A stretch of DNA of 64,000 nucleotides, taken from positions 628,622 through 692,621 of the forward strand of contig NC_015315.1 of the NCBI RefSeq assembly GCF_000193375.1, given 5' to 3'. The translations under genes were made by a program, and so were the position numbers. This DNA is from Thermoproteus uzoniensis 768-20 (GTDB taxonomy: Archaea; Thermoproteota; Thermoprotei; Thermoproteales; Thermoproteaceae). Below the pieces are notes generated by a model that searched no databases, was not told the origin of the DNA, and was given only the letters and a program-made list of their open reading frames with translations. Shown here one piece after another: positions 1-64,000 of the stretch (position 1 is its first letter; each line of letters opens with the position of its first letter).

Positions 1-10
1 CCCTCCTAAA

Positions 11-40
11 CACGAAGGGCCCCCTCGACGGCTTTATATT
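11..40 (-). promoter_or_regulatory. TATA promoter and first codons of a gene leaving the window
   Basis: On the minus strand a TATA-like box (aatataaag, about 31-39) lies about 23 bases before a GTG at 13-11, the spacing used by most leaderless genes here. Only four codons are inside the window, so the product cannot be named. The same A/T stretch could also work on the plus strand, where no convincing gene follows. Confidence 0.35.
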
Positions 41-80
41 GTTTACGGCCACTTACGGCCGGCCGCCGCGGTTGGCGAGC

Positions 81-434
81 CTATCGGCCCGACTGGATCT
101 TCTCGAGATATCCCTGCAACAACGCTATGCGCTCGAGCAAGGCCTCGCAGAGCGCGTCCCTCTTCCTGAGCTCCTCCAACAAGATCTCCCTCTGATACGC
201 AAGCTCCTCCACCGCCTTCTGAAGCACGGCGTCGACGCGCTCCGCGGCTTCCTGTATCTTGGATACTGCGATCTCCACGTTGGGGGGCGCCGGAGGCGGC
301 TGGGGAGGTTGCCTCGCCTCTATTCTGGCGGCGGTCTCCGCCAGCTGTTTGGAGAGCGACGCCATCCCTCTCCTTATCTCTATGAGCTCCCTCAAGACGT
401 CTTGTAGTATGTCCTCGGGGGCTAGGTCGGCCAC
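81..434 (-). CDS. Coiled-coil protein of unknown function
   Basis: A protein of about 117 residues. I place the start at GTG 434, about 22 bases after the TATA box ctatttaagg; the frame stays open further upstream, but that part is Arg/Pro-rich and crosses the promoter. A Pro-rich linker near residues 40-52 is followed by a long Glu/Arg/Leu helix with heptad character to the C-terminus. There is no signal peptide or membrane segment. It shares a divergent promoter with the acyltransferase at 476. I do not recognise a family; a scaffold or partner protein is possible from the coiled coil alone. Confidence 0.6.
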   Translation of the reverse strand: MADLAPEDILQDVLRELIEIRRGMASLSKQLAETAARIEARQPPQPPPAPPNVEIAVSKIQEAAERVDAVLQKAVEELAYQREILLEELRKRDALCEALLERIALLQGYLEKIQSGR

Positions 435-451
435 TCCAGCTCGTGTTGTTA

Positions 452-461
452 TCCTTAAATA
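452..461. promoter_or_regulatory. Shared divergent TATA box
   Basis: The near-symmetric ccttaaatag sits about 22 bases before GTG 434 on the minus strand and about 20 bases before ATG 476 on the plus strand, so one A/T element can serve both genes. Confidence 0.5.
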
Positions 462-475
462 GTTGACGTATAGCC

Positions 476-1159
476 ATGGGGTTCCGATCGGCAAAGGCGG
501 TGGTGAGGGCAAAATACGTCGACGCCAACGCCGTGATATTGGGGCCGTCGACAATCGGAGAGGGGGCCTTCGTCGACGCGGTTGTTGTGGGGTACCCCGT
601 CAGGGCCAAGATACTCGGCGACTTCAAGTCGCTCGACGAGATAAGCGAGGGCTCGAGGATAGGCGCCGGGTCTATCTTGAGGAGCGGCTCGGTCATCTAC
701 GAGAGGGCCGTGTTGGGCTCCGGGGTCGAGCTGGGCCACAACGTCTTGATTAGGGAGGAGACCGTCGTAGGCGACGGCGTGAGGATAGGGACGGGGTCCA
801 TAGTGGAGAAGGGCGTCAGGATAGGGAAGAACGCCTGGATACAGTCCATGGTCTACATACCCAACGGCACCGTGATCGAGGAGGACGTCTTCATAGGGCC
901 GAACGCGGTGATAACCAACGACAAGTATCCGCCGAGCAAGAGGCTGGATCCGGTCGTGATAAGGAGGGGCGCGGTAATAGGGGCCAACGCGACTCTGGTG
1001 GCGGGCGTGGAGGTCGGCGAGGGCGCCGTGGTGGCCGCAGGCGCGGTCGTGACGAGGGACGTCCCGCCGGGCGCAGTCGTGGCGGGAGTGCCGGCGAGGG
1101 AGATTTCGCGCGTCGACGAGTACCTCAAGAAGAGGGAGGTGTACGAACGCGGCGTCTAG
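476..1159 (+). CDS. Left-handed beta-helix (hexapeptide repeat) acyltransferase-like protein
   Basis: 227 residues made mostly of [I/V]-G-x-x-x-x hexapeptide turns (for example IGEGAFV, IGAGSIL, IGTGSIV, IGKNAWI, IGPNAVI, IGANATL), the signature of the left-handed beta-helix acyltransferases that work on nucleotide sugars and related substrates. The central [11 protein letters not shown] and the C-terminal VVAGVPAR segment match sugar O/N-acetyltransferases of the WbbJ/WlbB type. The acceptor cannot be told from sequence; surface-glycan or N-glycan sugar acetylation is an inference. The stop overlaps the end of the convergent CDC48 gene by four bases. Confidence 0.8.
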
Positions 1160-3414
1160 ATGCCGACGGCGACAGCCCTCTTTATCCTCTTCGACATCTC
1201 CTCGTAGAGCCGCACGTCTTCCTTCGTCAACGACGGCGGAATCCGCTTAAGCGCCTCCTCGAAGTGCTGTCTCGAGACCGGCTTGGCCGACCCGGCCCTC
1301 TCCCTTATGGTCTCCCTCAACGCGAGCATGGCGGCCTCCCTCACCAAAGCGGCTATGTCGGCGCCGGTGTAGCCCTCGGTCCTCTTGGCCAGCTCGGCCA
1401 AATTCACCACGTCCTCCTTCTTGCATCTGCCGTCCTTCGCCGCAGCCTCGTCGCACAGCTTGACGCGCCTCGTGTGCACCTTGAGTATCTCCAACCTGGC
1501 CTTCTCGTCGGGCGGAGGCACGTAGATTATGCGGTCGAACCTCCCCGGCCTGAGAAGCGCGGGGTCCAATATATCGGGCCTATTCGTGGCGGCCATCACC
1601 ACGACGTTCCTCAAAGTCCCGATGCCGTCCATCTCCGCCAGTAGCTGGTTGACTATCCTGTCGGTGACGCCGGAATCGCCTAGGCGAGAGCCCCTCGCGG
1701 GCGCTATGGAGTCTATCTCGTCGAAGAAGACGACGCATGGGGCGGCCATCCTAGCCCTCTTGAATATCTCCCTTACTGCCTTCTCGGACTCGCCGACCCA
1801 CTTGCTCAACACCTCGGGCCCCCTCACCGCTATGAAGTTGGCCCCCGACTCCGTCGCGACGGCCTTGGCGAACATGGTCTTGCCGACGCCCGGAGGGCCG
1901 TACAGCAGAATGCCCCTAGGAGGCTCCACGCCGAGCTCGTCGAAGTACGCCCTATACTTCATCGGCCACTCCACGATCTCCCTCAGCTCTTGTTTAATGT
2001 CCTCGTAACCCCCTATATCGCTCCAGTGGACCTCAGGCACCTCTATGATGACCTCCCTCAGCACAGTGGGCTGGACGAACTTCATGGCCTCCATGAAGTC
2101 GCCCATGCCGACCTTGAGCTTGTTGAGGACGTCGGGCGGTATGCTTTCTTGATCTAGGTCTATAAGCCCCTTGGACACCGCCTTCCTCAAAGCCGACATG
2201 GCCGCCTCCTTGGCCAGAGCGGCTATGTCGGCGCCGGTGTAGCCGTGAGTCATCTCGGCTATCTTGTCTAGATCCACCTCGTCGCCGGGCGCGCACACCC
2301 CGGCCTTCACGTCCTCGCTAGTGCACAGCGGCATGTTGCGGGTGTGGACCTGCAAGATCTCCCTCCGCGCCCTCTTGTCCGGCATCGGTATCTGGATCTC
2401 TCTGTCGAATCTTCCCGGCCTCCTCAGTGCTGGGTCTACTGCGTCTGGCCTATTGGTTGCGCCTATGACTACTATCTGTCCTCTCTCTTGTAGTCCGTCC
2501 ATTAAGGTTAGTAGCTGGGCAACGACTCTCTTCTCCACCTCGCCGGTCACTTCCTCTCTCTTGGGAGCTATGGCGTCTATCTCGTCGATAAAGATAATTG
2601 CGGGGGCGTTTTTCTTAGCCTCGTCGAATATCTCTCTAAGCTTCGCCTCAGACTCCCCGTAGTACTTCGACATAATCTCGGGGCCGTTAATAGCGATAAA
2701 GTAGGCATTAGCCTCGTTGGCGACAGCCTTAGCCAAAAGAGTCTTGCCAGTACCAGGAGGGCCGTAGAGCAATATCCCCTTGGGCGGTTCTATGCCTAAA
2801 TGCTTAAACAGCTCCGGGTGCCTTAGGGGAAGCTCCACCAACTCCCTAATCTTCTGCTTAGCCTCCTCCAAATCGCCGATATCCTCCCAAGTGACTCTCG
2901 GTATAGCCAACTCGGCCTCCTTGACCGGCTCCTCTCTGACAGTCACCTCGGTATCCACCGAGACGTACGCCGCGGGGCCCGGCTGGACTTGCACCACGAC
3001 GAACCTTATGGACCCTCCATAGAAGGGCACGTCGATGGCTTGGCCTCTCGTGACGGGCTTGCCTAGGAGGATCTGTTTCTTGAGGTATTCCGAGTCGACC
3101 CTCACGGGCTCTGTGGGGGCGAGCACGACTCTCTGGGCCGGCCTCAAGGAGATCTTCCTCACCCTCACCGTGTCGCCGATGCCCACGCCGGCGTTTTGCC
3201 TAATCATTCCGTCCATACGGATTATGTCCTTGTCCTCGTCCTCGGGGTAGGCCGGCCACACCTGGGCGTAGGCCGATTTCCTCCCCACGATCTCCACATA
3301 GTCGCCGGGCTCCACCCCTAGCTTCTTCATGATCCTTATAGGTATCCTCACAATAGAACGCCCGACGTCGCGGGACTTCGCCTCGAATATGCGCAACACA
3401 ACCTCGTCGGCCAT
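1156..3414 (-). CDS. cdc48: CDC48/VAT AAA+ ATPase (p97 homologue)
   Basis: A hexameric protein unfoldase that feeds substrates to degradation or remodels complexes, about 752 residues as in the archaeal VAT family. The N-terminal double-psi-barrel/beta-clam domain spans about residues 1-185. D1 carries GPPGTGKT near 218 with [13 protein letters not shown]2 carries GPPGVGKT near 495 with [15 protein letters not shown]; both have arginine-finger segments (RRPGRFD, LRPGRFD). ATG 3414 is chosen because it lies about 25 bases after TATA ttttatag; a GTG nine bases upstream is in frame. Codon choice changes in the D1 region (around 2440-2900), which is less GC-rich than the rest, possibly from gene conversion with a paralogue. 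Confidence 0.97.
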
Positions 3415-3487
3415 CGTCTTCACGAGGGCCCGTCTATAAAAGTCTTTGCGGAGAAAGCTTTTTAGCTACAGAGACAACATAGAAGAC

Positions 3488-4015
3488 ATGTCGGTGTTCG
3501 ACGAGTTCGACAGGATGATAAAGAGGTGGCAGAGGTTCTTCGAGGAGCTGGAGAGGCAGATAGACGAGGAGTTCCAGAGGATGACGGAGCCGAGGTACCA
3601 GTATAGGGGGAAGCCCCGGTTCTACTATTACGGCTTCGAGATCACGATGGGCCCCGACGGGAAGCCCATAGTGCGGGAGTTCGGCAACGTGAGGAGCAGA
3701 AGGGAAGGCGCGGGGATAGAGGTGGTGGACGAAATAGAGCCGCTCACAGACGTGGTCGAGGACGACGGGAAGATAAAGGTGGTGGCCGAGATGCCCGGCG
3801 TCGATAAGGACGACATAAAGGTCCGCCTCAGCGACGACAACAGGACGCTTATAATCAGCGCCTCGGGCAAGGACAGAAAATACTATAAGGAGATACCGTT
3901 GCCGGGAGAGGTAATACCAGAGAAGACCAAGGCCTCGTACAGAAACGGCGTGTTGGTCGTCGAGCTCGAGAAGAAGGACAAGACCAAGAAGGGATTCGAA
4001 ATAAAGGTCGAATAA
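3488..4015 (+). CDS. hsp20: Small heat-shock protein (Hsp20/alpha-crystallin)
   Basis: An ATP-independent holdase chaperone of about 175 residues. The N-terminal arm (to about residue 80) is rich in Phe, Arg and Glu; the alpha-crystallin domain follows, with VVAEMPGVDKDDIKV and the closing strand ASYRNGVLVVELEKK. The C-terminal tail is short and Lys-rich, and FEIKVE supplies an I-x-V-like element that in this family docks neighbouring subunits. ATG 3488 is chosen because TATA gcttttta lies 26 bases upstream; the longer frame from 3446 begins inside the promoter. It is divergent from cdc48, so two proteostasis genes share a control region of about 70 bases. Confidence 0.93.
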   Translation: MSVFDEFDRMIKRWQRFFEELERQIDEEFQRMTEPRYQYRGKPRFYYYGFEITMGPDGKPIVREFGNVRSRREGAGIEVVDEIEPLTDVVEDDGKIKVVAEMPGVDKDDIKVRLSDDNRTLIISASGKDRKYYKEIPLPGEVIPEKTKASYRNGVLVVELEKKDKTKKGFEIKVE

Positions 4016-4122
4016 CTTAAGCCGGATCCCAGGGCGGCACCTTTCGGGAAAATTCCACTTCCACTATAAGCGGGACCTCCCTCGCCGTTGTAAGTTTATA
4101 TCCTTTATCGGATAAAGCCGAC

Positions 4123-5754
4123 GTGTCCGAAACAAAACTAGCAGTTACCATTATTGTATTAGTGTTGTCTGCGGCGGCCACATGGGTCGCCACCTTGAGC
4201 CTGACCTTACAAGCAAATAATGTCGCGGGATTGGGTCCGGCGCCCGCGGGCTCCGCCCCGTCCGGCCAGCTACCGACTGTCAAGATCAGGAGGCTTTACG
4301 TTGTCGGCCCGGTTTGGCTCGGCGATGTGGCGGCGCGGCGCCTCAACGTATCCGTTGTGGCGATCCAGCTCGGCGATCTGCCGGCTGTCCCCAACGAGAG
4401 CGTGGTGTTGATATACTGGCCCTACTTGAAGGCCAATAAATCCTCGCTCAGATATCTGGAGTCGGCCATCGCTAGAGGCGACCTAATAGCGGTATACGGC
4501 AACGCCAGCGACGAGGCAGAGGCAGAATACCTACTCGGCTACGCCTGGGCTGAGGCCTCCAACAACAGAGTCATCAACGGGACGGTTTGGCCGGGGGCGG
4601 CCCTGCCGGACTACCTATTCGCGGTGCCGCTCATACCTGTAGGATCGGGGGAGCCTGTCCTCTACGTCGTCAAGTGGATAAGGCCGAGAGGCCTAGTCAT
4701 AGGGCCGATATACCTAGATCAACTGCCCAAGCTCGTGGCGAGGCTCGGGGCGGATCCCGCGACGGGCCCCGATCCTTGTTTAAATGAGTACAAGAACTTC
4801 CCTAAGCTGGCTACCCCGTCGGCCGGCACCTACGTGGGGAAGAACTCGACCTTCATATGGGCCGCGCCGATGCTCGTCGGCACATCCGCCGCGGGCGTGC
4901 AAGCCTACGCCGATGGTAATGGAACTTTCTATTGGGATACTTGTACAACTATAGGCAATTATATTTACAGAGTGCAAGCGCCCAACAATAACCCGACTTA
5001 CTACTTACCTATGCAGGTCATCGGGTACGAAAGTTATTACGAGTCGTCGACTATGTACAACAACGGCGGGGAGGTCGTGAGACAGCTAGGCGCGATAGAC
5101 TATTACTACGGCTACCAGATGTACCAAAACGGGATAACCAACGTGTTTATAGGCGACATAGGGGGCGGCGCCTTTTCGCCGAGCGAGTGGAATCCGCCGC
5201 CTACGGGCAGCACTTCCGAATACAACATCTACTTTGGTATATCGTTCAGGAACGGGTTCATCTTTCCATTTATCGGTGTCGAGACAACGTCGCCTCCCGG
5301 CACGAGCGAAAGCATAAGTTGCTCTAACAGCCAGTCGCTTACGGTATATCCCAACGGCGTGACTGTCGAAGTAGCCAACCTAACCTGGGCGTTTGATATA
5401 GGCCAGCCAGCTAGTGACAGCAACTTTCCCAATTACTTCGAGGACATAACCCCAGCGGCTCTAATTCTGCCGAGCTTCTCGCAGTCGAATGCCTATAGCG
5501 CGGTGTTTGGTATATATTTCGATAACTATGTATATACATCTACGGTAATATCTAGTTCGCCTAGTGGAATCTGTTATAATTATATCACCCAAAATATATG
5601 GGCCCGCGTGTACTGGGCCATATACATAGTCCCCCAGTTGTCAGGAGCAACAAGCACGTCCTCCAATATCGTCATACGGCCCCAAGTGCCGGGAACTTAC
5701 ATAAGCGGTATATCTAGCGGTAGCACCACACCTATCTGTATAGCTGGTGCTTAA
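4123..5754 (+). CDS. Large secreted or membrane-anchored protein, unknown family
   Basis: 543 residues starting at a leaderless GTG 25 bases after gtttatat. Residues 5-30 form a hydrophobic signal or anchor (IIVLVLSAAATWVATLSLTL). Residues 50-190 form an alpha/beta-looking region; the remainder is very rich in Tyr, Asn, Ser, Thr and Gly, with several Cys that could form disulfides, as in extracellular beta-structured proteins. From about 4915 the DNA becomes clearly more A/T-rich with more NNT/NNA codons than neighbouring genes, suggesting a separately evolving or acquired domain. No catalytic motif was recognised; thermopsin-type protease was considered but not supported. Confidence 0.75.
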   Translation: MSETKLAVTIIVLVLSAAATWVATLSLTLQANNVAGLGPAPAGSAPSGQLPTVKIRRLYVVGPVWLGDVAARRLNVSVVAIQLGDLPAVPNESVVLIYWPYLKANKSSLRYLESAIARGDLIAVYGNASDEAEAEYLLGYAWAEASNNRVINGTVWPGAALPDYLFAVPLIPVGSGEPVLYVVKWIRPRGLVIGPIYLDQLPKLVARLGADPATGPDPCLNEYKNFPKLATPSAGTYVGKNSTFIWAAPMLVGTSAAGVQAYADGNGTFYWDTCTTIGNYIYRVQAPNNNPTYYLPMQVIGYESYYESSTMYNNGGEVVRQLGAIDYYYGYQMYQNGITNVFIGDIGGGAFSPSEWNPPPTGSTSEYNIYFGISFRNGFIFPFIGVETTSPPGTSESISCSNSQSLTVYPNGVTVEVANLTWAFDIGQPASDSNFPNYFEDITPAALILPSFSQSNAYSAVFGIYFDNYVYTSTVISSSPSGICYNYITQNIWARVYWAIYIVPQLSGATSTSSNIVIRPQVPGTYISGISSGSTTPICIAGA

Positions 5755-5800
5755 ATATATCTATTTTTGACATTAAATATTTTATATCTCATACTGCATC
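5755..5800 (+). terminator. Probable T-rich terminator after the secreted-protein gene
   Basis: Directly after the stop at 5754 come A/T-rich tracts including ctatttttgac and atattttatat. Oligo-T runs of this kind end transcripts in archaea. The second tract could also act as a TATA element for transcription starting near 5808. Confidence 0.35.
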
Positions 5801-5882
5801 GACTACTGCCGGGGCGTGATGTCCTCGCCGTCTTCTGAAGCGGTTCCAACGAATTCTGTTATAAACACCGCCAACTTTCTCC

Positions 5883-6593
5883 ATGCCGTACCACATAAAG
5901 GCGAATAGGGGCGATATTGCTGATACGGTCATCGGCGTCGGCGACCCGGCGAGGGCTCAGCTCTACGCGGAGGAGATAGGCGCTGAATTGGTCAACGCCA
6001 ATAGGTATCCCGTCTACACCGGCAAATACAGAGGCATGCCCATCACCATAGTGGCACACGGGATAGGCGCTCCGTCCATAGCCATAGCTCTCGAGGAGCT
6101 CAGAATGCTCGGCATGAGGAGGTTCGTGAGGATAGGGACAGCCGGCGCTTTGGCCGATCTGAAGATAGGCGACGTGGTGGTGGCCTCGGCCGCCGCGGCC
6201 GCCCACGGCGGGGGTGTCCTCTCTGCGTACATGGGCAACGCGTGTCCGCCGCTGGCTCCCTCGCCTATCTTGACGGCGAAGCTCTACGAGGGGCTGAAGG
6301 GCCTCGGGGCCGTGCTGGGCCCGGTCGTGTCCAGCGACGCCTTCTACGCCGAGGCCGGCGTGGCGGATCTCTGGAGGTCTTGGGGCGCGGTTGCTGTGGA
6401 GATGGAGTGCGCGGCGGCCATGATGTTGGGCTGGCTTAGGGGCTTCGAGACCGCCTGCGTGTTGGTGGTGAGCAACGTGGTGGGCAGAGAGGAGACTGCC
6501 GACCTGCGCAATAGGTTCGTCGAGGTCTTCAAAAGAGTCCTAGAGGTCATTTGGGGTTCTTACTCGTCATCGGTCGGGAGCGGCAGCCCTTGA
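5883..6593 (+). CDS. Purine nucleoside phosphorylase / 5'-methylthioadenosine phosphorylase
   Basis: 236 residues of the PNP/UDP phosphorylase family (hexameric trimer-of-dimers type), closest in pattern to the crenarchaeal MTA/purine phosphorylase. It phosphorolyses purine nucleosides and methylthioadenosine to base plus (methylthio)ribose-1-phosphate. Visible motifs: VIGVGDPARA near residue 16 (phosphate/ribose site), HGIGAPSIAIALEEL near 60, RIGTAGAL near 83 and VEMECAAAMM near 178. MTA is a by-product of spermidine synthesis, which links it to SpeH at 9279. ATG 5883 lies about 21 bases after gttataaac. Its 3' end overlaps the convergent small zinc protein by 34 bases. Confidence 0.9.
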   Translation: MPYHIKANRGDIADTVIGVGDPARAQLYAEEIGAELVNANRYPVYTGKYRGMPITIVAHGIGAPSIAIALEELRMLGMRRFVRIGTAGALADLKIGDVVVASAAAAAHGGGVLSAYMGNACPPLAPSPILTAKLYEGLKGLGAVLGPVVSSDAFYAEAGVADLWRSWGAVAVEMECAAAMMLGWLRGFETACVLVVSNVVGREETADLRNRFVEVFKRVLEVIWGSYSSSVGSGSP

Positions 6594-6871
6594 ATCATCG
6601 ACCTATACCTCCTCCCCATTAATAACGCTAACGCCGCCTCGACCTCCGACAGCATGGCCTCCACGCACTTAGAGCAGTACGCCGAGACGACCCCCCTATA
6701 TATGCCCAGATAGCCCACGTTGTCGGGACCCACGGCAGATCCGCAGGACCTGCACCTCGGCCTTTTTAGTTTCAAGAAAATTTTCACCTCGGCCTCGTCC
6801 GCGTTCGTCATCGTCTCGCCCCCCGCCGAGATGTAGAAGATTAGTTTCGGCCTACTCTCCCCGACTCCCAT
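6560..6871 (-). CDS. Small zinc-ribbon-like protein
   Basis: About 103 residues with two CxxC pairs (RCRSCG and YCSKC) about 27 residues apart in the middle, consistent with one zinc site, followed by a Leu/Ala/Met helix. The start is uncertain: ATG 6871 lies only about 18 bases from the TATA shared with the divergent gene, and ATG 6811 (83 residues) is an alternative beginning just before the Lys-rich stretch leading into the first CxxC. It runs tail-to-tail with the phosphorylase. No family recognised; a zinc-binding accessory or nucleic-acid-binding protein is possible. Confidence 0.65.
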   Translation of the reverse strand: MGVGESRPKLIFYISAGGETMTNADEAEVKIFLKLKRPRCRSCGSAVGPDNVGYLGIYRGVVSAYCSKCVEAMLSEVEAALALLMGRRYRSMIQGLPLPTDDE

Positions 6872-6882
6872 GTTTGTTCTAA

Positions 6883-6893
6883 ACATATAAAAG
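6883..6893. promoter_or_regulatory. TATA region between zinc protein and LysO-type gene
   Basis: The acatataaaag element lies about 26 bases before ATG 6914 on the plus strand and fits the leaderless spacing of that gene. On the minus strand it lies about 18 bases before ATG 6871, so its role there is less sure. Confidence 0.5.
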
Positions 6894-6913
6894 CAACTGA
6901 CGCCGCCCCCTCC

Positions 6914-7759
6914 ATGAGGCTTCTCGCCGAGATGGCCGAGTACATGGCCGCGATGGGGCTCGGATACGTCGCGGGCAGATTCCTCGGGCTTAGGATCCCC
7001 TCCTTTGCGTTCACTGCGGTGGTCGCCGCCGTAATATTCTCGGCGTCGGCCGAGGGGGCGCGCACCGTAGTCGACAACGCGGGCTATATCGTGGCCCTAT
7101 CCTTCGGCTACGCGCTGTCCGCGGCGCTCGCCTCTTTGTTGCCCTTCGCCTTGCTGTCGCGGGGCCGCGGCGCCTCGCAAGCCGCCGGATCCAAGGTGTC
7201 GGTCGTCGCAGTGTCGGCTCTCCTGGCCGGCATCGCCGTCGGCTACTTCTTCCAGGCGCCCTACGCCTCGGCGATCGGGCCCATACTCGTGGTGCTCCTC
7301 TTCTTGGCGGGGGCCGACATAGGCCGGCTGAGGGGGCTGACGATAGGCCCGAGGCTTATAGCCGTGCCGCTCGCCTCGCTGGCGTCGAGCCTCGCCGTCG
7401 GCCTCGCCTTCTACCTATGGCTGGGCGTCAGCCCGGCGGTGGCCGCCGGAATGGGGTGGTACAGCTTCACGGGGCCCTTCCTGCTCTCGGCGTCCGGCAA
7501 CGCGGTTCTGGGCGCCTTGGGGTTCCTCGCCAACTTCTTCAGAGAACAGCTGACGTTTGTGCTGACGCCGCTTCTGGCGAGCCGTATACCCCCCGACGCG
7601 GCGCTGGCTGTGGGCGGCGCGACGACGATGGACAACACGTTGCCGCTGTACCGCTCCGTATACGGCGCAGAGGCCGTGGTGCCGGCCGTGGTGAACGGCG
7701 TCGTGTTGACCGTGGCGGTGCCGATAGTGGTCCCCCTCGTGTACAGGCTATTTCCTTAG
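6914..7759 (+). CDS. LysO/DUF340-type membrane exporter
   Basis: 281 residues with about eight hydrophobic segments. The region MGWYSFTGPFLL, then GALGFLANFFREQLTF and ATTMDNTLP, matches the LysO (YbjE, DUF340) family, in which the bacterial member exports lysine and its analogues. The first half provides four to five helices, so this looks like a full two-part LysO rather than an isolated domain. Substrate in this organism is unknown; lysine or another cationic amino acid is inference from family. The stop overlaps the end of the convergent ubiX by 12 bases. Confidence 0.82.
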   Translation: MRLLAEMAEYMAAMGLGYVAGRFLGLRIPSFAFTAVVAAVIFSASAEGARTVVDNAGYIVALSFGYALSAALASLLPFALLSRGRGASQAAGSKVSVVAVSALLAGIAVGYFFQAPYASAIGPILVVLLFLAGADIGRLRGLTIGPRLIAVPLASLASSLAVGLAFYLWLGVSPAVAAGMGWYSFTGPFLLSASGNAVLGALGFLANFFREQLTFVLTPLLASRIPPDAALAVGGATTMDNTLPLYRSVYGAEAVVPAVVNGVVLTVAVPIVVPLVYRLFP

Positions 7760-8317
7760 CCTATCGCGGCCCCAACGCCTTATGAAGTCGTGCTCCAGCC
7801 CCAACACGTCGAGTATCCTCCCGACGAAGAAGTCTATTAGCTCCTCCAAGGTCTTGGGCTTGTGGTAGAACGGAGGAGCCGCCGGCATGACCACCGCGCC
7901 TGCAACAGTCGCCAGCTCCATGTTCCGTATGTGGACTAGGCTCAACGGCGACTCCCTCACGACGAGGACGAGCCTCCTCCTCTCCTTCAAGGCCACCTCG
8001 GCCGCCCTAGTGATGAGATTCGTCGTGAGCCCGTTCGCAATTGCGGCGAGCGTCTTGGTGGAGCAGGGGACCACCGCCACGGCATCTATCCTAAAGCTGC
8101 CGGAGGCTGGCGGCGCCTCAAGGTCGTCCTCCTCCCAATAGTAGTCGGCGAGCGATATCACGGAGTCCCTATCCAGGCCGACCTCGTGCTTCACGATCTT
8201 CCACGCCGTCCTCGACACCGACAGGTGCACCTCGACGTTCAGCTTGCGGAGGTATTCGAGGAGCCTCACGGCATATATGGCGCCCGAGGCCCCGGTAACC
8301 CCCACGAAGATCCTCAT
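7748..8317 (-). CDS. ubiX: UbiX-type flavin prenyltransferase
   Basis: 189 residues. The enzyme joins a dimethylallyl group to FMN to make prenylated FMN, the cofactor of UbiD-type decarboxylases. Motifs: GVTGASGAIYA at the N-terminus, VPCSTKTLAAIANGLTTNLITRAAEVALKE in the middle, and VVRESPLSLVHIRNM near residue 125, which is the characteristic UbiX segment. ATG 8317 is chosen because TATA atatttaag lies 25 bases upstream; a GTG 18 bases earlier is in frame. The UbiD partner is not in this window. It is divergent from the small regulator at 8362 and shares its promoter. Confidence 0.92.
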   Translation of the reverse strand: MRIFVGVTGASGAIYAVRLLEYLRKLNVEVHLSVSRTAWKIVKHEVGLDRDSVISLADYYWEEDDLEAPPASGSFRIDAVAVVPCSTKTLAAIANGLTTNLITRAAEVALKERRRLVLVVRESPLSLVHIRNMELATVAGAVVMPAAPPFYHKPKTLEELIDFFVGRILDVLGLEHDFIRRWGRDRLRK

Positions 8318-8337
8318 GGCGTCTGGTGCTTGCACTC

Positions 8338-8347
8338 TTAAATATAT
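8338..8347. promoter_or_regulatory. Shared divergent TATA box (ubiX / RHH regulator)
   Basis: ttaaatatat lies about 25 bases before ATG 8317 (minus) and about 20 bases before ATG 8362 (plus). The arrangement would let the small DNA-binding protein control both itself and ubiX. Confidence 0.5.
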
Positions 8348-8361
8348 GGACCGGTTATCTT

Positions 8362-8583
8362 ATGGGTAAGAGGGGGGAAAGGAGGAGGAAATACGGCGTG
8401 AGGAGGCTGGCGGTCGTTTCCGTCTATCTAACAGAGGAACATATCAGAAACCTCGACGCGCTAGTGAAGCTGGGGCTTTTCAGAAGCCGGTCGGATGTGG
8501 TCGAGACGGCGCTGGAGGACCTCCTCTACCGGTACAACGTCAAGATCGATGACGAGGACATAGAAGCGATCAGAGGGAGATAG
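8362..8583 (+). CDS. Ribbon-helix-helix (CopG-type) DNA-binding protein
   Basis: 73 residues: a basic N-terminus (about residues 1-14), a beta strand RLAVVSVYLTEEH, then two helices around NLDALVKLGLFRSRSDVVETALEDLLYRY, the standard RHH fold that binds operators as a dimer. The R-S-R-S-D-V turn between helices matches archaeal CopG proteins. ATG 8362 fits the TATA spacing; the longer frame from 8326 starts inside the promoter. It is not next to a toxin gene, so a regulator (possibly autoregulatory and of ubiX) is likelier than an antitoxin. Confidence 0.8.
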   Translation: MGKRGERRRKYGVRRLAVVSVYLTEEHIRNLDALVKLGLFRSRSDVVETALEDLLYRYNVKIDDEDIEAIRGR

Positions 8584-8584
8584 C

Positions 8585-8632
8585 TCAGCAGTGTCACCAC
8601 CGCTCATCCTCGCCACACACCGTCGTCATCAC
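8585..8632 (-). ncRNA. Candidate C/D-box guide RNA
   Basis: Just after the hxlB stop, on the same strand, the sequence reads C box GTGATGA (8632-8626), 15 bases, a C'-like AGGATGA (8610-8604), 15 bases, then D box CTGA (8588-8585). The 48-base span and even spacing fit archaeal C/D guides, and short AGC/GCT flanks could form the closing stem. A clear D' box is missing. The first guide segment (cgacggtgtgtgg) includes nine bases complementary to CACACACCG, which I recall as part of the conserved 16S decoding region. Confidence 0.4.
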
Positions 8633-8639
8633 GCCCAGC

Positions 8640-9248
8640 TCAAGGCACTTCAATATTAGCGTGTCTCTTGGCCAAATCGTGCTCGTTCTTGCCCAGCCGC
8701 CGCATCAAGTCGGCCACCACGGCGTCGAGGACCACCATCGCCGTGTCCTCGAACAGTGTGCCGAGCGGCGAAAGGGGCTCGTGGAGGCCCAGTATCTGCC
8801 TGGCGAAGTAGTCGTCCATGACGGCCACCTTGGTCCTGCCCGGGACGAACACTACTATGTCGGCGAGTTTGCCCAACGGCGAGTCGGGGTATGTGGTTAT
8901 GGCCACCACGACGGCGCCCATCTTCTTGGCGGCCTCGGCGGCGGCCACCACAATCTGGGTAGTCCCGCTGCCCGATATCGCGACCACTATATCGTCTTTG
9001 TCCACTGGAGGCGTTATGGTCTCGCCCAACACGTACGAGTGTATCCCGAGGTGGCGTAACCTCATGGCGAAGCCCCTGGCGACGAGCCCGCTACGGCCCA
9101 TGCCGACTACCAAAACGGCTCGCTCTTCCTTATATGCAGATACTAGGAGATCTGTAAACTTCCCTATACTATTTAAATCGAGCTTGTTCAGAGAATATAG
9201 AATAAAATTTGCAATCTCTAGAAAAGCCGCTTTAAATGTCTCTGACAT
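8640..9248 (-). CDS. hxlB: 6-phospho-3-hexuloisomerase (SIS domain)
   Basis: 202 residues of one SIS domain. It interconverts 3-hexulose-6-phosphate and fructose-6-phosphate; in archaea lacking the pentose-phosphate branch this reverse ribulose-monophosphate route makes ribulose-5-phosphate. Motifs: VLVVGMGRSGLVARGFAMRLRHLG near residue 45, AISGSGTT near 92 and ITTYPDSPLGKLAD near 117; the C-terminal helix carries a Glu/His pair typical of PHI proteins. The partner hexulose-phosphate synthase is not in the window. Its promoter (gctttaaaaatatag) overlaps the end of speH, so it can be read alone or after speH. Confidence 0.9.
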   Translation of the reverse strand: MSETFKAAFLEIANFILYSLNKLDLNSIGKFTDLLVSAYKEERAVLVVGMGRSGLVARGFAMRLRHLGIHSYVLGETITPPVDKDDIVVAISGSGTTQIVVAAAEAAKKMGAVVVAITTYPDSPLGKLADIVVFVPGRTKVAVMDDYFARQILGLHEPLSPLGTLFEDTAMVVLDAVVADLMRRLGKNEHDLAKRHANIEVP

Positions 9249-9278
9249 AACAGAATCAAAAATCTATATTTTTAAAGC

Positions 9279-9653
9279 CTATCTCCTCAGAGAGCGGTCG
9301 CCGCGGAATACCTCAACCCTCTGGGCGTTCAGCTCCTTAGCTATGTAGTTGAAGGCGGCCTCTGGGTCCGTGTTCCCGCAGGTATAGACGTCGACTGTGG
9401 CGAAGCCGTGTTCGGGCCATGTATGTATCGATATATGGCTCTCCGCAACTATGGCGAAGACGGTGAGGCCGCCGTTTGCGCCGAACTTGTACGTGTTCAC
9501 CGAGACCAACGTGGCGTTGGCTATCCTCGCGGCGTTTCTGACTATTTGTATAAGCCTGGTCTCGTCTCGAAGGACATCCCTATCGCAGTCGTAGAGGTTG
9601 CCGTAGACATGGCGGCCTATAACTACCGTCTCCACCCCGGCGTCCCCCCGCAT
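9279..9653 (-). CDS. speH: S-adenosylmethionine decarboxylase proenzyme
   Basis: 124 residues. It makes decarboxylated SAM, the aminopropyl donor for spermidine and longer polyamines. The self-cleavage site is AESHISIHTWPEHG: cleavage between Glu71 and Ser72 would leave a pyruvoyl group on the beta chain; His77 and Cys92 (VYTCG) are the expected processing and catalytic residues. Start ATG 9653 lies 24 bases after ttttatatac. In Thermoproteales the relatives also include arginine decarboxylases of the same fold; distinguishing the two needs comparison of the substrate pocket, so arginine decarboxylase remains an alternative. Confidence 0.88.
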   Translation of the reverse strand: MRGDAGVETVVIGRHVYGNLYDCDRDVLRDETRLIQIVRNAARIANATLVSVNTYKFGANGGLTVFAIVAESHISIHTWPEHGFATVDVYTCGNTDPEAAFNYIAKELNAQRVEVFRGDRSLRR

Positions 9654-9851
9654 GGAAGGGGGATGCTGGCGAGTATATAAAATTGACCCCTAGGAATACG
9701 CCGATAATCCCCAAATCTCGGCGCTCTTGATATAAATCACGGCGGTCGGCGCGGGAGAAGCCTCCACGTTGCGAGGCGGTCCCAACTTTGTCGACTGTCT
9801 TGTTTGGCCTATCTATGTAAGTTTATATACCCCTTCGCCTGCCTTGGCCCG
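9654..9851. promoter_or_regulatory. speH upstream region with two promoter-like boxes and a hairpin
   Basis: On the minus strand there are two TATA-like boxes: ttttatatac (about 9672-9681), the likely speH promoter, and gatttatatc (about 9728-9737). Between them lies a perfect 6-bp inverted repeat, cgccga (9699-9704) with tcggcg (9718-9723), placed just downstream of the distal box. This suggests tandem promoters or a short structured leader. A plus-strand TATA-like gtttatatac near 9834 faces the end of the citrate synthase gene and could give antisense RNA. Confidence 0.35.
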
Positions 9852-10979
9852 TTATCTCCTTTCCGCCAGCGGGATATACCTCAGACCGACGGGGCCCACG
9901 TACTTCTCGGTGGGCCTTATCAGCCGGTTCCTCGCCCTATACTCCAATACGTGGGCTATCCAGCCTGCGACCCGCGACATGGCGAAGGCGGGGAGGTTGA
10001 GGTCTGTCGGCAGGCCGAGGTACTTGAATATCACAGAGGCGTAGAGGTCTGTGTTGGCGAATATGCCCTTGCCCGAAAGCTTAGAGTGGACGTACTCCTC
10101 CAGCCGCCTCGCGACCTCGTAGGGCCTAGAGTCGCCGGACTCCTTGGCCAAGGCCTCGGCAAGCCGCCTCAAGACCTTGAGCCTCGGGTCGGGCCCCCTC
10201 TTGTATATTCTGTGGCCGAAGCCCGGGATCCTCCTGCCGGAGGCCAAGGCGGAGTCGACCCACCGCTCCACCCTCTCCGGCGACCCGATCTCCTCTATCA
10301 TCCTCGCCGCGTCTACGTTGGCCCCTCCGTGGAGAGGCCCCTTGAGGCTGGCCAGCGCGGCGGTCAATGCTGCGTACATGTCGCTGAGGGTCGAGGCGAC
10401 GGAGACGGCGGTGAAGGAGCTGTTGTTCATGCTGTGCTCGGCGTAGACAACCATCATTACGTCCATGGCCCTTATCTGCAACGGGGTGGGCTCGCCGCCC
10501 CTCAATACCTTAAGGAAGTACTCCGCCTGTCCATCCGCCGGCGGGTCGACCACGTCGAGCCCCCGCCTTATTCTGTCCCAGTTGGCGGCTACGTAGGGCA
10601 TTGCCGCCATTACCGCGAGGCCTCTCCTCAGCTCAGCCTCGCGCGACCTGTCGGAGAGATCCTCGCCGAGGGCCATAGCCGACACGGCAGTCCTCAAGAC
10701 GTCTATCGGCTCGGCGCTCCGCGGCGCCGACCTCATTATCGAGATGACGTGGTCCGGCGGCCTCCTCATGGAGGCGAGCAACCGCTTGAATTCGGCCAGC
10801 TCGGAGGCCTTGGGAAGCCTGCCGTAGATCAGGAGATATGCGGCCTCCTCGAAGGTCGACTTCTCGGCCAGCTCCTCCAGGTCGTAGCCGCGGTAGTATA
10901 TCTTGGAGTTCTCGACGTCTATTAGGCATATCTCGCTCTCCTTGACCACGACTCCCTCCAGGCCGGGCGAGTAGGCCAT
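9852..10979 (-). CDS. gltA: Citrate synthase
   Basis: 375 residues, the archaeal/Gram-positive small citrate synthase length. It condenses acetyl-CoA with oxaloacetate. Motifs: N-terminal GLEGVVVKESEICLID and YYRGYDLEELAE; catalytic His in GPLHGGAN (about residue 215), His in PGFGHRIY (about 255) and the Asp-containing NTDLYASVIFKYLGLP segment. Start ATG 10979 follows a weak gttaaaacc box at about 28 bases. 2-Methylcitrate synthase shares the fold and cannot be ruled out, but the aconitase gene in the same window favours a TCA role. Confidence 0.93.
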   Translation of the reverse strand: MAYSPGLEGVVVKESEICLIDVENSKIYYRGYDLEELAEKSTFEEAAYLLIYGRLPKASELAEFKRLLASMRRPPDHVISIMRSAPRSAEPIDVLRTAVSAMALGEDLSDRSREAELRRGLAVMAAMPYVAANWDRIRRGLDVVDPPADGQAEYFLKVLRGGEPTPLQIRAMDVMMVVYAEHSMNNSSFTAVSVASTLSDMYAALTAALASLKGPLHGGANVDAARMIEEIGSPERVERWVDSALASGRRIPGFGHRIYKRGPDPRLKVLRRLAEALAKESGDSRPYEVARRLEEYVHSKLSGKGIFANTDLYASVIFKYLGLPTDLNLPAFAMSRVAGWIAHVLEYRARNRLIRPTEKYVGPVGLRYIPLAERR

Positions 10980-11175
10980 GGCGCCGCTTAGACGACCGGT
11001 TTTAACTATTGATGTAAATATCTAATACCATAGATCATGAGAATAGACGAAAATAATAATTATATAATATGAACATTAAAGAGACGATAAAATGGTTTTA
11101 TTTATTGAAAACGCCTTTCTCTAGATTCGCATATTTTGCGGGTAAAACACTAAACTGTAGACAAGACGTAGATCT

Positions 11176-12360
11176 ATGGCGAAATTCCATATAGCCTCGC
11201 CGGAGGATATTACTGCCGGCAAGGCGACCGACATATACTTCATACGCGCCGTCGAGGCGCTTAAGGCCGCCGGGCTCGAAGACGCCGTAGTGCGGGCGGA
11301 GTTCCACGTGGCGTCTCTGCCGAAGGGCTACAAGTGGGCCGTATACGCCGGGCTTAAGGAGGCTCTCTACGCCTTGGAGGGGAAGCCCGTGACGGTCTAC
11401 TCTCTTCCCGAGGGCGCTCTTTTCGGCGAGAACGAGCCGCTCATGGTAATAGAGGGGCGGTACGTCGACTTCGCCGTCTACGAGACGACGGTGCTGGGCA
11501 TACTACGACACTACAGCAGCATAGCCTCCAAGGCCGCGAGGGTCAAGAAGGCGGCCCGGGGCAAGACCTGCCTCTTCTTCGGCGCAAGGGTCCTCCATCC
11601 GGCCGTCCAGCCCATGGCCGACAGGGCGGCGTATATAGGCGGGTGCGACGGGGTGTCGGGCGTCTTGGGGGCCGAGATGTTGAGCAAGAGGCCGTCTGGC
11701 ACCATGCCGCACGCCTTGATGATAATCTTCAGAGCGCTCAAGGGCGACCACGCGCAGGCGTGGATCTGGTTCGACAAGACCGCCCCGCCAGACGTGCCGA
11801 GGATAGTGCTGGCCGACACCTTCCTGGACGAGAGGGAGGAGTCCCTAATGGCGGCTAGACTGTTGGGCGAGAGGCTGTGGGGGGTTAGGCTAGACACGCC
11901 GGGCAGCAGGAGGGGCGACATGTTGAAGATAGCGAGGGAGGTCCGCTGGGCCCTCGACCTAGCCGGGTACAAAGACGTCAAGATCGTCGTAAGCGGAGGG
12001 CTCGACGAGGAGGAGGTGGCGAGGCTGGCGGAGGTCGCCGACGCCTTCGGGGTAGGGACCTCCATAGCCTTCCCGCCCAGCGTCGATATATCCATGGACA
12101 TAGTGGAGGTCAAAGTCGGAGGGGAGTGGATGCCCATCACCAAGAGGGGCAAGTTGCCCGGCTTCAAGCAGGTTTACGACTGCGGCGGCAAGCATATAGT
12201 GGCTCCCTGGCGCGATCCGCCCCCGCGCTGTCCCGACGGATCTACGGCGAGGCCTCTCATGAAGAAGTATATGGAGGGGGGCAAGATCGTCGAGAGGATG
12301 CCCGACGAGGACGAAATAAGGCAGTACGTCCTAAGGCAACTGGAGGCCGTGGAACTCTGA
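11176..12360 (+). CDS. pncB: Nicotinate phosphoribosyltransferase
   Basis: 394 residues, similar in length to the structurally studied Thermoplasma enzyme. It makes nicotinate mononucleotide from nicotinate and PRPP in NAD salvage. Motifs: N-terminal DIYFIRAVEALKAAG (the family's T/D-x-Y segment), FFGARVLHPAVQPMADRAAYIGGCDGVSGVLGAE (substrate pocket with H and R), SGTMPHALMIIF, and KIVVSGGLDEEEVARLAEVADAFGVGTSIA near 270-300 (phosphate site). A C-terminal Cys/His-bearing segment (VYDCGGKHIV ... PPRCPDG) may bind metal. No strong TATA sits at the usual distance; gcatattttg about 42 bases upstream may give a short leader. Confidence 0.93.
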   Translation: MAKFHIASPEDITAGKATDIYFIRAVEALKAAGLEDAVVRAEFHVASLPKGYKWAVYAGLKEALYALEGKPVTVYSLPEGALFGENEPLMVIEGRYVDFAVYETTVLGILRHYSSIASKAARVKKAARGKTCLFFGARVLHPAVQPMADRAAYIGGCDGVSGVLGAEMLSKRPSGTMPHALMIIFRALKGDHAQAWIWFDKTAPPDVPRIVLADTFLDEREESLMAARLLGERLWGVRLDTPGSRRGDMLKIAREVRWALDLAGYKDVKIVVSGGLDEEEVARLAEVADAFGVGTSIAFPPSVDISMDIVEVKVGGEWMPITKRGKLPGFKQVYDCGGKHIVAPWRDPPPRCPDGSTARPLMKKYMEGGKIVERMPDEDEIRQYVLRQLEAVEL

Positions 12361-13440
12361 TCAACGGAGGATCTTGGGCTTTATCAGAAGGGGGCCGTAG
12401 GTGGCCTCGCCTGACGTCAACATCTTGTAGAGCCTCACGAGGCTCGGCCCGACCAGCCTCGCCACGCGCTTGTTGTAGCCGAAGGCGCCGAGGAGTCTGC
12501 TGATGAGCCTGCTCTTCCGTATCTCCTCGACGTAGGGCCGCGCCAGCTGTCTATAGACCGCCTCGGCCTCGCCGGGGTTGTTCCGCACCTTAAGCGCCAC
12601 GTAGGCGGCCTGCGCGGCGAGGGCTCCCGTGGCTACGGCGTAATATATGCCCTCGCCAGTCGAGGCGTCCACGAAGCCCGCCGCCTCGCCCGCCAGGATC
12701 ACGTTGCCCCGCCCGAGCCTCCGCAGAGAGCCCAGGCTGAGGGGATGGCCCATAACCTCGCCCGCCTTGAGCCCCAGCGACTCGGCCCATTTGGCCAAAG
12801 GCCTTCTCAAATCCATCCAGGGACCCCAGCCGACGCCGATGCCGACGTCGGCTCCCCTATCCCCCAACGTGAACGCCCAGGCGTAGCCGACGCCTCCCGT
12901 CTCCTCGTGGGCGAAGTCGAAATCTATCACGCAGAGATCGCCCAAGCTCCCGTCGGCGATCGACATAAACGCTATCGCGTGTGTCTTGGAGCTAGGCGGC
13001 GGCTCCCCCAGCGATCTGGCGACGACGCTGTTGGCGCCGTCGGCGCCCACGACGACGGCCCCCTCGTACACGCCCTTCTCCCCCACGGCTCTGCCCCCCT
13101 CCACCTTCACGATCTTGTCGACGACGAACTCGGCGTGGGACTGCTCGAGGAGCGCCTTGTCGAACTCGGGCCTCCGCGTCACCCTTATGGGCTCGCCCCT
13201 ATGCGTGTACCTTATGTCGGCCACCTTCACTCTGACCTCCCTACACTCGCCGTACCAGTGGTATTCTATCCCCAACCTCTCCAACATCTTCCAAGTCCTA
13301 GGGGTCAACCCGCCTCCGCACGGCTTCTCTCTAGGAGGCTTGAAGCGGTCGACCACTAGAGTCCTCAACCCCAACCTCGTGGCGACCACAGCCGCCGTGG
13401 CGCCGGCGGGGCCCGCCCCGACTATGACCAAGTCGTACAC
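12361..13440 (-). CDS. Geranylgeranyl reductase family FAD-dependent oxidoreductase
   Basis: 359 residues. Family members reduce the double bonds of geranylgeranyl chains in archaeal ether lipids or respiratory quinones. N-terminal Rossmann FAD motif VIVGAGPAGATAAVVATRLG, then the family-specific EKPCGGGLTPRTWKML and PxxYxW-type region, and the second FAD motif GNVILAGEAAGFVDASTGEGIYYA near residue 265. GTG 13440 is the start, 28 bases after ggttaaaag; that promoter lies inside the 3' region of the upstream permease gene. Which chains it reduces is not shown here; membrane lipid saturation is likely. Confidence 0.88.
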   Translation of the reverse strand: MYDLVIVGAGPAGATAAVVATRLGLRTLVVDRFKPPREKPCGGGLTPRTWKMLERLGIEYHWYGECREVRVKVADIRYTHRGEPIRVTRRPEFDKALLEQSHAEFVVDKIVKVEGGRAVGEKGVYEGAVVVGADGANSVVARSLGEPPPSSKTHAIAFMSIADGSLGDLCVIDFDFAHEETGGVGYAWAFTLGDRGADVGIGVGWGPWMDLRRPLAKWAESLGLKAGEVMGHPLSLGSLRRLGRGNVILAGEAAGFVDASTGEGIYYAVATGALAAQAAYVALKVRNNPGEAEAVYRQLARPYVEEIRKSRLISRLLGAFGYNKRVARLVGPSLVRLYKMLTSGEATYGPLLIKPKILR

Positions 13441-13475
13441 GGTATGTCGTCACGAGGCGTACTTTTAACCTTTCC

Positions 13476-14618
13476 CTATTCGTACCTCAGCGCATCGACT
13501 ACGTTAAGTCTGCCGGCCCTAATGGCAGGAGCCAGAGCGCCGACGGCGTTGACCGCCGCAACTAGCGCGGCGGTCGCGATAGCGATGTGGAGCGGTACAG
13601 TTAGATGGATAGACATACCGGGGAAGAAGCCGATGGGCACGAGGGTCAACAACTCGACGACGACCGCGCCGGCGGCTATTCCTATAGCCGCAATTATTAG
13701 GGCTTCGTAGAGTATCATGGCTGTTATCTGTCTTCTTCTGAAGCCTACGGCTCTAAGTATGCCGAATTCCTTAGTCCTCTGGAGCACAGATATGGTCATA
13801 GTATCGTAAAGCCACAGAGCAGTAATGACAGTAGAGACGCCAGAAACCAAGCCGAGAAAAAGCTCGAGGCCGGCGAAGAACTGGTTGAGAGTCTGGACCA
13901 GCGAGAGCAAGTTCACTATCTGGGCGTCGGGGAAGGCGGCCTTGAGGAGGCTCTGGACCTCTCCAAGGTATTTGGTGTCCTTTAGCGAGACGACCACTAT
14001 TTGGTAGCCGATCTGGCCCGTCATGGATCTGAACTGGGGCTCGTCGAGTATGACCGAGTCCAGCGTGTTGATCACGCCGGGGTGCTCCGGGGCCATTATG
14101 CCCGAGACGACGACCGTGTACGACCTGCCGCCGTAGTTGAGCGTGAGGGGGTACCCCACCGAGAGTAGCTGGGCGCCAGTGTTCTGGTCGAAGGCCACGT
14201 AGTAGCCGACCACGGCGAGACTGCCGCCTATATTGTCCGAGCCGGCGTAGAGGGCGGACGAGGGCACGACCACGCCTATATCTCTGCCCGGGATCCCGTA
14301 TATGTTGACCGACTCCACGCGGCCGTTGGGGAGCCTTACCGAGCCCATGGCGACCGAGATGGGCACGACCGACGTCGCGTACGGCGCCGCGTAGGTGGCT
14401 ATGGTCGCCACGTCCGCGTCGGTGAATCTGCCGAGCACGAAGACGTTGTTCACGCCGAGGCCCTCAAAGAACTTGAGAGTCTCTGCCCTGAACGCGTCGC
14501 CGACGGAAAGCGCGAACGTGAGCGCGACGAAGGCTATGAGCACCCCTATTATCGCCCCTACGGTCCTCCCCTTCCGCTCCCTTAAGGCGCCCCAAGCCAG
14601 TTGCGCCTCGGCCAGCAC
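13476..14618 (-). CDS. FtsX/MacB-type ABC transporter permease
   Basis: 380 residues with the MacB topology: one N-terminal membrane helix after a basic RERKGRTVGAIIG segment, a large extracytoplasmic domain (about residues 45-240), then three C-terminal helices, with EFGILRAVGFRRRQI as the characteristic cytoplasmic coupling segment. These permeases work with a LolD-type ATPase in export or mechanotransmission. No such ATPase lies beside it, which is unusual for the family. GTG 14618 is leaderless, about 25 bases after ctttatatag. Confidence 0.85.
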   Translation of the reverse strand: MLAEAQLAWGALRERKGRTVGAIIGVLIAFVALTFALSVGDAFRAETLKFFEGLGVNNVFVLGRFTDADVATIATYAAPYATSVVPISVAMGSVRLPNGRVESVNIYGIPGRDIGVVVPSSALYAGSDNIGGSLAVVGYYVAFDQNTGAQLLSVGYPLTLNYGGRSYTVVVSGIMAPEHPGVINTLDSVILDEPQFRSMTGQIGYQIVVVSLKDTKYLGEVQSLLKAAFPDAQIVNLLSLVQTLNQFFAGLELFLGLVSGVSTVITALWLYDTMTISVLQRTKEFGILRAVGFRRRQITAMILYEALIIAAIGIAAGAVVVELLTLVPIGFFPGMSIHLTVPLHIAIATAALVAAVNAVGALAPAIRAGRLNVVDALRYE

Positions 14619-14647
14619 GTCGAGCGGCTCCTACAGCTATATAAAGC

Positions 14648-15598
14648 CTACAGCGACGCCACGACGTTTCTGGCCCAGAGCTGGTAGAGGCCTTTCAGAT
14701 GGACGAGCGGGGTGCCGGTGGCCATCCTGAAGGTCAGCCACCTCTTGAACGATTCCGGGTCGGACTGCGAGCTCCACTCGTCGGGAGAGATCTCTATATA
14801 CCCCTTGCTTATCTCCGAGGCGACGGCTTGCGCCGCCAACGAGGCCTGCCAGAGGGATCCCCACCCGATCGGCGGGAGGCCCAGCTTCAGGAGGGCGGAG
14901 TCGCCTATGAGGTACACCCGCTCGTACTGCGTCTCCAAGGTCTCCGGCTTGAGCTCAAGCCCAGCCGTGAGGGGGTGGGGCCTGACCGCCGGGACGGATA
15001 TGTGGAGCTCGTCCACCGCCTTATGCGGCGGCGGGTCGCCCGTCACCTCCACGCCTATTTCCTTCGCCTTGGCCTTCCAAGGCTCGAGCAGAAACACGTA
15101 GTCGTCGGAGACGTAGATCAGATGCACTGACACCTCCTTCTCGGGGAACCTGGTCTTGACGGCGTAGGCTATCTCTTGGAAGCCTATCACTGGGGTGAAC
15201 TCGCTCACTATGAAGCGCACGGCCCTCGTCCTCATCATGAGCTCGTAGAGCCTCTCGGCGCCTTCGACGCTCCAGTACTCCGCGGTCCCCACCTTGTAGG
15301 AGCCGGGGGCCAACACGACGTAGTCGCCGCATACGTTCCGTGCGTTGGAGAGCCTCACGCAAGTCCCGTCTAGGGCCGTCGCGTGGTCCCACACGTGTCT
15401 GACCTTCTTGAGCTGGGACAGAGGGAATATCAAGTCCCTGAAGGCGACCAGGCCGCCGTAGGCCATAGGTATCCCTATCACGAACTCGTGCACCGGCTTA
15501 GGCTCCACCAACACGACCTCGGCCTGCACCGCTTGAAGGAGCCTGTAGGCGAAATAGATCCCGGCGATCCCCCCGCCCACAACGACGACTCTACGCAT
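14648..15598 (-). CDS. SQR/NDH-2-like FAD oxidoreductase (paralogue 1)
   Basis: 316 residues. N-terminal FAD motif VVVVGGGIAGIYFAYRLL and the second FAD-binding YLIGDSALL followed by GLPPIGWGSLWQASLAAQAVASEI place it among sulfide:quinone reductase and type II NADH dehydrogenase relatives. The central NADH-type Rossmann segment is reduced, and the paired redox Cys of true SQR is not evident (Cys occur only in TCVRL and NVCGDY). The C-terminal YQLWARNVVASL could be an amphipathic membrane anchor. It has a full-length paralogue at 27393. Substrate unknown. Start ATG 15598 lies 25 bases after atttatattt. Confidence 0.8.
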   Translation of the reverse strand: MRRVVVVGGGIAGIYFAYRLLQAVQAEVVLVEPKPVHEFVIGIPMAYGGLVAFRDLIFPLSQLKKVRHVWDHATALDGTCVRLSNARNVCGDYVVLAPGSYKVGTAEYWSVEGAERLYELMMRTRAVRFIVSEFTPVIGFQEIAYAVKTRFPEKEVSVHLIYVSDDYVFLLEPWKAKAKEIGVEVTGDPPPHKAVDELHISVPAVRPHPLTAGLELKPETLETQYERVYLIGDSALLKLGLPPIGWGSLWQASLAAQAVASEISKGYIEISPDEWSSQSDPESFKRWLTFRMATGTPLVHLKGLYQLWARNVVASL

Positions 15599-15671
15599 TT
15601 GACAAGGATGGACGGCATCAAATATAAATCTTACGTAGAAAGGCTAAAATAGATCCCTCCGTTTTCCACGC

Positions 15672-16253
15672 ATGGAGGCCCTCGTCACCCGCGTAGGCGA
15701 GAAAGAGAACCCCTATCTGGTGGAGTTCTACGACGTCAACTGCCCCTTCTGCGCCAAGTCGGCGCTTGACCTATGGGGCGACCTCCTCGCCTCGGGCGCC
15801 TACTTCGAGCTGGTGTACCTGCCCGTCCACTACGCCATATGGAAGGACATGGGCTCGCCGAAGACCGCGGAGGGGTCCTATCTGGCAAACCTCTCGGCCT
15901 TCTGCGTCGACGACCCGGTCCAACGGGTGAGGTACTTGCTGGAGCTCTTCAAGATAACGTCCTCAGTGCGGAACGAGCCCAAGGCGATAGAGGAGCAGTT
16001 GGAGTACGCCAGGGGCAAGTTCGGCGACTTGAAGAGCTGCGTTAGGGGCAAGGTCGGCCGCCTTGCCGACGACCCCGAGCTGGCCTACGAGCTCGCCCAC
16101 GAATACGCCCTCTCCATAGACGCCGTGGTGACCGGGGTCCCCACAGCCGCAATTGTAGACGGCGGGAAGGCCGTCGAGGTCAAGGACGGCCTGGGGGAGG
16201 TGGAGGACCTCATCAAGAAATACCTCTCGGGCAAGAGGCGAGCGCCTTCTTGA
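15672..16253 (+). CDS. DsbA/thioredoxin-fold protein with CPFC site
   Basis: 193 residues with a thioredoxin-like start (YLVEFYDVNCPFCAKSAL); Cys24 and Cys27 form the redox pair. A helical insert occupies about residues 75-150, then VVTGVPTAAIVDGGKAVEVKDGL supplies the cis-Pro loop (GVP) and last strands, as in DsbA-like oxidoreductases. No signal peptide is seen, so it probably acts in the cytoplasm, where Thermoproteales proteins often carry disulfides. Leaderless ATG 24 bases after ctaaaatag. The 3' end overlaps the convergent galT by 41 bases. Confidence 0.82.
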   Translation: MEALVTRVGEKENPYLVEFYDVNCPFCAKSALDLWGDLLASGAYFELVYLPVHYAIWKDMGSPKTAEGSYLANLSAFCVDDPVQRVRYLLELFKITSSVRNEPKAIEEQLEYARGKFGDLKSCVRGKVGRLADDPELAYELAHEYALSIDAVVTGVPTAAIVDGGKAVEVKDGLGEVEDLIKKYLSGKRRAPS

Positions 16254-17175
16254 GCCTCTCGGCGGCGTCCTCCGGCGTGGTGTCGAGGGTGTATATGCCG
16301 GCTCCCGTCTCGGCGCTCGCCGCGTATTTCAGCCTCCCGTCCGGCCTATACATCCCGTAGATCTCGAAGTGTAGGTGGTAGTAGCGGTGGTCTCCCCTCA
16401 AGGGAGCTTGGTGCAGGACCATCATGTAGGGCATGGGCTTCCCAACGGCGTTTTTGAGGGCGCAGAGAACCGCCTTGAGGACGCCGGCGAGTTCCGCGAG
16501 CTCCCCGTCGCCTAGCTGGGTCAAGAGCTGGACGTGGCGGAGGGGGTATACGTGCACCTCGTGGGGCCATCTGGCGTAGTACGGCACGAAGGCGGCCCAA
16601 TACGCCCCCCTCAACAAGGCCCTGCCCGACGCCGATTCCCTGGCCACGACGTCGCAGTGGAGGCACCGCCCGCGGCCGCGCCAGTACTCCTCGGCCCTCT
16701 CGAGCTCTCTGGCCACGCGCTCCGGGACGACAGGGAGCTCGTATATCTGGCCGTGGGGGTGGGTGAGGGAGACGCCGATCTCCCTCCCCTTGTTCCTGAA
16801 ATACAGGAAGTACAAGACGCCGGGGTCCGACGCGGCCCTGGCCATCTCGTCTCTCACCATCCTCAACACCCTCTCTATCTGCTCCCTCGGCAGATCGCTC
16901 AGATCGTCCAAGTTGTGCTCCGGCGTCTCGACGACAACTAAGGCCCTGCCGTAGGCCCTCACGGCCTCGTAGAAGCCGTCGGTCTGGGGCGCCGGCGCCT
17001 CTGGCGACACCACCGGGTATCTGTTGGGCAGAATTAAGACGTCCCACCCGTAGCCGGTCTCGGGAGCGCCCGGGTCGAAGGGGCAGAAGGACTCGGGCTG
17101 CCAGGGCCTCTCCAGCCTCCTCGGCGCCACGACTATCCAATCGCCGGTGGTGGGATCCCTCCTCACCTCGCTCAT
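16213..17175 (-). CDS. galT: Galactose-1-phosphate uridylyltransferase
   Basis: 320 residues of the HIT superfamily. It exchanges UMP between UDP-glucose and galactose-1-phosphate. Active-site HPHGQIYELP near residue 140 contains the His that is uridylylated; N-terminal RRDPTTGDWIVVAPRR and RYPVVSPE are family segments; a second domain carries HEVHVYPLRHVQLL and YYHLHFEIYG. One zinc-type Cys pair (RCLHC) is kept, while the N-terminal one is reduced to FCPFD. Its ATG overlaps the galK stop (ATGA at 17175-17172), so the two are translationally coupled. Confidence 0.93.
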   Translation of the reverse strand: MSEVRRDPTTGDWIVVAPRRLERPWQPESFCPFDPGAPETGYGWDVLILPNRYPVVSPEAPAPQTDGFYEAVRAYGRALVVVETPEHNLDDLSDLPREQIERVLRMVRDEMARAASDPGVLYFLYFRNKGREIGVSLTHPHGQIYELPVVPERVARELERAEEYWRGRGRCLHCDVVARESASGRALLRGAYWAAFVPYYARWPHEVHVYPLRHVQLLTQLGDGELAELAGVLKAVLCALKNAVGKPMPYMMVLHQAPLRGDHRYYHLHFEIYGMYRPDGRLKYAASAETGAGIYTLDTTPEDAAERLKKALASCPRGIS

Positions 17176-18308
17176 AGGTACTCCACGCGCAGACCGTCGT
17201 CGACTTTTAAGACCCAGCTGCGCGCCTCCCCGACGCCTCTAATGGAGCCCGCGGCGGCCTCCGGCGCGAGGGCCATGACGACGCCGCCGAGCCCCGCGCC
17301 GGACAGCTTGGCGCCGTAGGCCCCCTTAGCCAAGGCCCCCTCGACCAACCTGTCGAGCTCCGGTATGCTGACGTCGTATAGGTCGCGGAGGAGGCTGTGC
17401 TGGTACGTCATGACGGCCCCCACGCCTCTCGCCCTCCAGTCGTCGCCGTCGAGCGGCGGCAGATACGGCGCCTCGGCCTTTCTCCCCCTCAGTATGTCCA
17501 GAGCGACGAGGGTGGATCTGTGCATCCTGATAGTGAAGAGGATGCGGTTGGCCGGCACGCGCGGTATTTTGTCCAGATAGGGCTTCAGCTCCTCCTCGTC
17601 CAGCTCCTCCCACTTGACCTTCCAATGCCTCTCCGCGAGCTTCTCCCTTATGCTGGGGGGCACCACGGCGAGTAGCGCCCTGAGCCCCTCGTCCAGCTCC
17701 CTCTGCCTCTGGGGATGCACCTCCGCCGTTGAGTGCCGCACCCCGCTGTCGAGCGCCACGAAGACTCCCCTATCCAGCTCGAGCCGCTCCACGTTGTAGG
17801 GAGGCTTGGTGTTGATGTACGATATCCTGCCGAAGGCGGACCCGTACTGGTCCAGCCGGCCGCACGGTATGCCCATCACCTCCCTCTCCGCGCGGTAGGC
17901 GGTCTCGGCCACAAACGCCGGATCCGCGGGCCCTCCCCAGAGGGCCGACAGCGCGCCGACTGTAGCCACGAGGAGCGCCGCGCTCGACGCCATGCCGGAG
18001 GCTATCGGCACGTCGCTGTCCACCTCGAGCTCGCAGCCCCCCACCTCCACGCCCGAGCGCTGTAGGGACACAACCGCGGCCTTTACGTAGTCGGCGAAGC
18101 TCCTCCCGGCGGGGAGCTCTCCGGGCTTGAACTCGGCGGACTCGCCGGTGTTGAGGGACCTCGCCCTACATGCCCCGCGCAGGCGCCGGGCCTTGACGCG
18201 CGTCCGTAGGTTTATCGCGACAGAGACCACCGGCAGTCCCTTGTAGTCCTGGTGCGTGTTCAAGAAATCCAGACGGCCCGGCGCGGAGGCCAGTACCTCG
18301 TAGTTCAC
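17172..18308 (-). CDS. galK: Galactokinase-family GHMP sugar kinase
   Basis: About 378 residues. GHMP-kinase motifs: APGRLDFLNTHQDYKG at the N-terminus, PIASGMASSAALLVA near residue 105 (ATP loop) and KLSGAGLGGVVMALAPE near 335. The usual galactokinase signature GEHTDY is NTHQDY here, so the first acidic sugar contact is changed; galactokinase is assigned mainly from the coupled galT. GTG 18308 is the start because it overlaps the stop of the upstream ABC ATPase (GTGA at 18308-18305); the frame is open further upstream but lies inside that gene. Confidence 0.85.
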   Translation of the reverse strand: MNYEVLASAPGRLDFLNTHQDYKGLPVVSVAINLRTRVKARRLRGACRARSLNTGESAEFKPGELPAGRSFADYVKAAVVSLQRSGVEVGGCELEVDSDVPIASGMASSAALLVATVGALSALWGGPADPAFVAETAYRAEREVMGIPCGRLDQYGSAFGRISYINTKPPYNVERLELDRGVFVALDSGVRHSTAEVHPQRQRELDEGLRALLAVVPPSIREKLAERHWKVKWEELDEEELKPYLDKIPRVPANRILFTIRMHRSTLVALDILRGRKAEAPYLPPLDGDDWRARGVGAVMTYQHSLLRDLYDVSIPELDRLVEGALAKGAYGAKLSGAGLGGVVMALAPEAAAGSIRGVGEARSWVLKVDDGLRVEYL

Positions 18309-19414
18309 AGCACGGCCTTCTCGTCCTCGCCGAAAACCTTGATCTTCTGAGGCCTCACGTACACGACAGTCTCGGCGCCTTCGGCCGGCGGCCTGCCCAC
18401 CACCTCGACTCTGGCCTCTAGGCCGTCCCACTCGATCAAGGCCGTCGTCACGAAGCCCGTTACCTCAACTATCTTGACTCTGCCCTTGGGTATAGCCACG
18501 TCGTCCTTGCTCTGCGGGGCCTCCGCCACGTAGATATCGGCCGGCCTTATGCCCACGTACACCTTCTTCCCCACGTGTTCGGCCAAGGCGGGGGAGTTCG
18601 GCAGGGGTATCTTCAGTGAGCCTGCGTCGGCCAGATAGCCGCCGGCCTCTTTCAGAAGCTTGGCCTCGAAGACGTTCATGGGCGGATCTCCCAAGAAGGT
18701 CGCCACGAATAGGTTGGCGGGCCTCTCCAGCAAGTCCTCCACGCCGCCTACCTGCTGTATCACGCCTCTCCTCAGCACGGCCAGCCTATCGGCGACGGAG
18801 TACGCGTCTTGCTGGTCGTGCGTCACTAATATCGTTGTTATTTTCAACTCCCTCTGGAGCCTCTTCACGAACGCCCTGGCGCTTATGCGTATCCTTGCGT
18901 CTAGGTTGGAGAAGGGCTCGTCGAGGAGCAGTAGGCGCGGCTGTTTGACTAAGGCGCGCGCTATGGCCACCCTCTGTTGTTGGCCGCCCGAGAGCTGGCG
19001 GGGGTAGCGGTCCAGAAGATCCCCTATGCCCAAAATCTCGGCCACCTCCTTCACCCTCGCCTCGATCTCTCTCTTGGGCAACTTCTTTATCTTCAGGGGG
19101 AACGCTATGTTGTCGAAGACCTTCATGTGGGGGTAGAGGGCCCAGTTCTGGAACACCATGCCGACGTTTCTCTTAGGCGGCTCCACGAACACCTTCCTCT
19201 CCACGTCCACTATGACGTCGTCGTCGAAGAGTATCCGGCCCCTCGTCGGCACCTCAAGCCCGGCGAGAACTCTGAGGAAGGTGGTCTTGCCGTGGCCAGA
19301 GGGGCCCAACACGACGAAGAACTCGCCGTCGTTTATCTTGAGGTTCACGTCCTTGAGGGCGACGACGTTCGGCGGAAATATCTTGTCAACGTGCTCCAAG
19401 GTGACTACGACCAT
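18305..19414 (-). CDS. Sugar-type ABC transporter ATP-binding protein (MalK/UgpC class)
   Basis: 369 residues with a full nucleotide-binding domain and a C-terminal OB-type regulatory domain, as in MalK/GlcV. Walker [10 protein letters not shown] near residue 37, [27 protein letters not shown] (signature plus Walker B) near 135-160, and switch His in TILVTHDQ. Family members energise uptake of sugars through a permease pair and binding protein, none of which are here; such ATPases can serve several permeases. It is the first gene of a three-gene operon with galK and galT. ATG 19414 lies about 24 bases after tttaaaatt; the longer frame begins inside the tricorn gene. Confidence 0.93.
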
Positions 19415-19442
19415 GGGTTTTACGTATTGCCTAATTTTAAAA

Positions 19443-22400
19443 TTAAGCTCTGACGGACTCCAGAGAGAGCGAGGCGCCGAGCCGCTTGAGGGCCTCCTCG
19501 ATTGCCCTATCGAGTTGCGGGTCGGCGCCTTCTCTGTAGTGGTGCGGCGCAATCTCCACGTAGATGTCGGGCTCCACGCCGCGTCCCTCTATCCCGGTCC
19601 CGACGCCCTCGGCCCAGAACGCGTATTTGGGCTGGGTTATTATAGTGCCGTCGACTAGTTTATACCTGGTATCTATCCCCACCGTGCCGCCCCAAGTCCT
19701 GGTCCCCACGACGGGTCCCAGCCCCAACGCCTTGAAGTCGTAGGTGAATATGTCGCCGTCAGAGCCGGCGTACTCGTTAGTTATCAGCACGAGCGCCTTG
19801 GGCACGACGAGCTCGGGGTACGGCGTCGGCTTGAAATATCTAGTTAGAAACGCCCCGAAGACCCTCGCGGCCAGCCGCTGTATCAACATGCCTGACGTAT
19901 GGCCGCCTCTGTTGAACCTGACGTCTATTATGAGCGCCTCTCTGTAGCCCTCCGCCACGAGCGACCTGAAAAACTCGGCGTAGCCGTAGGGGCCCATGTC
20001 GGGCACGTGGACGTAGCCCACCCTGCCGCCGGTCTTCTCGTGCACGTAGCGGCGGTTGCGCTCCACCCAGCTTCTGTATACGATATGCCTCTCGTCCCTC
20101 AGCGTCTTGACGGGGAAGCGCCGGACCGCGTCGCCCCGCCTGGTCTCTATCCACAACACGTCGCCGGCCCTATTGAGGAGGGCGGCCTCCGGGGGCGTGT
20201 CGGGGCCGAGTGCCGTCCCGCCTATGGACAGCACGCAGTCCCCCTCCTTGACGTCTAGGCCCGGCGCCGCCAGCGGGCTCCGCTCGCCCTCGTTGGCGGG
20301 GTCGCCGACGAAGATCTTGGCCACGCGCCAGCACGATCCGTCCCACGCGAACTCGGCCCCCAGCCCGCCCACCGGGTAGGGCTTATCCACCTCGAAGTCG
20401 GGCACCACCTCGTACGCGTGGCTGTTGCCCAGCTCCCCCTGCATCTCGTTGATCAAGTCGCTCAGCTCGTACCGCGTCCCCACCCTATCTAGAAGAGGCT
20501 CGTACTTCCTATACACGGCGTCCCAATCGACGCCGTTCATGTCGGCCCTCCAGAAGTTCTCCCTCATCAACAGCCAGGCCTCGCGGAACATCTGCCTCCA
20601 CTCCTTCGCCGGATCTACGTAGACCTTTACCCTATTTAGGTCCAGGACCCCGCTCTTTCTGCCCGGCTCTCTCGACTGCATATCGGGCCTCTTCTCCACG
20701 TCGACAAGCCTCAGCCTGCCCTCCTCCTTCAGCAATAGATATTTCCCGTCGGGGGAGGCCCGAATGGCCGAGACGCCCGACGCCAGCTGTTCCTTGGACT
20801 TGGTCTCCAAGTCGTAAACCTCGACGACGCCCCTCCTCTCCTGAGCCGACCACAGATAGTACTTGAGGGCCCCCTCCACCTCGTATCTAAGCCAGGCGAC
20901 CTTCCCGCCCTTAAGCCCCACGACGGCCGCGTATATCCCCTCGTCGACCGGGAAGGGCTCGGCCCTGGCGGCGATGCCCTCCACGTCTATATCCTGCGCC
21001 GCCCCCTCCGCCTTTCTGTACTCGACAAAGGGAGACAAGTCGTCCCTCCTCAGAGGTATGAGGTAAGGCTTTGAGTGCTTCGCGAAGACGTAGTAGAACT
21101 GGACGGGGTCCATGGCGGGGTTGAGGGCCCTCCTTGAGAGGAAGTAGAGGTACCTCCCGTCGGGGTCGAAGGCGGGGCCGTAGTCGAAGCTCGTGGGCGG
21201 CGTGGCGTCGTGGGATCTGCCGGACCTCACGTCGTACAGCCTTATGTTCTGGGTGTAGGGGCCCGAGGGCCGGGAGTAGGCGAGCCAAAGGCCGGAGGGG
21301 TGCCACGCGAGCTCCGTTATTAGGCCGTACTCGCTTCTGTCGACCAATGCCGCGGTCCCCGTCTCGACGTCTAACAGCCACAGCTCCCCTCTATGGTTGG
21401 CCAAGGCCAGCCTCGGGTACTTGAGGGCCAAGGCCTCTATCAGCCCCAGCCCCGGCTCCAGCCTCTTGAGCAACGCCCCGTCCTTCCCGTAGATCTCGAC
21501 GGCGCCGTCGTAGGTCGACACGGCGATCTTGTCGCCGTCAGCCGACACGTGCTTGTACCTCGTGGCGCCGCCGGCGCCCAGCCCGACCACCGCCCCCTCC
21601 CAGGCTGGCATGTGGAAGGCCTGGCCGCGGGAGATCAAGACGACGGAGTCGCCCGAGGGCAAGGCGAAGCCCTCCAGATATTTGAAGGGGTCGACGAACT
21701 TGGGCGCCTTTTGCTTTCTGGCCAGAGGAGCCTCTATGTCGAGGAGCTCGAGGCGACCAGACGGGTCGTATAGATATATGTCGCCGCCCATCTGGAAGAC
21801 CACTCTGCGCCCGTCGGAGCTGGCGTTCCTGACGTAGAACTCCTTGAAGTCGGTGTGCCTCCTCAGATCCTTGCCGGAGGGGTCCACAGAGTACAGATTG
21901 CCGACCCCCTCGTGGTCGGACACGAAGTATATCCTGCCGCCGACAATCATGGGCGAGGTGACGTTGCCCGGGAGGTCGACCAGCTTCTCGAACGTCCTCC
22001 CGCCGTCTCTGCTGATCCAGAGGACGCCCCTCATGCCGCCCCTATACCTCTTCCAGTAGGGCAGGTCGTAGTTGTTCCGGCCCAACACGACGAACCCATC
22101 GCCGTAGAGCAAGGCCGTGGCGGGGCCTAGATTAAGCCTCTCGTACCTCCCGTCTAGAGATACGGAGTACAGCTCCCGCCACTGGGGGAAGGGCATCTTG
22201 AAGTCGCTGAAGACCAGCACCCGCCCGTCGGGCGTCCACCCCGCCACGCGCGTGTAGGGAGAGCCGAAGTAGGTCAGCCTCTTGGGCTGGCCTCCGTCGG
22301 CCGGCACCACGTAGGCCTCGGCCAAGGTGCCCTGGTCGGTCTGTTGCAGCCGGGTGAAGGCTATATACCGCCCGTCCGGCGAGAACTTCGGCCTAACGAC

Positions 22401-22520
22401 TACGCCGAAGTCGGAGGTGAGCCTGTAGGCCCTGCCGCCGGAGTATTTCCAGAGGTCGTCCTCGGTGACGAACACCATGTCGTCGCCGTATATGTCCGGG
22501 TACATGTAGTACCCCTTCAT
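19443..22520 (-). CDS. tri: Tricorn core protease
   Basis: About 1025 residues, close to the Thermoplasma protein. Tricorn trims oligopeptides released by the proteasome and passes them to aminopeptidases. Order: a beta-propeller of repeated SPDGRY-type blades (about 1-300), a second propeller (about 300-620), a helical/core region with GNSHAYE (His of the catalytic set), a PDZ-like domain (about 720-820) and the C-terminal catalytic core with RFNRGGH and [11 protein letters not shown] (nucleophile Ser) and TWGGTVG. ATG 22520 is chosen because TATA gcttaaaag lies 26 bases upstream; the longer frame would read through the promoter. Confidence 0.95.
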
Positions 22521-22545
22521 TGTGGGCTCCGCCGGGGCCTCTTTT

Positions 22546-22563
22546 AAGCATAAAGAAATATTT
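22546..22563. promoter_or_regulatory. Divergent promoter region (tricorn / acylphosphatase)
   Basis: Two separate A/T boxes lie back to back: tttaagc (about 22541-22550), 26 bases before tricorn ATG 22520 on the minus strand, and aaatattt (about 22555-22563), about 24 bases before ATG 22582 on the plus strand. Confidence 0.5.
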
Positions 22564-22581
22564 CCGGGGCCTATTCCCGGC

Positions 22582-22878
22582 ATGGCGAAGGTGCGGGTAC
22601 ATCTGTACGTGAGGGGGAAAGTGCAGGGAGTCTTCTTCAGACAGTCCATGAAGGACGTGGCCGCCTACTACGGCGTGAGGGGGTGGGTGAGGAATCTGCC
22701 CGACGGGAGGACGGTCGAGGCCGTTTTGGAGGGCGACGAGGAGGCCGTGAGGAAGGTCGTGGAGTGGGCCCACTACGGCCCGCCGGGCGCCCGGGTCGAG
22801 AAGGTCGAGGTCGCCTACGAGGAGTACAGGGGGGAGTTCGACGACTTCAAGATACTGCCGACTCCCAAAAATATTTAG
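22582..22878 (+). CDS. acyP: Acylphosphatase
   Basis: 98 residues, the usual family length. It hydrolyses carboxyl-phosphate bonds such as acetyl-phosphate. The active-site Arg is in [18 protein letters not shown] and the Asn in [26 protein letters not shown], both in their standard places. ATG 22582 follows aaatattt by about 24 bases. The methyltransferase gene starts 15 bases downstream, so the two may be co-transcribed, though a TATA-like box (aaaatattta) at the acyP stop could start the next gene on its own. Confidence 0.95.
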
Positions 22879-22892
22879 GGGGTAAACGGTAC

Positions 22893-23453
22893 GTGGAGGT
22901 CTATTTCGAGCGCTTCGACGAGAGGGAAGCCGCCTTCTACGAGCTGTTGGTCAGACTGCGTATCTTCGACTGGGCCTACTCGGCGACCGCCAAGCTGGTC
23001 GACGGAGCGGCGGACCGCGGGGCGAGGTTGTTGGAGATAGGCCCCGGCGTGGGGAAGCTGGCGGCGATGCTAGAGAAGAGGGGCTATAGGGTGGTCGGCG
23101 TCGACGTATCGCCAGCCATGTTGCGCCGGGCGCGCAGGAGGACGTCTGCCGATCTAGTGGCGGGCGCCAGCTGGGCTCTGCCGGTTAGGCAGAGCGCGTT
23201 CGACGGCGCCGTTGCCCTATTCACGCTACACCACTGGGGCCCCCACAAGGAGTCGGTCGAGGAGGTGGCGAGGGCGTTGAGGCCCGGCGGTAGGTTCGTG
23301 GCGGTCGAGGTCGACAGAGACCGCATGCCGTTGGTCGGCGACCACAGTTGCGCCGAGAGGTGTCTGAGGGAGGTCCTAGGCGCGCGTTTCGGGGTCAAGA
23401 TAATACGCAGATATCCTCTGATCGCCGCCGTTGCGGAAAAAGTTATTAGGTAA
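22893..23453 (+). CDS. Class I SAM-dependent methyltransferase
   Basis: 186 residues. Motif I LLEIGPGVGKLAAMLEKRG, motif II VVGVDVSPAMLRRARRR and motif IV-like FDGAVALFTLHHW define a UbiE/MenG-like small-molecule methyltransferase fold; RPGGRFVAVEVDRD follows as expected. A Cys-bearing DHSCAERCLRE segment near the end is unusual. I choose GTG 22893, about 21 bases after aaaatattta; the same frame is open upstream through acyP but that part is a shadow. Substrate unknown. Confidence 0.82.
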   Translation: MEVYFERFDEREAAFYELLVRLRIFDWAYSATAKLVDGAADRGARLLEIGPGVGKLAAMLEKRGYRVVGVDVSPAMLRRARRRTSADLVAGASWALPVRQSAFDGAVALFTLHHWGPHKESVEEVARALRPGGRFVAVEVDRDRMPLVGDHSCAERCLREVLGARFGVKIIRRYPLIAAVAEKVIR

Positions 23454-23469
23454 TCGCCCCTTCTAGAAG

Positions 23470-24663
23470 ATGCTGGAGGAGCTCTTTGAGGAGGGTCTTA
23501 CGTTGATCAAGGGACCTCCCGGCTCCGGCAAGACGACCCTCGCCGCGTGGGCCGCCGCCAGGCATAGGAACTCGGCCTGGTTCACCTTTTACGAGAGCGA
23601 GTCGCGCCTCCTCCGGTTTTTGTCCTCGATAGGCCTCGACCCGCCCCGCCACATATTCGACATGATCTCCACGGCCCATAAGAAGGAGGCCGTCGAGGCC
23701 GTACTCAAGACGATACAGGAGGTCAAGCCGGACTTCGTCGTGGTGGACGGCCTAAACGCCTTGACGCCGGAAGGCGAGAGGGAGCTGGTCCACAACCTTT
23801 TCTACCACCTCCTCTCGTCCTTAATGCCGGTGGTGTTGATAAGGGAGGGCGAGGAGATCACCGCGACCGACTACATAGCGGACAACGTGATTCTGTTGGG
23901 CTACAGACAGTCCGAGAGGGGGTCCTCGCGGCATCTGGCCGTGGTCAAGAGCAGGGGAAGGCTCGTGGAGCCCAGCGTATTCCGGTTCGTCCTAGCCAAG
24001 GGAGGCCCTAAGTTCATCTTGCCTCCTCGCGAGGCCAAGAAGGTGTCCGGCGAGCGCCTCACGACCGGCGCGCCGGAGCTAGACAGAGAGATAAACGGAG
24101 GCGTCATAGCGGGTAGCTACGTCGTGGTGGTTGGGCCGCCCGACGGCCTCGCCAGCAAGCTCATGGTCATAACCGCATCTACGCTGGCCGCCGCCGGCAA
24201 GAAAGTGCTCTACCACCACCACAAGCAGATCCCGACGTTCGTAAAATTCGCCGAGTCTCTGGGCGTGAAGACCGACGTGAAGGGGCTGTTCTGGTACTAC
24301 CATCCGATAGAGGAGCACAAGGATCTTACGTGGTGGTATAGGTCGGCCGAAATGGCCAACGAGATGGGGATCGACGTCCACTTCGCCGACCAGTACGAGC
24401 AGGTGATAGCCGTGGCGGGCCCCGAGACCATCGCCGAGGCGGCCCAGTTGTACCAAGCGACCCTCCGCAGAGAGACCACGACTGTGCTCGTCATAAACTC
24501 GCACGCGATCTGGCGGAGGGTCGCCCCGCTCCTCGGCTCTATACCCGACTACACGTTCCTCTTCAAGCACGGAACGTTGACCGCCTACACGCCGGAGCGC
24601 ACGGAGCCATTGCGCTTCAGGTACAAGCTGGTCGGCCGCAGAGTGGTCTTCGAGAAGGCATAA
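23470..24663 (+). CDS. KaiC/RecA-like ATPase with a degenerate second domain
   Basis: 397 residues in two RecA-like halves. The first has Walker A IKGPPGSGKTT (residues 13-23) and a Walker-B-like FVVVDGLNAL near 90; its C-terminal part resembles KaiC/RadA-like proteins. The second starts near residue 195 (ERLTTGAPELDREINGGVIAGSYVVVVGPP) but its P-loop reads GPPDGLASKL, without the GKT/S needed for ATP. So it resembles a tandem KaiC with one active site, perhaps a signalling or regulatory ATPase. Leaderless ATG after agttattagg. Confidence 0.75.
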   Translation: MLEELFEEGLTLIKGPPGSGKTTLAAWAAARHRNSAWFTFYESESRLLRFLSSIGLDPPRHIFDMISTAHKKEAVEAVLKTIQEVKPDFVVVDGLNALTPEGERELVHNLFYHLLSSLMPVVLIREGEEITATDYIADNVILLGYRQSERGSSRHLAVVKSRGRLVEPSVFRFVLAKGGPKFILPPREAKKVSGERLTTGAPELDREINGGVIAGSYVVVVGPPDGLASKLMVITASTLAAAGKKVLYHHHKQIPTFVKFAESLGVKTDVKGLFWYYHPIEEHKDLTWWYRSAEMANEMGIDVHFADQYEQVIAVAGPETIAEAAQLYQATLRRETTTVLVINSHAIWRRVAPLLGSIPDYTFLFKHGTLTAYTPERTEPLRFRYKLVGRRVVFEKA

Positions 24664-24701
24664 CGACGCTCAACGTTTTTTAGGGAGGCGTTGTCGCCAT
24701 T

Positions 24702-25172
24702 ATGGATCTGGATAAGGAAATAGAGCGTTGGGTTAGGAAGCTGGGCCTCAACGTAGTCATACCGCCGAACGCCCCTGAGCCTTTCCACATATCAACGGCG
24801 CCTCCCACGGGCATGCCGGTGGTAGACGTGGTGAGGCCCAAAGACGCCGAGTTCTACGTGATAGCTATGGGCATAGCGGTTCACCCCGACCACAAATCGG
24901 CGCTCGCGTCGATGAGGGAGCAGGACAGGCGGCGGTTCCTCCTCGAGCTGAAGAGGGCCGTCGTCTCTATGGGCGTCGACTTCGCCTTCCTCCCGCCGGA
25001 CGCCGAGATACCCGACGCGATTCAGGTCTCGCGGCCGGTCCTCGCCGAGGGGCTGGACGCCCAGAGGTTCCTAGACGAGTACTACAGGGTGAGGAACGCC
25101 GGCCTCTTGGTCATAATTTCCTTCGCGGAGACCTTCAGAAAGGCCGCCGGCCAGACCTCCCTCTACGCATGA
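24702..25172 (+). CDS. Archaeal conserved protein resembling DUF2299
   Basis: 156 residues, cytosolic, alpha/beta. Order: basic helix DKEIERWVRKLGLNVVIPP, a FHISTAPP strand, a central EFYVIAMGIAVHPDH, a helix SMREQDRRRFLLELKRAVVSMGVDFAFLP and a C-terminal hydrophobic strand plus helix. This layout reminds me of the archaeal DUF2299 family (secretion-chaperone-like fold), but I cannot confirm it without a profile search. Leaderless ATG about 24 bases after gttttttag. Its stop overlaps the start of the dehydrogenase (ATGA at 25169-25172), which shows co-translation with it. Confidence 0.7.
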   Translation: MDLDKEIERWVRKLGLNVVIPPNAPEPFHISTAPPTGMPVVDVVRPKDAEFYVIAMGIAVHPDHKSALASMREQDRRRFLLELKRAVVSMGVDFAFLPPDAEIPDAIQVSRPVLAEGLDAQRFLDEYYRVRNAGLLVIISFAETFRKAAGQTSLYA

Positions 25173-26116
25173 GGGCCCTCCTCCTCAAGGCGCCGCGCGA
25201 GCTGGAGGTGGTCGATCTGCCGACGCCCGAGCCGCCCGCGGGCTGGAGCCTCGTGAGGACGGAGCTGGCCGGCATATGCGGCACCGACAAGGCCTTCTAC
25301 CGGGGGACCTACCCCCTGTTCAAGAGGCCGCTTGTGCCCGGCCACGAGGTCGTGGGGATCGTCGTCGAGGGGCCTCTAAAGGGGCGGAGGGTCGTGTCCG
25401 AGATAAACTTCGCCGACCTCACCTGCGACTACTGCAGGTCGGGGCTCTACACCCACTGTCCCTACAAGAAGACGTTAGGCATAGACTTCGACGGCGGCAT
25501 GGCCGAGTACTTCGTCGCGCCCAACTACGCGCTACACCCCTTCGACGGGCCTCCCGAGCTCGGGATATTCGTCGAGCCTCTGGCGGCCGTCCTCAACGCC
25601 TTCTCCCTACGTCCCTTGAGGCCCGGCGAGAGGGCGGCCGTGATCGGCATCGGGAACATGGCGCTCCTCGCGGTCCAGGTGCTCAGACTGCTGGGCGCCT
25701 CTGAGGTGGCGGTAGTCGCGAGGAGGGAGAGCAGGAGGCTCAAGGCCCTCGAGAGGCTCGCCGACGTCGTGTATCTGGGAGAGGCCCCCGGCGCCCGCTT
25801 CGACCTAGTCTTCGAGGCCTCGGGAGACCCCAAGGCCCTCGACGCGGCGGTGGCCATGGCGAAGCCGCGCGGCGCCGTCCATCTGAAATCCACGCCGGGC
25901 TCCCCCGCCGTCTTCAACTCGACTCTGGCGGTGGTCAAGGAGGTCGCCATAGTGGGGAGCCGTTGCGGGACCTTCAGAGAGTTCAGGGAGGCCATCGCGC
26001 TCCTCGCGTCGGGGAGGGTCAGGCCGGTGCTGGACGCCGTCTATCCTCTGGAGGAGGGGCGGAGGGCCTTCGAGGAGGCCCAAGGCGACGTTTTCAAGGT
26101 CGCCGTAAGGCTCTGA
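25169..26116 (+). CDS. Zinc-type medium-chain alcohol/sugar dehydrogenase
   Basis: 315 residues. Catalytic zinc ligands Cys37 (AGICGTDK) and His59-Glu60 (VPGHEVVG) are present; nucleotide-binding Rossmann motif AVIGIGNMALLAVQVLRLLGA near 155 has G-x-G-x-x instead of the usual GxGxxG, then VVARRESRR, whose Arg residues hint at NADP preference. The structural zinc loop DLTCDYCRSGLYTHC keeps three of the four usual Cys. At 315 residues it is shorter than typical (about 340-360), close to archaeal glucose-dehydrogenase-like relatives. Substrate not determinable. Confidence 0.82.
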   Translation: MRALLLKAPRELEVVDLPTPEPPAGWSLVRTELAGICGTDKAFYRGTYPLFKRPLVPGHEVVGIVVEGPLKGRRVVSEINFADLTCDYCRSGLYTHCPYKKTLGIDFDGGMAEYFVAPNYALHPFDGPPELGIFVEPLAAVLNAFSLRPLRPGERAAVIGIGNMALLAVQVLRLLGASEVAVVARRESRRLKALERLADVVYLGEAPGARFDLVFEASGDPKALDAAVAMAKPRGAVHLKSTPGSPAVFNSTLAVVKEVAIVGSRCGTFREFREAIALLASGRVRPVLDAVYPLEEGRRAFEEAQGDVFKVAVRL

Positions 26117-26153
26117 CGCGAAACCTAGATAAATCGGGGCGGTAGTATTCAAG

Positions 26154-27443
26154 ATGCGCCTGGCGTTATTGCTAGCCTTGCTGATCTCCGCGGTAGTGCT
26201 CGCTGAGTCTGTGTCGGTGACTATAGAGGCAGTGGACGGCTTCACCGGCCATGTGTTGAACTCATGCACGATAATGGTCTGGCAAGGCAACAATCTGCTC
26301 GGCGTGAGCTATGGGCCTTGGAGCGGGGATCTAGCCCCAGGCACGTACCTAGTGCAGGTTCTGGCCTTCCAGACATGGTTTAACCAGACCATATCGGTGC
26401 CGAGCACGAACCCCATACAGATCGTCATCCCGACCGCGTTCATACACGCCAGCGTCTGGGACGATGCGATGAAGAGATACGCCAACTGGACCGTGGAGAT
26501 CCTAGGGCCCGACAACTCGACCAAGGCGTCGGGCAGAGGCGGTGCCTCTGTCGAGGTAGTGGCCAACGGCGCCCGGTACAGGGCGGCCGCACTGACGCCC
26601 TACGGCGTGTTCTACAGCGACTGGGCCGTGCCGCAGCCGGGCCAGAACTTGACCCTGGAGGTGAAGGTGCCCACCGCTCTGGTGTCGCTGGTCGCGTACG
26701 ACGAGGCCTTGGGGAGGCCCGCCAACTTCACGATAGTTATCAGCGGCAACGGGGCCAACGCCAGCGGCGTCGGCGTCCTCAAGCGGGAGCTCGTCGCGGG
26801 GACCTACGAAGTCGAGGTAGTCGCCAACTTGAGCGGCGGCGTCTTCCGCTACAGCAAGACGATGACGTTGAGCCCAGGCGCCAACTACTCGGAAGTCCTG
26901 CGCGTGCCGACGGCGTTTCTGTACATCTACGCCCAGACGCCGGCCGGCTCGCCGGTGCCCAACGCCACGATAATGTTGTACGAGGACGGCCGGCTTCTAG
27001 TCAACTCCACCGGCCCCTCCCTCGCCGTTGAGGTGCTCGGCGGAAGGACGTACACGGCCGTTGCGCGCTACCGCAACTTGACGGCTACGGCCAACGCGAC
27101 TGCCGAGCCGGGCGCCCGGGTGCCCGTCTACCTCAACCTATCCGCAACAGTCGGCACGGTGATCAGGGTGACGCCCAAGCCAGCCACCACGACGCGGGCC
27201 GCCAGCTCTACCACCAAGACGGCCCAGACAACTACCGCCAAGCCGCCCACGCCATCCTCAACCACGACGGCGCCGCCTCCCCCTCCACCGCCGGGCAGGT
27301 CGCCTTGGGCCTACTTCATCGCCGTTGCGGGGGCAATCGCGCTGGCCCTCGCGGCGGGTGTGCTCGCCTTGGCCGCGTCTGCGAGCAGGAGGTCAGAGGC
27401 TTCCGAAGATCTTGGTCTTCCAGAGGTCGTAGAGGCCGCGTAG
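26154..27443 (+). CDS. Secreted, repeat-containing surface protein with Thr/Pro stalk and C-terminal anchor
   Basis: 429 residues: signal peptide (LALLLALLISAVVLA, residues 2-17); four beta-sandwich-like units of about 75-85 residues, each ending in a related ...VPTAF/VPTAL... motif (near residues 90, 170 and 250); many N-x-S/T sites (likely glycosylated); a Thr/Pro/Ala-rich stalk (about 340-385); and a C-terminal membrane helix (YFIAVAGAIALALAAGVLALAA). This is the layout of an S-layer-associated or adhesion protein. Leaderless ATG 25 bases after ctagataaa. Its last 51 bases overlap the convergent flavoprotein gene. Confidence 0.8.
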   Translation: MRLALLLALLISAVVLAESVSVTIEAVDGFTGHVLNSCTIMVWQGNNLLGVSYGPWSGDLAPGTYLVQVLAFQTWFNQTISVPSTNPIQIVIPTAFIHASVWDDAMKRYANWTVEILGPDNSTKASGRGGASVEVVANGARYRAAALTPYGVFYSDWAVPQPGQNLTLEVKVPTALVSLVAYDEALGRPANFTIVISGNGANASGVGVLKRELVAGTYEVEVVANLSGGVFRYSKTMTLSPGANYSEVLRVPTAFLYIYAQTPAGSPVPNATIMLYEDGRLLVNSTGPSLAVEVLGGRTYTAVARYRNLTATANATAEPGARVPVYLNLSATVGTVIRVTPKPATTTRAASSTTKTAQTTTAKPPTPSSTTTAPPPPPPPGRSPWAYFIAVAGAIALALAAGVLALAASASRRSEASEDLGLPEVVEAA

Positions 27444-28340
27444 GTGGACGAGGGGCACTCCCTTGGTCATTCTGTAGGTGAAGTACTGCTTGAACTTGTC
27501 GGGGTCCTTCATGTAGGTCCACTCGTCTATCTCCACGTCGGCCACGCCCTCCTTTATCTCGCTCACTATGGCCTGGGCCAGCACCGACGCCTGCCATATG
27601 GCGCCCCAGCCTATCGGCGGAAGCCCCAGCTTGATGAGGGACGTGTCGCCGATTAGGTAGGTGCGGTCGTACTGCGTCTCGAAGAGGGGACCCACCTTGA
27701 GGCCCTTCGCCAGCGGGTGGGGGCTGAGCTCGGGCACCACCACGTGGACCTCGGCCTTGTCGTTGGTGGGAGGCGGGTCCTCGGTCAGCAAAACGCCTTG
27801 TTTGGCCATGTTGGCGCTGAAGGCGTCGAAGAGCCACTTGTAGTCGGGGTGCACGTAGACCAAGTGGACCGACACCTCCTTCTGAGGCCAAATAGACTTT
27901 ATGGCCATCGCCAGCTCGCCGAAGCCCATGACGGGGTAGAGCTCGTCTATGATGAACCTCACCGCGGGCGCGGCCTCGATCGCCCTATAGAGCGCCTCGG
28001 CGCCCTCGACCGAGTAGAAGTCGTCCCCTATCTTGAACGCGCCGACCGCCAAGACGTTGTAGTCGCCCTTGATGACCCCGCCGCTGGCCAGCTTAAGGCC
28101 GCTCTCCTTGACGTCGACGACCTCGTCCCTCACGTGCTCGACGCGCTTCAAGTTGTCGAGCGACATGCGGAGGTCGTCGAACTTGACAAGGCCGGCGAAG
28201 GCCATGGGAATCCCCATGACGAACTCGTGGTAGGGCTTGGGGTCTATGAGGTAGACCTTCACGTCGTCGAGGGCCGACACTATCTTGTGGGCGAGGTACA
28301 CGCCCGAGATCCCGCCGCCCGCGATGACGACGCTCTTCAT
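27393..28340 (-). CDS. SQR/NDH-2-like FAD oxidoreductase (paralogue 2)
   Basis: 315 residues, collinear with the protein at 14648-15598 over its full length: VVIAGGGISGVYLAHKIV, PKPYHEFVMGIPMAFAGLVKF, VSVHLVYVHPDYKWLFDAF, ETQYDRTYLIGDTSLIKLGLPPIGWGAIWQASV and the C-terminal PLVHLRGLYDLWKTKIFGSL are shared. It contains no Cys at all, so an SQR-type disulfide mechanism is excluded; an NADH or other hydride donor, or electron transfer to quinone, is more likely. ATG 28340 lies about 25 bases after gttatttat. Confidence 0.8.
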   Translation of the reverse strand: MKSVVIAGGGISGVYLAHKIVSALDDVKVYLIDPKPYHEFVMGIPMAFAGLVKFDDLRMSLDNLKRVEHVRDEVVDVKESGLKLASGGVIKGDYNVLAVGAFKIGDDFYSVEGAEALYRAIEAAPAVRFIIDELYPVMGFGELAMAIKSIWPQKEVSVHLVYVHPDYKWLFDAFSANMAKQGVLLTEDPPPTNDKAEVHVVVPELSPHPLAKGLKVGPLFETQYDRTYLIGDTSLIKLGLPPIGWGAIWQASVLAQAIVSEIKEGVADVEIDEWTYMKDPDKFKQYFTYRMTKGVPLVHLRGLYDLWKTKIFGSL

Positions 28341-28397
28341 GCCCGCGCTTTACTTTTCAAAATAAATAACTTGCGGAGCGCCGAGGGAACACATCCC

Positions 28398-28560
28398 GCA
28401 TATAAATTTTACGAAGCGGCGGCCGTTGCGACGTGGGAGCCTCGGCAAGCGTATTTAGCCCGTAGACGGGCCCCGTAATAGGCCTGCCTCTACAAGACGA
28501 GTTATCCTTGTATAGCGAAGTCAAGCGCTTCACGAGACGCCTAGGAGGATAACTACATAT
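28398..28560 (+). other. Intergenic segment with promoter and inverted repeats; possible small RNA
   Basis: A plus-strand TATA box (catataaat, 28400-28408) faces a stretch with no frame of interest. Downstream are a palindrome GCCCGT-AG-ACGGGC (28458-28471) and an 8-bp perfect inverted repeat, gttatcct (28501-28508) with aggataac (28546-28553), enclosing a GC-rich, self-complementary middle. This could be a small structured RNA starting near 28430, or binding sites plus a terminator between the flavoprotein and the small regulator. No known RNA family is recognised. Confidence 0.3.
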
Positions 28561-28592
28561 AATATTTGCTTAATTCGACTTAAGTATAGTCA

Positions 28593-28766
28593 TCAATGGA
28601 TTGCGCTGTCCGCTACTCTATATCTCGCTAGAAGTAGCTCTATAGCGCGTCTGATCGCACAACTCCGGCTTCTGTAAATGCCGTCCTCCACCAGCCTATC
28701 GAGCTCGTCGAGCAGAGGCCTCGGTAGCCTAAACGATATCAGCACAGTACTGCTACCCCCATCCAT
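28593..28766 (-). CDS. Small ribbon-helix-helix regulator
   Basis: About 57 residues: beta strand TVLISFRLPRPLLDELDRLVEDGIY, turn RSRS, and second helix CAIRRAIELLLARYRV, the RHH/CopG pattern with a dimeric N-terminal ribbon. ATG 28766 is supported by a TATA (gaatatat) 26 bases upstream; the frame is open eight codons earlier but that stretch is within the promoter. No toxin gene is adjacent. The inverted repeats downstream or the A/T-rich region around 28800-28900 could be its targets (inference). Confidence 0.7.
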   Translation of the reverse strand: MDGGSSTVLISFRLPRPLLDELDRLVEDGIYRSRSCAIRRAIELLLARYRVADSAIH

Positions 28767-28934
28767 GGTGCGCGACGAGCTATCCCGCATATATTCTTTG
28801 CGTAGCGATTATAATTAGATATAGATATTAATTATCTTCTTAATAATTAATAATTTTCATAAAATATATTAATTTATACTAACTAATAGAGGATGTGGAA
28901 TCACTATTTAAAACGCCCCAATATCCATAGTTCC

Positions 28935-29756
28935 ATGTACGGCCCTCTGCCGGCGTTGGCCGCGGCGCTTATATGGGCGTACGCCTCCGTATCCTATAGG
29001 GACTACGTGGAGAGGCTGGGCGTCTACAAGCTCAATTCCCTCCGGATGCTCTACGCATCTGCCGCGCTTCTGGCGCCCGCGCTCTACCTCGGGCTGGGTC
29101 GGGAGGCCGTGTACGCCGTGCTGAGCGGCGTCCTCTCGCTGGCGCTCGGCGACTCGCTCTACCTCAAGGCGCTTAGATCGGCCGGCGTCTCGATCGCCGT
29201 TCCGGCGGCCTACAGCTACGTCATACTGGAGCAGTTCATAGCGGTGCCGCTCGGCGAGCCTCTAAGGGCCTCCTACCTCCTGGCGGCCGGCCTCGTGGTG
29301 GCCGGCGTCTATCTGCTCGTGGCCGGGCAGGGGAGGGGGAGCCTCGTGGGGGTCCTCTACGCCTTGGGCGCCGCGCTGGCTTGGTCGGCGGGGTACGCGG
29401 CGGTCAAGGTGGCCGGCGTCGGCGGGCTCAGCCCCATATCCATAGCCTTCGTCCGCGTCGCCTCGGCCCTCCCCATATTGGCGTCGCTCAGCGGCCCCCG
29501 CGGGGTCTCAAGCGGCTTGAGGTCCACCTGGCGCACCTCACTGCCCATAATCGCTGTGTTGGATCTCGGAGGCGGCTCGGCCCTATTCGCCTACTCCACG
29601 GTTGAGGCTGGCCTGGGCCTGACCGTCATAGTGCTGGGCGTGGTCCCCCTCGCCTCCCAGCTCATGTCGAGGGCTTTGGGCAAGGAGAGGCCCACGGCCA
29701 GGGAGTATTCGGCGGCCGCGCTGATACTCTCGGCCATAGCCATATCCTTTATATAG
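28935..29756 (+). CDS. EamA/DMT-superfamily transporter
   Basis: 273 residues with ten hydrophobic segments arranged as two EamA repeats (ALAAALIWAYASVSYRD... and GVLYALGAALAWSAGYAAVKVAG...), the drug/metabolite transporter fold. Substrate unknown. ATG 28935 is chosen because TATA ctatttaaaa lies about 25 bases upstream; an ATG at 28893 in frame precedes the TATA and cannot be the leaderless start. The gene downstream begins 18 bases after its stop behind its own TATA. Confidence 0.85.
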   Translation: MYGPLPALAAALIWAYASVSYRDYVERLGVYKLNSLRMLYASAALLAPALYLGLGREAVYAVLSGVLSLALGDSLYLKALRSAGVSIAVPAAYSYVILEQFIAVPLGEPLRASYLLAAGLVVAGVYLLVAGQGRGSLVGVLYALGAALAWSAGYAAVKVAGVGGLSPISIAFVRVASALPILASLSGPRGVSSGLRSTWRTSLPIIAVLDLGGGSALFAYSTVEAGLGLTVIVLGVVPLASQLMSRALGKERPTAREYSAAALILSAIAISFI

Positions 29757-29774
29757 CCGGCGTCCGGACGGCGC

Positions 29775-30599
29775 GTGTTGATAGATAGGCTGTACAGGGA
29801 TCTGGCCCGCAACATCCGCTTCTTCGAGAGGGCCCTAGCCCTAGAGAAGGAGGCCTACGGGCTGACCTACGTCTCGTCGAGGGCCGTGGCCGAGGCGGCG
29901 GTCTGCCCCAGAGCGGCCGCGTTCCGGGCCGCCGAGGAGGAGGTCGAGGTCTTCGCCAGGGCGTTGAGGGACAGAGTGAGATACGCCGCCATGTTGGGCA
30001 TCGTCGAGGGGAGCTACGTCGACGCCTTGACGAAGAGGGCGGCGCGCGGCGACAGGCAGTCGGCCGAGGCGTTGTTGCGGATAGGGAGAGATCTCGGACC
30101 CGGCGACATATCGGCTATCTTGCCTAGGCTCAGGGAGGAGTTCGAGGCCGCGAGGAGGGCCGCCGGCAAGGTTGTCGTCACGGCGGCTAGGGGGGCTGTG
30201 AGGGAGGCCGCGGCCTATGTGAAGTACGCCGAGGTCTACCCATACGCGGGGATGGGCCACAGGTACGGGAACTACGTGTTCTACGCCGTGGCTGGGGTAG
30301 GCGTCGACCACGTCTACCTATTCAGGCTGGCGAGGAGCCGGGAGGCGGGCAAGAGGCTCGCGCTGGCAGAAGGCGATGTCGCGGCCGCCGCGTTCAAGAA
30401 GGAGAATATAAAGCTACATATATACGTGCCGGGAGAGGCTATATACTCTTTCTTCGAGAAGGCGTCGGACCCCACGCCGAAATATAAGGCGTTAATCGAA
30501 GGCGAGTGCAGGCCGGGTAGGGCCTGCGCCTCTTGTAGGTACAGAGAGGTGTGCGAGTGCGTCGGAGATATCCCGCGGCGTCGTCACGCCGGCTCATAG
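29775..30599 (+). CDS. Cas4-like Fe-S protein, divergent, without CRISPR neighbours
   Basis: 274 residues. The N-terminal VSSRAVAEAAVCPRAAAF matches the first Fe-S cysteine motif (CPR) of Cas4/RecB-type nucleases, and the C-terminal GECRPGRACASCRYREVCEC supplies the cluster of Cys that completes a 4Fe-4S site. Between them I do not see a clear GxxxD ... ExK nuclease core: the region around KVVVTAARGAVREAAAYVKYAE is the expected place but lacks the Lys in a plain form. So it may bind DNA without cutting, or carry a diverged nuclease. GTG 29775 lies about 23 bases after ctttatatag. No CRISPR or cas gene is nearby. Confidence 0.6.
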   Translation: MLIDRLYRDLARNIRFFERALALEKEAYGLTYVSSRAVAEAAVCPRAAAFRAAEEEVEVFARALRDRVRYAAMLGIVEGSYVDALTKRAARGDRQSAEALLRIGRDLGPGDISAILPRLREEFEAARRAAGKVVVTAARGAVREAAAYVKYAEVYPYAGMGHRYGNYVFYAVAGVGVDHVYLFRLARSREAGKRLALAEGDVAAAAFKKENIKLHIYVPGEAIYSFFEKASDPTPKYKALIEGECRPGRACASCRYREVCECVGDIPRRRHAGS

Positions 30600-30678
30600 A
30601 GGCCCCAACGGCCCCTCCCGGCGCGTCGCGGCTATATGTAGCGACGCGGCGGTTTAAATTTCATTCGCCTCCGCACGC

Positions 30679-31824
30679 CTATTCCTCCTCCTTTAGGTAT
30701 CTGAGGAAGATATAGCCAGCGGCGATCACGAAGGCGCCCGCTATGGGCATCAACAAGGCGGGCCCCACCTCTATTAAGTAGCCCGCGGCGGCCGCCGAGG
30801 GCGTGGCGGCTATGCGCATGGATATGCTGGCGACTGCAGGGGTCGTCGCCTCGCCCCCTTCCGCCGCGGCTCCCGATATGTAGGAGGATCTGGCGGTGCC
30901 GCCTATGCCGACCATGGCGTTGTATAGGGCGTACGCGGCGGCGAACGCGGCCGGGTGGGGGATGAAGGGCAGAGAGGCGAGGAGGGCGCCCGAGGCGAAT
31001 CTGCTGGCGGCCGACGCCTTCACGAGGCCGAACCACCTCACGAAGATGTGGGCGAACAGAGACGACAGCGAGAAGGCCGCGTTGCCCACGGCGTATACGA
31101 CGCCTATGACGGCCGGCCCCATGCCCAAATAGGCGTTCATCCAGAGCGACAGGAGCGAGTTGGACAAGCCGATGCCGATCCCTGCGACAAGCTGGCTTAA
31201 GGAATAGGCCAAGACGGCGGAGCCCCTCCTCCCGACAGCCGTAAACGGGTTGACCCGTCTGACCTCTTCGCCGCGGCCCAGCGACAGCAGGACGAGCAAC
31301 GCGGCCGCCGAGACTAAAAGGACGAAGAGGATCGAGGCCTCCCGTAGCGTAACGAGGGCGACGAGGAGGGATCCCGCTATGCCGCCGGCGGTGGATAGGA
31401 GGTTGACGAGCCCCAGATCGCGCGTCCTCTCGACGGCGTTGGACGTGTGGCGGCGCACGAGGGCCATTATGAGAGGGACGAAGCTGCCTCTCGTCGAGCC
31501 GGGGCCCAACATCCCGATCCCGCCGATGCCTAAGGCGATGCCGATTGCCCAGGGATTTCTGGAGGCCGCTATCGCCACGAGCGCGGAGGCGAAGGCCGCC
31601 TCGCTGACGGCGAGGCCTCTGGCGTGCCCTATCACGTCGCCGAGGGCGGCGTATAGGATAGACGTCCCTAGGGATATAAAGCCCGCCGCGGTTACGGCGA
31701 GGCCGGCCGCAAGCGCGCTCCCGGTGAGGTCCTTCAAGTACAACGGCACGACGACGGCGAGGTAGCCCGTCGCGAGGTTCCTCAGAAACCTCTCGAGGCC
31801 TACGACCAAGATGTATCTCTTCAC
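30679..31824 (-). CDS. Major facilitator superfamily transporter
   Basis: 381 residues with about twelve hydrophobic segments in two halves joined by a basic loop (LGRGEEVRRVNPFTAVGRRG, about residues 188-205). The N-terminal half has the MFS motif-A position between helices 2 and 3 (LYAALGDVIGHARGLAVSEA), reading GDVIGHARG. Substrate unknown; a multidrug or sugar efflux type is possible. GTG 31824 lies about 23 bases after gttttaaag. Confidence 0.82.
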   Translation of the reverse strand: MKRYILVVGLERFLRNLATGYLAVVVPLYLKDLTGSALAAGLAVTAAGFISLGTSILYAALGDVIGHARGLAVSEAAFASALVAIAASRNPWAIGIALGIGGIGMLGPGSTRGSFVPLIMALVRRHTSNAVERTRDLGLVNLLSTAGGIAGSLLVALVTLREASILFVLLVSAAALLVLLSLGRGEEVRRVNPFTAVGRRGSAVLAYSLSQLVAGIGIGLSNSLLSLWMNAYLGMGPAVIGVVYAVGNAAFSLSSLFAHIFVRWFGLVKASAASRFASGALLASLPFIPHPAAFAAAYALYNAMVGIGGTARSSYISGAAAEGGEATTPAVASISMRIAATPSAAAAGYLIEVGPALLMPIAGAFVIAAGYIFLRYLKEEE

Positions 31825-31897
31825 GGCCCGATATGTCGGCTCACTTTAAAACTTTAGCCATATCGACGAATATATTTATCCCTGTCAACGACTGCTC

Positions 31898-31984
31898 GTG
31901 CGCGCATCGGCATATAGGGCGGCGGGCCCCTCATTATGCGTCGTCGGCACAGCCCGGCGCATCTACGGCGCATCGGCCCTATGA
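31898..31984 (+). CDS. Leaderless mini-ORF coupled to the THUMP methyltransferase
   Basis: A 28-codon frame starts at GTG 31898, about 24 bases after tatattta, exactly where a leaderless message should begin, and ends in a TGA that overlaps the methyltransferase ATG (ATGA at 31981-31984). The peptide is Ala/Arg/Gly-rich with no known motif. It may be a translated leader that brings ribosomes to the main gene. A competing reading is that translation starts at the in-frame ATG 31936 of the main gene. Confidence 0.4.
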   Translation: MRASAYRAAGPSLCVVGTARRIYGASAL

Positions 31985-32970
31985 GGTACTTGTTGACCAC
32001 GGTCCAGGGGCTGGAGGACGTCGTCGTCGAGGAGATCGCGGAGAAGCTGGGGGCGTCGTCGGCGCGGTCCGCCTACATGAGCGGCCGGGTTGTGGCTGAC
32101 GTCGACGCGCCGCCCTCCTCCCTCCTCGCGCTCCGCTCGGTGGAGAGGTTCGGAGTCTTCATAACCTCGGGCACGTTCTCGGCGCTGGGGGATATAGTGG
32201 ACGGGGTCAGGTCGGTGCTTCCCGAGATATTGTCGTACCTATCTCCGTACGCGACCGCCGGCGTCGCCTGCGAGAGGGCCGGGACGCACCCATTCACGTC
32301 CAGGGACGTGGAGTCGGCGGTTGGGTCCCTCCTCAAGGAGGCCGGGGCGACCATCAGCCTCGTCGACCCCGACCTAGAGCTCAACGTGGACGTCGTAGGC
32401 GACGCCTACTACGTCTGGCTGACCTCGGCGCGGAGATCCCTAAAGGATAGGCCCTACCGCCGGTACCAGCACTACGCATCGCTCAACCCCATAGTCGCCT
32501 ACGCCATGGCCAGACTTGTGCGGCTGAGAGACGGCGAGACGTTGTGCGACCTCACGTGCGGAGGGGGGACCATATGCCTCGAGGCCTCATCTGTGGCACG
32601 CGTGAGGTGTATCTGCGTCGATATATCCCTCAAGCACCTCAGGGGAGCTCTGGAGAACTTCTCGGCGGCCGGCGCCGACGCGGATGTCCTGTGGTTCGAC
32701 TCCACGAAGCTCCACAGAGCGCTCCGCCCGATCTGCGACGCGTTCGCCTTCAACCCCCCGTACGGCGTCCGCATCCCCGCCAACGTGCACAAGCTCTATA
32801 GGGGGCTCGCCAGGGCGGTGGAGCTCTTGGCGAGGCCGGGGGCCCGCGTCGCCGTGGTGACGCCTAGATGGCGCGCCTTCCTGAAATACTTCGGCGGCGA
32901 GGTGCTGGAGAGGAGAGTGATATACCAAGGCGGCCTCTACAGCTCGATAGTGGTGGGAAAGGTTAAATAG
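31981..32970 (+). CDS. THUMP-domain RNA guanine-N2 methyltransferase (Trm14/TrmN type)
   Basis: 329 residues. The N-terminal THUMP region (to about 150) has LTTVQGLEDVVVEEIAEKLGA and binds the tRNA acceptor end. The Rossmann methyltransferase part has RRYQHYASLNPIVAYAMARL, motif I LCDLTCGGGTICLEAS and catalytic AFNPPYGVRIP (NPPY, for methylation of an exocyclic amine). This combination matches archaeal tRNA m2G methyltransferases acting at position 6 (Trm14); position 10 enzymes have the same layout and remain an alternative. ATG 31981 begins at the typical RYLLTT start and overlaps the stop of the mini-ORF. Confidence 0.85.
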   Translation: MRYLLTTVQGLEDVVVEEIAEKLGASSARSAYMSGRVVADVDAPPSSLLALRSVERFGVFITSGTFSALGDIVDGVRSVLPEILSYLSPYATAGVACERAGTHPFTSRDVESAVGSLLKEAGATISLVDPDLELNVDVVGDAYYVWLTSARRSLKDRPYRRYQHYASLNPIVAYAMARLVRLRDGETLCDLTCGGGTICLEASSVARVRCICVDISLKHLRGALENFSAAGADADVLWFDSTKLHRALRPICDAFAFNPPYGVRIPANVHKLYRGLARAVELLARPGARVAVVTPRWRAFLKYFGGEVLERRVIYQGGLYSSIVVGKVK

Positions 32971-32989
32971 GGCCCGGCCCCGGCATCCC

Positions 32990-34135
32990 GTGTTGTACCT
33001 AGCGGCGTTTCTCGCAGCCGTGGCTCTAGTAATCGGCGGCACTCTATCCAAGAAGATAGACGTCTCGATCTCTCTGCCGCTCGGCGCCGCCCTCTACGGG
33101 ATCCTCGCACTGGGCCCGTCTGTCGTCGAGGCCACGGCGGCTGCGTTCAACTATTCTATGTTCGAGGTCCTGACGTCCTTGGTCCTAGCCATGGCGCTGG
33201 GCTACCTCATGGGCACAAGACGGGAGGCCATAGCCAGCGGCTTGACCGCCGTCGGGCCTAGATTCGCCGCATTCGCCATACCGGCCGCCATCGGGCTTCT
33301 GCCCATGCCGGGCGGCGCGTACATATCGGCGGTGGTGGTGGACCCGCTCTACAGAGACATGGGGCTGAGCGGGGAGGAGAAGACCTTCCTCAACTACTGG
33401 ATGCGCCACATATGGGTGCCCGTCTGGCCGCTCTTCCAAGGCGTTCTGATAACCTCCGCGGTGTTGGCCGAGCCGGTCGCCAGGGTCGTCTCGTGGTCTT
33501 GGCCGGCCAGCGTGGCCGCCGCCGCGGCGGGGATGGCGGTGGGCCTCCGCCGCGTTAGAAGAATCGGCGTGAGGGGAAGAATCAGAGACCTGGTCTACCT
33601 ATGGCCCCTCGCGGCGGTCGCGTCGCTCGCCTTCGTGGTGCCCATATACGTCGCAGTTGCCGCCGTCCTGGCCGCCTTCACGGCGTTGTATAGGCCCAAG
33701 ACCGGCGCGATCGCGGCCGCCTTCAAGTACGCCTTGACGCCCCGCGTGCTGGCCATAATAATCTCGTCGCTGATCTTTTCGGAATACATTAGGGAGAGTG
33801 GGCTGGGCGAGGCGTTGACGGGCTACCTGGGCAACGCCGCCTTGCTCGCCGTATTCGCCGTGCCTTTCCTCATAGGGCTGGCCACCGGCGTCGAGTTCAC
33901 GTTCGCCGGCCTCGCCTTCCCTCCTCTGAGCCCTCTGCTACACGGCTATAACCTGTCCCTCGCCTTCCTAGGAGGCTTCCTCGGAGTCATGTTGAGCCCC
34001 GCCCACAGCTGTTTCGTGCTGACGCTAGACTACTATAGGGCCGAGGCCCGCCTCGTCTACAGGCTGTTGATAAAGGCGGCGGTGGCGGCGGCCGCCGCGG
34101 CGCTTCCCCTGTACATCGCCTTGACGGCCCTCTGA
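32990..34135 (+). CDS. DUF401-family integral membrane protein
   Basis: 381 residues with ten to twelve hydrophobic segments. Features of the archaeal DUF401 family (related to anion/carboxylate permeases): LLPMPGGAYISAVVVDPLYRDMGLS near 110, FLNYWMRHIWVPVWPLFQG, a second half with TGVEFTFAGLAFPPLSPLLHG, and VMLSPAHSCFVLTLDYY near the C-terminus. Function unproven; a permease is probable. Leaderless GTG 32990 about 25 bases after ggttaaatag. It is only 19 bases after the methyltransferase stop but has its own promoter. Confidence 0.85.
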   Translation: MLYLAAFLAAVALVIGGTLSKKIDVSISLPLGAALYGILALGPSVVEATAAAFNYSMFEVLTSLVLAMALGYLMGTRREAIASGLTAVGPRFAAFAIPAAIGLLPMPGGAYISAVVVDPLYRDMGLSGEEKTFLNYWMRHIWVPVWPLFQGVLITSAVLAEPVARVVSWSWPASVAAAAAGMAVGLRRVRRIGVRGRIRDLVYLWPLAAVASLAFVVPIYVAVAAVLAAFTALYRPKTGAIAAAFKYALTPRVLAIIISSLIFSEYIRESGLGEALTGYLGNAALLAVFAVPFLIGLATGVEFTFAGLAFPPLSPLLHGYNLSLAFLGGFLGVMLSPAHSCFVLTLDYYRAEARLVYRLLIKAAVAAAAAALPLYIALTAL

Positions 34136-34153
34136 ACAAAAAGATTATATACT

Positions 34154-34170
34154 GTCCCCCAGAGGGGGAC
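34154..34170. promoter_or_regulatory. Perfect inverted repeat over the transcription start of the PIN-ATPase gene
   Basis: GTCCCCC-AGA-GGGGGAC is a perfect 7-bp dyad lying between the TATA box (attatata, about 34145) and the GTG at 34172. In a leaderless gene this spans the transcription start, a good place for a repressor site. The hairpin itself would not be in the message. Confidence 0.45.
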
Positions 34171-34171
34171 G

Positions 34172-35728
34172 GTGGAGAAATACGTGGCCGATATATCGGT
34201 TATACTGGACGGCTCCCTCAAAGAGGCCGTGATCTCCGGCAACATCAGGGGGACTCTCTTCATCTTGGAGGAGGCCGTCGACTACTTGGAGCGGCTCGCC
34301 AGACAAGGCGACGGGGTTGGGCTTGTGGGGGTTGCAGAGCTCAAGGACCTCAAAAACGCCGTGGAGAAGCTGGGCCTCTCGGAGCTGGTCCACGTGGAGT
34401 ACGTCCAGGCGGGGCGCCGCCAGATAGAGCCCGAGGAGATACCTTCCCTCGTCAGGAAATTCGCGAGGGAGAACGGCGCTGTGGTGGTCACCAGCGACCC
34501 GTTCCTCAGAGACTCGGCGGAGGTGATGGGGCTGGAGGTGTTGTATCTGGGCAGAGAGCGCGGCGCCTTGCAGATAGAGCGCTTCTTCGAGAAGGACATA
34601 ATGTCGGTGCACCTCAAGGAGGGGGCGCCGCCGCAAGCCAAGGCGGGGAGGCCCGGCAACTGGCGGCTCGTCAAGCTCTCCAACGAGCCCATGTCGCGGG
34701 GACAGTTGGAGGCCATAGTGCGCGAGCTCATCTCAGAGGCGGCGAAGGGCGACGGGAACACCAGGATCGAGATAAGGAGGCCCCACTCCTTGATAGTCCA
34801 GCACAAGGACCTGCGTATAGTGGTCGCCTTCCCGCCGGTCTCGGACGGCCTCGAGATCACGGCCGTGAAGCCCCTCGTGAGGCGCTCCCTAGAGGACTAC
34901 AACCTCGACCCCAAGGTGGTCGAGCGCCTCGAGAAAAGCGCCGAGGGGATACTCATATCGGGGCCTCCCGGCGCCGGCAAGACGACGTTCGCCCAAGCCC
35001 TCGCCGAGTTCTACCTATCCAAGGGCAAGATAGTGAAGACCGTCGAGTCGCCGAGGGATATGATCCTCAGCAGATCCATCACACAGCTATCTAAGAACTA
35101 CGCCACGTCCGAAGAGATCCACGACCTCCTCTTGTTGTCCCGGCCCGACTACACCATATTCGACGAGATGAGGGACACGGCGGATTTCCAGCTCTACGTC
35201 GACCTCCGCTTGGCCGGCGTCGGAATGGTCGGCGTCGTCCACGCCACGTCGCCCATAGACGCCGTGCAGAGATTTGTGAGGAGGGTGGAGCTGGGCATGA
35301 TACCGTCGATAATAGACACCGTCATATATATGAAGGACGGCGAGGTGAAGAAGGTCTACTCGCTCTCCATGACCGTGAAGGTGCCGGCCGGCATGAGGGA
35401 GGAGGACTTGTCGAGGCCTGTCGTGGTCGTCAAGGACTTCCTGACGGGCGAGCCTGAGTACGAGATCTACGTGTTCGGCGAGGAGACGTTCGTCGTGCCC
35501 CTAAAACGCGGCGAGGGGAGGGCCCCCAGCAAGAAGCTGTTCTCGGCGGTCGTGTCGGCGCTCAAGCGCTACGTCCCGCCGCAGGAGATAAGGGTGGAGG
35601 AGGCCGACGGCGTCGTCGTGGTCAAGGTCCCCGAGGAGTACCTCGCGGTGGTCGCGTCGCGCGGCGCCAGCAAGCTCGACCGCCTCAGGAGGAGGTTCTC
35701 TGTGGACTTCAGGATCGAGCCCCTGTAG
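34172..35728 (+). CDS. PIN domain - PilT/VirB11-type ATPase - KH-like protein
   Basis: 518 residues in the archaeal PINc-ATPase architecture. Residues 1-130 are PIN-like (KYVADISVILDGSL, then VVVTSDPFLRDSAEVMG) and could act on RNA. Residues 230-400 are a VirB11/PilT-type ATPase with Walker A SGPPGAGKTT (about 267), ESPRDMILS, Walker B RPDYTIFDEMRD and GVVHATSPIDAVQRF. The C-terminal part (about 450-518) is KH-like with KRYVPPQEIRVEEAD. No secretion genes are beside it, so an RNA-processing or ribosome-related role is more likely than pilus assembly. Leaderless GTG about 25 bases after the TATA. Confidence 0.9.
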   Translation: MEKYVADISVILDGSLKEAVISGNIRGTLFILEEAVDYLERLARQGDGVGLVGVAELKDLKNAVEKLGLSELVHVEYVQAGRRQIEPEEIPSLVRKFARENGAVVVTSDPFLRDSAEVMGLEVLYLGRERGALQIERFFEKDIMSVHLKEGAPPQAKAGRPGNWRLVKLSNEPMSRGQLEAIVRELISEAAKGDGNTRIEIRRPHSLIVQHKDLRIVVAFPPVSDGLEITAVKPLVRRSLEDYNLDPKVVERLEKSAEGILISGPPGAGKTTFAQALAEFYLSKGKIVKTVESPRDMILSRSITQLSKNYATSEEIHDLLLLSRPDYTIFDEMRDTADFQLYVDLRLAGVGMVGVVHATSPIDAVQRFVRRVELGMIPSIIDTVIYMKDGEVKKVYSLSMTVKVPAGMREEDLSRPVVVVKDFLTGEPEYEIYVFGEETFVVPLKRGEGRAPSKKLFSAVVSALKRYVPPQEIRVEEADGVVVVKVPEEYLAVVASRGASKLDRLRRRFSVDFRIEPL

Positions 35729-35778
35729 GGGCCTTTTATATGATCGAAACCAATATATAACACCCCGCACTTCCCCAT

Positions 35779-36618
35779 GTGGCCGTCGACCAGTATTATC
35801 AATACTATGAGGATAGGTCCCCCACAGGCGTCTGGTACGTCGACCAGCTCCTCGGCGGCGGTTTTAAGAGAGGCGAGATCTACCTAATAGCTGGGGAGGC
35901 CGGACAGGGCAAGACAATCTTCAGCCTCCAGTTCCTCAAGACAGGCGCCGAGCTGTACGACGAGCCCGGCCTCTACATAACCGTCGACGAGCCTTCCGAG
36001 GACGTCAAGAGGGGCGTCAAGTCGTCGCTGGGCTGGGACCTAGACGTCCTCGAGGAGCAACAGAAGCTGGTCTTCGTCGATTTGAGGACCCACTTCAAGG
36101 CCTACTCCCAGAGCGAGAAGGTTGTGGCCGACCCGCGAGAGATAGCGAAGGTGATCATAGACAACGTGAGGAAGTTCGGCATAAAGAGGCTCGTGGTGGA
36201 CCCCATAGCCCCGCTCCTCATAACCTCACACACCGACGTCCTCTGGGTTAGGGAATACATGCGGGAGCTCGTGTTCCAGCTGAGGAAGTTGAAAGACGTG
36301 ACGACGGTGATGACCTCCGAGATACCGACGGGAGAGAACAAGATAAGCAGATTCGGCGTAGAGGAGTACCTGGCCAGCGGCGTCATAAAGCTGGAGCTCC
36401 AGGAATATAGAGGCTTCGTGTTTAGAGTCATGTTCATCAGGAAGATGCGTTGGACCCCCGTGAGGCCCCAGAAGCTCGTCTTCGAGATATACCCCCAGTA
36501 CGGCATATACGTCATAGACCGCCTCGAGAACTTCATGAAGTCCATAGACAGGTTCTACCTAGACGCGGCGCAACAATACGGACAGCAGGAGTATCAGCAG
36601 TACGCCCTCGCCAAATAG
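35779..36618 (+). CDS. KaiC-like RecA-fold ATPase
   Basis: 279 residues, single KaiC domain: TGVWYVDQLLGGGFKRGEIYLIAGEAGQGKTIFSLQFL (Walker A GEAGQGKT near residue 39), GLYITVDEPSEDVKRG, and Walker B RLVVDPIAPLLI. A Tyr/Gln-rich tail (DAAQQYGQQEYQQYALAK) and Tyr-rich N-terminus (YYQYYEDR) are unusual. Archaeal single KaiC proteins are ATP-dependent signalling or motility-related factors. GTG 35779 fits TATA aatatata at about 24 bases; an ATG two bases earlier is in another frame. It follows the PIN-ATPase gene closely with its own promoter. Confidence 0.82.
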   Translation: MAVDQYYQYYEDRSPTGVWYVDQLLGGGFKRGEIYLIAGEAGQGKTIFSLQFLKTGAELYDEPGLYITVDEPSEDVKRGVKSSLGWDLDVLEEQQKLVFVDLRTHFKAYSQSEKVVADPREIAKVIIDNVRKFGIKRLVVDPIAPLLITSHTDVLWVREYMRELVFQLRKLKDVTTVMTSEIPTGENKISRFGVEEYLASGVIKLELQEYRGFVFRVMFIRKMRWTPVRPQKLVFEIYPQYGIYVIDRLENFMKSIDRFYLDAAQQYGQQEYQQYALAK

Positions 36619-36785
36619 CCGGGACAGACGCCGGCCCAACCTCGGCGAGGGGGCATAGACGACAGGTTGCCGCATAGGCTGAGGCCAAGCGTTCAGGATC
36701 CGCGGCCCGACTTAGCCAGACGAGCGGGGACGCGCGGCGTATCTGGGAGACGCAATTCATATAAATCCGTGTAGTGGACAGGCCA
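36619..36785. other. Intergenic region with tRNA promoter
   Basis: 167 bases between the KaiC-like gene and tRNA-Ser. The only element I can support is a TATA box cattcatataaat about 24 bases before the tRNA. The rest is GC-rich with no open frame of interest. Confidence 0.5.
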
Positions 36786-36870
36786 GCCGGGGTGGCCGAG
36801 TTGGTCCAAGGCGCGGGCCTGCTAAGCCCGTCCCCGCAAGGGGGCGTGGGTTCAAATCCCACCCCCGGCG
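36786..36870 (+). tRNA. trnS: tRNA-Ser (GCT)
   Basis: 85 bases folding as a class II tRNA: acceptor GCCGGGG pairs with CCCCGGC, discriminator G, anticodon stem CGGGC/GCCCG with loop CTGCTAA giving anticodon GCT (reads AGC/AGT serine codons), a long variable arm (tccccgcaaggggg) and T arm GTGGGTTCAAATCCCAC. No intron is seen and CCA is not encoded. Confidence 0.97.
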
Positions 36871-37316
36871 CTGTCTCTCCGCATTTCTGCTCCTTTTGAT
36901 TTACACACTCGGCGAGGGGGTGTGAAACGAGGGTGAATTTTGTGCATAGCGCGGATTAAGGTAAAATAATCCGGGACTGGAACGGCATTGCCGTATAATT
37001 TACGGCCATTCACCCGCCTTGGCGGCTGGTACAATTTCGCGTTTTTAGCTTCAATTACTAGCGGTTTACCAGCACTATGTTAAACGGACTAGATACCATC
37101 GCACGCACATGTCGATGGGGTCCCCAAGGCCAATCCGGCTATCCATACTGTCAGCGGGAGTGCTGGGCCGAGGTGGCGGGGAGGATTAGACAGGTGGAGC
37201 CCGGGGCCCAGCCACCATCACAGCGTCAACGGCGTCCGTCTAGACAAAAACTTTTGGCGAGCTCTCCTTAACGCTCCGTGAATTGACTCTATTTAAATGC
37301 TGGAGATAGTTTATCT
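36871..37316. other. Long intergenic region with structured GC-rich segment
   Basis: About 450 bases without a credible gene. After the tRNA there is a T-rich stretch (tccttttgattt), a probable terminator. A TATA-like gcgtttttagc near 37041-37050 precedes a GC-rich segment in which GCTGGGCC (37162-37169) pairs perfectly with GGCCCAGC (37205-37212), and ggtggc can pair alternatively with gccacc. The 64-codon frame at 37077 has no recognisable protein features, so a structured RNA is the better idea. The herA TATA (tatttaaat, 37290-37298) closes the region. Confidence 0.35.
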
Positions 37317-37367
37317 GTGTCCGATCTCGCTTTTCCGGCGAAGGGCCCGGCGGCGGGCGCGGTATGA
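37317..37367 (+). CDS. Leaderless mini-ORF coupled to herA
   Basis: A 16-codon frame starts at GTG 37317, about 23 bases after tatttaaat, where the message should start, and ends in a TGA overlapping the herA ATG (ATGA at 37364-37367). herA itself has no TATA at the leaderless distance (about 70 bases upstream instead) and no Shine-Dalgarno. The frame therefore gives a way to load ribosomes by coupling. The peptide has no motif. Confidence 0.4.
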   Translation: MSDLAFPAKGPAAGAV

Positions 37368-39184
37368 AGATAGGCTACGTCATAGCCGGCTCGACGCCTA
37401 CGGAGTTCTTGGCCACTCTAGATCCTGAACGCCCCGTGAGGCTCTACGAGTACGTCGCGGTGGACAGCGTCGAGATCCCTCCCGACGGGGAGGAGGCGGC
37501 CCAGGTGAGGCTGATAGGCCAGATAGTCAAGATAATTAGGGACCCCTATCAGCTCAAAAGGGACATCCCGCTCTACAACGTAGTCGACGGCGTGTCGCAC
37601 GACTTGTTGGAGGTGCAGATAGCTAAGGTGAAGATCTTGGGCTATCTCTGGAATGGGGAGATACATATGCCGAAGCTCCCGCCGAGGATAGGCGCCCCGG
37701 TCTATCTAGCCAAAGACGACGAGGTGGCGGAGCTCTACGGCTCCGGCGAGCTCTGCGTGGGCCGCCTCTCGGCCAGGCCTCTGGACCTCTGCCTAGACGT
37801 GGAGGGGCTGAAGCGGCATATGGCCGTCATAGCGGCCACCGGTAGCGGCAAGACTTGGTTCTCCGTGATCCTCATAGAGGAGTTGCTGAAGAGGGGGGCC
37901 TCTGTCGTGGTCCTCGACCCCCACGGCGAGTACGTGGCGGCTAGAGATACGGCGAGCAGGCTCGGCGGCGTCAACGCCTTGACGGTCAAGGTGTCGGGCC
38001 ACCACGCCGGGGACGTGATGTACAGGATAGGCGTGCTCGACATGGACCCCGACGCTCTGGCAGACGCGGCAGGCGTCCCGCCCAAGGCGACTAAGATAAG
38101 GTACTCTATCTACCTCGCCCACGCGCTCGCCAAGTCGGCCTACAAGGCGGGCGCCAGGAGGATGGGGCCCAAGGGCCTCGCCTCCATCCTCTCGGCCGCC
38201 CTACGCGGCGAGCAGCACCTCAAGAGGCTGTTGAGGCAGTGGGGCGTGGAGGACGAGAAGGCCGACGAGCTGGCGGAGCTCGCCAAGAGGGATAGGCACT
38301 CGATCTTCAGCGCGGCGGCCTATCTGAGGAGGTTGGCCAGACTCGGCGTGTTCTCCGCCAGGACCACGCCTCTGGGGAGGATAACCGCCGACCTAACCGT
38401 CGTCAACCTCGCCGGCGTGGGGGACGAGATCCAGGACTACGTGGCGTGGCACATACTCACGAGGATATTTAAGGCGAGGGTGAGGCACGTGAGGGGCCTG
38501 CCGGGCGTGAAGCTCGAGAGGCCCGTCGTCGTGGTGTTAGAGGAGGCCCACCGGTTCGCCCCGCCGAAGTCGGCCAGGAGGACGAGGGCGTACGAGGCCG
38601 TGTCGAGGATAGCGGCCGAGGGCAGGAAGTTCGGCGTATACCTCGTCGTGGTGACCCAGAGGCCTTCCCGCGTCGATCCGGACGTCATGAGCCAGATGCA
38701 GTCCCAAGTCATAATGAGGATAGTCAACCCCAAGGACCAAGAAGCCGTGAGGGACAGCAGCGAGCAACTGGCGCAGGACTACCTGGACAACCTCCCCGGC
38801 CTCGACAGAGGCGAGGCGGTGGTCCTAGGCCCCGTCGTGAAGCTGCCCGCCGTGATCAGGTTGAGGGACAGAGTGCTCGACTACGGCGGGGCCGACATAT
38901 CTCTCGCCGAGGCCTGGCGTAGGTCGGACGCAGACGTCGCGACGATATGGGCGAGGATATTCAGATCGCCGCCTCCTCCCTCCGTCGTCCTCGCCGCGTC
39001 GGGGATATCGGTCAAATCGGCGGAGCCGGACGGAGGCGTCTGGAGGGCCGTGACGTCCGACGGCGCGCGCGTGGAGCTCTCCATAGAGTCCGGCTACGCG
39101 AGGTGTAGCGTCTGCGGCTCCTCGGGCTGCGCCCACGTCTATAGAGTGCTCTCCGAGATAGTCAAGGTGAGGAGGGCGGCATGA
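37364..39184 (+). CDS. herA: HerA bipolar DNA helicase/translocase
   Basis: 606 residues, hexameric FtsK-like ATPase that with NurA resects DNA ends. N-terminal HAS barrel with IGQIVKIIRDPYQLKRDIPLYNVVDG; Walker A VIAATGSGKTW near residue 157; LDPHGEY; helical insert about 225-320; Walker B VVVVLEEAHRF near 387 and the family motif AAEGRKFGVYLVVVTQRPSRVD with sensor/Arg. The C-terminal tail carries Cys581-x2-Cys584-x4-Cys589-x-His591, a SWIM-like zinc motif not typical of HerA. ATG 37364 overlaps a mini-ORF; the stop overlaps mre11 (ATGA). Confidence 0.95.
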   Translation: MKIGYVIAGSTPTEFLATLDPERPVRLYEYVAVDSVEIPPDGEEAAQVRLIGQIVKIIRDPYQLKRDIPLYNVVDGVSHDLLEVQIAKVKILGYLWNGEIHMPKLPPRIGAPVYLAKDDEVAELYGSGELCVGRLSARPLDLCLDVEGLKRHMAVIAATGSGKTWFSVILIEELLKRGASVVVLDPHGEYVAARDTASRLGGVNALTVKVSGHHAGDVMYRIGVLDMDPDALADAAGVPPKATKIRYSIYLAHALAKSAYKAGARRMGPKGLASILSAALRGEQHLKRLLRQWGVEDEKADELAELAKRDRHSIFSAAAYLRRLARLGVFSARTTPLGRITADLTVVNLAGVGDEIQDYVAWHILTRIFKARVRHVRGLPGVKLERPVVVVLEEAHRFAPPKSARRTRAYEAVSRIAAEGRKFGVYLVVVTQRPSRVDPDVMSQMQSQVIMRIVNPKDQEAVRDSSEQLAQDYLDNLPGLDRGEAVVLGPVVKLPAVIRLRDRVLDYGGADISLAEAWRRSDADVATIWARIFRSPPPPSVVLAASGISVKSAEPDGGVWRAVTSDGARVELSIESGYARCSVCGSSGCAHVYRVLSEIVKVRRAA

Positions 39185-40317
39185 AGATAGCCCATATAAG
39201 CGACGCCCATCTAGGCCGGCAACAGTACCATCTGCCCGAGAGGGAGGAGGACTACTTCCAGGCATTCGCCGAGGCCTTGAGGCTCGCGAAGGGCGCAGAC
39301 GCCGTAGTCGTCACGGGGGATCTCCTAGATACCAGGAGGCCGTCCACCAGGACCCTTCTGAGGCTCCTCGACATACTCGGCGAGACCGGCCTCGCCCTAT
39401 ACGTCGTGGGGGGCAACCACGACTACAGCCATCTGAGGCCCGACGAGACTCCCCTGCGCATACTCGACAAGGTGGGCGCCGCCAGGCTCCTCTGCTTCCA
39501 GGAGGCGGATCTAGGAGGCGTCTGGCTCTACGGCGCTTGCGCCACGCCGAGGTCTAAGGCCGACGAGTATAGGGAGAGGATACTCTCGGCGAGGCCCGGC
39601 TCGGTCTTGGCAATACACCAAGCCATCGAGGGGGTCAAGGCGAGGTACCCCTCAGCCGCCGACGAGTACACGATGCCGTCGAGGGCCTTCTCGGGCGTCA
39701 AGGCCGTCCACATAGCGGCCGGCCACGTACACGACCACGGCGTCAGGCATCTGGTAGGCGCGTTGTGGGCCGGCTCCCTCGAGATATGGGACTCTGCCGA
39801 GTTTGAGACTTGGGACTGGAGGAAGGGCAAGTGGGAGCTCTACCAGGAGGCGGCCCCCAAGGGCTTCTACATAATAGACGTCGCCGGGCGGGCCGCCTCG
39901 GCCAAGGAGGTCTTGTTAAGGCCCAGGCGCAGGATGGTCAAGCTGAGGGTGTTTCTGGACGAGGAGAGGGAGGCCGAGGCGGCCTTTGAGGAGGCCGCCG
40001 CCAGGTTCGACGCGCCTGGCGCCGTGGTCAAGGTGGAGCTATACGGCGACGTGCGGGGCGACTTGAGGCCGTCGCGCCACGCCGCCGCGTTTTCCCGGGC
40101 CCTCTACGTAGACGTAGTCGACAGGACCAGGAAGCCGAGCCACGCCGTTGCGAGAGTCGGCTCCGCCTACGAGGCCGTTGAGAGGCTGTTGCGGGAGAGG
40201 CTGGGGGCCGGCGCAGACGCCGTGGTCAAGGCGTTGGCGCACGCGAGGGACGGCGATAGGGCGGCCGCCAGGAAGATAATGGAGGAGTGGCTCTATGCTG
40301 AGGTCGATCGAGCTTAG
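39181..40317 (+). CDS. mre11: Mre11 nuclease
   Basis: 378 residues. Phosphoesterase motifs in order: KIAHISDAHLGR (I), VVVTGDLLDTRRP (II), VVGGNHDYSH (III), LAIHQAIEG (IV) and AAGHVHDHG (V) with metal-binding Asp/His/Asn. It processes double-strand breaks with Rad50. Start ATG overlaps the herA stop by four bases and its end overlaps rad50 by 23 bases, so herA-mre11-rad50 are one translation-coupled operon. The C-terminal part (after about 240) is Arg/Glu-rich and would contact the Rad50 coiled coil. Confidence 0.95.
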   Translation: MKIAHISDAHLGRQQYHLPEREEDYFQAFAEALRLAKGADAVVVTGDLLDTRRPSTRTLLRLLDILGETGLALYVVGGNHDYSHLRPDETPLRILDKVGAARLLCFQEADLGGVWLYGACATPRSKADEYRERILSARPGSVLAIHQAIEGVKARYPSAADEYTMPSRAFSGVKAVHIAAGHVHDHGVRHLVGALWAGSLEIWDSAEFETWDWRKGKWELYQEAAPKGFYIIDVAGRAASAKEVLLRPRRRMVKLRVFLDEEREAEAAFEEAAARFDAPGAVVKVELYGDVRGDLRPSRHAAAFSRALYVDVVDRTRKPSHAVARVGSAYEAVERLLRERLGAGADAVVKALAHARDGDRAAARKIMEEWLYAEVDRA

Positions 40318-42415
40318 GAACTTCAAGGCGCACGAAGAGCTCGCGGCGGACTTCGTCGAGGGCGTCAACTTCATATACGGCCCCAACGGCGCCGGCAAGA
40401 GTAGCCTTCTGGAGGCCGTGGCGGTCGCGCTCTACGGGTCCAAATGGGTGCAGAAGGTCAAGGCCAGATGGGCCGACCTCGTCAGGCGGGGGGCCTCCGA
40501 GGCCTCGGTGCGGCTGGCCTTCGTGGGGATAGACGGCGTGGAGTACGTGGTGGCCAGGAAGTTCGGGCCGGCCGGCTCCATATCTTCCGGCACCTATCTG
40601 CTCGCCGACGGGAAAATGGTGGCCAGAGGCGACCAGGACGTCACAGCCGCCGTCGTCAAGGCCCTCGGGCTGGGCGTCGAGGAGTTCGCCAATTTGGCCT
40701 ATATAAGGCAGGGCGAGCTCCGGCGGATATTGGCCGAGCCGGACTACATAGATAGGCTCTTCAGGCTGGACGAGTTCGACTGGCTCGACGAGGTCTTGAG
40801 GGATCTCCTCTCCGACGTTTCGCGGAGGAGGGAGAGGGCCTCTGGCAGGCTGGAGGAGCTCGGCAGAAGGGCCGAGGATCTGGCCAGGAGGGCGAAGGAG
40901 CTCGAGGCGCAGTTGGCCGAGGCGAGGAGGGAGGCCGAGGGCCTGGCCCAGTACTTCCAGCTCTACAGAAAGGCCGAGGAGGAGCTGGGCGGACTTAAGG
41001 AGCGCGCGGCGGCGCTGGAGCAGGAGGCCAAGTCCCTTAAGGTCCTCGCGGAGAGGCTCGAGGAGGAGCTGGTGGAGCTCGACGTGGAGCTCGACAAGAA
41101 GTCGGAGGAGTTGAAGGAGCTGGGGAAGCTCGAGGAGGAGCTCGCCTCGTTGCCCCAGCCGGACCCCTCGGTAGAGGCTAGGTACTACGAGGCGAAGAGG
41201 GTTGTGGACCTCCTGTCGAGCGCCGACCTCGGGAGAGCCAGATCGTTCAAGCCGGAGGAGCTCGAGGCGGCGTACAAGGAGAGGGACGAGCTCAAGGCGA
41301 GGAGGGCCGACGTGTTGGCCAAGCTGGGGCTGGCGAGGGAGGTCTTGAGGGTGGCCGGCAAGGCCTCCGGCGGGAGGTGCCCCGTCTGCGGCGGCCCGCT
41401 GACCGAGGAGACTGTGAGGAGGCATGAGGAGGAGGCGAGAAGGCTCGAGGAGGAGCTCAGGAAAGTCGAGGCCAAGATCTACGACGTCGAGTCGGCGATA
41501 AAGAGGCTCGAGAGGGACAGGGAGGAGTACTTGAAAGTGAAGGACTACCTGTCGGTGGATCTGTCGGAGGCGAGGCGGCGGCTCGAGGAGCTCAGGAGGC
41601 TCTACGAGGCGCAGAAGGGCCTCGAGAGGAGGAGGGCCGAGATCTCGGCGAGGCTCGCCGCGAGGGACAGGCTGGAGCGCGAGCTGAAGGAGCTGGAGGC
41701 GAGGAGGGCGGAGGCCGAGAGGAGGCTCGGCGAGGCGAGGAGAAGGCTGGAGGAGGTCGAGGGCCAGCTCTCGGCCTTGAGGCCTAGGCTTGAGGAGTTG
41801 GGCAAGCACTACGAGGAGTTGCGGGCTAAGGCCGAGGCGTATCTCAAGGCGACATCGAGGGCGGAGGAGCTCGCGAGGCAGCTGGCCTCCGTCAAGTCGG
41901 AGCTGGAGCGGGTGTCGAAGGAGCTCAGCTCGGCGAAGGCCGAGGCGGAGAGACACGGCAAGGCCGAGGAGAGGGGGAAGGCGGCTAGATCTGCTCTGAG
42001 GGAGATCAAGCCCATAGCTAGGAAGATCCTCATAGAGGCCGTAAACGCGGAGCTCAACGAGGTCTTCTTGAGGCTTAGGCACAAGGAGTCCTTCCGCTCG
42101 GCCGAGCTGGCCCAGATCGAGGACAGATACTACGTGGTCGTCTCCAGGGCGGACGGGCAGAGGTTCGCCCACACCGCGTTGTCCCTCGGCGAGGCGAACT
42201 TGGCGGCCCTAGCCCTGAGGGTGGCCCTCGCCAAGGCCCTGCTGGGGAGGCCCCCCTTCCTCATGCTGGACGAGCCCACGGAGCACCTAGACGAGATACA
42301 CAGGAGGAGGATAGTGGAGCTCGTGAGGGATCTGGCGAGAGACGTGAGGACAGTCCTAGTCACCTCCCATTTGGGGGAGTTCGAGGAAGTCGCCGACAAG
42401 AGGATAGACCTATAG
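40295..42415 (+). CDS. rad50: Rad50 ATPase
   Basis: 706 residues, shorter than many archaeal Rad50 (about 850-890) because the coiled coils are shorter. Walker A IYGPNGAGKSSLLEA (about 28), Q-loop YIRQGELRRIL, heptad coiled coil about 180-350 and 385-600, the zinc hook GGRCPVCGG near residue 365, signature LSLGEANLAALALRVALAKALL and Walker B FLMLDEPTEHLD at the C-terminus with LVTSHLGEFEE. ATG 40295 lies inside mre11. No nurA follows, unlike the usual herA-mre11-rad50-nurA cluster. Confidence 0.95.
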   Translation: MLRSIELRNFKAHEELAADFVEGVNFIYGPNGAGKSSLLEAVAVALYGSKWVQKVKARWADLVRRGASEASVRLAFVGIDGVEYVVARKFGPAGSISSGTYLLADGKMVARGDQDVTAAVVKALGLGVEEFANLAYIRQGELRRILAEPDYIDRLFRLDEFDWLDEVLRDLLSDVSRRRERASGRLEELGRRAEDLARRAKELEAQLAEARREAEGLAQYFQLYRKAEEELGGLKERAAALEQEAKSLKVLAERLEEELVELDVELDKKSEELKELGKLEEELASLPQPDPSVEARYYEAKRVVDLLSSADLGRARSFKPEELEAAYKERDELKARRADVLAKLGLAREVLRVAGKASGGRCPVCGGPLTEETVRRHEEEARRLEEELRKVEAKIYDVESAIKRLERDREEYLKVKDYLSVDLSEARRRLEELRRLYEAQKGLERRRAEISARLAARDRLERELKELEARRAEAERRLGEARRRLEEVEGQLSALRPRLEELGKHYEELRAKAEAYLKATSRAEELARQLASVKSELERVSKELSSAKAEAERHGKAEERGKAARSALREIKPIARKILIEAVNAELNEVFLRLRHKESFRSAELAQIEDRYYVVVSRADGQRFAHTALSLGEANLAALALRVALAKALLGRPPFLMLDEPTEHLDEIHRRRIVELVRDLARDVRTVLVTSHLGEFEEVADKRIDL

Positions 42416-42466
42416 GACCGGCGTCTGTCCCTCATTAATTTTTTATATAGGAACGCTTTGAGGGGC

Positions 42467-43627
42467 GTGAGCGTAGCCAGACCGCCTAACGGCGTCTACT
42501 TCCTCAAGACAGCCGTGGAGGTGAGGGCGTTCATCAACCTACTCAAGAAGTTCAGGGGGTACGCCACGACGCTCATCACGTTGTACATAAACGGCGAGAG
42601 GCCTATGCCGGACGTCTTGACGTTGTTGAGGTCGGAGTGGTCGACCGCCTCCAACATCAAGGACAAGACCACTAGGACCCACGTCCAGGACACGCTGGAG
42701 CGCATAGTAAACAACTTGAAGGGCGAGGCCAAGGCGCCGGAGAACGGCATGGCCGTCTTCGCCGGGTTCCACATGATCAACCCGGGCAACTACGAGTGGG
42801 TCTACTACGTCGTGGTGCCGCCCCAGCCCATATACACCTTCAAGTACATATGCGACACGGCGTTCCACACGGAGATCCTCGAGGACATGATAAAGTCCAG
42901 CGTGGCCTACGGCATCATAGTAGTGGAGAGGGGCGAGGCCGTGCTGGCCGTGTTGAGGGGCGGGCAGTACGAGGTGTTGAAGACCGTCCAGTTCTTCGTG
43001 CCTGGGAAGCACAGCGCCGGCGGGCAGTCAGCGAACCGCTACAAGAGACAGACGGAGCACCTGGCCGAGGTGTTCTACAAGCTCGTCGCCGAGGAGGCCA
43101 ACAAGGTGTTCCTCTCCATGCCGGCCCTCAAGGGCCTGATCGTGGCCGGGCCCGGGCCCACCAAGGAGGACTTCCTGGAGGAGGGTGGCCTCGACTACCG
43201 CCTCAAGGACAAGATCCTCGCCGTGGTCTCCGCGTGTTGCGCCAACGAGTACGGCGTCAAGGAGGCCATAATGAACGCGCAGGAGCAGCTGAAGGAGAGC
43301 GAGTACGTCAAGGCGAAGGAGCTGATGGACAGAGTCATGTACTACGCCGTGAAGAAGAGCGAGTACATGGTGTACGGCAAGGAGAACGTCATGAGGGCCC
43401 TCGACATGGGGATAGCCGACGTAGTCGTCGTGGCGGAGGAGCTGGGGGAGGACGCCGTCTTGGACGTAGTCATGAGGGGAGACTCCAAGGGGGTGAAGGT
43501 CGAGGTGGTGCCTAAGGGCGTCGAGGAGGGGAAGACCTTGGTCCAAGCGTTCGGGGGCTACGTCGCTCTGCTCAACACGCCCGCCTGGGTGCTGGAGCAA
43601 CAGGCCGCCAGCGCGGCTACGTCCTAG
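42467..43627 (+). CDS. prf1: Peptide chain release factor aRF1
   Basis: About 386 residues. It recognises all stop codons and hydrolyses peptidyl-tRNA. GGQ motif in GKHSAGGQSANRYKRQTE near residue 185; stop-decoding segments YICDTAFHTE (for YxCxxxF) and SNIKDKTTR near 62, where the canonical NIKS reads NIKD. Start: TATA ttttatatag fits GTG 42467 (about 22-24 bases) better than the in-frame TTG 42458. The C-terminal domain has VVSACCANEYGVKEAIMNAQ and the mini-domain region. Ends tail-to-tail with the membrane protein gene. Confidence 0.95.
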   Translation: MSVARPPNGVYFLKTAVEVRAFINLLKKFRGYATTLITLYINGERPMPDVLTLLRSEWSTASNIKDKTTRTHVQDTLERIVNNLKGEAKAPENGMAVFAGFHMINPGNYEWVYYVVVPPQPIYTFKYICDTAFHTEILEDMIKSSVAYGIIVVERGEAVLAVLRGGQYEVLKTVQFFVPGKHSAGGQSANRYKRQTEHLAEVFYKLVAEEANKVFLSMPALKGLIVAGPGPTKEDFLEEGGLDYRLKDKILAVVSACCANEYGVKEAIMNAQEQLKESEYVKAKELMDRVMYYAVKKSEYMVYGKENVMRALDMGIADVVVVAEELGEDAVLDVVMRGDSKGVKVEVVPKGVEEGKTLVQAFGGYVALLNTPAWVLEQQAASAATS

Positions 43628-44307
43628 GCCGTCTGCTGAGGCGCAGGGGCCGGCGCACGACGCGCCGCCTCCCCGTAGGCGAGCATCTCCGCGATGTATT
43701 CGGCGAATAGGACGACGGCGCCCAGAAAGGACACAAGCGGCAGTAGGGACAGGACGTAGCCGGCGATCAACATATATAGCGCCGTCCTGAACAGCCCGAC
43801 GCCGGAGTACCTATGTAGGTCGCGGAGCGTCATAGCCCGAGCCGCTACCAGCAAGAGCTCCAGAGCGAACAAGACCGCCGTTATGCCCACTATGGCGGGT
43901 TCGCGCAAGATCAGCAAATAGACGTAGGTGGGGTCGGCCGTCAGGCGGTTGACTACGGCCGGATGTCCGAAGAAGTAGAGGGCCAGAGCGAGGACTAAGA
44001 TCGCGGCGACTACGGCCAAGGCTATAGGGCCCCACGCCAGCCACCACGCCCACTTGAAGCCGAGCTTGTGGAGGGCCCGGAACCCCCTAAAGATGTAGAG
44101 GAAGAATATGACGACGAAAGCAATCGCGAGCGCTATCGCGGCAATGCCCACCGCGGCGAGGCTATCCGGCACGCCGGCTCCGGGGCCCGGAGGCTGGAGG
44201 ACGGCCAGAAGAAACGCCGCAAAGGAGACGGCGACTATCGCCACTAAGACTATCAGCTGATATATGTACCCCTTGTAGAGCGTCCTCATGACTTCTCTGA
44301 AGTCCAT
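43624..44307 (-). CDS. Polytopic membrane protein, possibly DUF973-like
   Basis: 227 residues with about six hydrophobic helices (for example LIVLVAIVAVSFAAFLLAVL, VGIAAIALAIAFVVIFFLYIF, GPIALAVVAAILVLALALYFF) and a short Pro/Ala-rich tail. The pattern recalls crenarchaeal DUF973 proteins, which are of unknown function, but I cannot confirm this. ATG 44307 is chosen because TATA gtatattaac lies 26 bases upstream; the longer frame passes through the promoter. Overlaps the aRF1 stop tail-to-tail. Confidence 0.7.
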   Translation of the reverse strand: MDFREVMRTLYKGYIYQLIVLVAIVAVSFAAFLLAVLQPPGPGAGVPDSLAAVGIAAIALAIAFVVIFFLYIFRGFRALHKLGFKWAWWLAWGPIALAVVAAILVLALALYFFGHPAVVNRLTADPTYVYLLILREPAIVGITAVLFALELLLVAARAMTLRDLHRYSGVGLFRTALYMLIAGYVLSLLPLVSFLGAVVLFAEYIAEMLAYGEAARRAPAPAPQQTA

Positions 44308-44626
44308 ATCGGTGGTGAAGTGCCGTGTTAATATACGAATCGGCGTGTAGCCTGTGAATATGGCGCCCAGTCGCTCCGTGTCAGCCGCGCCCAGCCCCTG
44401 GCGTCGCTGTCTCCCCCGCGTCAGCCCTCCCGCAATTGAGGTGCGTCTGCCCGCCCCACCCCTCATCTGGGCTCTTGACGGCTCGGAGCCGCGTGCACGG
44501 AGACGCCGACGTAGCCGCCGCGCGGCCCTACCTCTAGCCCTACGCCGTCGAGGCGGCCTACCTGGCTGTCGGCCTCGCGTCGACAGAGCACGCGCTCAGG
44601 GCGATCGTCGAGGAAGGGTTGGCGTA
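44308..44626. other. Gene-free stretch with a possible coding relic
   Basis: About 320 bases. The minus-strand promoter for the membrane protein lies near 44329-44338. From about 44500 on the plus strand a frame reads GDADVAAARPYL, a stop, then PYAVEAAYLAVGLASTEHALRAIVEEGLAY and a second stop at about 44630. The amphipathic helix-like second half looks like decayed protein sequence, but I cannot name a parent. Confidence 0.3.
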
Positions 44627-44944
44627 CTAGGCGAGGCGCAGAAACAACGCGGCCAGGAAGATCAGCTCGGCCGCCTCGAAGACGGCGTAGGCCTTCCCGT
44701 ATTTGGAGTAGCGGGCCAGATATCCGCCGAAGTAGAGGGGCACGCCGACGAGGTGGATCACGGCGAATGCGGCCACAGCAGGGACGAACACGCCGAGAGT
44801 CAAGGCCCATATATAAAACGCCGCCTCGTAGAGCGCCGCGGCCTTGGCGGCTACGCCGGCCGGATATCTGCCTCTAGGCGAGAAGGCCGCCGTCCACGCA
44901 TGTTTGACGAACATCGGCAAGAACAGAAGCGCCTCAAACAGCAT
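44627..44944 (-). CDS. Small four-helix membrane protein paired with hemerythrin
   Basis: 105 residues with four hydrophobic segments (MLFEALLFLPMFVKHAW, AFYIWALTLGVFVPAVAAFAVIHLVG, LYFGGYLA, VFEAAELIFLAALFLRLA). Several aromatic residues plus His15 and His64 lie in or near helices. The start overlaps the hemerythrin stop by 11 bases, so the two are co-translated. A haem- or quinone-linked role is conceivable but not shown; no family recognised. Confidence 0.7.
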   Translation of the reverse strand: MLFEALLFLPMFVKHAWTAAFSPRGRYPAGVAAKAAALYEAAFYIWALTLGVFVPAVAAFAVIHLVGVPLYFGGYLARYSKYGKAYAVFEAAELIFLAALFLRLA

Positions 44945-45473
44945 ATTTAGCCTTCAGCTCCTCCAACACCTTCATCCAGCCCTCGTAGTCGTTCTCCCTC
45001 TCTATCTCCTCCACGGACCTAGAGGCCTGGATCTCCGGCACCGCCGACTCCAACATGGGGAACAAGACGCCGTTCTCCTTCTCTATATGTTGCCAGATGT
45101 GGTCTATGTAGAGCTTGGCGTAGTCGACGAAGTCCCTGTACGCCTCCTTGTCGCCAGCCCTCCACGCCTTGTAGAGCTCCTCCATGACCCTCGCCAAGTA
45201 GCGGCCTACGCCGTGTTCGGACGTCATGACGTATATGGGCCCTCCGGCGAAGGGTATGCCGGCCCGGTTGGCTCCGGGGAACAGAATATACTCCTCGACG
45301 GAGTGGTGGCACGCGTCGACAAACCTCTGCGCGAACTGAATGAGCTTGTATATGTCGTCGGGGTCGGGGTTAGGCGACGAGACGGCCTTGTTGAGCACCT
45401 CAAGGGCCTCCAATATCCTCTCGTGGTGCTCCCTCAAGACGCCTGTCACGTACTTTACCCTTACCCTCCCCAT
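44934..45473 (-). CDS. Hemerythrin (HHE) domain protein
   Basis: 179 residues. The di-iron four-helix bundle ligands are visible: His in VLREHHERILEAL, ACHHSVEEYILFP (H-x3-E), MTSEHGVGRYLARVM, and YIDHIWQHIEKENGVLFP (H-x3-H). HHE proteins bind or sense O2 or NO and can help repair iron centres. ATG 45473 lies 25 bases after aactattaaa; the frame further upstream lies in the promoter. Immediately upstream of the TATA box is the GTTAAC-N3-GTTAAC motif (45502-45516), shared with the nitrate-transporter relic, suggesting common control. Confidence 0.88.
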   Translation of the reverse strand: MGRVRVKYVTGVLREHHERILEALEVLNKAVSSPNPDPDDIYKLIQFAQRFVDACHHSVEEYILFPGANRAGIPFAGGPIYVMTSEHGVGRYLARVMEELYKAWRAGDKEAYRDFVDYAKLYIDHIWQHIEKENGVLFPMLESAVPEIQASRSVEEIERENDYEGWMKVLEELKAKYAV

Positions 45474-45493
45474 GGGCCCCCACGCGACTTTCC

Positions 45494-45516
45494 CTTTAAT
45501 AGTTAACTGTGTTAAC
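45494..45516 (-). promoter_or_regulatory. Hemerythrin promoter with GTTAAC-N3-GTTAAC motif
   Basis: GTTAAC TGT GTTAAC (45502-45516) is a 15-bp element of two palindromic half-sites placed directly upstream of, and touching, the TATA box (45494-45502, aactattaaa on the minus strand). This is the typical place for an activator site in archaea. An equal element is at 47031-47045. Confidence 0.6.
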
Positions 45517-45604
45517 GCAGTTGCGCGAGGCGATAGGGCTGAAAAGTCCGGCACGCCGCCGGGCCTGGGCGGATACATTGTATAATACTAGAGACGGCAG
45601 ACAC

Positions 45605-46111
45605 GTGGCCGAACCTGGCGATATGGCGCCGCGCGCTTCCCTGCGGGGTCGAGGAGGCGTCTGGCAACGCTCGGAGGGACGGGCGCACGTGCCGGCGGAG
45701 GCGCCCGCCGGACTCCACCTCCTCTTCCTTAGAGGCAGATTTCGCGACGAGGTGAACGTGGAGATCTACGACTCGTCGGGCCCCCTCGCCGCGGTCAAGC
45801 TCTTCGTGGGCAGGCCGCCCCACTATGCGCCTTGGGCCGAGGTCTTCAATGTAGCGGGCCGGCTCTACGGCTCCCCCGCGGAGCTCGAGATATACAGATG
45901 GGTCTATTCGGCGTTGCCGCCCGACTCAAACCTCTACGTGGAATATTTCGAGGATGTCCAGACCCGGGCGCAGCTGTCCCGCGGCGTGCCTCCGGCCGAG
46001 ACCAGGCTGGGCGCCGTCCTCTTGAGGGCCGGCTTCCTGGCAGTCTCCGACATGTACTTCCCCGAGGGCGGCAGAGAGGGCGGGCAGAAGATAAGGGCTG
46101 TCAGGCTCTGA
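45605..46111 (+). CDS. Conserved archaeal protein resembling DUF1122
   Basis: About 168 residues. Central FRDEVNVEIYDSSGPLAAVKLFVGRPPHYAPWAEVFNVAGRLYG and the C-terminal LGAVLLRAGFLAVSDMYFPEGGREGGQKIRAVRL recall the archaeal DUF1122 family, a GNAT-like fold of unknown role; I have not been able to check this. GTG 45605 is chosen because tgtataatac lies about 22 bases upstream. The frame is open before it but includes the promoter. Confidence 0.65.
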   Translation: MAEPGDMAPRASLRGRGGVWQRSEGRAHVPAEAPAGLHLLFLRGRFRDEVNVEIYDSSGPLAAVKLFVGRPPHYAPWAEVFNVAGRLYGSPAELEIYRWVYSALPPDSNLYVEYFEDVQTRAQLSRGVPPAETRLGAVLLRAGFLAVSDMYFPEGGREGGQKIRAVRL

Positions 46112-46156
46112 CGCCGCTGGGGCGGAAGCTTATTAAATCCGCCGCGAGTGAGGTAT

Positions 46157-46966
46157 ATGGAGAGGAAGTGTTTCAAGGCTGTGGGCTGCGTATCGGCGTT
46201 GGGCATAGGGACTTCCGGCCTCGGCGGCGATCTCTGGCGGGCCGACACTTCTAAGGACGAGCGGCACCTCGCCGTCCTCGCCAACGCGTTGGCCAACGGC
46301 ATATGGGTCGTGGACACCTCCGAGATATACGGAGGGGGCCACGCCGAGGAGCTCGTGGGCAAGGCCCTATCGACCTTCGCCAAGGAGGATAGGGACAAGG
46401 TGGTAGTGGTCACCAAGTTCTGGCCGGACAACGCCGAGAAGATAGTCCTGGCGGCTAAGGCGAGCGCCAGGAGGCTGGGGACCTACATCGACATATACAT
46501 GCCCCACGGCCCACTCCCCGACATATGCAAAGCCGTGAAGGCCTTCGAGGAGCTGGTGGACAGAGGCGTCATAAGGTTCTGGGGCCTCAGCAACGTCGAC
46601 GCGCGCAAGATAGAGGAGGCGAGGAGCTGCGCCAAGAGGCACGACATAGCGGCGGTGGAAAACGTCTACAACTACATCAACAGGCTCGACGAGCACGAGG
46701 CACTGCCGTACGCCCAGCGCGAGGGCATACTCTATCTGGCCGCCAGCCCTCTGGCGAGGGGGGCCGTAGTGGAGAACTACAGAATTAGGCGCATCGCCGA
46801 GAGGCTGGGCAAGACGCCGGTCCAAGTGGCGTTGCGCTGGCTCATGGACAAGCCCGCCGTGGTGCCCATACCGAGGACCACAAGGCCCGAGGGCGTCCTC
46901 GAATTCGCCGGCGCCTACGGCTGGAGGCTCCCCGACGAATACGCCAAGGAGCTCGAGGTCCGCTGA
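46157..46966 (+). CDS. Aldo/keto reductase
   Basis: 269 residues of the AKR TIM-barrel family, NADPH-dependent reduction of carbonyls. Catalytic residues: Asp in VVDTSEIYG with Tyr, Lys in VVVTKFW and His in IYMPHGPLPD (replacing the common xxHWP). Cofactor site RWLMDKPAVVPIPRTTRPEGVLEFAGA near the C-terminus. ATG 46157 lies about 23 bases after ttattaaat; a GTG nine bases earlier is in frame. Substrate unknown. Its stop is about 65 bases before the GTTAAC operator. Confidence 0.88.
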   Translation: MERKCFKAVGCVSALGIGTSGLGGDLWRADTSKDERHLAVLANALANGIWVVDTSEIYGGGHAEELVGKALSTFAKEDRDKVVVVTKFWPDNAEKIVLAAKASARRLGTYIDIYMPHGPLPDICKAVKAFEELVDRGVIRFWGLSNVDARKIEEARSCAKRHDIAAVENVYNYINRLDEHEALPYAQREGILYLAASPLARGAVVENYRIRRIAERLGKTPVQVALRWLMDKPAVVPIPRTTRPEGVLEFAGAYGWRLPDEYAKELEVR

Positions 46967-46973
46967 GGCGCGA

Positions 46974-46979
46974 GTTAAC
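46974..46979. promoter_or_regulatory. Single GTTAAC half-site
   Basis: An extra GTTAAC lies just after the aldo/keto reductase stop, 57 bases before the double site at 47031. It may be a weaker binding site or chance. Confidence 0.25.
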
Positions 46980-47030
46980 CACATCTTCGCGGCGAGTTGG
47001 CAGACCTAAGCCGATAGACGGCGGGAGGTG

Positions 47031-47059
47031 GTTAACGGGGTTAACCAGAAACTATAACC
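47031..47059 (+). promoter_or_regulatory. Promoter of the nitrate-transporter relic with GTTAAC-N3-GTTAAC motif
   Basis: GTTAAC GGG GTTAAC (47031-47045), flanked by G and C so the dyad extends to ggttaac/gttaacc, lies five bases upstream of the TATA box actataacc (47051-47059), which is 25 bases before ATG 47080. Same motif and position as at the hemerythrin promoter. Confidence 0.6.
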
Positions 47060-47079
47060 GTGTATGGGTCGGAGGCGTT

Positions 47080-47292
47080 ATGCCGTCTCGGAACGAGATA
47101 GGGGATAGCCCCGCCATGGGGCCAGCCGCGGGGACCATCGCGTTCTTTGCCGGCTTTGCAACGGTTGCCCTATTCGGCATCACTGCGAAGATGCTCGCGC
47201 CTATTCTGAAGCTCTCCATAGTCGAGGTTTCTCGGCTTACGGCGATGCCGGCTCTCACAAGCTCTCTGTTGAGGATACCTTTCGGCGCTTCG
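47080..47292 (+). pseudogene. narK: NarK-type nitrate/nitrite transporter, 5' remnant
   Basis: The first about 70 codons are intact: a polar N-terminus, then FFAGFATVALFGITAKMLAPILKLSIVEVSRLTAMPALTSSLLRIPFGA, which matches helices 1-2 of MFS nitrate/nitrite transporters (GSLLRIPFG is typical). Translation then runs into a different frame, with no further membrane segments, and ends by 47367. The downstream DNA continues as the end of narJ. The promoter is intact, so a truncated peptide could be expressed. Confidence 0.75.
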
Positions 47293-47591
47293 ACTTCTCC
47301 AAGGAAGCTAACCTATACGCGACCTACCACATATACGGCGACAGCCGCAAGAGGGGGCCCGCCCTAGCCAAGCTCCTGTCCATATACTCCTCCAGGGGCT
47401 TCAAGCCCCCGCCGGACGAGTTGCCCGACTATCTGCCCACTATGTTGAGGTTCGTGGCAGAACGCGGGCCGCATCCAGCGGTGGCGAGGCTGGCCGCCAA
47501 GGCGGCCGAGAGGATAGCGAAGGCGTTGAGGAGCGAGGGCAACCCGTACGCTCCCCTAATGGAGGCCGTCGCCGAGTTGCTGAGGCAGTAA
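47271..47591 (+). pseudogene. narJ: NarJ (nitrate reductase chaperone), 3' remnant
   Basis: In the +2 frame relative to the narK start, the sequence reads FDFSKEANLYATYHIYGDSRKRGPALAKLLSIYSSRGFKPPPDELPDYLPTMLRFVAERG and on to a TAA at 47589-47591. This matches the C-terminal two thirds of NarJ (ESRDRGQAMVDLL and ELPDHLPLYLEYL in the bacterial protein). The N-terminal part, and the narG/H genes expected between narK and narJ in some nitrate operons, are missing. It has no start of its own. Confidence 0.75.
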
Positions 47592-47614
47592 CGCGGGTTT
47601 TTCCGCCGGCGGCC

Positions 47615-47983
47615 TCACTCCACCGATATCCTCACCTGGCCTTGGTCGGGCTCCACCACCACGGCGGTGCCGTATGCTATTATCTCGTCCATATATTCGC
47701 TGATCTCGTTGCTGTCCAGCCTAAAACTGACCACCGCGTTGGCCCCCAGCTCTTTGGCGTGGGCCACCATCCTCTCTATGGCCTGCCTCCTCGCCTGCTC
47801 CGCCAGCTCCGTGAACTCGTCTATCTCGCCGCCCACCAGCGACCTCAGACCAGCGATTAGCCTGCCGCCGAGCCCCCTCGACCTCACCGTTATGCCTAGG
47901 GCAAGCCCCAACACCTTGACGATCCTGTAGCCGGGAACGTAGGGGGTAGTCACGACTATCACGTCGCCCTCCCTAATCGCCAT
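47615..47983 (-). CDS. UPF0145/YbjQ-family protein
   Basis: 122 residues: VIVVTTPYVPGYRIVKVLGLALGITVRSRGLGGRLIAGLRSLVGGEIDEFTELAEQARRQAIERMVAHAKELGANAVVSFRLDS, then EISEYMDEIIAYGTAVVVEP. This is the YbjQ (DUF74) pattern, a small pentameric fold of unknown function. ATG 47983 lies about 23 bases after ctttttatc; a GTG nine bases earlier is in frame. It is convergent with the nitrate scar. Confidence 0.9.
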   Translation of the reverse strand: MAIREGDVIVVTTPYVPGYRIVKVLGLALGITVRSRGLGGRLIAGLRSLVGGEIDEFTELAEQARRQAIERMVAHAKELGANAVVSFRLDSNEISEYMDEIIAYGTAVVVEPDQGQVRISVE

Positions 47984-48018
47984 AGACCCCACCTACGGCG
48001 GATAAAAAAGCCTTCCGC

Positions 48019-48255
48019 CTAACGGGCCCTCAGCTTGCCCAAGAGCTCCTCGGTCAGCCTCGCCTCGAGCTCCTCCACGTATCTGGCCATCTCGGCGAGT
48101 CTGCGTGAGATCTCCGCGTTGAGCCTCAGGGCCTCGGCCAGCACCTCCGCGGGGTCGCGGGAGCCCGCCGCCTCTATCAGCCTCAACATATTCTCCTCGT
48201 ACGTCGTGACGGCCACTCCGAAGGATTTCAACATCCCGCGGGTCCTCTCGCTCAT
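48019..48255 (-). CDS. Small coiled-coil protein coupled to the CoA-binding protein
   Basis: 78 residues, nearly all helical (TYEENMLRLIEAAG, AEALRLNAEISRRLAEMARYVEELEARLTEELLGKL). ATG 48255 overlaps the stop of the upstream CoA-binding protein (ATGA at 48255-48252), which fixes the start and shows co-translation. The upstream extension of the frame lies within that gene. No family recognised. Confidence 0.7.
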   Translation of the reverse strand: MSERTRGMLKSFGVAVTTYEENMLRLIEAAGSRDPAEVLAEALRLNAEISRRLAEMARYVEELEARLTEELLGKLRAR

Positions 48256-48686
48256 ACCTCCCCCGGCTCCAGAGGCTTCAAGCCGAAGAGCTCGGCGTGC
48301 GTCTCCATCATGCACATGTTCTCGAACAAGGCGATCCCCTCGGCCTCCAACGCCTCCCTCACGCCGGGCGACGCCCTTATGCCCAGCTGTAGCCAGACCA
48401 CCTTGACGTCGCCCCTCTCCCGCCTCCTCTTTATGGCCTCTTCCGCTATTTTGGGCACCTCCTCCGACGGCCGGAAGACCTGCACCACGTCTATGGGCTC
48501 CGGCACTTCGAGTATGGAGCGGTACGTCTTCTCGCCCAGTATCTCGCTCGCGGTGGGGTTTATGGGGACTATCCTGTAGCCGGCCCGTTTGAGGTAGAGA
48601 GGGACTACGTAGGCCCATTTTGACGGGTCGCGGGAGGCCCCCACAACGGCGATCGTCCTCAGTTTGAACACATCTCTAACGTCCAT
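48252..48686 (-). CDS. CoA-binding (YccU-type Rossmann) protein
   Basis: 144 residues: TIAVVGASRDPSKWAYVVPLYLKRAGYRIVPINPTASEILGEKTYRSILEVPEPIDVVQVFRPSEEVPKIAEEA, KVVWLQLGIRASPGVREALEAEG and the family motif ENMCMMETHAE. This is the CoA_binding_2 (YccU/SucD N-terminal-like) fold. It probably binds CoA or a nucleotide; physiological role unknown. ATG 48686 fits the minus-strand TATA atttattaac; a longer frame passes upstream over the promoter and the divergent gene. Confidence 0.88.
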   Translation of the reverse strand: MDVRDVFKLRTIAVVGASRDPSKWAYVVPLYLKRAGYRIVPINPTASEILGEKTYRSILEVPEPIDVVQVFRPSEEVPKIAEEAIKRRRERGDVKVVWLQLGIRASPGVREALEAEGIALFENMCMMETHAELFGLKPLEPGEV

Positions 48687-48700
48687 AGATACTCCGATTC

Positions 48701-48724
48701 CGGTTAATAAATAGATTAATATAG
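48701..48724. promoter_or_regulatory. Divergent promoter (CoA-binding protein / ATP-cone protein)
   Basis: Adjacent A/T boxes: ttaataaat (48704-48712) serves ATG 48686 on the minus strand, and gattaatata (about 48714-48723) serves ATG 48739 on the plus strand, each at roughly 20-25 bases. Confidence 0.5.
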
Positions 48725-48738
48725 GTGTAGTAGTTATT

Positions 48739-49017
48739 ATGGTTAAAGTCATCAAGAGGGATGGGAGGGAGGAGGAGTTCGTCCCCGAGAAGATAGTGGT
48801 CAGCGTGTTGAAGACCGGCGCGCCTCTGGACGTGGCCAGGAGGATAGCTAGGAAGGTGGAGTGCGCGGTTTCCGACAGCGAGACTATCACGGCCAAGGAC
48901 ATAGCCAAGATAATCTTGACGGAGCTCAAGAAGGCCAACGAGGAGTGGTACCGCAACTGGATTATATTCGACAAGGCCGTAAAACGCAGACATACCGATA
49001 AAGAACTACAAGTATAA
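48739..49017 (+). CDS. Stand-alone ATP-cone domain protein
   Basis: 92 residues: VKVIKRDGREEEFVPEKIVVSVLKTGAPLDVARRIARKVE and IWRNWIIFDKAVKRRH-like end match the ATP-cone domain, which binds ATP/dATP as an allosteric module in ribonucleotide reductase and NrdR. Here it is alone, without a zinc ribbon (so not NrdR) and without a reductase. It could regulate a reductase in trans or act as a nucleotide-sensing regulator (inference). Followed by a T-rich tract (cttttttcg) that probably ends the transcript. Confidence 0.82.
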   Translation: MVKVIKRDGREEEFVPEKIVVSVLKTGAPLDVARRIARKVECAVSDSETITAKDIAKIILTELKKANEEWYRNWIIFDKAVKRRHTDKELQV

Positions 49018-49184
49018 CTTTTTTCGATTGTCGGGCCGGTCTTTCCCGCAGCGGTATTCCGCAACGGGCTGGTGGAGAGCTAGCCGATCTGGGCCAACCC
49101 ACGCGGCGGGGCCGGCTCCGGCAGGTGAGGGAGGCGTCCCCGCGGCGCGGTTTAACGGTATTAAAGTGCTCTGGTGCTCTCTAC

Positions 49185-49554
49185 GTGTCGCTTGCGGAGT
49201 TTCCCTGGCATGATTTCGACGTGGAGTTCGCCGTGCTTTTCGGATCTAGGTCCGGCGGCAGGCGGATCAAGGGCGACTGGGACGTGGCGGTCTGGCTTAA
49301 CGACGTGGGGAAATACGCTGACCTCCTCGCGGCTTTGGCCAAATTCCTCGGCGTGCGGGAGGAGGACGTGGATCTGGTGGCGCTCAACCACACTTCCCTG
49401 TAGCCTTATTGTGGAGATCCTCCGCAGAAGGCCTATATACGTCAGGGATTGGGAGAGGTATCTCGATATAAGGTTCAGGCTACAGAACCCTTATGCGGAC
49501 TTCCTCATAGGGGCGGCGAGGCTGGGCCTCGAGGGCCCGCTATGGCCGTCGTGA
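49185..49554 (+). pseudogene. MNT nucleotidyltransferase (antitoxin), frameshifted
   Basis: GTG 49185, about 23 bases after gtattaaag, starts FAVLFGSRSGGRRIKGDWDVAVWL (MNT signature GSxxxG...DxD-like, with D-W-D for the metal site). The frame stops at 49403 after VDLVALNHTSL, but the next frame (49405-49554) continues with LIVEILRRRPIYVRDWERYLDIRFRLQNPYADFLIGAARLGLEGPL, the normal C-terminal part of MNT antitoxins of MNT/HEPN modules. A single frameshift therefore splits the gene, unless recoding restores it. Confidence 0.7.
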
Positions 49555-49717
49555 GCAGGCTCTTGAGGATAGTGGAGGAGAGGGCGGCTTTGCTCGACCG
49601 CATAGCCAGTACGCCGCTGTGGATATAGAGACTGTGAGGAAGGTGGTGGCCGGCAGGGAGTACAGAAAAGTGGTGGACCTCGCGAGGAAGATCGCTAGGG
49701 TAGCGGAGGACCCCTAA
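49542..49717 (+). pseudogene. HEPN (HepT-like) toxin, internally deleted
   Basis: ATG 49542 starts VVSRLLRIVEERAALLDRIASTPLW, the usual HepT N-terminus, but stops at 49628. The frame beginning 49613 gives AAVDIETVRKVVAGREYRKVVDLARKIARVAEDP to TAA 49717, the usual HepT C-terminus. Roughly two thirds of the domain, including the Rx4-6H RNase motif region, is missing at the join. With the frameshifted MNT gene it makes a dead toxin-antitoxin pair. Confidence 0.65.
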
Positions 49718-52354
49718 TCACCTCTGCAACAGCTTCTTGAGCACGTAGGGCAGTATACCGCCGTGTTTTATGTACTCCACCTCGGCCCAAGTGTATACGG
49801 CGGCTCTCGCCTTGATCTCGTCGACGCGCCCGTCCTTTCTGTGGATCCTCACGACCACCTCCTTGCCGGGCGCCAGATCCTCGAGGCCCATCACGTCTAT
49901 GGTCTCGGACCCGTCGAGCTTCAACGAGTCGACCGTGACGCCCTGCGGGAGCTGTATCGGCACTATCCCCACCATGGTGAGGTTGGAGCGGTGTATCCTC
50001 TCGAAGCTCTCCGCTATCACCGCCTTTATGCCCAACAGCTTAGGCCCCTTGGCGGCCCAGTCCCTGCTGGAGCCCGCGCCGTAGGTCTTGCCGGCCAGTA
50101 TCACCAGCGGCGTGCCCTCCTGCTTGTACTTCTCGGCGGCTTCGAAGACCGTCATCTTGACGCCCTCCGGGTACTTTATGGTGTAGCCGCCCTCGAGGCC
50201 TCCGCCCATCTTGTTGGTGTAGCCCTTGCTCCAGAAAGTGCCCCTCACCATCACCATCCAGTTGCCTCTCCTGGCGCCGAAGGTGTTGAAGTCCTTAGGT
50301 TGCACCCCCATCGACTCCAGGAACTTGCCGGCCGGGCTGTCCTTGGGGATCGAGCCCGCGGGCGATATGTGGTCGGTGGTTATGCTGTCGCCCAGTATCA
50401 GGAGAGGCCTGGCGTTGATTATGTCGCCGGAGATCGGCTTGCCCTCGAAGAGAGGCGACGGCTGTATGTAGGTGTCGTCGGGCCTCCACGGGTAGAGATC
50501 CCCTGAAGGTGCCTTGAGCTCGCCCCACTCGGGCACGAGCTCGCCGATCTTCGAGTACTTCTCCACGTACACTTTCGGGTCCATGGCCTTCGACACAGCC
50601 TCGTTGACCTCCTCCGGCGCGGGCCATATGTCCTTCAGATAGACGGGCTTTCCGCCCTTCCCGTACCCGACAGGCTCCTTGGAGAGGTCCTTCCAGACGG
50701 AGCCCGCCAGCGCGTAGGCGACGACGAGCGGAGGCGAGGCTAGGTAGGCGGCCCTAATGTCGGGGTGCACCCTCCCCTCGAAGTTGCGGTTGCCCGAAAG
50801 GACCGCGGCCGCCATTATGTCGGCCTCCCTAATGGCCTTGGAGACGGGCTCGGGCAACGGGCCGGAGTTGCCTATACAGGTAGTGCAGCCGTACGCCACC
50901 ACGTGGAAGCCCAGCTTCTCGAGGTACTGGAGCACCCCCGCCCTCCTCAAGATCTCCTCGACGGCGCGGGAGCCCGGAGCGAAGCTCGTCTTGACGTAGG
51001 GAGGCACCTCGAGGCCCGCCTCGACGGCCTTTTTGGCCAGGAGGCCCGCCGCCACGAGCAGATAGGGGTTGGAGGTGTTGGTGCAGCTGGTTATGGCCGC
51101 TATGGCCACGTCGCCGTCGCCGAACTCCACCTTCCTCCCGCCTATCTCTATCTCCACCGCCTTCCTCTTATCCCTCTTCTTCCTCTGGGCGAGGAACTCC
51201 ACGAAGCTCTTCGGCACGTCGGCGAGGCTCCTCCTCTGCCACGGGAGGGTCGGCCCGGCCGCCGACGGCTCGACCGCCGATAGGTCGAAGTCCACGACTT
51301 GGCTGTACTCGGCTCCCTCCACTCCGCCGAAGACTCCCTGCTCCTCGTAGTACCTCTTCACCAAGGCCACGAGGTCCTCCGGCCTGCCCGTCGCCGCCAG
51401 GTAGTCCAGCGTGTTTCCGTCCACGGGGAACAGACCCACCGTGGAGCCGTACTCGGGCGCCATGTTCGCTATGGTGGCTCTATCGGGGACGGAGAGCTTG
51501 CGCACGCCCTCGCCGAAGAACTCCACGAAGGCGTCCACGACGTTCACCTTCCTCAAGGCCTCTGTCACCGCGAGCACTATGTCGGTGGCCGTCACGCCGG
51601 GCTTGGGTTCGCCGTACATCCTGACCCCGACGACTCTCGGCACCCTTATGGTTATCGGCTCTCCGAGCATGGCGGCCTCGGCCTCCACCCCGCCGACGCC
51701 CCAGCCCACGACGCCGAGCCCGTTTATCATCGTGGTGTGGCTGTCCATCCCCACCAAGGTCTCGAAGAAGGCCGTGTCGCCCTCGGTCCAGACCACCTTG
51801 GCGAGGTACTCCAGATTCACCTGGTGGATTATGCCGGTGCCGGGCGGGAAGACGCGGAAGTTCTTGAAGGCGTTTTGGGCCCACTTGAGGAAGATATACC
51901 TCTCCCTATTCCTCTCTATCTCTAGGCGTATGTTCATGGAGAGGGCTTGCGGGGAGGCCCAGTAGTCGACTTGCACCGAGTGATCTACGATCAAGTCGAC
52001 GGGGACGCGGGGGTTGACGACCTTTGGATCGGCCCCGGACTTGACAGCTATGTCCCTCATCGTGGCGAGGTCCACCACTGCCGGCACGCCGGTGTAGTCC
52101 TGCATCACAACTCTCGTCACCTTCAACGCCACCTCGCCCTCGGGGTTCTTGGGATTCCAGCGGGCCAGCGCCTCGAGGTGTTCCTGCCCTATATCCCTCC
52201 CGTCGAAGTTGCGGAGCACGTTCTCCAAAAGGACCCTTATGCTGTACGGGAGCCTCTCGACGTCGTAGCCCTCGGCCTCCAGCGCCTTGACTCTATAGAA
52301 CTTGTACGACCTCGCGCCGACCGACAACTTGGCCTCGGCCTTTGTATAAGGCAT
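49718..52354 (-). CDS. acnA: Aconitate hydratase (AcnA type)
   Basis: 878 residues, monomeric IRP/AcnA-type aconitase with a 4Fe-4S cluster; it isomerises citrate and isocitrate. Cluster Cys are in AITSCTNTSNP (about residue 430) and YGCTTCIGNSGPLPEP (about 500). Other motifs: QDYTGVPAVVDLA, LVGMDSHTTMINGLGVVGWGVGGVEAEAAMLG, the swivelling-domain ILGDSITTDHISPAG and TYGAGSSRDWAAKGPKLLGIKAVIAESFERIHRSNL with the catalytic Ser. ATG 52354 lies 26 bases after gttaaaaatat. With citrate synthase at 9852 it covers two TCA steps. Confidence 0.96.
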   Translation of the reverse strand: MPYTKAEAKLSVGARSYKFYRVKALEAEGYDVERLPYSIRVLLENVLRNFDGRDIGQEHLEALARWNPKNPEGEVALKVTRVVMQDYTGVPAVVDLATMRDIAVKSGADPKVVNPRVPVDLIVDHSVQVDYWASPQALSMNIRLEIERNRERYIFLKWAQNAFKNFRVFPPGTGIIHQVNLEYLAKVVWTEGDTAFFETLVGMDSHTTMINGLGVVGWGVGGVEAEAAMLGEPITIRVPRVVGVRMYGEPKPGVTATDIVLAVTEALRKVNVVDAFVEFFGEGVRKLSVPDRATIANMAPEYGSTVGLFPVDGNTLDYLAATGRPEDLVALVKRYYEEQGVFGGVEGAEYSQVVDFDLSAVEPSAAGPTLPWQRRSLADVPKSFVEFLAQRKKRDKRKAVEIEIGGRKVEFGDGDVAIAAITSCTNTSNPYLLVAAGLLAKKAVEAGLEVPPYVKTSFAPGSRAVEEILRRAGVLQYLEKLGFHVVAYGCTTCIGNSGPLPEPVSKAIREADIMAAAVLSGNRNFEGRVHPDIRAAYLASPPLVVAYALAGSVWKDLSKEPVGYGKGGKPVYLKDIWPAPEEVNEAVSKAMDPKVYVEKYSKIGELVPEWGELKAPSGDLYPWRPDDTYIQPSPLFEGKPISGDIINARPLLILGDSITTDHISPAGSIPKDSPAGKFLESMGVQPKDFNTFGARRGNWMVMVRGTFWSKGYTNKMGGGLEGGYTIKYPEGVKMTVFEAAEKYKQEGTPLVILAGKTYGAGSSRDWAAKGPKLLGIKAVIAESFERIHRSNLTMVGIVPIQLPQGVTVDSLKLDGSETIDVMGLEDLAPGKEVVVRIHRKDGRVDEIKARAAVYTWAEVEYIKHGGILPYVLKKLLQR

Positions 52355-52463
52355 AGGTAGGCCCCATGCCTATATTTTTAACTTATCTTTTCTCTATCCG
52401 CCCCAACTCTTTTCGACGGACCGCCGGCGTCCGACAGCTATATTTAGGAGGCCGCGTCTCTCC

Positions 52464-53345
52464 ATGGACTTCTCAAGCCTTGTGGAGAAGGCGTCTAGGT
52501 CGGTGGTCGGGGTAGTCACTAAGGTGTCCGACGTCTGGGGCCTGGAGGAGGGGCGGTCCTTCGGCACCGCCTTCTCGGCCGGCGGCGGCCTCTTCCTAAC
52601 CGCCTTCCACGTAGTGGCCGGGGCCGACTCGGTCTTGTTGGTGACGCCCGAGGGCGAGATCGCTGAGGCGCGCCCAATCGCCGGAGATCCCAACGACGAT
52701 TTGGCCCTCCTGGCGTCCGACCTCTCGGTGCCGGCGATCCCGCTCGGCTCGGCCTTGAGGCTCAAGGTCGGCGAGCCCGTCCTCGCCCTGGGCTATCCCC
52801 TGGCCATGTTGGATAGGCCCACGGCGACGTTCGGGATAGTCAGCGCCGTCGGGCGGAGCCTGAGCGTGGGCGATAGGGTCTTCGAGTTCTTGATACAGAC
52901 AGACGCCGCTATAAACCCCGGCAACTCGGGCGGCCCCCTGATAAACTCGGACGGGGAGGCCGTCGGCGTCAACTCGTCCATCATAGCTGGGGCGCAGGGC
53001 ATAGGCTTCGCGGTCCCCATAGATCTAGCCAAGGTCATGATAGACATAGTGAAGAGGTACGGGCGGTACGTGAGGCCGGCGCTCGGCGTCTACGTGGCCG
53101 CGGTGAACAAGGCGATGGCGGCCGTCTACAGGCTACCGACGGACAAAGGCCTCTTAGTGGCGGCGGTCCAGCCGGGCTCGTACGCCGACGAGGTTGGGCT
53201 GAGGCGCGGCGATATAATCATCGCAGTCGACGGCAAGCCCGTGGAGAACGTATTCCAGCTTAGGCTCGCGGTCTCCGAGGCCTTCGCGGAGGGCAGGACG
53301 CCGAGGCTGAGGATAATCAGAGGGGGGAAGCGCTTGGACCTCTAG
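52464..53345 (+). CDS. HtrA/DegQ-like serine protease with PDZ domain
   Basis: 293 residues. Trypsin-like catalytic triad: His in LTAFHVVAGAD (about 49), Asp in NDDLALLASD (about 75), Ser in INPGNSGGPLINSDG (about 155). A PDZ domain follows (about 200-293: LGVYVAAVNK, GLLVAAVQPGSYADEVGLRRGDIIIAVDGKPV). Such proteins degrade or hold misfolded proteins. No signal peptide or anchor is visible, so it would act in the cytoplasm, unlike most bacterial HtrA. ATG follows TATA agctatatt by about 23 bases. Confidence 0.92.
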   Translation: MDFSSLVEKASRSVVGVVTKVSDVWGLEEGRSFGTAFSAGGGLFLTAFHVVAGADSVLLVTPEGEIAEARPIAGDPNDDLALLASDLSVPAIPLGSALRLKVGEPVLALGYPLAMLDRPTATFGIVSAVGRSLSVGDRVFEFLIQTDAAINPGNSGGPLINSDGEAVGVNSSIIAGAQGIGFAVPIDLAKVMIDIVKRYGRYVRPALGVYVAAVNKAMAAVYRLPTDKGLLVAAVQPGSYADEVGLRRGDIIIAVDGKPVENVFQLRLAVSEAFAEGRTPRLRIIRGGKRLDL

Positions 53346-53385
53346 GCGCCCGGTCAAGCTTTTAACCTCGGCCTCCCATATACCT

Positions 53386-54162
53386 ATGTCGGTCTGCGAC
53401 GTCTTCAAGGCGCTCGACCTAGCGGCTAGGCGGGGCGAGGCGGCGGTCGTGGTCAAGGTCTTCGACGGCAAGAGGGCGTATGTGGACGCCGTCGTCGACG
53501 GGAGGCCTCTCCTGGGCCTCGCGCCCGACGCGGTGGTGCAGGCGGTCAAGGGGCTGAGGCCGGGCGAGAGGGCCGAGTTGAGGATCGGCGAGATGTCGGT
53601 CTCGGCCGAGGCCTTGTTGGTCAGGCCGACGATAATAGTCGTGGGCTTCGGCGAGGTGGCGCGCCGCTTGTCGGAGATAGCCGCCGCTGCCGGGTACTAC
53701 GTGGCCGCCGTGGGCCACGAGGCGAGGGGCGCCTTCTACAGAGGCGATCTGCCCGACCTGGAGAAGCTGGTCTCGGAGGGCTCCATCGTCGTCGTGGCGA
53801 ACGAGGGGGGCCACCCCAGCGACGTGGACGTGGTGGAGGCGGCTATCAGGCGGGGCGCAGGCTACGTGGCGCTTCTCGCCAGCCAGAGGAGGGCCGCTCT
53901 GGTCATCAAGGAGCTCGAGAGGAGGGGGCTCTCCGGAGAGGCCGTGAGGTCGAGGCTTAGGTCGCCCGCCGGCCTCGACATAGGGGCGAAGACGGCAGGC
54001 GAGATAGCGGTCAGCATATTGGCAGAGGTGGTGATGTACCTACGCGGAGGCACGGGGAGGCCCATGAGGGAGGTCAAGGACCCCTACAGAGTCGTGGAGG
54101 AGGTCGCTGGCGAGGACCTCTCGCGGTACAGATGCGAGTGGAGGCCCCCGCCGACAGCCTAG
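53386..54162 (+). CDS. XdhC/CoxI-family protein
   Basis: 258 residues. The N-terminal part DVFKALDLAARRGEAAVVVKVF is the XdhC/CoxI N-terminal domain, and PTIIVVGFGEVARRLSEIAAAAGYYVAAVGHE begins a Rossmann domain; GAGYVALLASQRRAALVIKELERRG ... RLRSPAGLDIGAKTAGEIAVSILAEVV is the typical C-terminal region. Family members insert or sulfurate the molybdenum cofactor of xanthine/CO-dehydrogenase-type hydroxylases. With MoeA nearby it supports active Mo (or W) enzyme maturation. Leaderless ATG 25 bases after gcttttaac. Confidence 0.9.
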   Translation: MSVCDVFKALDLAARRGEAAVVVKVFDGKRAYVDAVVDGRPLLGLAPDAVVQAVKGLRPGERAELRIGEMSVSAEALLVRPTIIVVGFGEVARRLSEIAAAAGYYVAAVGHEARGAFYRGDLPDLEKLVSEGSIVVVANEGGHPSDVDVVEAAIRRGAGYVALLASQRRAALVIKELERRGLSGEAVRSRLRSPAGLDIGAKTAGEIAVSILAEVVMYLRGGTGRPMREVKDPYRVVEEVAGEDLSRYRCEWRPPPTA

Positions 54163-54324
54163 GCGAGCTCTATCGACGTAACAAGTCGGGCGCGTCGGCC
54201 TTGCGAGGCGGTCTGGCAAGCGCTGTCGCCTGGATTTCGCATACTTGATGAGGCCGGCAGTTTACGTCGGCCGTGATAGGCCTCCGTATCCACTGCCTAT
54301 ATATGTCTGGGCCGCTGGCTGGGC
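54163..54324. other. Intergenic segment before the small ORF
   Basis: About 160 bases without a convincing gene. A TATA box (ctatatatg, about 54295-54303) fits the mini-gene at 54325. A C-box-like TTGATGA near 54244 has no acceptable D' and D boxes, so no guide RNA is called. Confidence 0.4.
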
Positions 54325-54396
54325 ATGGATCCGAGGCGCAACGTCTGGGTCAAGATAATTAGGGAAAAGGCCCAGAAAGACTTCGAGGAGGCCTAA
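54325..54396 (+). CDS. Leaderless 23-residue ORF, possibly a relic
   Basis: ATG 54325 lies about 26 bases after ctatatatg and opens a 23-codon, Arg/Lys/Glu-rich helix-like peptide ending at TAA 54396, which meets the dead pdxT tail-to-tail. The leaderless spacing suggests expression is possible. It could be a true microprotein or the surviving 5' end of a deleted gene. Confidence 0.35.
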   Translation: MDPRRNVWVKIIREKAQKDFEEA

Positions 54397-54765
54397 CGCC
54401 TTCCGATAGCCATTTCCAGGAGGGCTCTGTGGAACGCCGACGTGGTGAGCTCCGGATGGAACTCCGTGGCCGACATGCGGCCCTCCTGCGCGGTACAGCT
54501 TGTCTGTCTTGGGATGCTCCGCGTAAGGGCCTGGCCGAGCCCCAAGCCCTAGCGACAGCGGGGCTCTAATGAACACGGCCTTTATAGCGCCGAATCCCTC
54601 CACGTCGAGATCAGCCTCGTAGGAATCCTTCTGTCTGCCGAAATCACGACAGCTATGTCCATTACGCCGAGGATGGGCTGGCCCGTCTTGCCGACGATAG
54701 GACCCCCCGCTTCTTTCGCCGTAAATATAGCGCCCGCACGAGCGCCCAAGGCGGGAGGCCTCGAG
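54393..54765 (-). pseudogene. pdxT: PdxT (pyridoxal-phosphate synthase glutaminase), degraded
   Basis: Minus-strand fragments in different frames read in order: [62 protein letters not shown], and MSATEFHPELTTSAFHRALLEMAIGRR to a stop at 54393. These match PdxT (GTCAGAI, FGRQxDSF..D, ATAFHPELT). The nucleophile Cys position of GTCAGAI reads Arg, and at least two frameshifts and a lost segment break the frame, while the FHPE catalytic His/Glu remain. No pdxS is in the window. Confidence 0.8.
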
Positions 54766-54801
54766 CTGTGGCCGCGCCCAACTTCTCCGGGCGCGGGTTT
54801 G

Positions 54802-56055
54802 TCAGACAGCCTCCAGCTCTCTTATGAGCTGGACCTCGACCTCCTCCCCCTCGTCGTAGCCCTCTCTATTCTCGGGGACGACGAGGATGGCGTTTCCCCT
54901 AGTGAGCGTGGAGAGGACCCCGCTACCCGTCACGGCGAGGGGCTCCACGTACACCTTGCCCTCCTTGACGTACGCCCTCACCCTGGCGTAGGTCCTCACG
55001 TTTATCGGGGTTGTTATACGCCGGGTCAGAACCCCCCTCACGGTCGGCTGGGGCTCCGGCCTCCCGCCGACCATCTTCAGGATAGCCGGCCTCGCGAAGA
55101 TCTCGAACCCCACTACGGCGGCGACGGGGAAGCCAGACAGCACTATCACCGGCTTGCCCCCGACTACGGCCGCCCCGTTGGGCCTGCCGGGCCTGACCGC
55201 TATCCCCCTCACGTAGAAGTCGGCGATTGAGGAAACCGCCTTGTGGGTCGCGTCGGGCCCCCCGACGGAGGCGCCGCCTGTTGTGGCCACTATGTCGAAG
55301 CCCGAGAGGGCCCTCTCCAAGGCCCTCCTTATGGCCTCCTCGTCGTCGGGGACTAGGCCCAGATACTCGGCGTCGGCCCCCGCCTCGCGGAATAGGCCGA
55401 TCAAGGCGAACCTCGTCGAGTTCACCACTTTGCCGGGCGGCGGGGCGCCGCCGGACACCTCCTCGACCTCTACCAGCTCGTCCCCCGTCGATATCACGGC
55501 CGCCCTGACTAGGTAGATAGGGACCCGCGACATGCCGAGCGACGCGAGCACGCCGAGGTCCCAAGGCCGGAGCCTCGTCCCCGCCTTGAGGACCAGCTCG
55601 CCCTTTGAGAGGTCCTCCCCCCTCCTCGATACGTAGTAGTAGCGGGGCACCGGGCGGTATATCTCCACCGCCCCTCCCCTCTCGGCCGCCTCCTCGTAGG
55701 GGACCACCGCGTCCGCGCCCTCCGGCAACGGGGCGCCCGTCGCGATCTCCACAGCCTCCCCCTCCCTCACCACGCCCTCGAACGGCCTCCCGGGGCCTGC
55801 CCGTCCGACAACCTTGAGGACGACGGGGTTAGTCCTCGTGGCGCCGAGCGTGTCGATGGACCTCACGGCGTATCCGTCGAAGGCCGCGCGGTCGAACGGA
55901 GGAACGTCGACGTCGGCGATGATATCCCTAGCCAGATATCTGCCGAGGGCCTCCCCCAACGGCACCTCGACAACCGGAGGCTTGTGGGACAGCTTGGACA
56001 AGAACTCCGCGACGGCCTTGTCGGCCGGGGTCAAGCTCTTGAAGCCCCGAGACAC
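54802..56055 (-). CDS. moeA: Molybdopterin molybdenumtransferase
   Basis: 417 residues. It inserts molybdate (or tungstate) into adenylated molybdopterin. Segments in order: [18 protein letters not shown] near 50 (domain III entry), [34 protein letters not shown] near 190, [21 protein letters not shown] near 270 (MPT-binding, TTGG), [33 protein letters not shown] and the C-terminal beta domain. GTG 56055 lies about 24 bases after gttttatag. Archaea often have two MoeA copies, one W-specific; which this is cannot be told. Confidence 0.95.
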
Positions 56056-56234
56056 GTCGAGTCGGCGATCGACCTATAAAACAGTAAGCCCCAAGGTCCG
56101 GCCGCGCCTGGGCCGAGACTCCAACACAGACACAACCGACCTCTGCCGCCCTTTCCTTAGATACCCGCCGCGCCTTTAAGCGCCCCTCCTAGAGGCTTGG
56201 CGCCTCGGTATTTATATAATGGGTAGGTTAGGCC
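56056..56234. other. Divergent promoter region (moeA / GAT-QueC)
   Basis: About 180 bases. The moeA TATA (ttttatagg on the minus strand, about 56075-56083) and the GAT-QueC TATA (tatttatata, about 56207-56216) sit at either end. The middle is GC-rich and I see no gene or repeat in it. Confidence 0.5.
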
Positions 56235-57725
56235 ATGTGCTCGATCGGCGGCGTGTTGATCTTCGGGGATCTGGATCGGGAAAGGGCCGCCGCGATAGAG
56301 GCGAAGCTCAGGGCTATAGCCGAGGCGGCTACAGAGAGGGGCAGGGACAGCTTCGGCATCGCCGTTCTGGACAGATCGGGATCGTATAGGGTCTACAAGG
56401 ACAGGAGGCCGGCGCCGGAGGCGCTCAAGGACATGCCCGAAATGGTCGGCGTGGACGCCGTCGCCGCTATCTTCAACAACAGGGCGGAGCCCACGACAGA
56501 GCATGTGGAGAGGAAGACCGAGGACGACATACAGCCCATGTTGGGCGAGAGGATCGCGGTCACTCACAACGGCACTATCGCCAACGACGTGGAGCTGGAG
56601 AGGAGGTATGGGCTGAGGCGGAGGTCCAGAATAGACACGGCGGTGTTGCCGCCGCTCCTCGAGAAGGTGTGGGACGGATCCCTCGAGGGGTTGCAGCGAA
56701 TCTTGAGGGACGAGGTCGTGGGGAGCTACGCCCTCGCCGTGCTCGACTCGGCGAGGCCCGGCAGGCTCTGGCTCGCCGCCAACTTCCGCCCCCTCTACTA
56801 TATGTGGGACCGGCAACTCAACGCCCTATTCTTCGCGAGCTCCGACGCGTATCTACAAGGCGACGTGGCGCCTTGGGACGGCAACTACGTCAAGAGGCTG
56901 GAGCCCTACACCGTTGTGGAGGTCGGCGTCGACAAGACCTGGAGATCGGCCAGTCTGTGGAAGGCCGACGCGGAGCCCGGCAGGCGGAGGAGGGCCCTCG
57001 TTGTGGCCAGCGGAGGGCTCGACTCCACGACGGCGGCGGCCGCCCTCTTGAGGCAGGGCTACGAGGTGGCGCTCCTCCACTTCAACTACAGACACGTGGC
57101 AGAGGATCCCGAGAGGAGGGCCGTGAGGGAGATATCGAAGGCTCTGGGGACGCCTCTCATAGAGGTCGACATGGACTTCTTCAAGCTGGCCGGCCGCTCC
57201 CCCCTCCTCGGCGAGGGCGAGATAAACAGAGTCGACATGGGGCGCGAGGGGGCGGAGTTCGCCCACGAGTGGGTCCCCGCGAGGAATTTCGTCTTCATAG
57301 CGCTCGCCGTCGCGTTGGCGGAGGCCTGGGGCTACGACTACGTGGCGTTGGGCATAAACATGGAGGAGGCCGGCGCGTATCCCGACAACGAGATGGAGCT
57401 CGTCCGCCTGCTGAACCAAGCGCTCCCCTATGCAACGGGCCCCCAGAGGAGGGTCCAGCTGTTGATGCCGGTGGGCGGCCTCGTCAAGCACGAGATAGTG
57501 AGGCTCGGGCTGGAGGTGGGCGCCCCGTTGCACCTCACCTGGAGCTGTTACGACAAGGGGCCCAAACACTGCGGCCGTTGCGGCCCCTGCTATATGAGGC
57601 GCCTCGCCTTCAAGATAAACGGCGTGAGGGACCCCGTCGAGTACGACCTGCCGCCCGAGACCGAGGAGGAGTTCTGGCGCGGGACGAGGCCCTACGTCTG
57701 GCGTCCGCCCGAGAGGAGAGGCTAG
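56235..57725 (+). CDS. GAT-QueC fusion, probable archaeosine synthase
   Basis: 496 residues in two domains. The class II glutamine amidotransferase half begins MCSIGG, so Cys2 becomes the N-terminal nucleophile; RGRDSFGIAV, NNRAEPT and AVTHNGTIAND follow. The QueC half starts near 255 with the PP-loop VVASGGLDSTTAAAALL and ends with the zinc Cys cluster CYDKGPKHCGRCGPCYMRRLAF. In Crenarchaeota such fusions (GAT-QueC) replace ArcS and amidate preQ0 in tRNA to archaeosine; I assign it on that published precedent. Leaderless ATG about 24 bases after the TATA. Confidence 0.9.
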   Translation: MCSIGGVLIFGDLDRERAAAIEAKLRAIAEAATERGRDSFGIAVLDRSGSYRVYKDRRPAPEALKDMPEMVGVDAVAAIFNNRAEPTTEHVERKTEDDIQPMLGERIAVTHNGTIANDVELERRYGLRRRSRIDTAVLPPLLEKVWDGSLEGLQRILRDEVVGSYALAVLDSARPGRLWLAANFRPLYYMWDRQLNALFFASSDAYLQGDVAPWDGNYVKRLEPYTVVEVGVDKTWRSASLWKADAEPGRRRRALVVASGGLDSTTAAAALLRQGYEVALLHFNYRHVAEDPERRAVREISKALGTPLIEVDMDFFKLAGRSPLLGEGEINRVDMGREGAEFAHEWVPARNFVFIALAVALAEAWGYDYVALGINMEEAGAYPDNEMELVRLLNQALPYATGPQRRVQLLMPVGGLVKHEIVRLGLEVGAPLHLTWSCYDKGPKHCGRCGPCYMRRLAFKINGVRDPVEYDLPPETEEEFWRGTRPYVWRPPERRG

Positions 57726-58303
57726 CCCTCGGCCAACTCCCTCAACTCGCCCAGCCTGTACTTCTTGAGCAGAGCCGCGAGTATCCTCGCGGCCTCCTCA
57801 GGCCTCAGCCCCTCGGCCTCCGCGGCCCTCCTAACCTCGCCTATGAGAGTCTGGATCCAGCCGTCGCCTCCGCCGTAGCCGTACTGCGCTGCGTAGACCT
57901 CGTAGGCTATCTGGGAGAGCCCGTCGGCCTCCTTGTTCGCCTCGCGGGGCACCCACTCCACGCTCCACCGGGCGAAGCCGGCGAGGAGCGCCTCGACTTC
58001 GTCCTTCAGCTCCATAAGTTTGAGGGAGTTTACCGCCCATTCCCCCTTGATCTGCCTAACCACGAGCTGGCTATCGCCCCGTATCTCCACCTCGTCGCAT
58101 CCCAGCTCCTTGGCCCGCCTCAACGCCTCGCGCAGGGCGACGTACTCCGCCACGTTGTTGGTGCATCCGTCGCCGTGGCAAGCCACGCCGTAGCCCCTAT
58201 CCAGCCTTCTGCCGCCCTCGTCGTAGATCACGTAGCCGTATGTGCCCAGCCCGCCGGGATTGACTGGCTCGCACGCCCCGTCGAAATACACGGCGCATCT
58301 CAC
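57722..58303 (-). CDS. rnhA: Ribonuclease HI
   Basis: 193 residues. Active-site acidic residues appear in AVYFDGACEPVNPGG, NNVAEYVALREAL, EIRGDSQLVVRQI and NKEADGLSQIA (D-E-D-D), with a His-Gly-Asp-Gly-Cys loop near residue 43. It cleaves RNA in RNA-DNA hybrids. The last about 60 residues (after 135) are an extension not found in the E. coli enzyme, rich in Gly/Ala/Arg. GTG 58303 lies about 23 bases after ctaaaaacc. It ends tail-to-tail on GAT-QueC with a four-base overlap. Confidence 0.92.
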   Translation of the reverse strand: MRCAVYFDGACEPVNPGGLGTYGYVIYDEGGRRLDRGYGVACHGDGCTNNVAEYVALREALRRAKELGCDEVEIRGDSQLVVRQIKGEWAVNSLKLMELKDEVEALLAGFARWSVEWVPREANKEADGLSQIAYEVYAAQYGYGGGDGWIQTLIGEVRRAAEAEGLRPEEAARILAALLKKYRLGELRELAEG

Positions 58304-58342
58304 GTCGTGGAGTCCGTCCGGGTTTTTAGCCTTGTCGTCGGC

Positions 58343-59239
58343 CTACACGAGCTCGACGTCTCTGTCGGACCTGTATATAGCCTTCCTCTCCACGGTGAAG
58401 GCGAGTAGTTTAGACGCGCTTATCAAGCCGGCGACGCCCCCTCCGGCTAGGCCCGCCAGCGCCACAGTCTCCAGTAAACGTTGGTTGTGGACTGCCACAA
58501 AGGCCGCCGGGCTCACGGCGGCTCCGAACAGCCCGAGCAAGGCGGCCCCCAACACAATCGACAGCGCAATGGCCGCCGAGGTCCCCCTGCCGGTGCGCGA
58601 GACGGGATACTCCATATAGACGACGTCCCCCTCCGCCGCGTCGACGACGGCCTCGTACTCCTTTCCGCCGTAGGCGTAGCGGAGCCTCCAGAAGGGGTAG
58701 TAGACTATTCCCTCGAACGTCGTCTTGTCGCTTATGGGCTTCTTAAACGCCGCGGCGTAGCTCCGGGCCTCTTTCTCGTAGGGCTTTGAGGCTGCGGCCC
58801 AAGCCGTCTCGGGATCTAGCTGGGGCTGGTGGAATACGGCGGTTCTCTCCAGCGAAGGCTTAAAGGGAATTCTCCACCGCGCCGGAAATCTGTAATCTCT
58901 CGGGACGTAAAACGGCGGCTTCTCCACCGCAAGCGCAGTCGCGTACGTGGCCAGCTCCTTCAGAGGCTCAAAATAGACATAGTAGAGATAGAGCGGAAGG
59001 AAGTGGAGCTCCGCCGACGTCAACGACGCCGACGAGGCCAGATCCTCCGGAGAGGCCCAAGGCCTTAGCGAAAGCGCTCTCTTAAACGCGTCGGTTTTGT
59101 CCAGAGATGCCTTGAATACGTAGACTTTCTCGTAGACCTGCCCTTGTCTGAGGACGGTGCCGCAGTAGGGGCAGACCAGATACTGCGCGCCTTCCGGCGC
59201 CTCGTACTCGGCCCCGCAGTAGGGACAACGGACCTTCAT
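58343..59239 (-). CDS. Zinc-ribbon membrane protein (cassette gene 5)
   Basis: 298 residues: an N-terminal zinc ribbon (RCPYCGAEYEAPEGAQYLVCPYCGTVL), a soluble part with FLPLYLYYVYFEPL and FEGIVYYPFWRLRYAYGGKEYEAVVDAAEGDVVYMEYP (a repeated-looking W/Y-rich domain), then two hydrophobic helices near 215-275. Start ATG overlaps the stop of the previous gene (ATGA at 59239-59236). The shared PYW-type segment with its upstream neighbour suggests the two are distant paralogues. Function unknown. Confidence 0.8.
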   Translation of the reverse strand: MKVRCPYCGAEYEAPEGAQYLVCPYCGTVLRQGQVYEKVYVFKASLDKTDAFKRALSLRPWASPEDLASSASLTSAELHFLPLYLYYVYFEPLKELATYATALAVEKPPFYVPRDYRFPARWRIPFKPSLERTAVFHQPQLDPETAWAAASKPYEKEARSYAAAFKKPISDKTTFEGIVYYPFWRLRYAYGGKEYEAVVDAAEGDVVYMEYPVSRTGRGTSAAIALSIVLGAALLGLFGAAVSPAAFVAVHNQRLLETVALAGLAGGGVAGLISASKLLAFTVERKAIYRSDRDVELV

Positions 59240-60273
59240 TTCACAGTCCTAACCTTCACCACATTCCTAGCGACGAGGTATCCCAAGACGCCGCCGGCGG
59301 CCACTATCCCGGCCCCTACGGCCCAGCTGTGGAGGAACGTTGCGCCGCCGAAGCCGCCTATGAGGCCGGCCGCGATTGTCGCCGCCGCGGCGTAGCCCAG
59401 CTTCTGCTCTAGGAAGACCGGCCTCGCCGCCGCTAGGGGCCTGCCGTCCCAGCCGGACAGGGCGAACGCGTAGAGCGATCCGTCGTAAACATACGGCACG
59501 ACCCAGACAGGGATGTAGGTCACCGACGAGGCCTCGGCTCTCTCCACCTCGTAGTCGACCGTCTTGTCCAGCACCTTAGCGCTGGCGCCTGGATGGCCCA
59601 CGGCGTCGGCCGCCCTCCTTTTGGCGTCTCTATCGACCTCGTCGAGCAGCCTATCCACGGCCTCCCTAAGCGCCACGGCGACAGCCCTCGACTTGCCGAA
59701 CTCCGCGGCCAAAAACGCCTTGGACGTCCTGTAGCTCAAGGGTATCTCCTCCAGGGGAACCGCCTTGGGCATGGACTCCATGTACCGTTGGGCGAGCCTC
59801 TCCGCGGCTATGCCGCCGGCGCTCCTCCTAGCCATCACGGGGATAGTGCCGCCGTACTCGACCTGCCCCGACACGTTGACGGTCCTCGTCACCACCTCGG
59901 TCTGGGCCCTTCCCCCGACGTAGACCGTCCTCGTGTAGACCACCTCGACCCTCGCCCTGTACTTGGCCTTCAGGTTGGCGGAGACGAAGAAATAGGGGAC
60001 GTAGTAGAGGTCCGGATCGCCGAATGTCAGCTTCTTGAACCTGAACCTCAGCTCTAAGCTCCTCCGCGCCGCCTCTACGGCGGCCTTGGCCGCCTCGTCG
60101 CTCTTTATGGCGGGCACGGCCACCGGATCGCCCAGCTCCTCCTTGGGGACGTCGCCGGCCACGAAGTTGGCCTTGCCGCAGTAGCTACACACTACGACGA
60201 CAGAGTCGGGCGTGACGTCTAGCGGGGCCCCGCAGTAGGAGCATCTGAACTGGGTCTCCGACGCCACGGTCAA
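59236..60273 (-). CDS. Zinc-ribbon membrane protein (cassette gene 4)
   Basis: 345 residues: N-terminal zinc ribbon (FRCSYCGAPLDV ... VVVCSYCGKANFV), a central soluble region with YYVPYFFVSANLKAKYRARVEVVY, a segment SSVTYIPVWVVPYVYDGSLYAFALSGWDGRP analogous to that in gene 5, and two C-terminal helices (LGYAAAATIAAGLIGGFGGATF, AVGAGIVAAGGVLGYLVA). The TTG at 60273 overlaps the stop of the previous gene (TTGA); GTG 60267 is an alternative start. Function unknown; likely a membrane-bound partner of the SPFH protein. Confidence 0.8.
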   Translation of the reverse strand: MTVASETQFRCSYCGAPLDVTPDSVVVVCSYCGKANFVAGDVPKEELGDPVAVPAIKSDEAAKAAVEAARRSLELRFRFKKLTFGDPDLYYVPYFFVSANLKAKYRARVEVVYTRTVYVGGRAQTEVVTRTVNVSGQVEYGGTIPVMARRSAGGIAAERLAQRYMESMPKAVPLEEIPLSYRTSKAFLAAEFGKSRAVAVALREAVDRLLDEVDRDAKRRAADAVGHPGASAKVLDKTVDYEVERAEASSVTYIPVWVVPYVYDGSLYAFALSGWDGRPLAAARPVFLEQKLGYAAAATIAAGLIGGFGGATFLHSWAVGAGIVAAGGVLGYLVARNVVKVRTVK

Positions 60274-60569
60274 CGCCCGCCGCGGCCGGCCACTAAGGCG
60301 AAGAGGCCGACCAACAACAAGGCCGCCCCGATCACCAGTAGCGGGGAGGCCGCGCCTCCCGCCGCCAGCGCGATGCCCGCCAGAGCCACAAAGCCTCCCC
60401 AGAGCGAGGCCCGCCTATCGCCGAGGGCTATATACAAGACGCCGAACGCGATCAGAGGGACGCCCGACGCGAGGTACGCCGAGAGGGGCACAAGCCTGAG
60501 AGACGCGGCGACGAGGTACGCGCCCTCGGCTATCACCGCCGCGGCGAGGGCGTATTCCTGCGCCCTCAT
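60270..60569 (-). CDS. Small membrane protein (cassette gene 3)
   Basis: 99 residues with about four hydrophobic helices (EYALAAAVIAEGAYLVAASL, LASGVPLIAFGVLYIAL, LWGGFVALAGIALAAGG, LLVIGAALLLVGLFALVAG). ATG 60569 overlaps the SPFH gene stop (ATGA at 60569-60566), which fixes the start. No family recognised; it is co-translated between the SPFH protein and two zinc-ribbon membrane proteins. Confidence 0.78.
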   Translation of the reverse strand: MRAQEYALAAAVIAEGAYLVAASLRLVPLSAYLASGVPLIAFGVLYIALGDRRASLWGGFVALAGIALAAGGAASPLLVIGAALLLVGLFALVAGRGGR

Positions 60570-61633
60570 GGCAGAGGAGTCCCGCAGTTCATGCAGAACT
60601 TGGCGTTCGGCGGGTTCCTGAACCCGCACTTGGGGCATATCTTCTCCTGAGGCAACTGCGCGCCGCAGTTCATGCAGAACTTAGCCCCGGGAGGATTCAC
60701 GAAGCCGCATCTCGGGCAGACCACGCCTTGCTGTTGCTGGGCCAGCTGAGTCGACACTATGGTGGAGGGGGGCTGGCCGCCCCCGCCGCTCCCTCCTCCA
60801 GCCCCTCCGCCCGCCCCGCCTCCTCCGGCAGGCGCGCCTCCGGCGGCCCCTCCGCCTCCCGCAATCGGGCCGAACAGCGGCGGGATTATGGCTATGCCCG
60901 CCCCCACGGCGGCTCCAGGGCTTTTGCCCAGCTCCGCCGCCGCCTTTTCGACCGCCTCCATGCGCAGGTAGTCGGCCGCGCTGACGCCGGCCGCCCTTAT
61001 GTAGAACAGCCTGTCGCGCCATATGGGGTCCGTGACGTCCAGCCCCTCGAACCTCAAGTCTATCAGCTCCAGACCCAGCCTCTTGAAATAGGGATCGAGC
61101 GCGTTCTTGAGGACGAAGGACGCCTGCTCCAGCGATTGGTATATTGTGAAGATGGACTGTTTGGAGAGCTCGGCCATAAGCGACTCGTTGAAGTAGCCTC
61201 TGAGGAACTGCTGGAGGTCCTCCGTAGTGTACACGCCCTGTCCCCCCACCACCTGGGTCACGAAGAGGGCCGGATCGGCGACGCGGAACCAGGCAGAGCC
61301 GTAGAACTGTATCGGCGCGAGCTCCACGGTCTGCCCCCTGCCGCCGAACGGGAGCTTGTACTGCTTAAGCGAGACGTATATGACCGTGGCGACGAACGGC
61401 GACTTCTCGAAGCCCGCTATTCTGCTCAACGCGGCGGTGAGCAGGGGCAGATTCATGGTGGTTAACGTGTGGCGTCCGGCGCGGAACACGTCGTATACCT
61501 TCCCGTCTCTGAAGAAGACGGCCGCCTGCCACTCCTCCACGACCAGCTGGGCGCCCCACTCGATCCTGTCGACGGGGTACCGCCAGATTATCTCGTCCTC
61601 CTTGGGGTTAACCCACTGTATGACCTGCGGCAT
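60566..61633 (-). CDS. SPFH-domain protein with two C-terminal zinc ribbons (YdjI-like, cassette gene 2)
   Basis: 355 residues. Residues 1-230 are an SPFH/band-7-like domain of the YdjI/virion-core-like type (IQWVNPKEDEIIWRYPVDRIEWGAQLVVEEWQAAVFFRDGKVYDVFRAGRHTL, VTQVVGGQGVYTTEDLQQFLRGYF). A hydrophobic AAVGAGIAIIPPLFGPIAG segment leads to a Gly-rich linker, followed by two zinc ribbons (VCPRCGFVNPPGAKFCMNCG and ICPKCGFRNPPNAKFCMNCG) that are near-exact repeats. In bacteria such proteins sit at the membrane and are linked to stress or lipid domains. It is two bases after the upstream gene. Confidence 0.9.
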   Translation of the reverse strand: MPQVIQWVNPKEDEIIWRYPVDRIEWGAQLVVEEWQAAVFFRDGKVYDVFRAGRHTLTTMNLPLLTAALSRIAGFEKSPFVATVIYVSLKQYKLPFGGRGQTVELAPIQFYGSAWFRVADPALFVTQVVGGQGVYTTEDLQQFLRGYFNESLMAELSKQSIFTIYQSLEQASFVLKNALDPYFKRLGLELIDLRFEGLDVTDPIWRDRLFYIRAAGVSAADYLRMEAVEKAAAELGKSPGAAVGAGIAIIPPLFGPIAGGGGAAGGAPAGGGGAGGGAGGGSGGGGQPPSTIVSTQLAQQQQGVVCPRCGFVNPPGAKFCMNCGAQLPQEKICPKCGFRNPPNAKFCMNCGTPLP

Positions 61634-61635
61634 GG

Positions 61636-62244
61636 CTACCTACCCCCGAAGAGCCTTTTCAAGAAGCCGCGGCCGCCCTCCCTCCCCTGCTCCGCCGTCT
61701 GGATCGCGCCGATCTGCCGGCCGGCGGCCTCGGCTTGTTGTCTCGTGTAGCCGGCGATGAAGTTGCTCCTCTCGTCTATTGCGGAGTCCAGCTGGGAGAG
61801 GGCCGAGGAGAGGGCTTGCAACTTCTGGATCCAGACGTCGGAGCCCGGCTGAGCCGCCGAGATCTCGTCGACGAGCTTCGCCACCTCGCCCGCCTTCTCC
61901 ACCAGCGCCAGGTCCATCCTGTAGATCTCGTCGAGCGCCGCCTCGTCCACTTTGACCAAGTCGTAGAAGCCCGAGTAGCCCTCCGGGGCTTTGTCTATTC
62001 TCTGTATAACTCTGTCGAAGAGGGCCTTCGCCGAGTCCCATAGATATCTGGCGTCGGGGTTGGCCGCAACGGCTCTGGCGGCGGTGGGCGTGAGGACCAT
62101 TTTGGCCTTCGCCGACGACAACACCGACGAGACGTGGCGCCTCACCAAGGCGTCCGACTCCCTCCTCAACTCCTTCTGTTTATAGCCGGCGTAGCCCGGT
62201 ATATAGGAGGCTATCTTCTCTACGATGTTGGTGGTCAAACTCAT
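61636..62244 (-). CDS. Coiled-coil protein (cassette gene 1)
   Basis: 202 residues, mainly helical, with no membrane segment: NIVEKIASYIPGYAGYKQKELRRESDALVRRH at the N-terminus, then long amphipathic helices (AALDEIYRMDLALVEKAGEVAKLVDEI; LQALSSALSQLDSAIDERSNFIAGYTRQQAEAAG) and a basic end GFLKRLFGGR. ATG 62244 lies about 24 bases after cttatttaag. It heads the operon and probably partners the SPFH protein, as the gene order suggests. Function unknown. Confidence 0.78.
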   Translation of the reverse strand: MSLTTNIVEKIASYIPGYAGYKQKELRRESDALVRRHVSSVLSSAKAKMVLTPTAARAVAANPDARYLWDSAKALFDRVIQRIDKAPEGYSGFYDLVKVDEAALDEIYRMDLALVEKAGEVAKLVDEISAAQPGSDVWIQKLQALSSALSQLDSAIDERSNFIAGYTRQQAEAAGRQIGAIQTAEQGREGGRGFLKRLFGGR

Positions 62245-62260
62245 GGGGGTATAGACCCCC
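62245..62260. promoter_or_regulatory. Perfect inverted repeat over the start of the SPFH operon
   Basis: GGGGGT-ATAG-ACCCCC is a 6-bp perfect dyad touching the start codon at 62244 and ending about five bases from the TATA (about 62262-62272). It therefore spans the transcription start of a leaderless message, which suggests repressor control. A similar G5/C5 dyad is at 34154-34170. Confidence 0.45.
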
Positions 62261-62314
62261 TTAAATAAGTTTCTTAACCCAACAGCCCGCGTTCTCGACT
62301 GCGTGTGCTTGTGC

Positions 62315-63217
62315 CTAGGCCTGGCCCAACGCGCCCTCCGCTATAGAGGCCACCTTGGCCTCGGCCTTAAGCCCCTCCTCGGCGTAGGCCCTCAGGACAG
62401 CGTCCTTGACGGCGTCTGCGTTCTTGTCGTCAACCAGCGCTATGACCGAGGGCCCCGCCCCCGACAGCGCGACGGCCAGAGCGCCGGCCTCCAAGGCGTA
62501 CTTCCTCGCCCTGCCGTAGCCCGGCACGAGAGGCGCCCGCGCCGCCTCGACCACCTCGTCCTGCATGCCCCTGGCCACCAGCCCGGGATCCGACTTGGCG
62601 AGGCCGGCCACCAGGGCCGCCACTCTGGAGATCTGCCGCACGTAGGTCAGGAACTCTACGCTCTTGGGCAACACCTCCCGCATGGCCTTAGTCTTGTTGG
62701 GCATAGGCGGGACTTCGGGGACCCCCACCACGAAGGTCAGCCGCGGGCTGAACCTCACGAGATCTAGAGGCGAGAGGGAGGTTATCACCACGGCCCCTCC
62801 CAACGCGGCCCCCGCGGCGTTGTCGAAATGGGGGCTCCCGGCCGCCGCCGCCTCGCCGTGGCCCGCCGCCTCGACAACGACCCTGGGATCCACCTCGAGC
62901 CCGGCCTCCCTCACGAAGGCCGAGAGCGCCGCCACGGCCGAGGCCCCGCTACTGCCGAGCCCTCTGGCTATGGGTATTTTGTTGACCACCTCGACCTCGA
63001 CGCCTCTACAGACGCCCAGGTATGCGAAGAGCTTGTCGAAGGCCCTCACGACGGTGTTGTCGGGCCCCGGGTCGAAGCCCTTGAACTTCACGTGCACGCC
63101 GCAGCCCGAGCCCACAGATACGTAGGCCTCGGCGAAGTAGGCGTCGTGGGCCACAGCCACTACGTCGAAGCCGGACCCCAAATTGGCGCTAGTGGAGGGG
63201 GCCCTCCCTATATACAT
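62315..63217 (-). CDS. thrB: Homoserine kinase
   Basis: 300 residues of the GHMP kinase family; it phosphorylates homoserine for threonine synthesis. N-terminal [22 protein letters not shown] is the specific ThrB signature, the ATP loop is [22 protein letters not shown] near residue 90, and the third motif is [16 protein letters not shown] near the end. ATG 63217 lies about 24 bases after ctatatatt; the longer frame passes through the promoter. It is divergent from the vapB-like gene. Confidence 0.93.
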
Positions 63218-63318
63218 CGGAGGGGCGAAATAGAGAATATATATAGTTGGCGCTCGCGTCTGGCCGGCCGCGACCTCTCGCAGCCGTAAGCTTAACAATG
63301 TAGACATCTATGGTAGAC

Positions 63319-63555
63319 ATGAGTTGGGTTGCTGTGTCTACCAAGGTGAGGCGGTCGGTCTTGGAGAAGGCGAGAAGGTACGGGATAAACGTGTCGGAGC
63401 TTCTCAGAAAGGCGCTGGAGGTAGTCAAGAGGAGGGAACTGGAGGAGCTGGCCTCGCTTGCAGAGAGGGTGGCCGAGGGCCTTAGGAAAGCCAGCGCGGC
63501 TTACGGGGAGGACTATGTCGCGAGGAGCGTCAGGGAGGATCGCGCGGCGAGGTAG
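63319..63555 (+). CDS. vapB: VapB-type antitoxin
   Basis: 78 residues. VAVSTKVRRSVLEKARRYGINVSELLRKALEVVKRREL forms an N-terminal ribbon-helix-helix-like DNA-binding part as in archaeal VapB, followed by a helix (EELASLAERVAEGLRKAS) for toxin binding. ATG 63319 lies 26 bases after gcttaacaa. The downstream vapC is broken, so this may be an orphan antitoxin that can still repress its own promoter or others. Confidence 0.78.
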   Translation: MSWVAVSTKVRRSVLEKARRYGINVSELLRKALEVVKRRELEELASLAERVAEGLRKASAAYGEDYVARSVREDRAAR

Positions 63556-63871
63556 GTACGTCTTCGACTCCTCGGCCATCGTTAGCTGGTCGAGCTGAGC
63601 CCCAAGAAGTCGGTCGAGTTGCTGGACGGCCAATACACGGCCGACCTCGCCTACTACGAGATAGGGAACTACATCTGAGCTCCACAAGAGGTCGGCGATC
63701 ACCGACGCGGCGCCCTACGTCGAGTTCATTAACGGGTTCTACAGATACGTTTGGAGGCGCCTCGAGGATCCGGCGCTCCGCGACGCCTACCTCCGCGTGC
63801 TCGAGATGAGGCGCCGCAGGCCCCGGCGGGAGCCCCCGGAGCCGTCGGCCGAGGTCGGCGCCGGCCGCTAG
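63551..63871 (+). pseudogene. vapC: VapC PIN-domain toxin, broken
   Basis: Overlapping the vapB stop, one frame reads RYVFDSSAIVSW (PIN start with catalytic Asp) and stops; the next reads ELSPKKSVELLDGQYTADLAYYEIGNYI and stops; a third continues [50 protein letters not shown] to 63871. The third part does not look like the end of a PIN domain, so a deletion may have fused unrelated sequence. No start codon is seen for the first part. The toxin is dead. Confidence 0.7.
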
Positions 63872-63905
63872 GCGCACTGATATAAAGAGGAGGCGCGCGT
63901 TCGGC

Positions 63906-64000
63906 GTGATTAAAGTCAAGAGGGTCTACGATCCCCCCGAGCCTGGGGACGGGCTCCGGGTTTTGGTCGACAGGCTGTGGCCTAGAGGCGTGAGGAGGGA
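63906..64000 (+). CDS. DUF488-family protein, partial at the window edge
   Basis: GTG 63906, about 23 bases after atataaaga, opens [29 protein letters not shown], the N-terminal signature of the DUF488 (YeaO-like) family, small proteins of unknown function with a conserved [11 protein letters not shown]. The gene continues past the window; it is not a truncation. Confidence 0.85.

Follow-up and report, generated by a model that had tools for sequence, protein, structure and literature searches.

The palindrome GGTTAAC-N3-GTTAACC is probably the operator of a nitric oxide and denitrification regulon in the Thermoproteaceae, hot-spring archaea that include Thermoproteus and Pyrobaculum, and a small protein encoded divergently from the qNor gene is its most likely predicted regulator. 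Both the operator and the candidate regulator are apparently new, although of a known kind; no description of the motif was found in the literature searched. They matter because little is known about how denitrification is regulated in archaea.

In the window, i.e., the whole 64-kb stretch of DNA that was analysed, the sequence GTTAAC-N3-GTTAAC is present at 45502-45516 and at 47031-47045, and no further match is found with up to two mismatches. The earlier note had reported both pairs at exactly these coordinates, each just upstream of a TATA box, for a hemerythrin gene and for a narK remnant, and both assignments were borne out; each pair lies just upstream of a TATA-like box and a start codon (Table 1). 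The TATA-like box of the hemerythrin gene would be placed as for a leaderless transcript. The note also mentioned a single GTTAAC at 46974 inside an SPFH gene: the site is there, but it lies 8 bases past the stop codon of an aldo/keto reductase gene. Further single sites are located at 61461 and 61607.

Table 1. Operators, TATA-like boxes and genes at the hemerythrin and nar-remnant loci (window coordinates)
Feature	Position	Strand	Details
Small membrane protein gene	44627..44944	-	overlaps hemerythrin 3' end; same pair in two Pyrobaculum-genus genomes (G002, G006)
Hemerythrin-like di-iron protein gene, 179 aa	44934..45473	-	PF01814, 1.8e-21; ATG 45473
Hemerythrin TATA-like box, TATTAAAG (complement of CTTTAATA)	45494..45501	-	28 to 21 nt before ATG
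Hemerythrin-promoter operator, CGTTAACACAGTTAACT on - strand	45501..45517	-	27 nt 5' of ATG; abuts/overlaps TATA-like box
nar-remnant operator, perfect, GGTTAACGGGGTTAACC	47030..47046	+	33 nt 5' of ATG
nar-remnant TATA-like box, CTATAACC	47052..47059	+	from sequence
narK 5' end, 71 codons	47080..47292	+	63-68% identity to the intact NarK proteins of two congeners, whose narK genes have the same operator
narJ 3' end	47289..47591	+	other frame, joined to narK fragment; matches C-terminal part of G015 NarJ, which follows narH

The host genome, a single contig of 1,936,063 bases, was searched for sites by pattern, and the matrix scan was run on the 64-kb window. The exact pair occurs three times in the 1.94-Mb genome (hemerythrin, nar remnant and qNor) against a chance expectation of ∼0.07 per genome, and the reversed control does not occur at all; the scatter at chance frequency that the earlier note had named as speaking against its reading is thus not what is observed. 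GTTAAC pairs with any spacer of 0-30 bp number five in the whole genome, three of which have the 3-bp spacer. As estimated from the other spacers, the probability of three or more pairs at this spacer is ∼5e-5, and that of such clustering at any one spacer ∼0.01. When the window was scanned with a matrix built from the sites of relatives only, the nar-remnant and hemerythrin operators were the two best matches (25.8 and 12.3 bits), the next-best score being 8.6 bits. The genome also has one-mismatch sites at 8716 (AT-rich region), at 792103 (5' of an ammonium transporter gene) and at 1727902 (inside an open reading frame); they lie off the canonical distance and were attributed to chance.

The third exact site of the genome is located 34 nt before the start of the qNor gene. 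This gene is a single open frame of ∼719 aa with a NorB cytochrome c-like domain in its N-terminal half (PF22085, 9.8e-25), and this domain, fused in a single long chain, identifies the product as a quinol-type NO reductase. At both the nar remnant and qNor, the site has the extended form GGTTAAC-N3-GTTAACC-AGAAA and a TATA-like box comes after it. The family sample (Thermoproteaceae) comprised 19 genomes, and the fuller element in relatives is the 17-mer GGTTAAC-N3-GTTAACC. It is present at all seven qNor promoters of the family (with one degenerate half, carrying 3 mismatches, in three Pyrobaculum-genus genomes), in front of five of five nirS genes, and at three of four narK genes, namely the window remnant and the two intact congeneric narK; the more distant narK of G003 is devoid of it. 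In G002 the element is also found at nosZ and at a ctaB-type UbiA prenyltransferase gene, and the exact pairs of relatives include the nosZ promoter of this genome and the qNor promoter of G006. None of the eight narG promoters examined carries it.

A search of the family that ignored gene identity and allowed one mismatch to the 17-mer recovered 14 sites. Ten correspond to qNor, nirS, nosZ, narK or ctaB promoters (window narK remnant included), one lies 5' of degraded nar genes (G011), one stands 5' of a membrane gene at a distance of exactly 34 nt (G013), and two are elsewhere and unexplained. With qNor behind the third genomic site and only two of the 14 family sites elsewhere, the enrichment at respiratory and NO-handling promoters of Thermoproteales anticipated in the earlier note is indeed observed: one operator stands at the promoters of several NOx-reduction genes. 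At up to two mismatches the counts are not above control (74 against 78, a single genome contributing 20 of the latter), and the argument therefore rests on the exact and one-mismatch sites, on promoter position and on gene identity. Over the whole G015 genome the reversed 17-mer gives 20 matches, compared with 0-7 in other genomes, which suggests an unrelated repeated element.

The membrane gene of G013 is related to the gene 5' of hemerythrin in the denitrification island of G002 (Pyrobaculum), and a site with two mismatches likewise lies 34 nt before its G003 homologue. In a membrane protein family without Pfam match (L121:1552-2259, L111:1552-2250, L048:4519-5241), the operator precedes the gene by exactly 34 nt in two genomes and the gene adjoins hemerythrin in a third; the family is a probable new member of the regulon. 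Other matches were set aside. In-frame coding repeats (GTT AAC xxx GTT AAC) fit almost all Caldivirga-like matches, which lie inside open reading frames and are attributed to chance, but not those of the Thermoproteaceae. The exact pairs of G008, G010, G016 and G018 are without clear NOx genes and are probably fortuitous; the G016 pair (L021:1501-1515) is flanked by a cation-efflux gene on one side and a divergent gene on the other, the orthologous host site (L008:1501-1515) is degenerate, and this pair is probably another motif or a chance match.

The intact gene order is seen in L105/L193; in G015 it runs narK, membrane protein, narG, narH and narJ. Compared with this order, the joining of a narK 5' end to a narJ 3' end in the window indicates the scar of an internal deletion, which removed narG, narH and the membrane-subunit gene together with the remainder of narK and the greater part of narJ, and left the promoter and the operator intact. 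The narK remnant of the earlier note is therefore correct for the 5' end, the whole being a narK-narJ scar that includes the 3' end of narJ. An operator has here outlasted the operon it controlled, the nar operon having been lost by internal deletion with its promoter untouched. Neither a NarG orthologue nor NirS was found in the host genome, which has kept qNor, the hemerythrin gene and the regulator gene. In the small genome G011, an intact operator precedes seemingly degraded nar genes (L057:5728-7708), in parallel with the nar scar of the window. In G006, tblastn recovers nirS (L101:5545-7149) as three segments with stop codons in frame, and the operator ahead of it is intact.

The hemerythrin domain of the window gene is related to YtfE, its sole PDB relatives; Pfam identified the hemerythrin domain alone in the protein, and no ScdA_N domain. 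Genes of the ytfE type are classic members of NO regulons (PMC9268430). The overlapping small membrane protein gene may encode a functional partner of hemerythrin. The host hemerythrin site is the least typical of the set: with its 27-nt gap it lies ∼7 bp closer to the gene than the canonical distance, it abuts the TATA-like box, and its 12.3 bits compare with ∼26 for the nar-remnant and qNor operators of the same genome. Among nine orthologous hemerythrin promoters, only those of the host and of G003 carry the site. The lack of conservation at orthologues, which the earlier note had regarded as counting against the element, is thus partly found. This off-register position, the lower score and the seven promoters without site might mean that the match is fortuitous or vestigial and that hemerythrin is outside the regulon. 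However, we consider this unlikely, as an exact pair is expected by chance so rarely in a genome, as the site of G003, although degenerate, is located at the canonical 34 nt, and as hemerythrin is encoded in or beside the denitrification island in two Pyrobaculum-genus genomes. The proposal that an unidentified archaeal regulator of NOx genes still controls hemerythrin is therefore well supported for the regulator and plausible, on weaker grounds (the gap and the two of nine orthologues), for hemerythrin. Because the site is closer and abuts the TATA-like box, control at this promoter may differ, by repression or in another register.

The distance between the end of the 17-mer and the start codon is 32-36 nt in 23 promoters (two nirS gaps were counted directly from the sequence, and for ctaB the GTG at canonical distance was used as the start codon). 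A single palindrome serves both sides with the canonical gap between the divergent cytochrome c and nirS genes of G001 and G002, and between qNor and the regulator gene in G014 and G015; in the host genome the regulator gene is 63 nt from the site, off the canonical distance. Leaderless transcripts are ordinary for archaea of the Thermoproteaceae type and are assumed here. If the transcripts are leaderless, the centre of the 17-bp palindrome would be near -42, directly 5' of BRE/TATA, where an activator could help to recruit TFB and TBP. A repressor relieved by NO, as is NsrR, would account for the hemerythrin promoter, where a protein bound next to the TATA-like box would block TBP/TFB; it is nevertheless improbable for the regulon, as the site lies upstream of BRE/TATA at a constant distance in the 23 promoters, which is the position of an activator.

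The candidate regulator, P0001, is a 153-aa protein (G000:C1:1318028-1318486). Relatives are encoded in all seven qNor genomes, in G009 and G011, two genomes that carry nitrate or nitrite genes of another kind or nar remnants, and, outside the family, in one further genome, G048. In G048, the sole 17-mer match of the genome is exact, adjoins the regulator gene and lies 36 nt before a two-gene membrane operon. Both membrane proteins of this operon (L100:7570-9506) are without Pfam match, and the larger resembles, by eye, proteins of the nar clusters of G001, G003 and G006. In G006, the regulator gene is downstream of nirS and ctaB, behind a site. The co-occurrence of the regulator gene with the operator and its adjacency are direct observations; scans of named genomes for the regulator yielded two records only. 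Among 11 regulators compared, residues C11, H33 and C51 are invariant and C48 is nearly so. Profile searches with the C-terminus matched HTH_10 (best 9e-6) and structures of the NarL DNA-binding domain (7.6e-4). PF04967 (HTH_10) is matched by six of the 11 regulators at E<=0.1; P0001 itself is not among them and has no Pfam family above the cut-off. The AlphaFold model (pLDDT 87) consists of a beta-rich N-terminal part of ∼100 residues and a LuxR-type helix-turn-helix (HTH), and a structure search with it retrieved LuxR-type HTH matches only, with low overall TM-scores. No receiver domain, as in the NarL two-component system, was detected in the N-terminal part by Pfam or profile search, and the consensus of the operator is not the TTGAT-N4-ATCAA site of FNR/DNR-type regulators.

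A second family of small HTH proteins, with a Cys-rich tail (C..C..DCxxCPYY), is encoded next to narG, narJ, narK or hemerythrin in Pyrobaculum-genus genomes (L048:5264-5731, L052:10358-10798, L101:9004-9534, L104:5417-5857). The operator and the regulon could be real and the regulator be another protein, such as a member of this family or an unlinked factor, the qNor-adjacent gene being a neighbour with another target. The second family is indeed linked to nar or nir genes in G001, G002, G003, G006, G009 and G011. In the neighbourhood of qNor or narK of the Thermoproteus genomes (host, G014 and G015) and of the G048 site, however, it did not turn up; all of these genomes carry the operator, and P0001 or its relatives are linked in each of them. 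We regard this alternative as quite improbable.

With P0001 as the regulator, the most likely mechanism is a one-component activator responsive to NO or nitrite. As a dimer, the protein would contact the two GGTTAAC heptamers through its C-terminal NarL/HTH_10-like HTH. A metal or Fe-S centre in the N-terminal domain, which contains C11, H33, C48 and C51, would sense NO (or nitrite or the redox state). Binding, ligand and direction of control, as well as the leaderless starts, are inferred. The signal might also be oxygen or the redox state, since the haloarchaeal denitrification regulators of the HTH_10 type include the oxygen sensor NarO (PMC11218638) and a Cys/His site could sense O2. This is doubtful, however: sites at nir, nor and nos and none at the eight narG promoters are typical of regulators that respond to NO, not of those that respond to anaerobiosis, and the persistence of qNor, hemerythrin and the regulator in a host without narG or nirS also argues against it.

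The profile match to NarL DNA-binding domain structures relates the candidate to the NarL/LuxR (GerE) domain, and the paired heptamers of the operator recall the 7-2-7 sites of NarL, which are inverted heptamer pairs. Unlike NarL, the crenarchaeal system has no receiver domain, a 3-bp spacer and an archaeal basal promoter. A NO-responsive regulator was reportedly predicted in Pyrobaculum aerophilum (Cozen et al. 2009, J Bacteriol 191:782), in the same group of organisms and with the same inferred signal as the regulon described here. In haloarchaea, regulators of the NarO/DmsR/Bat type with HTH_10 control denitrification, a NarO-like gene is present in the Haloferax mediterranei nirK-nor cluster, and NarO was called in 2024 the only denitrification regulator described there (PMC11218638). 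The crenarchaeal protein resembles them in its putative HTH_10-like C-terminal HTH but is ∼153 aa long and has its own C/H/C/C pattern. In the euryarchaeon H. mediterranei, a denitrification motif, CGAAYATDKTYG, forms a semi-palindrome 66-79 nt before the nirK, nor and nosZ starts, is weaker and differently placed at nar, and has no assigned regulator (PMC10062603). Both motifs are found at nir, nor and nos genes; the Thermoproteaceae site differs in sequence, is longer and nearer to the start, and has a fixed spacing and a linked candidate regulator. Bacterial NOx regulons (NsrR, DNR, NnrR, NorR, HcpR) include nir, nor, nos, a NarK-like transporter and hemerythrin/dnrN-type genes (PMC1274295), a similar target set under an unrelated regulator and operator sequence. 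Control of nir, nor and nos without narG likens the crenarchaeal regulon to the NO-responsive regulons of bacteria (PMC1274295) and to the haloarchaeal motif (PMC10062603).

Since the nar operon has been deleted and nirS was not found in the host, the regulon reads there as a NO detoxification system made of qNor and the YtfE-like hemerythrin. More tentatively, at somewhat less than even chances, the qNor-adjacent protein may represent a new class of archaeal NO sensors, one-component proteins that combine a NarL-like HTH with a C/H/C/C site for a metal or Fe-S centre. Such a sensor would control nir, nor, nos, narK and hemerythrin genes through GGTTAAC-N3-GTTAACC across the Thermoproteales and would persist as a detoxification switch where denitrification has been lost. 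With the operator and its promoter position defined, some two dozen target promoters identified and a small protein as candidate regulator, the crenarchaeal response to NO becomes directly testable.
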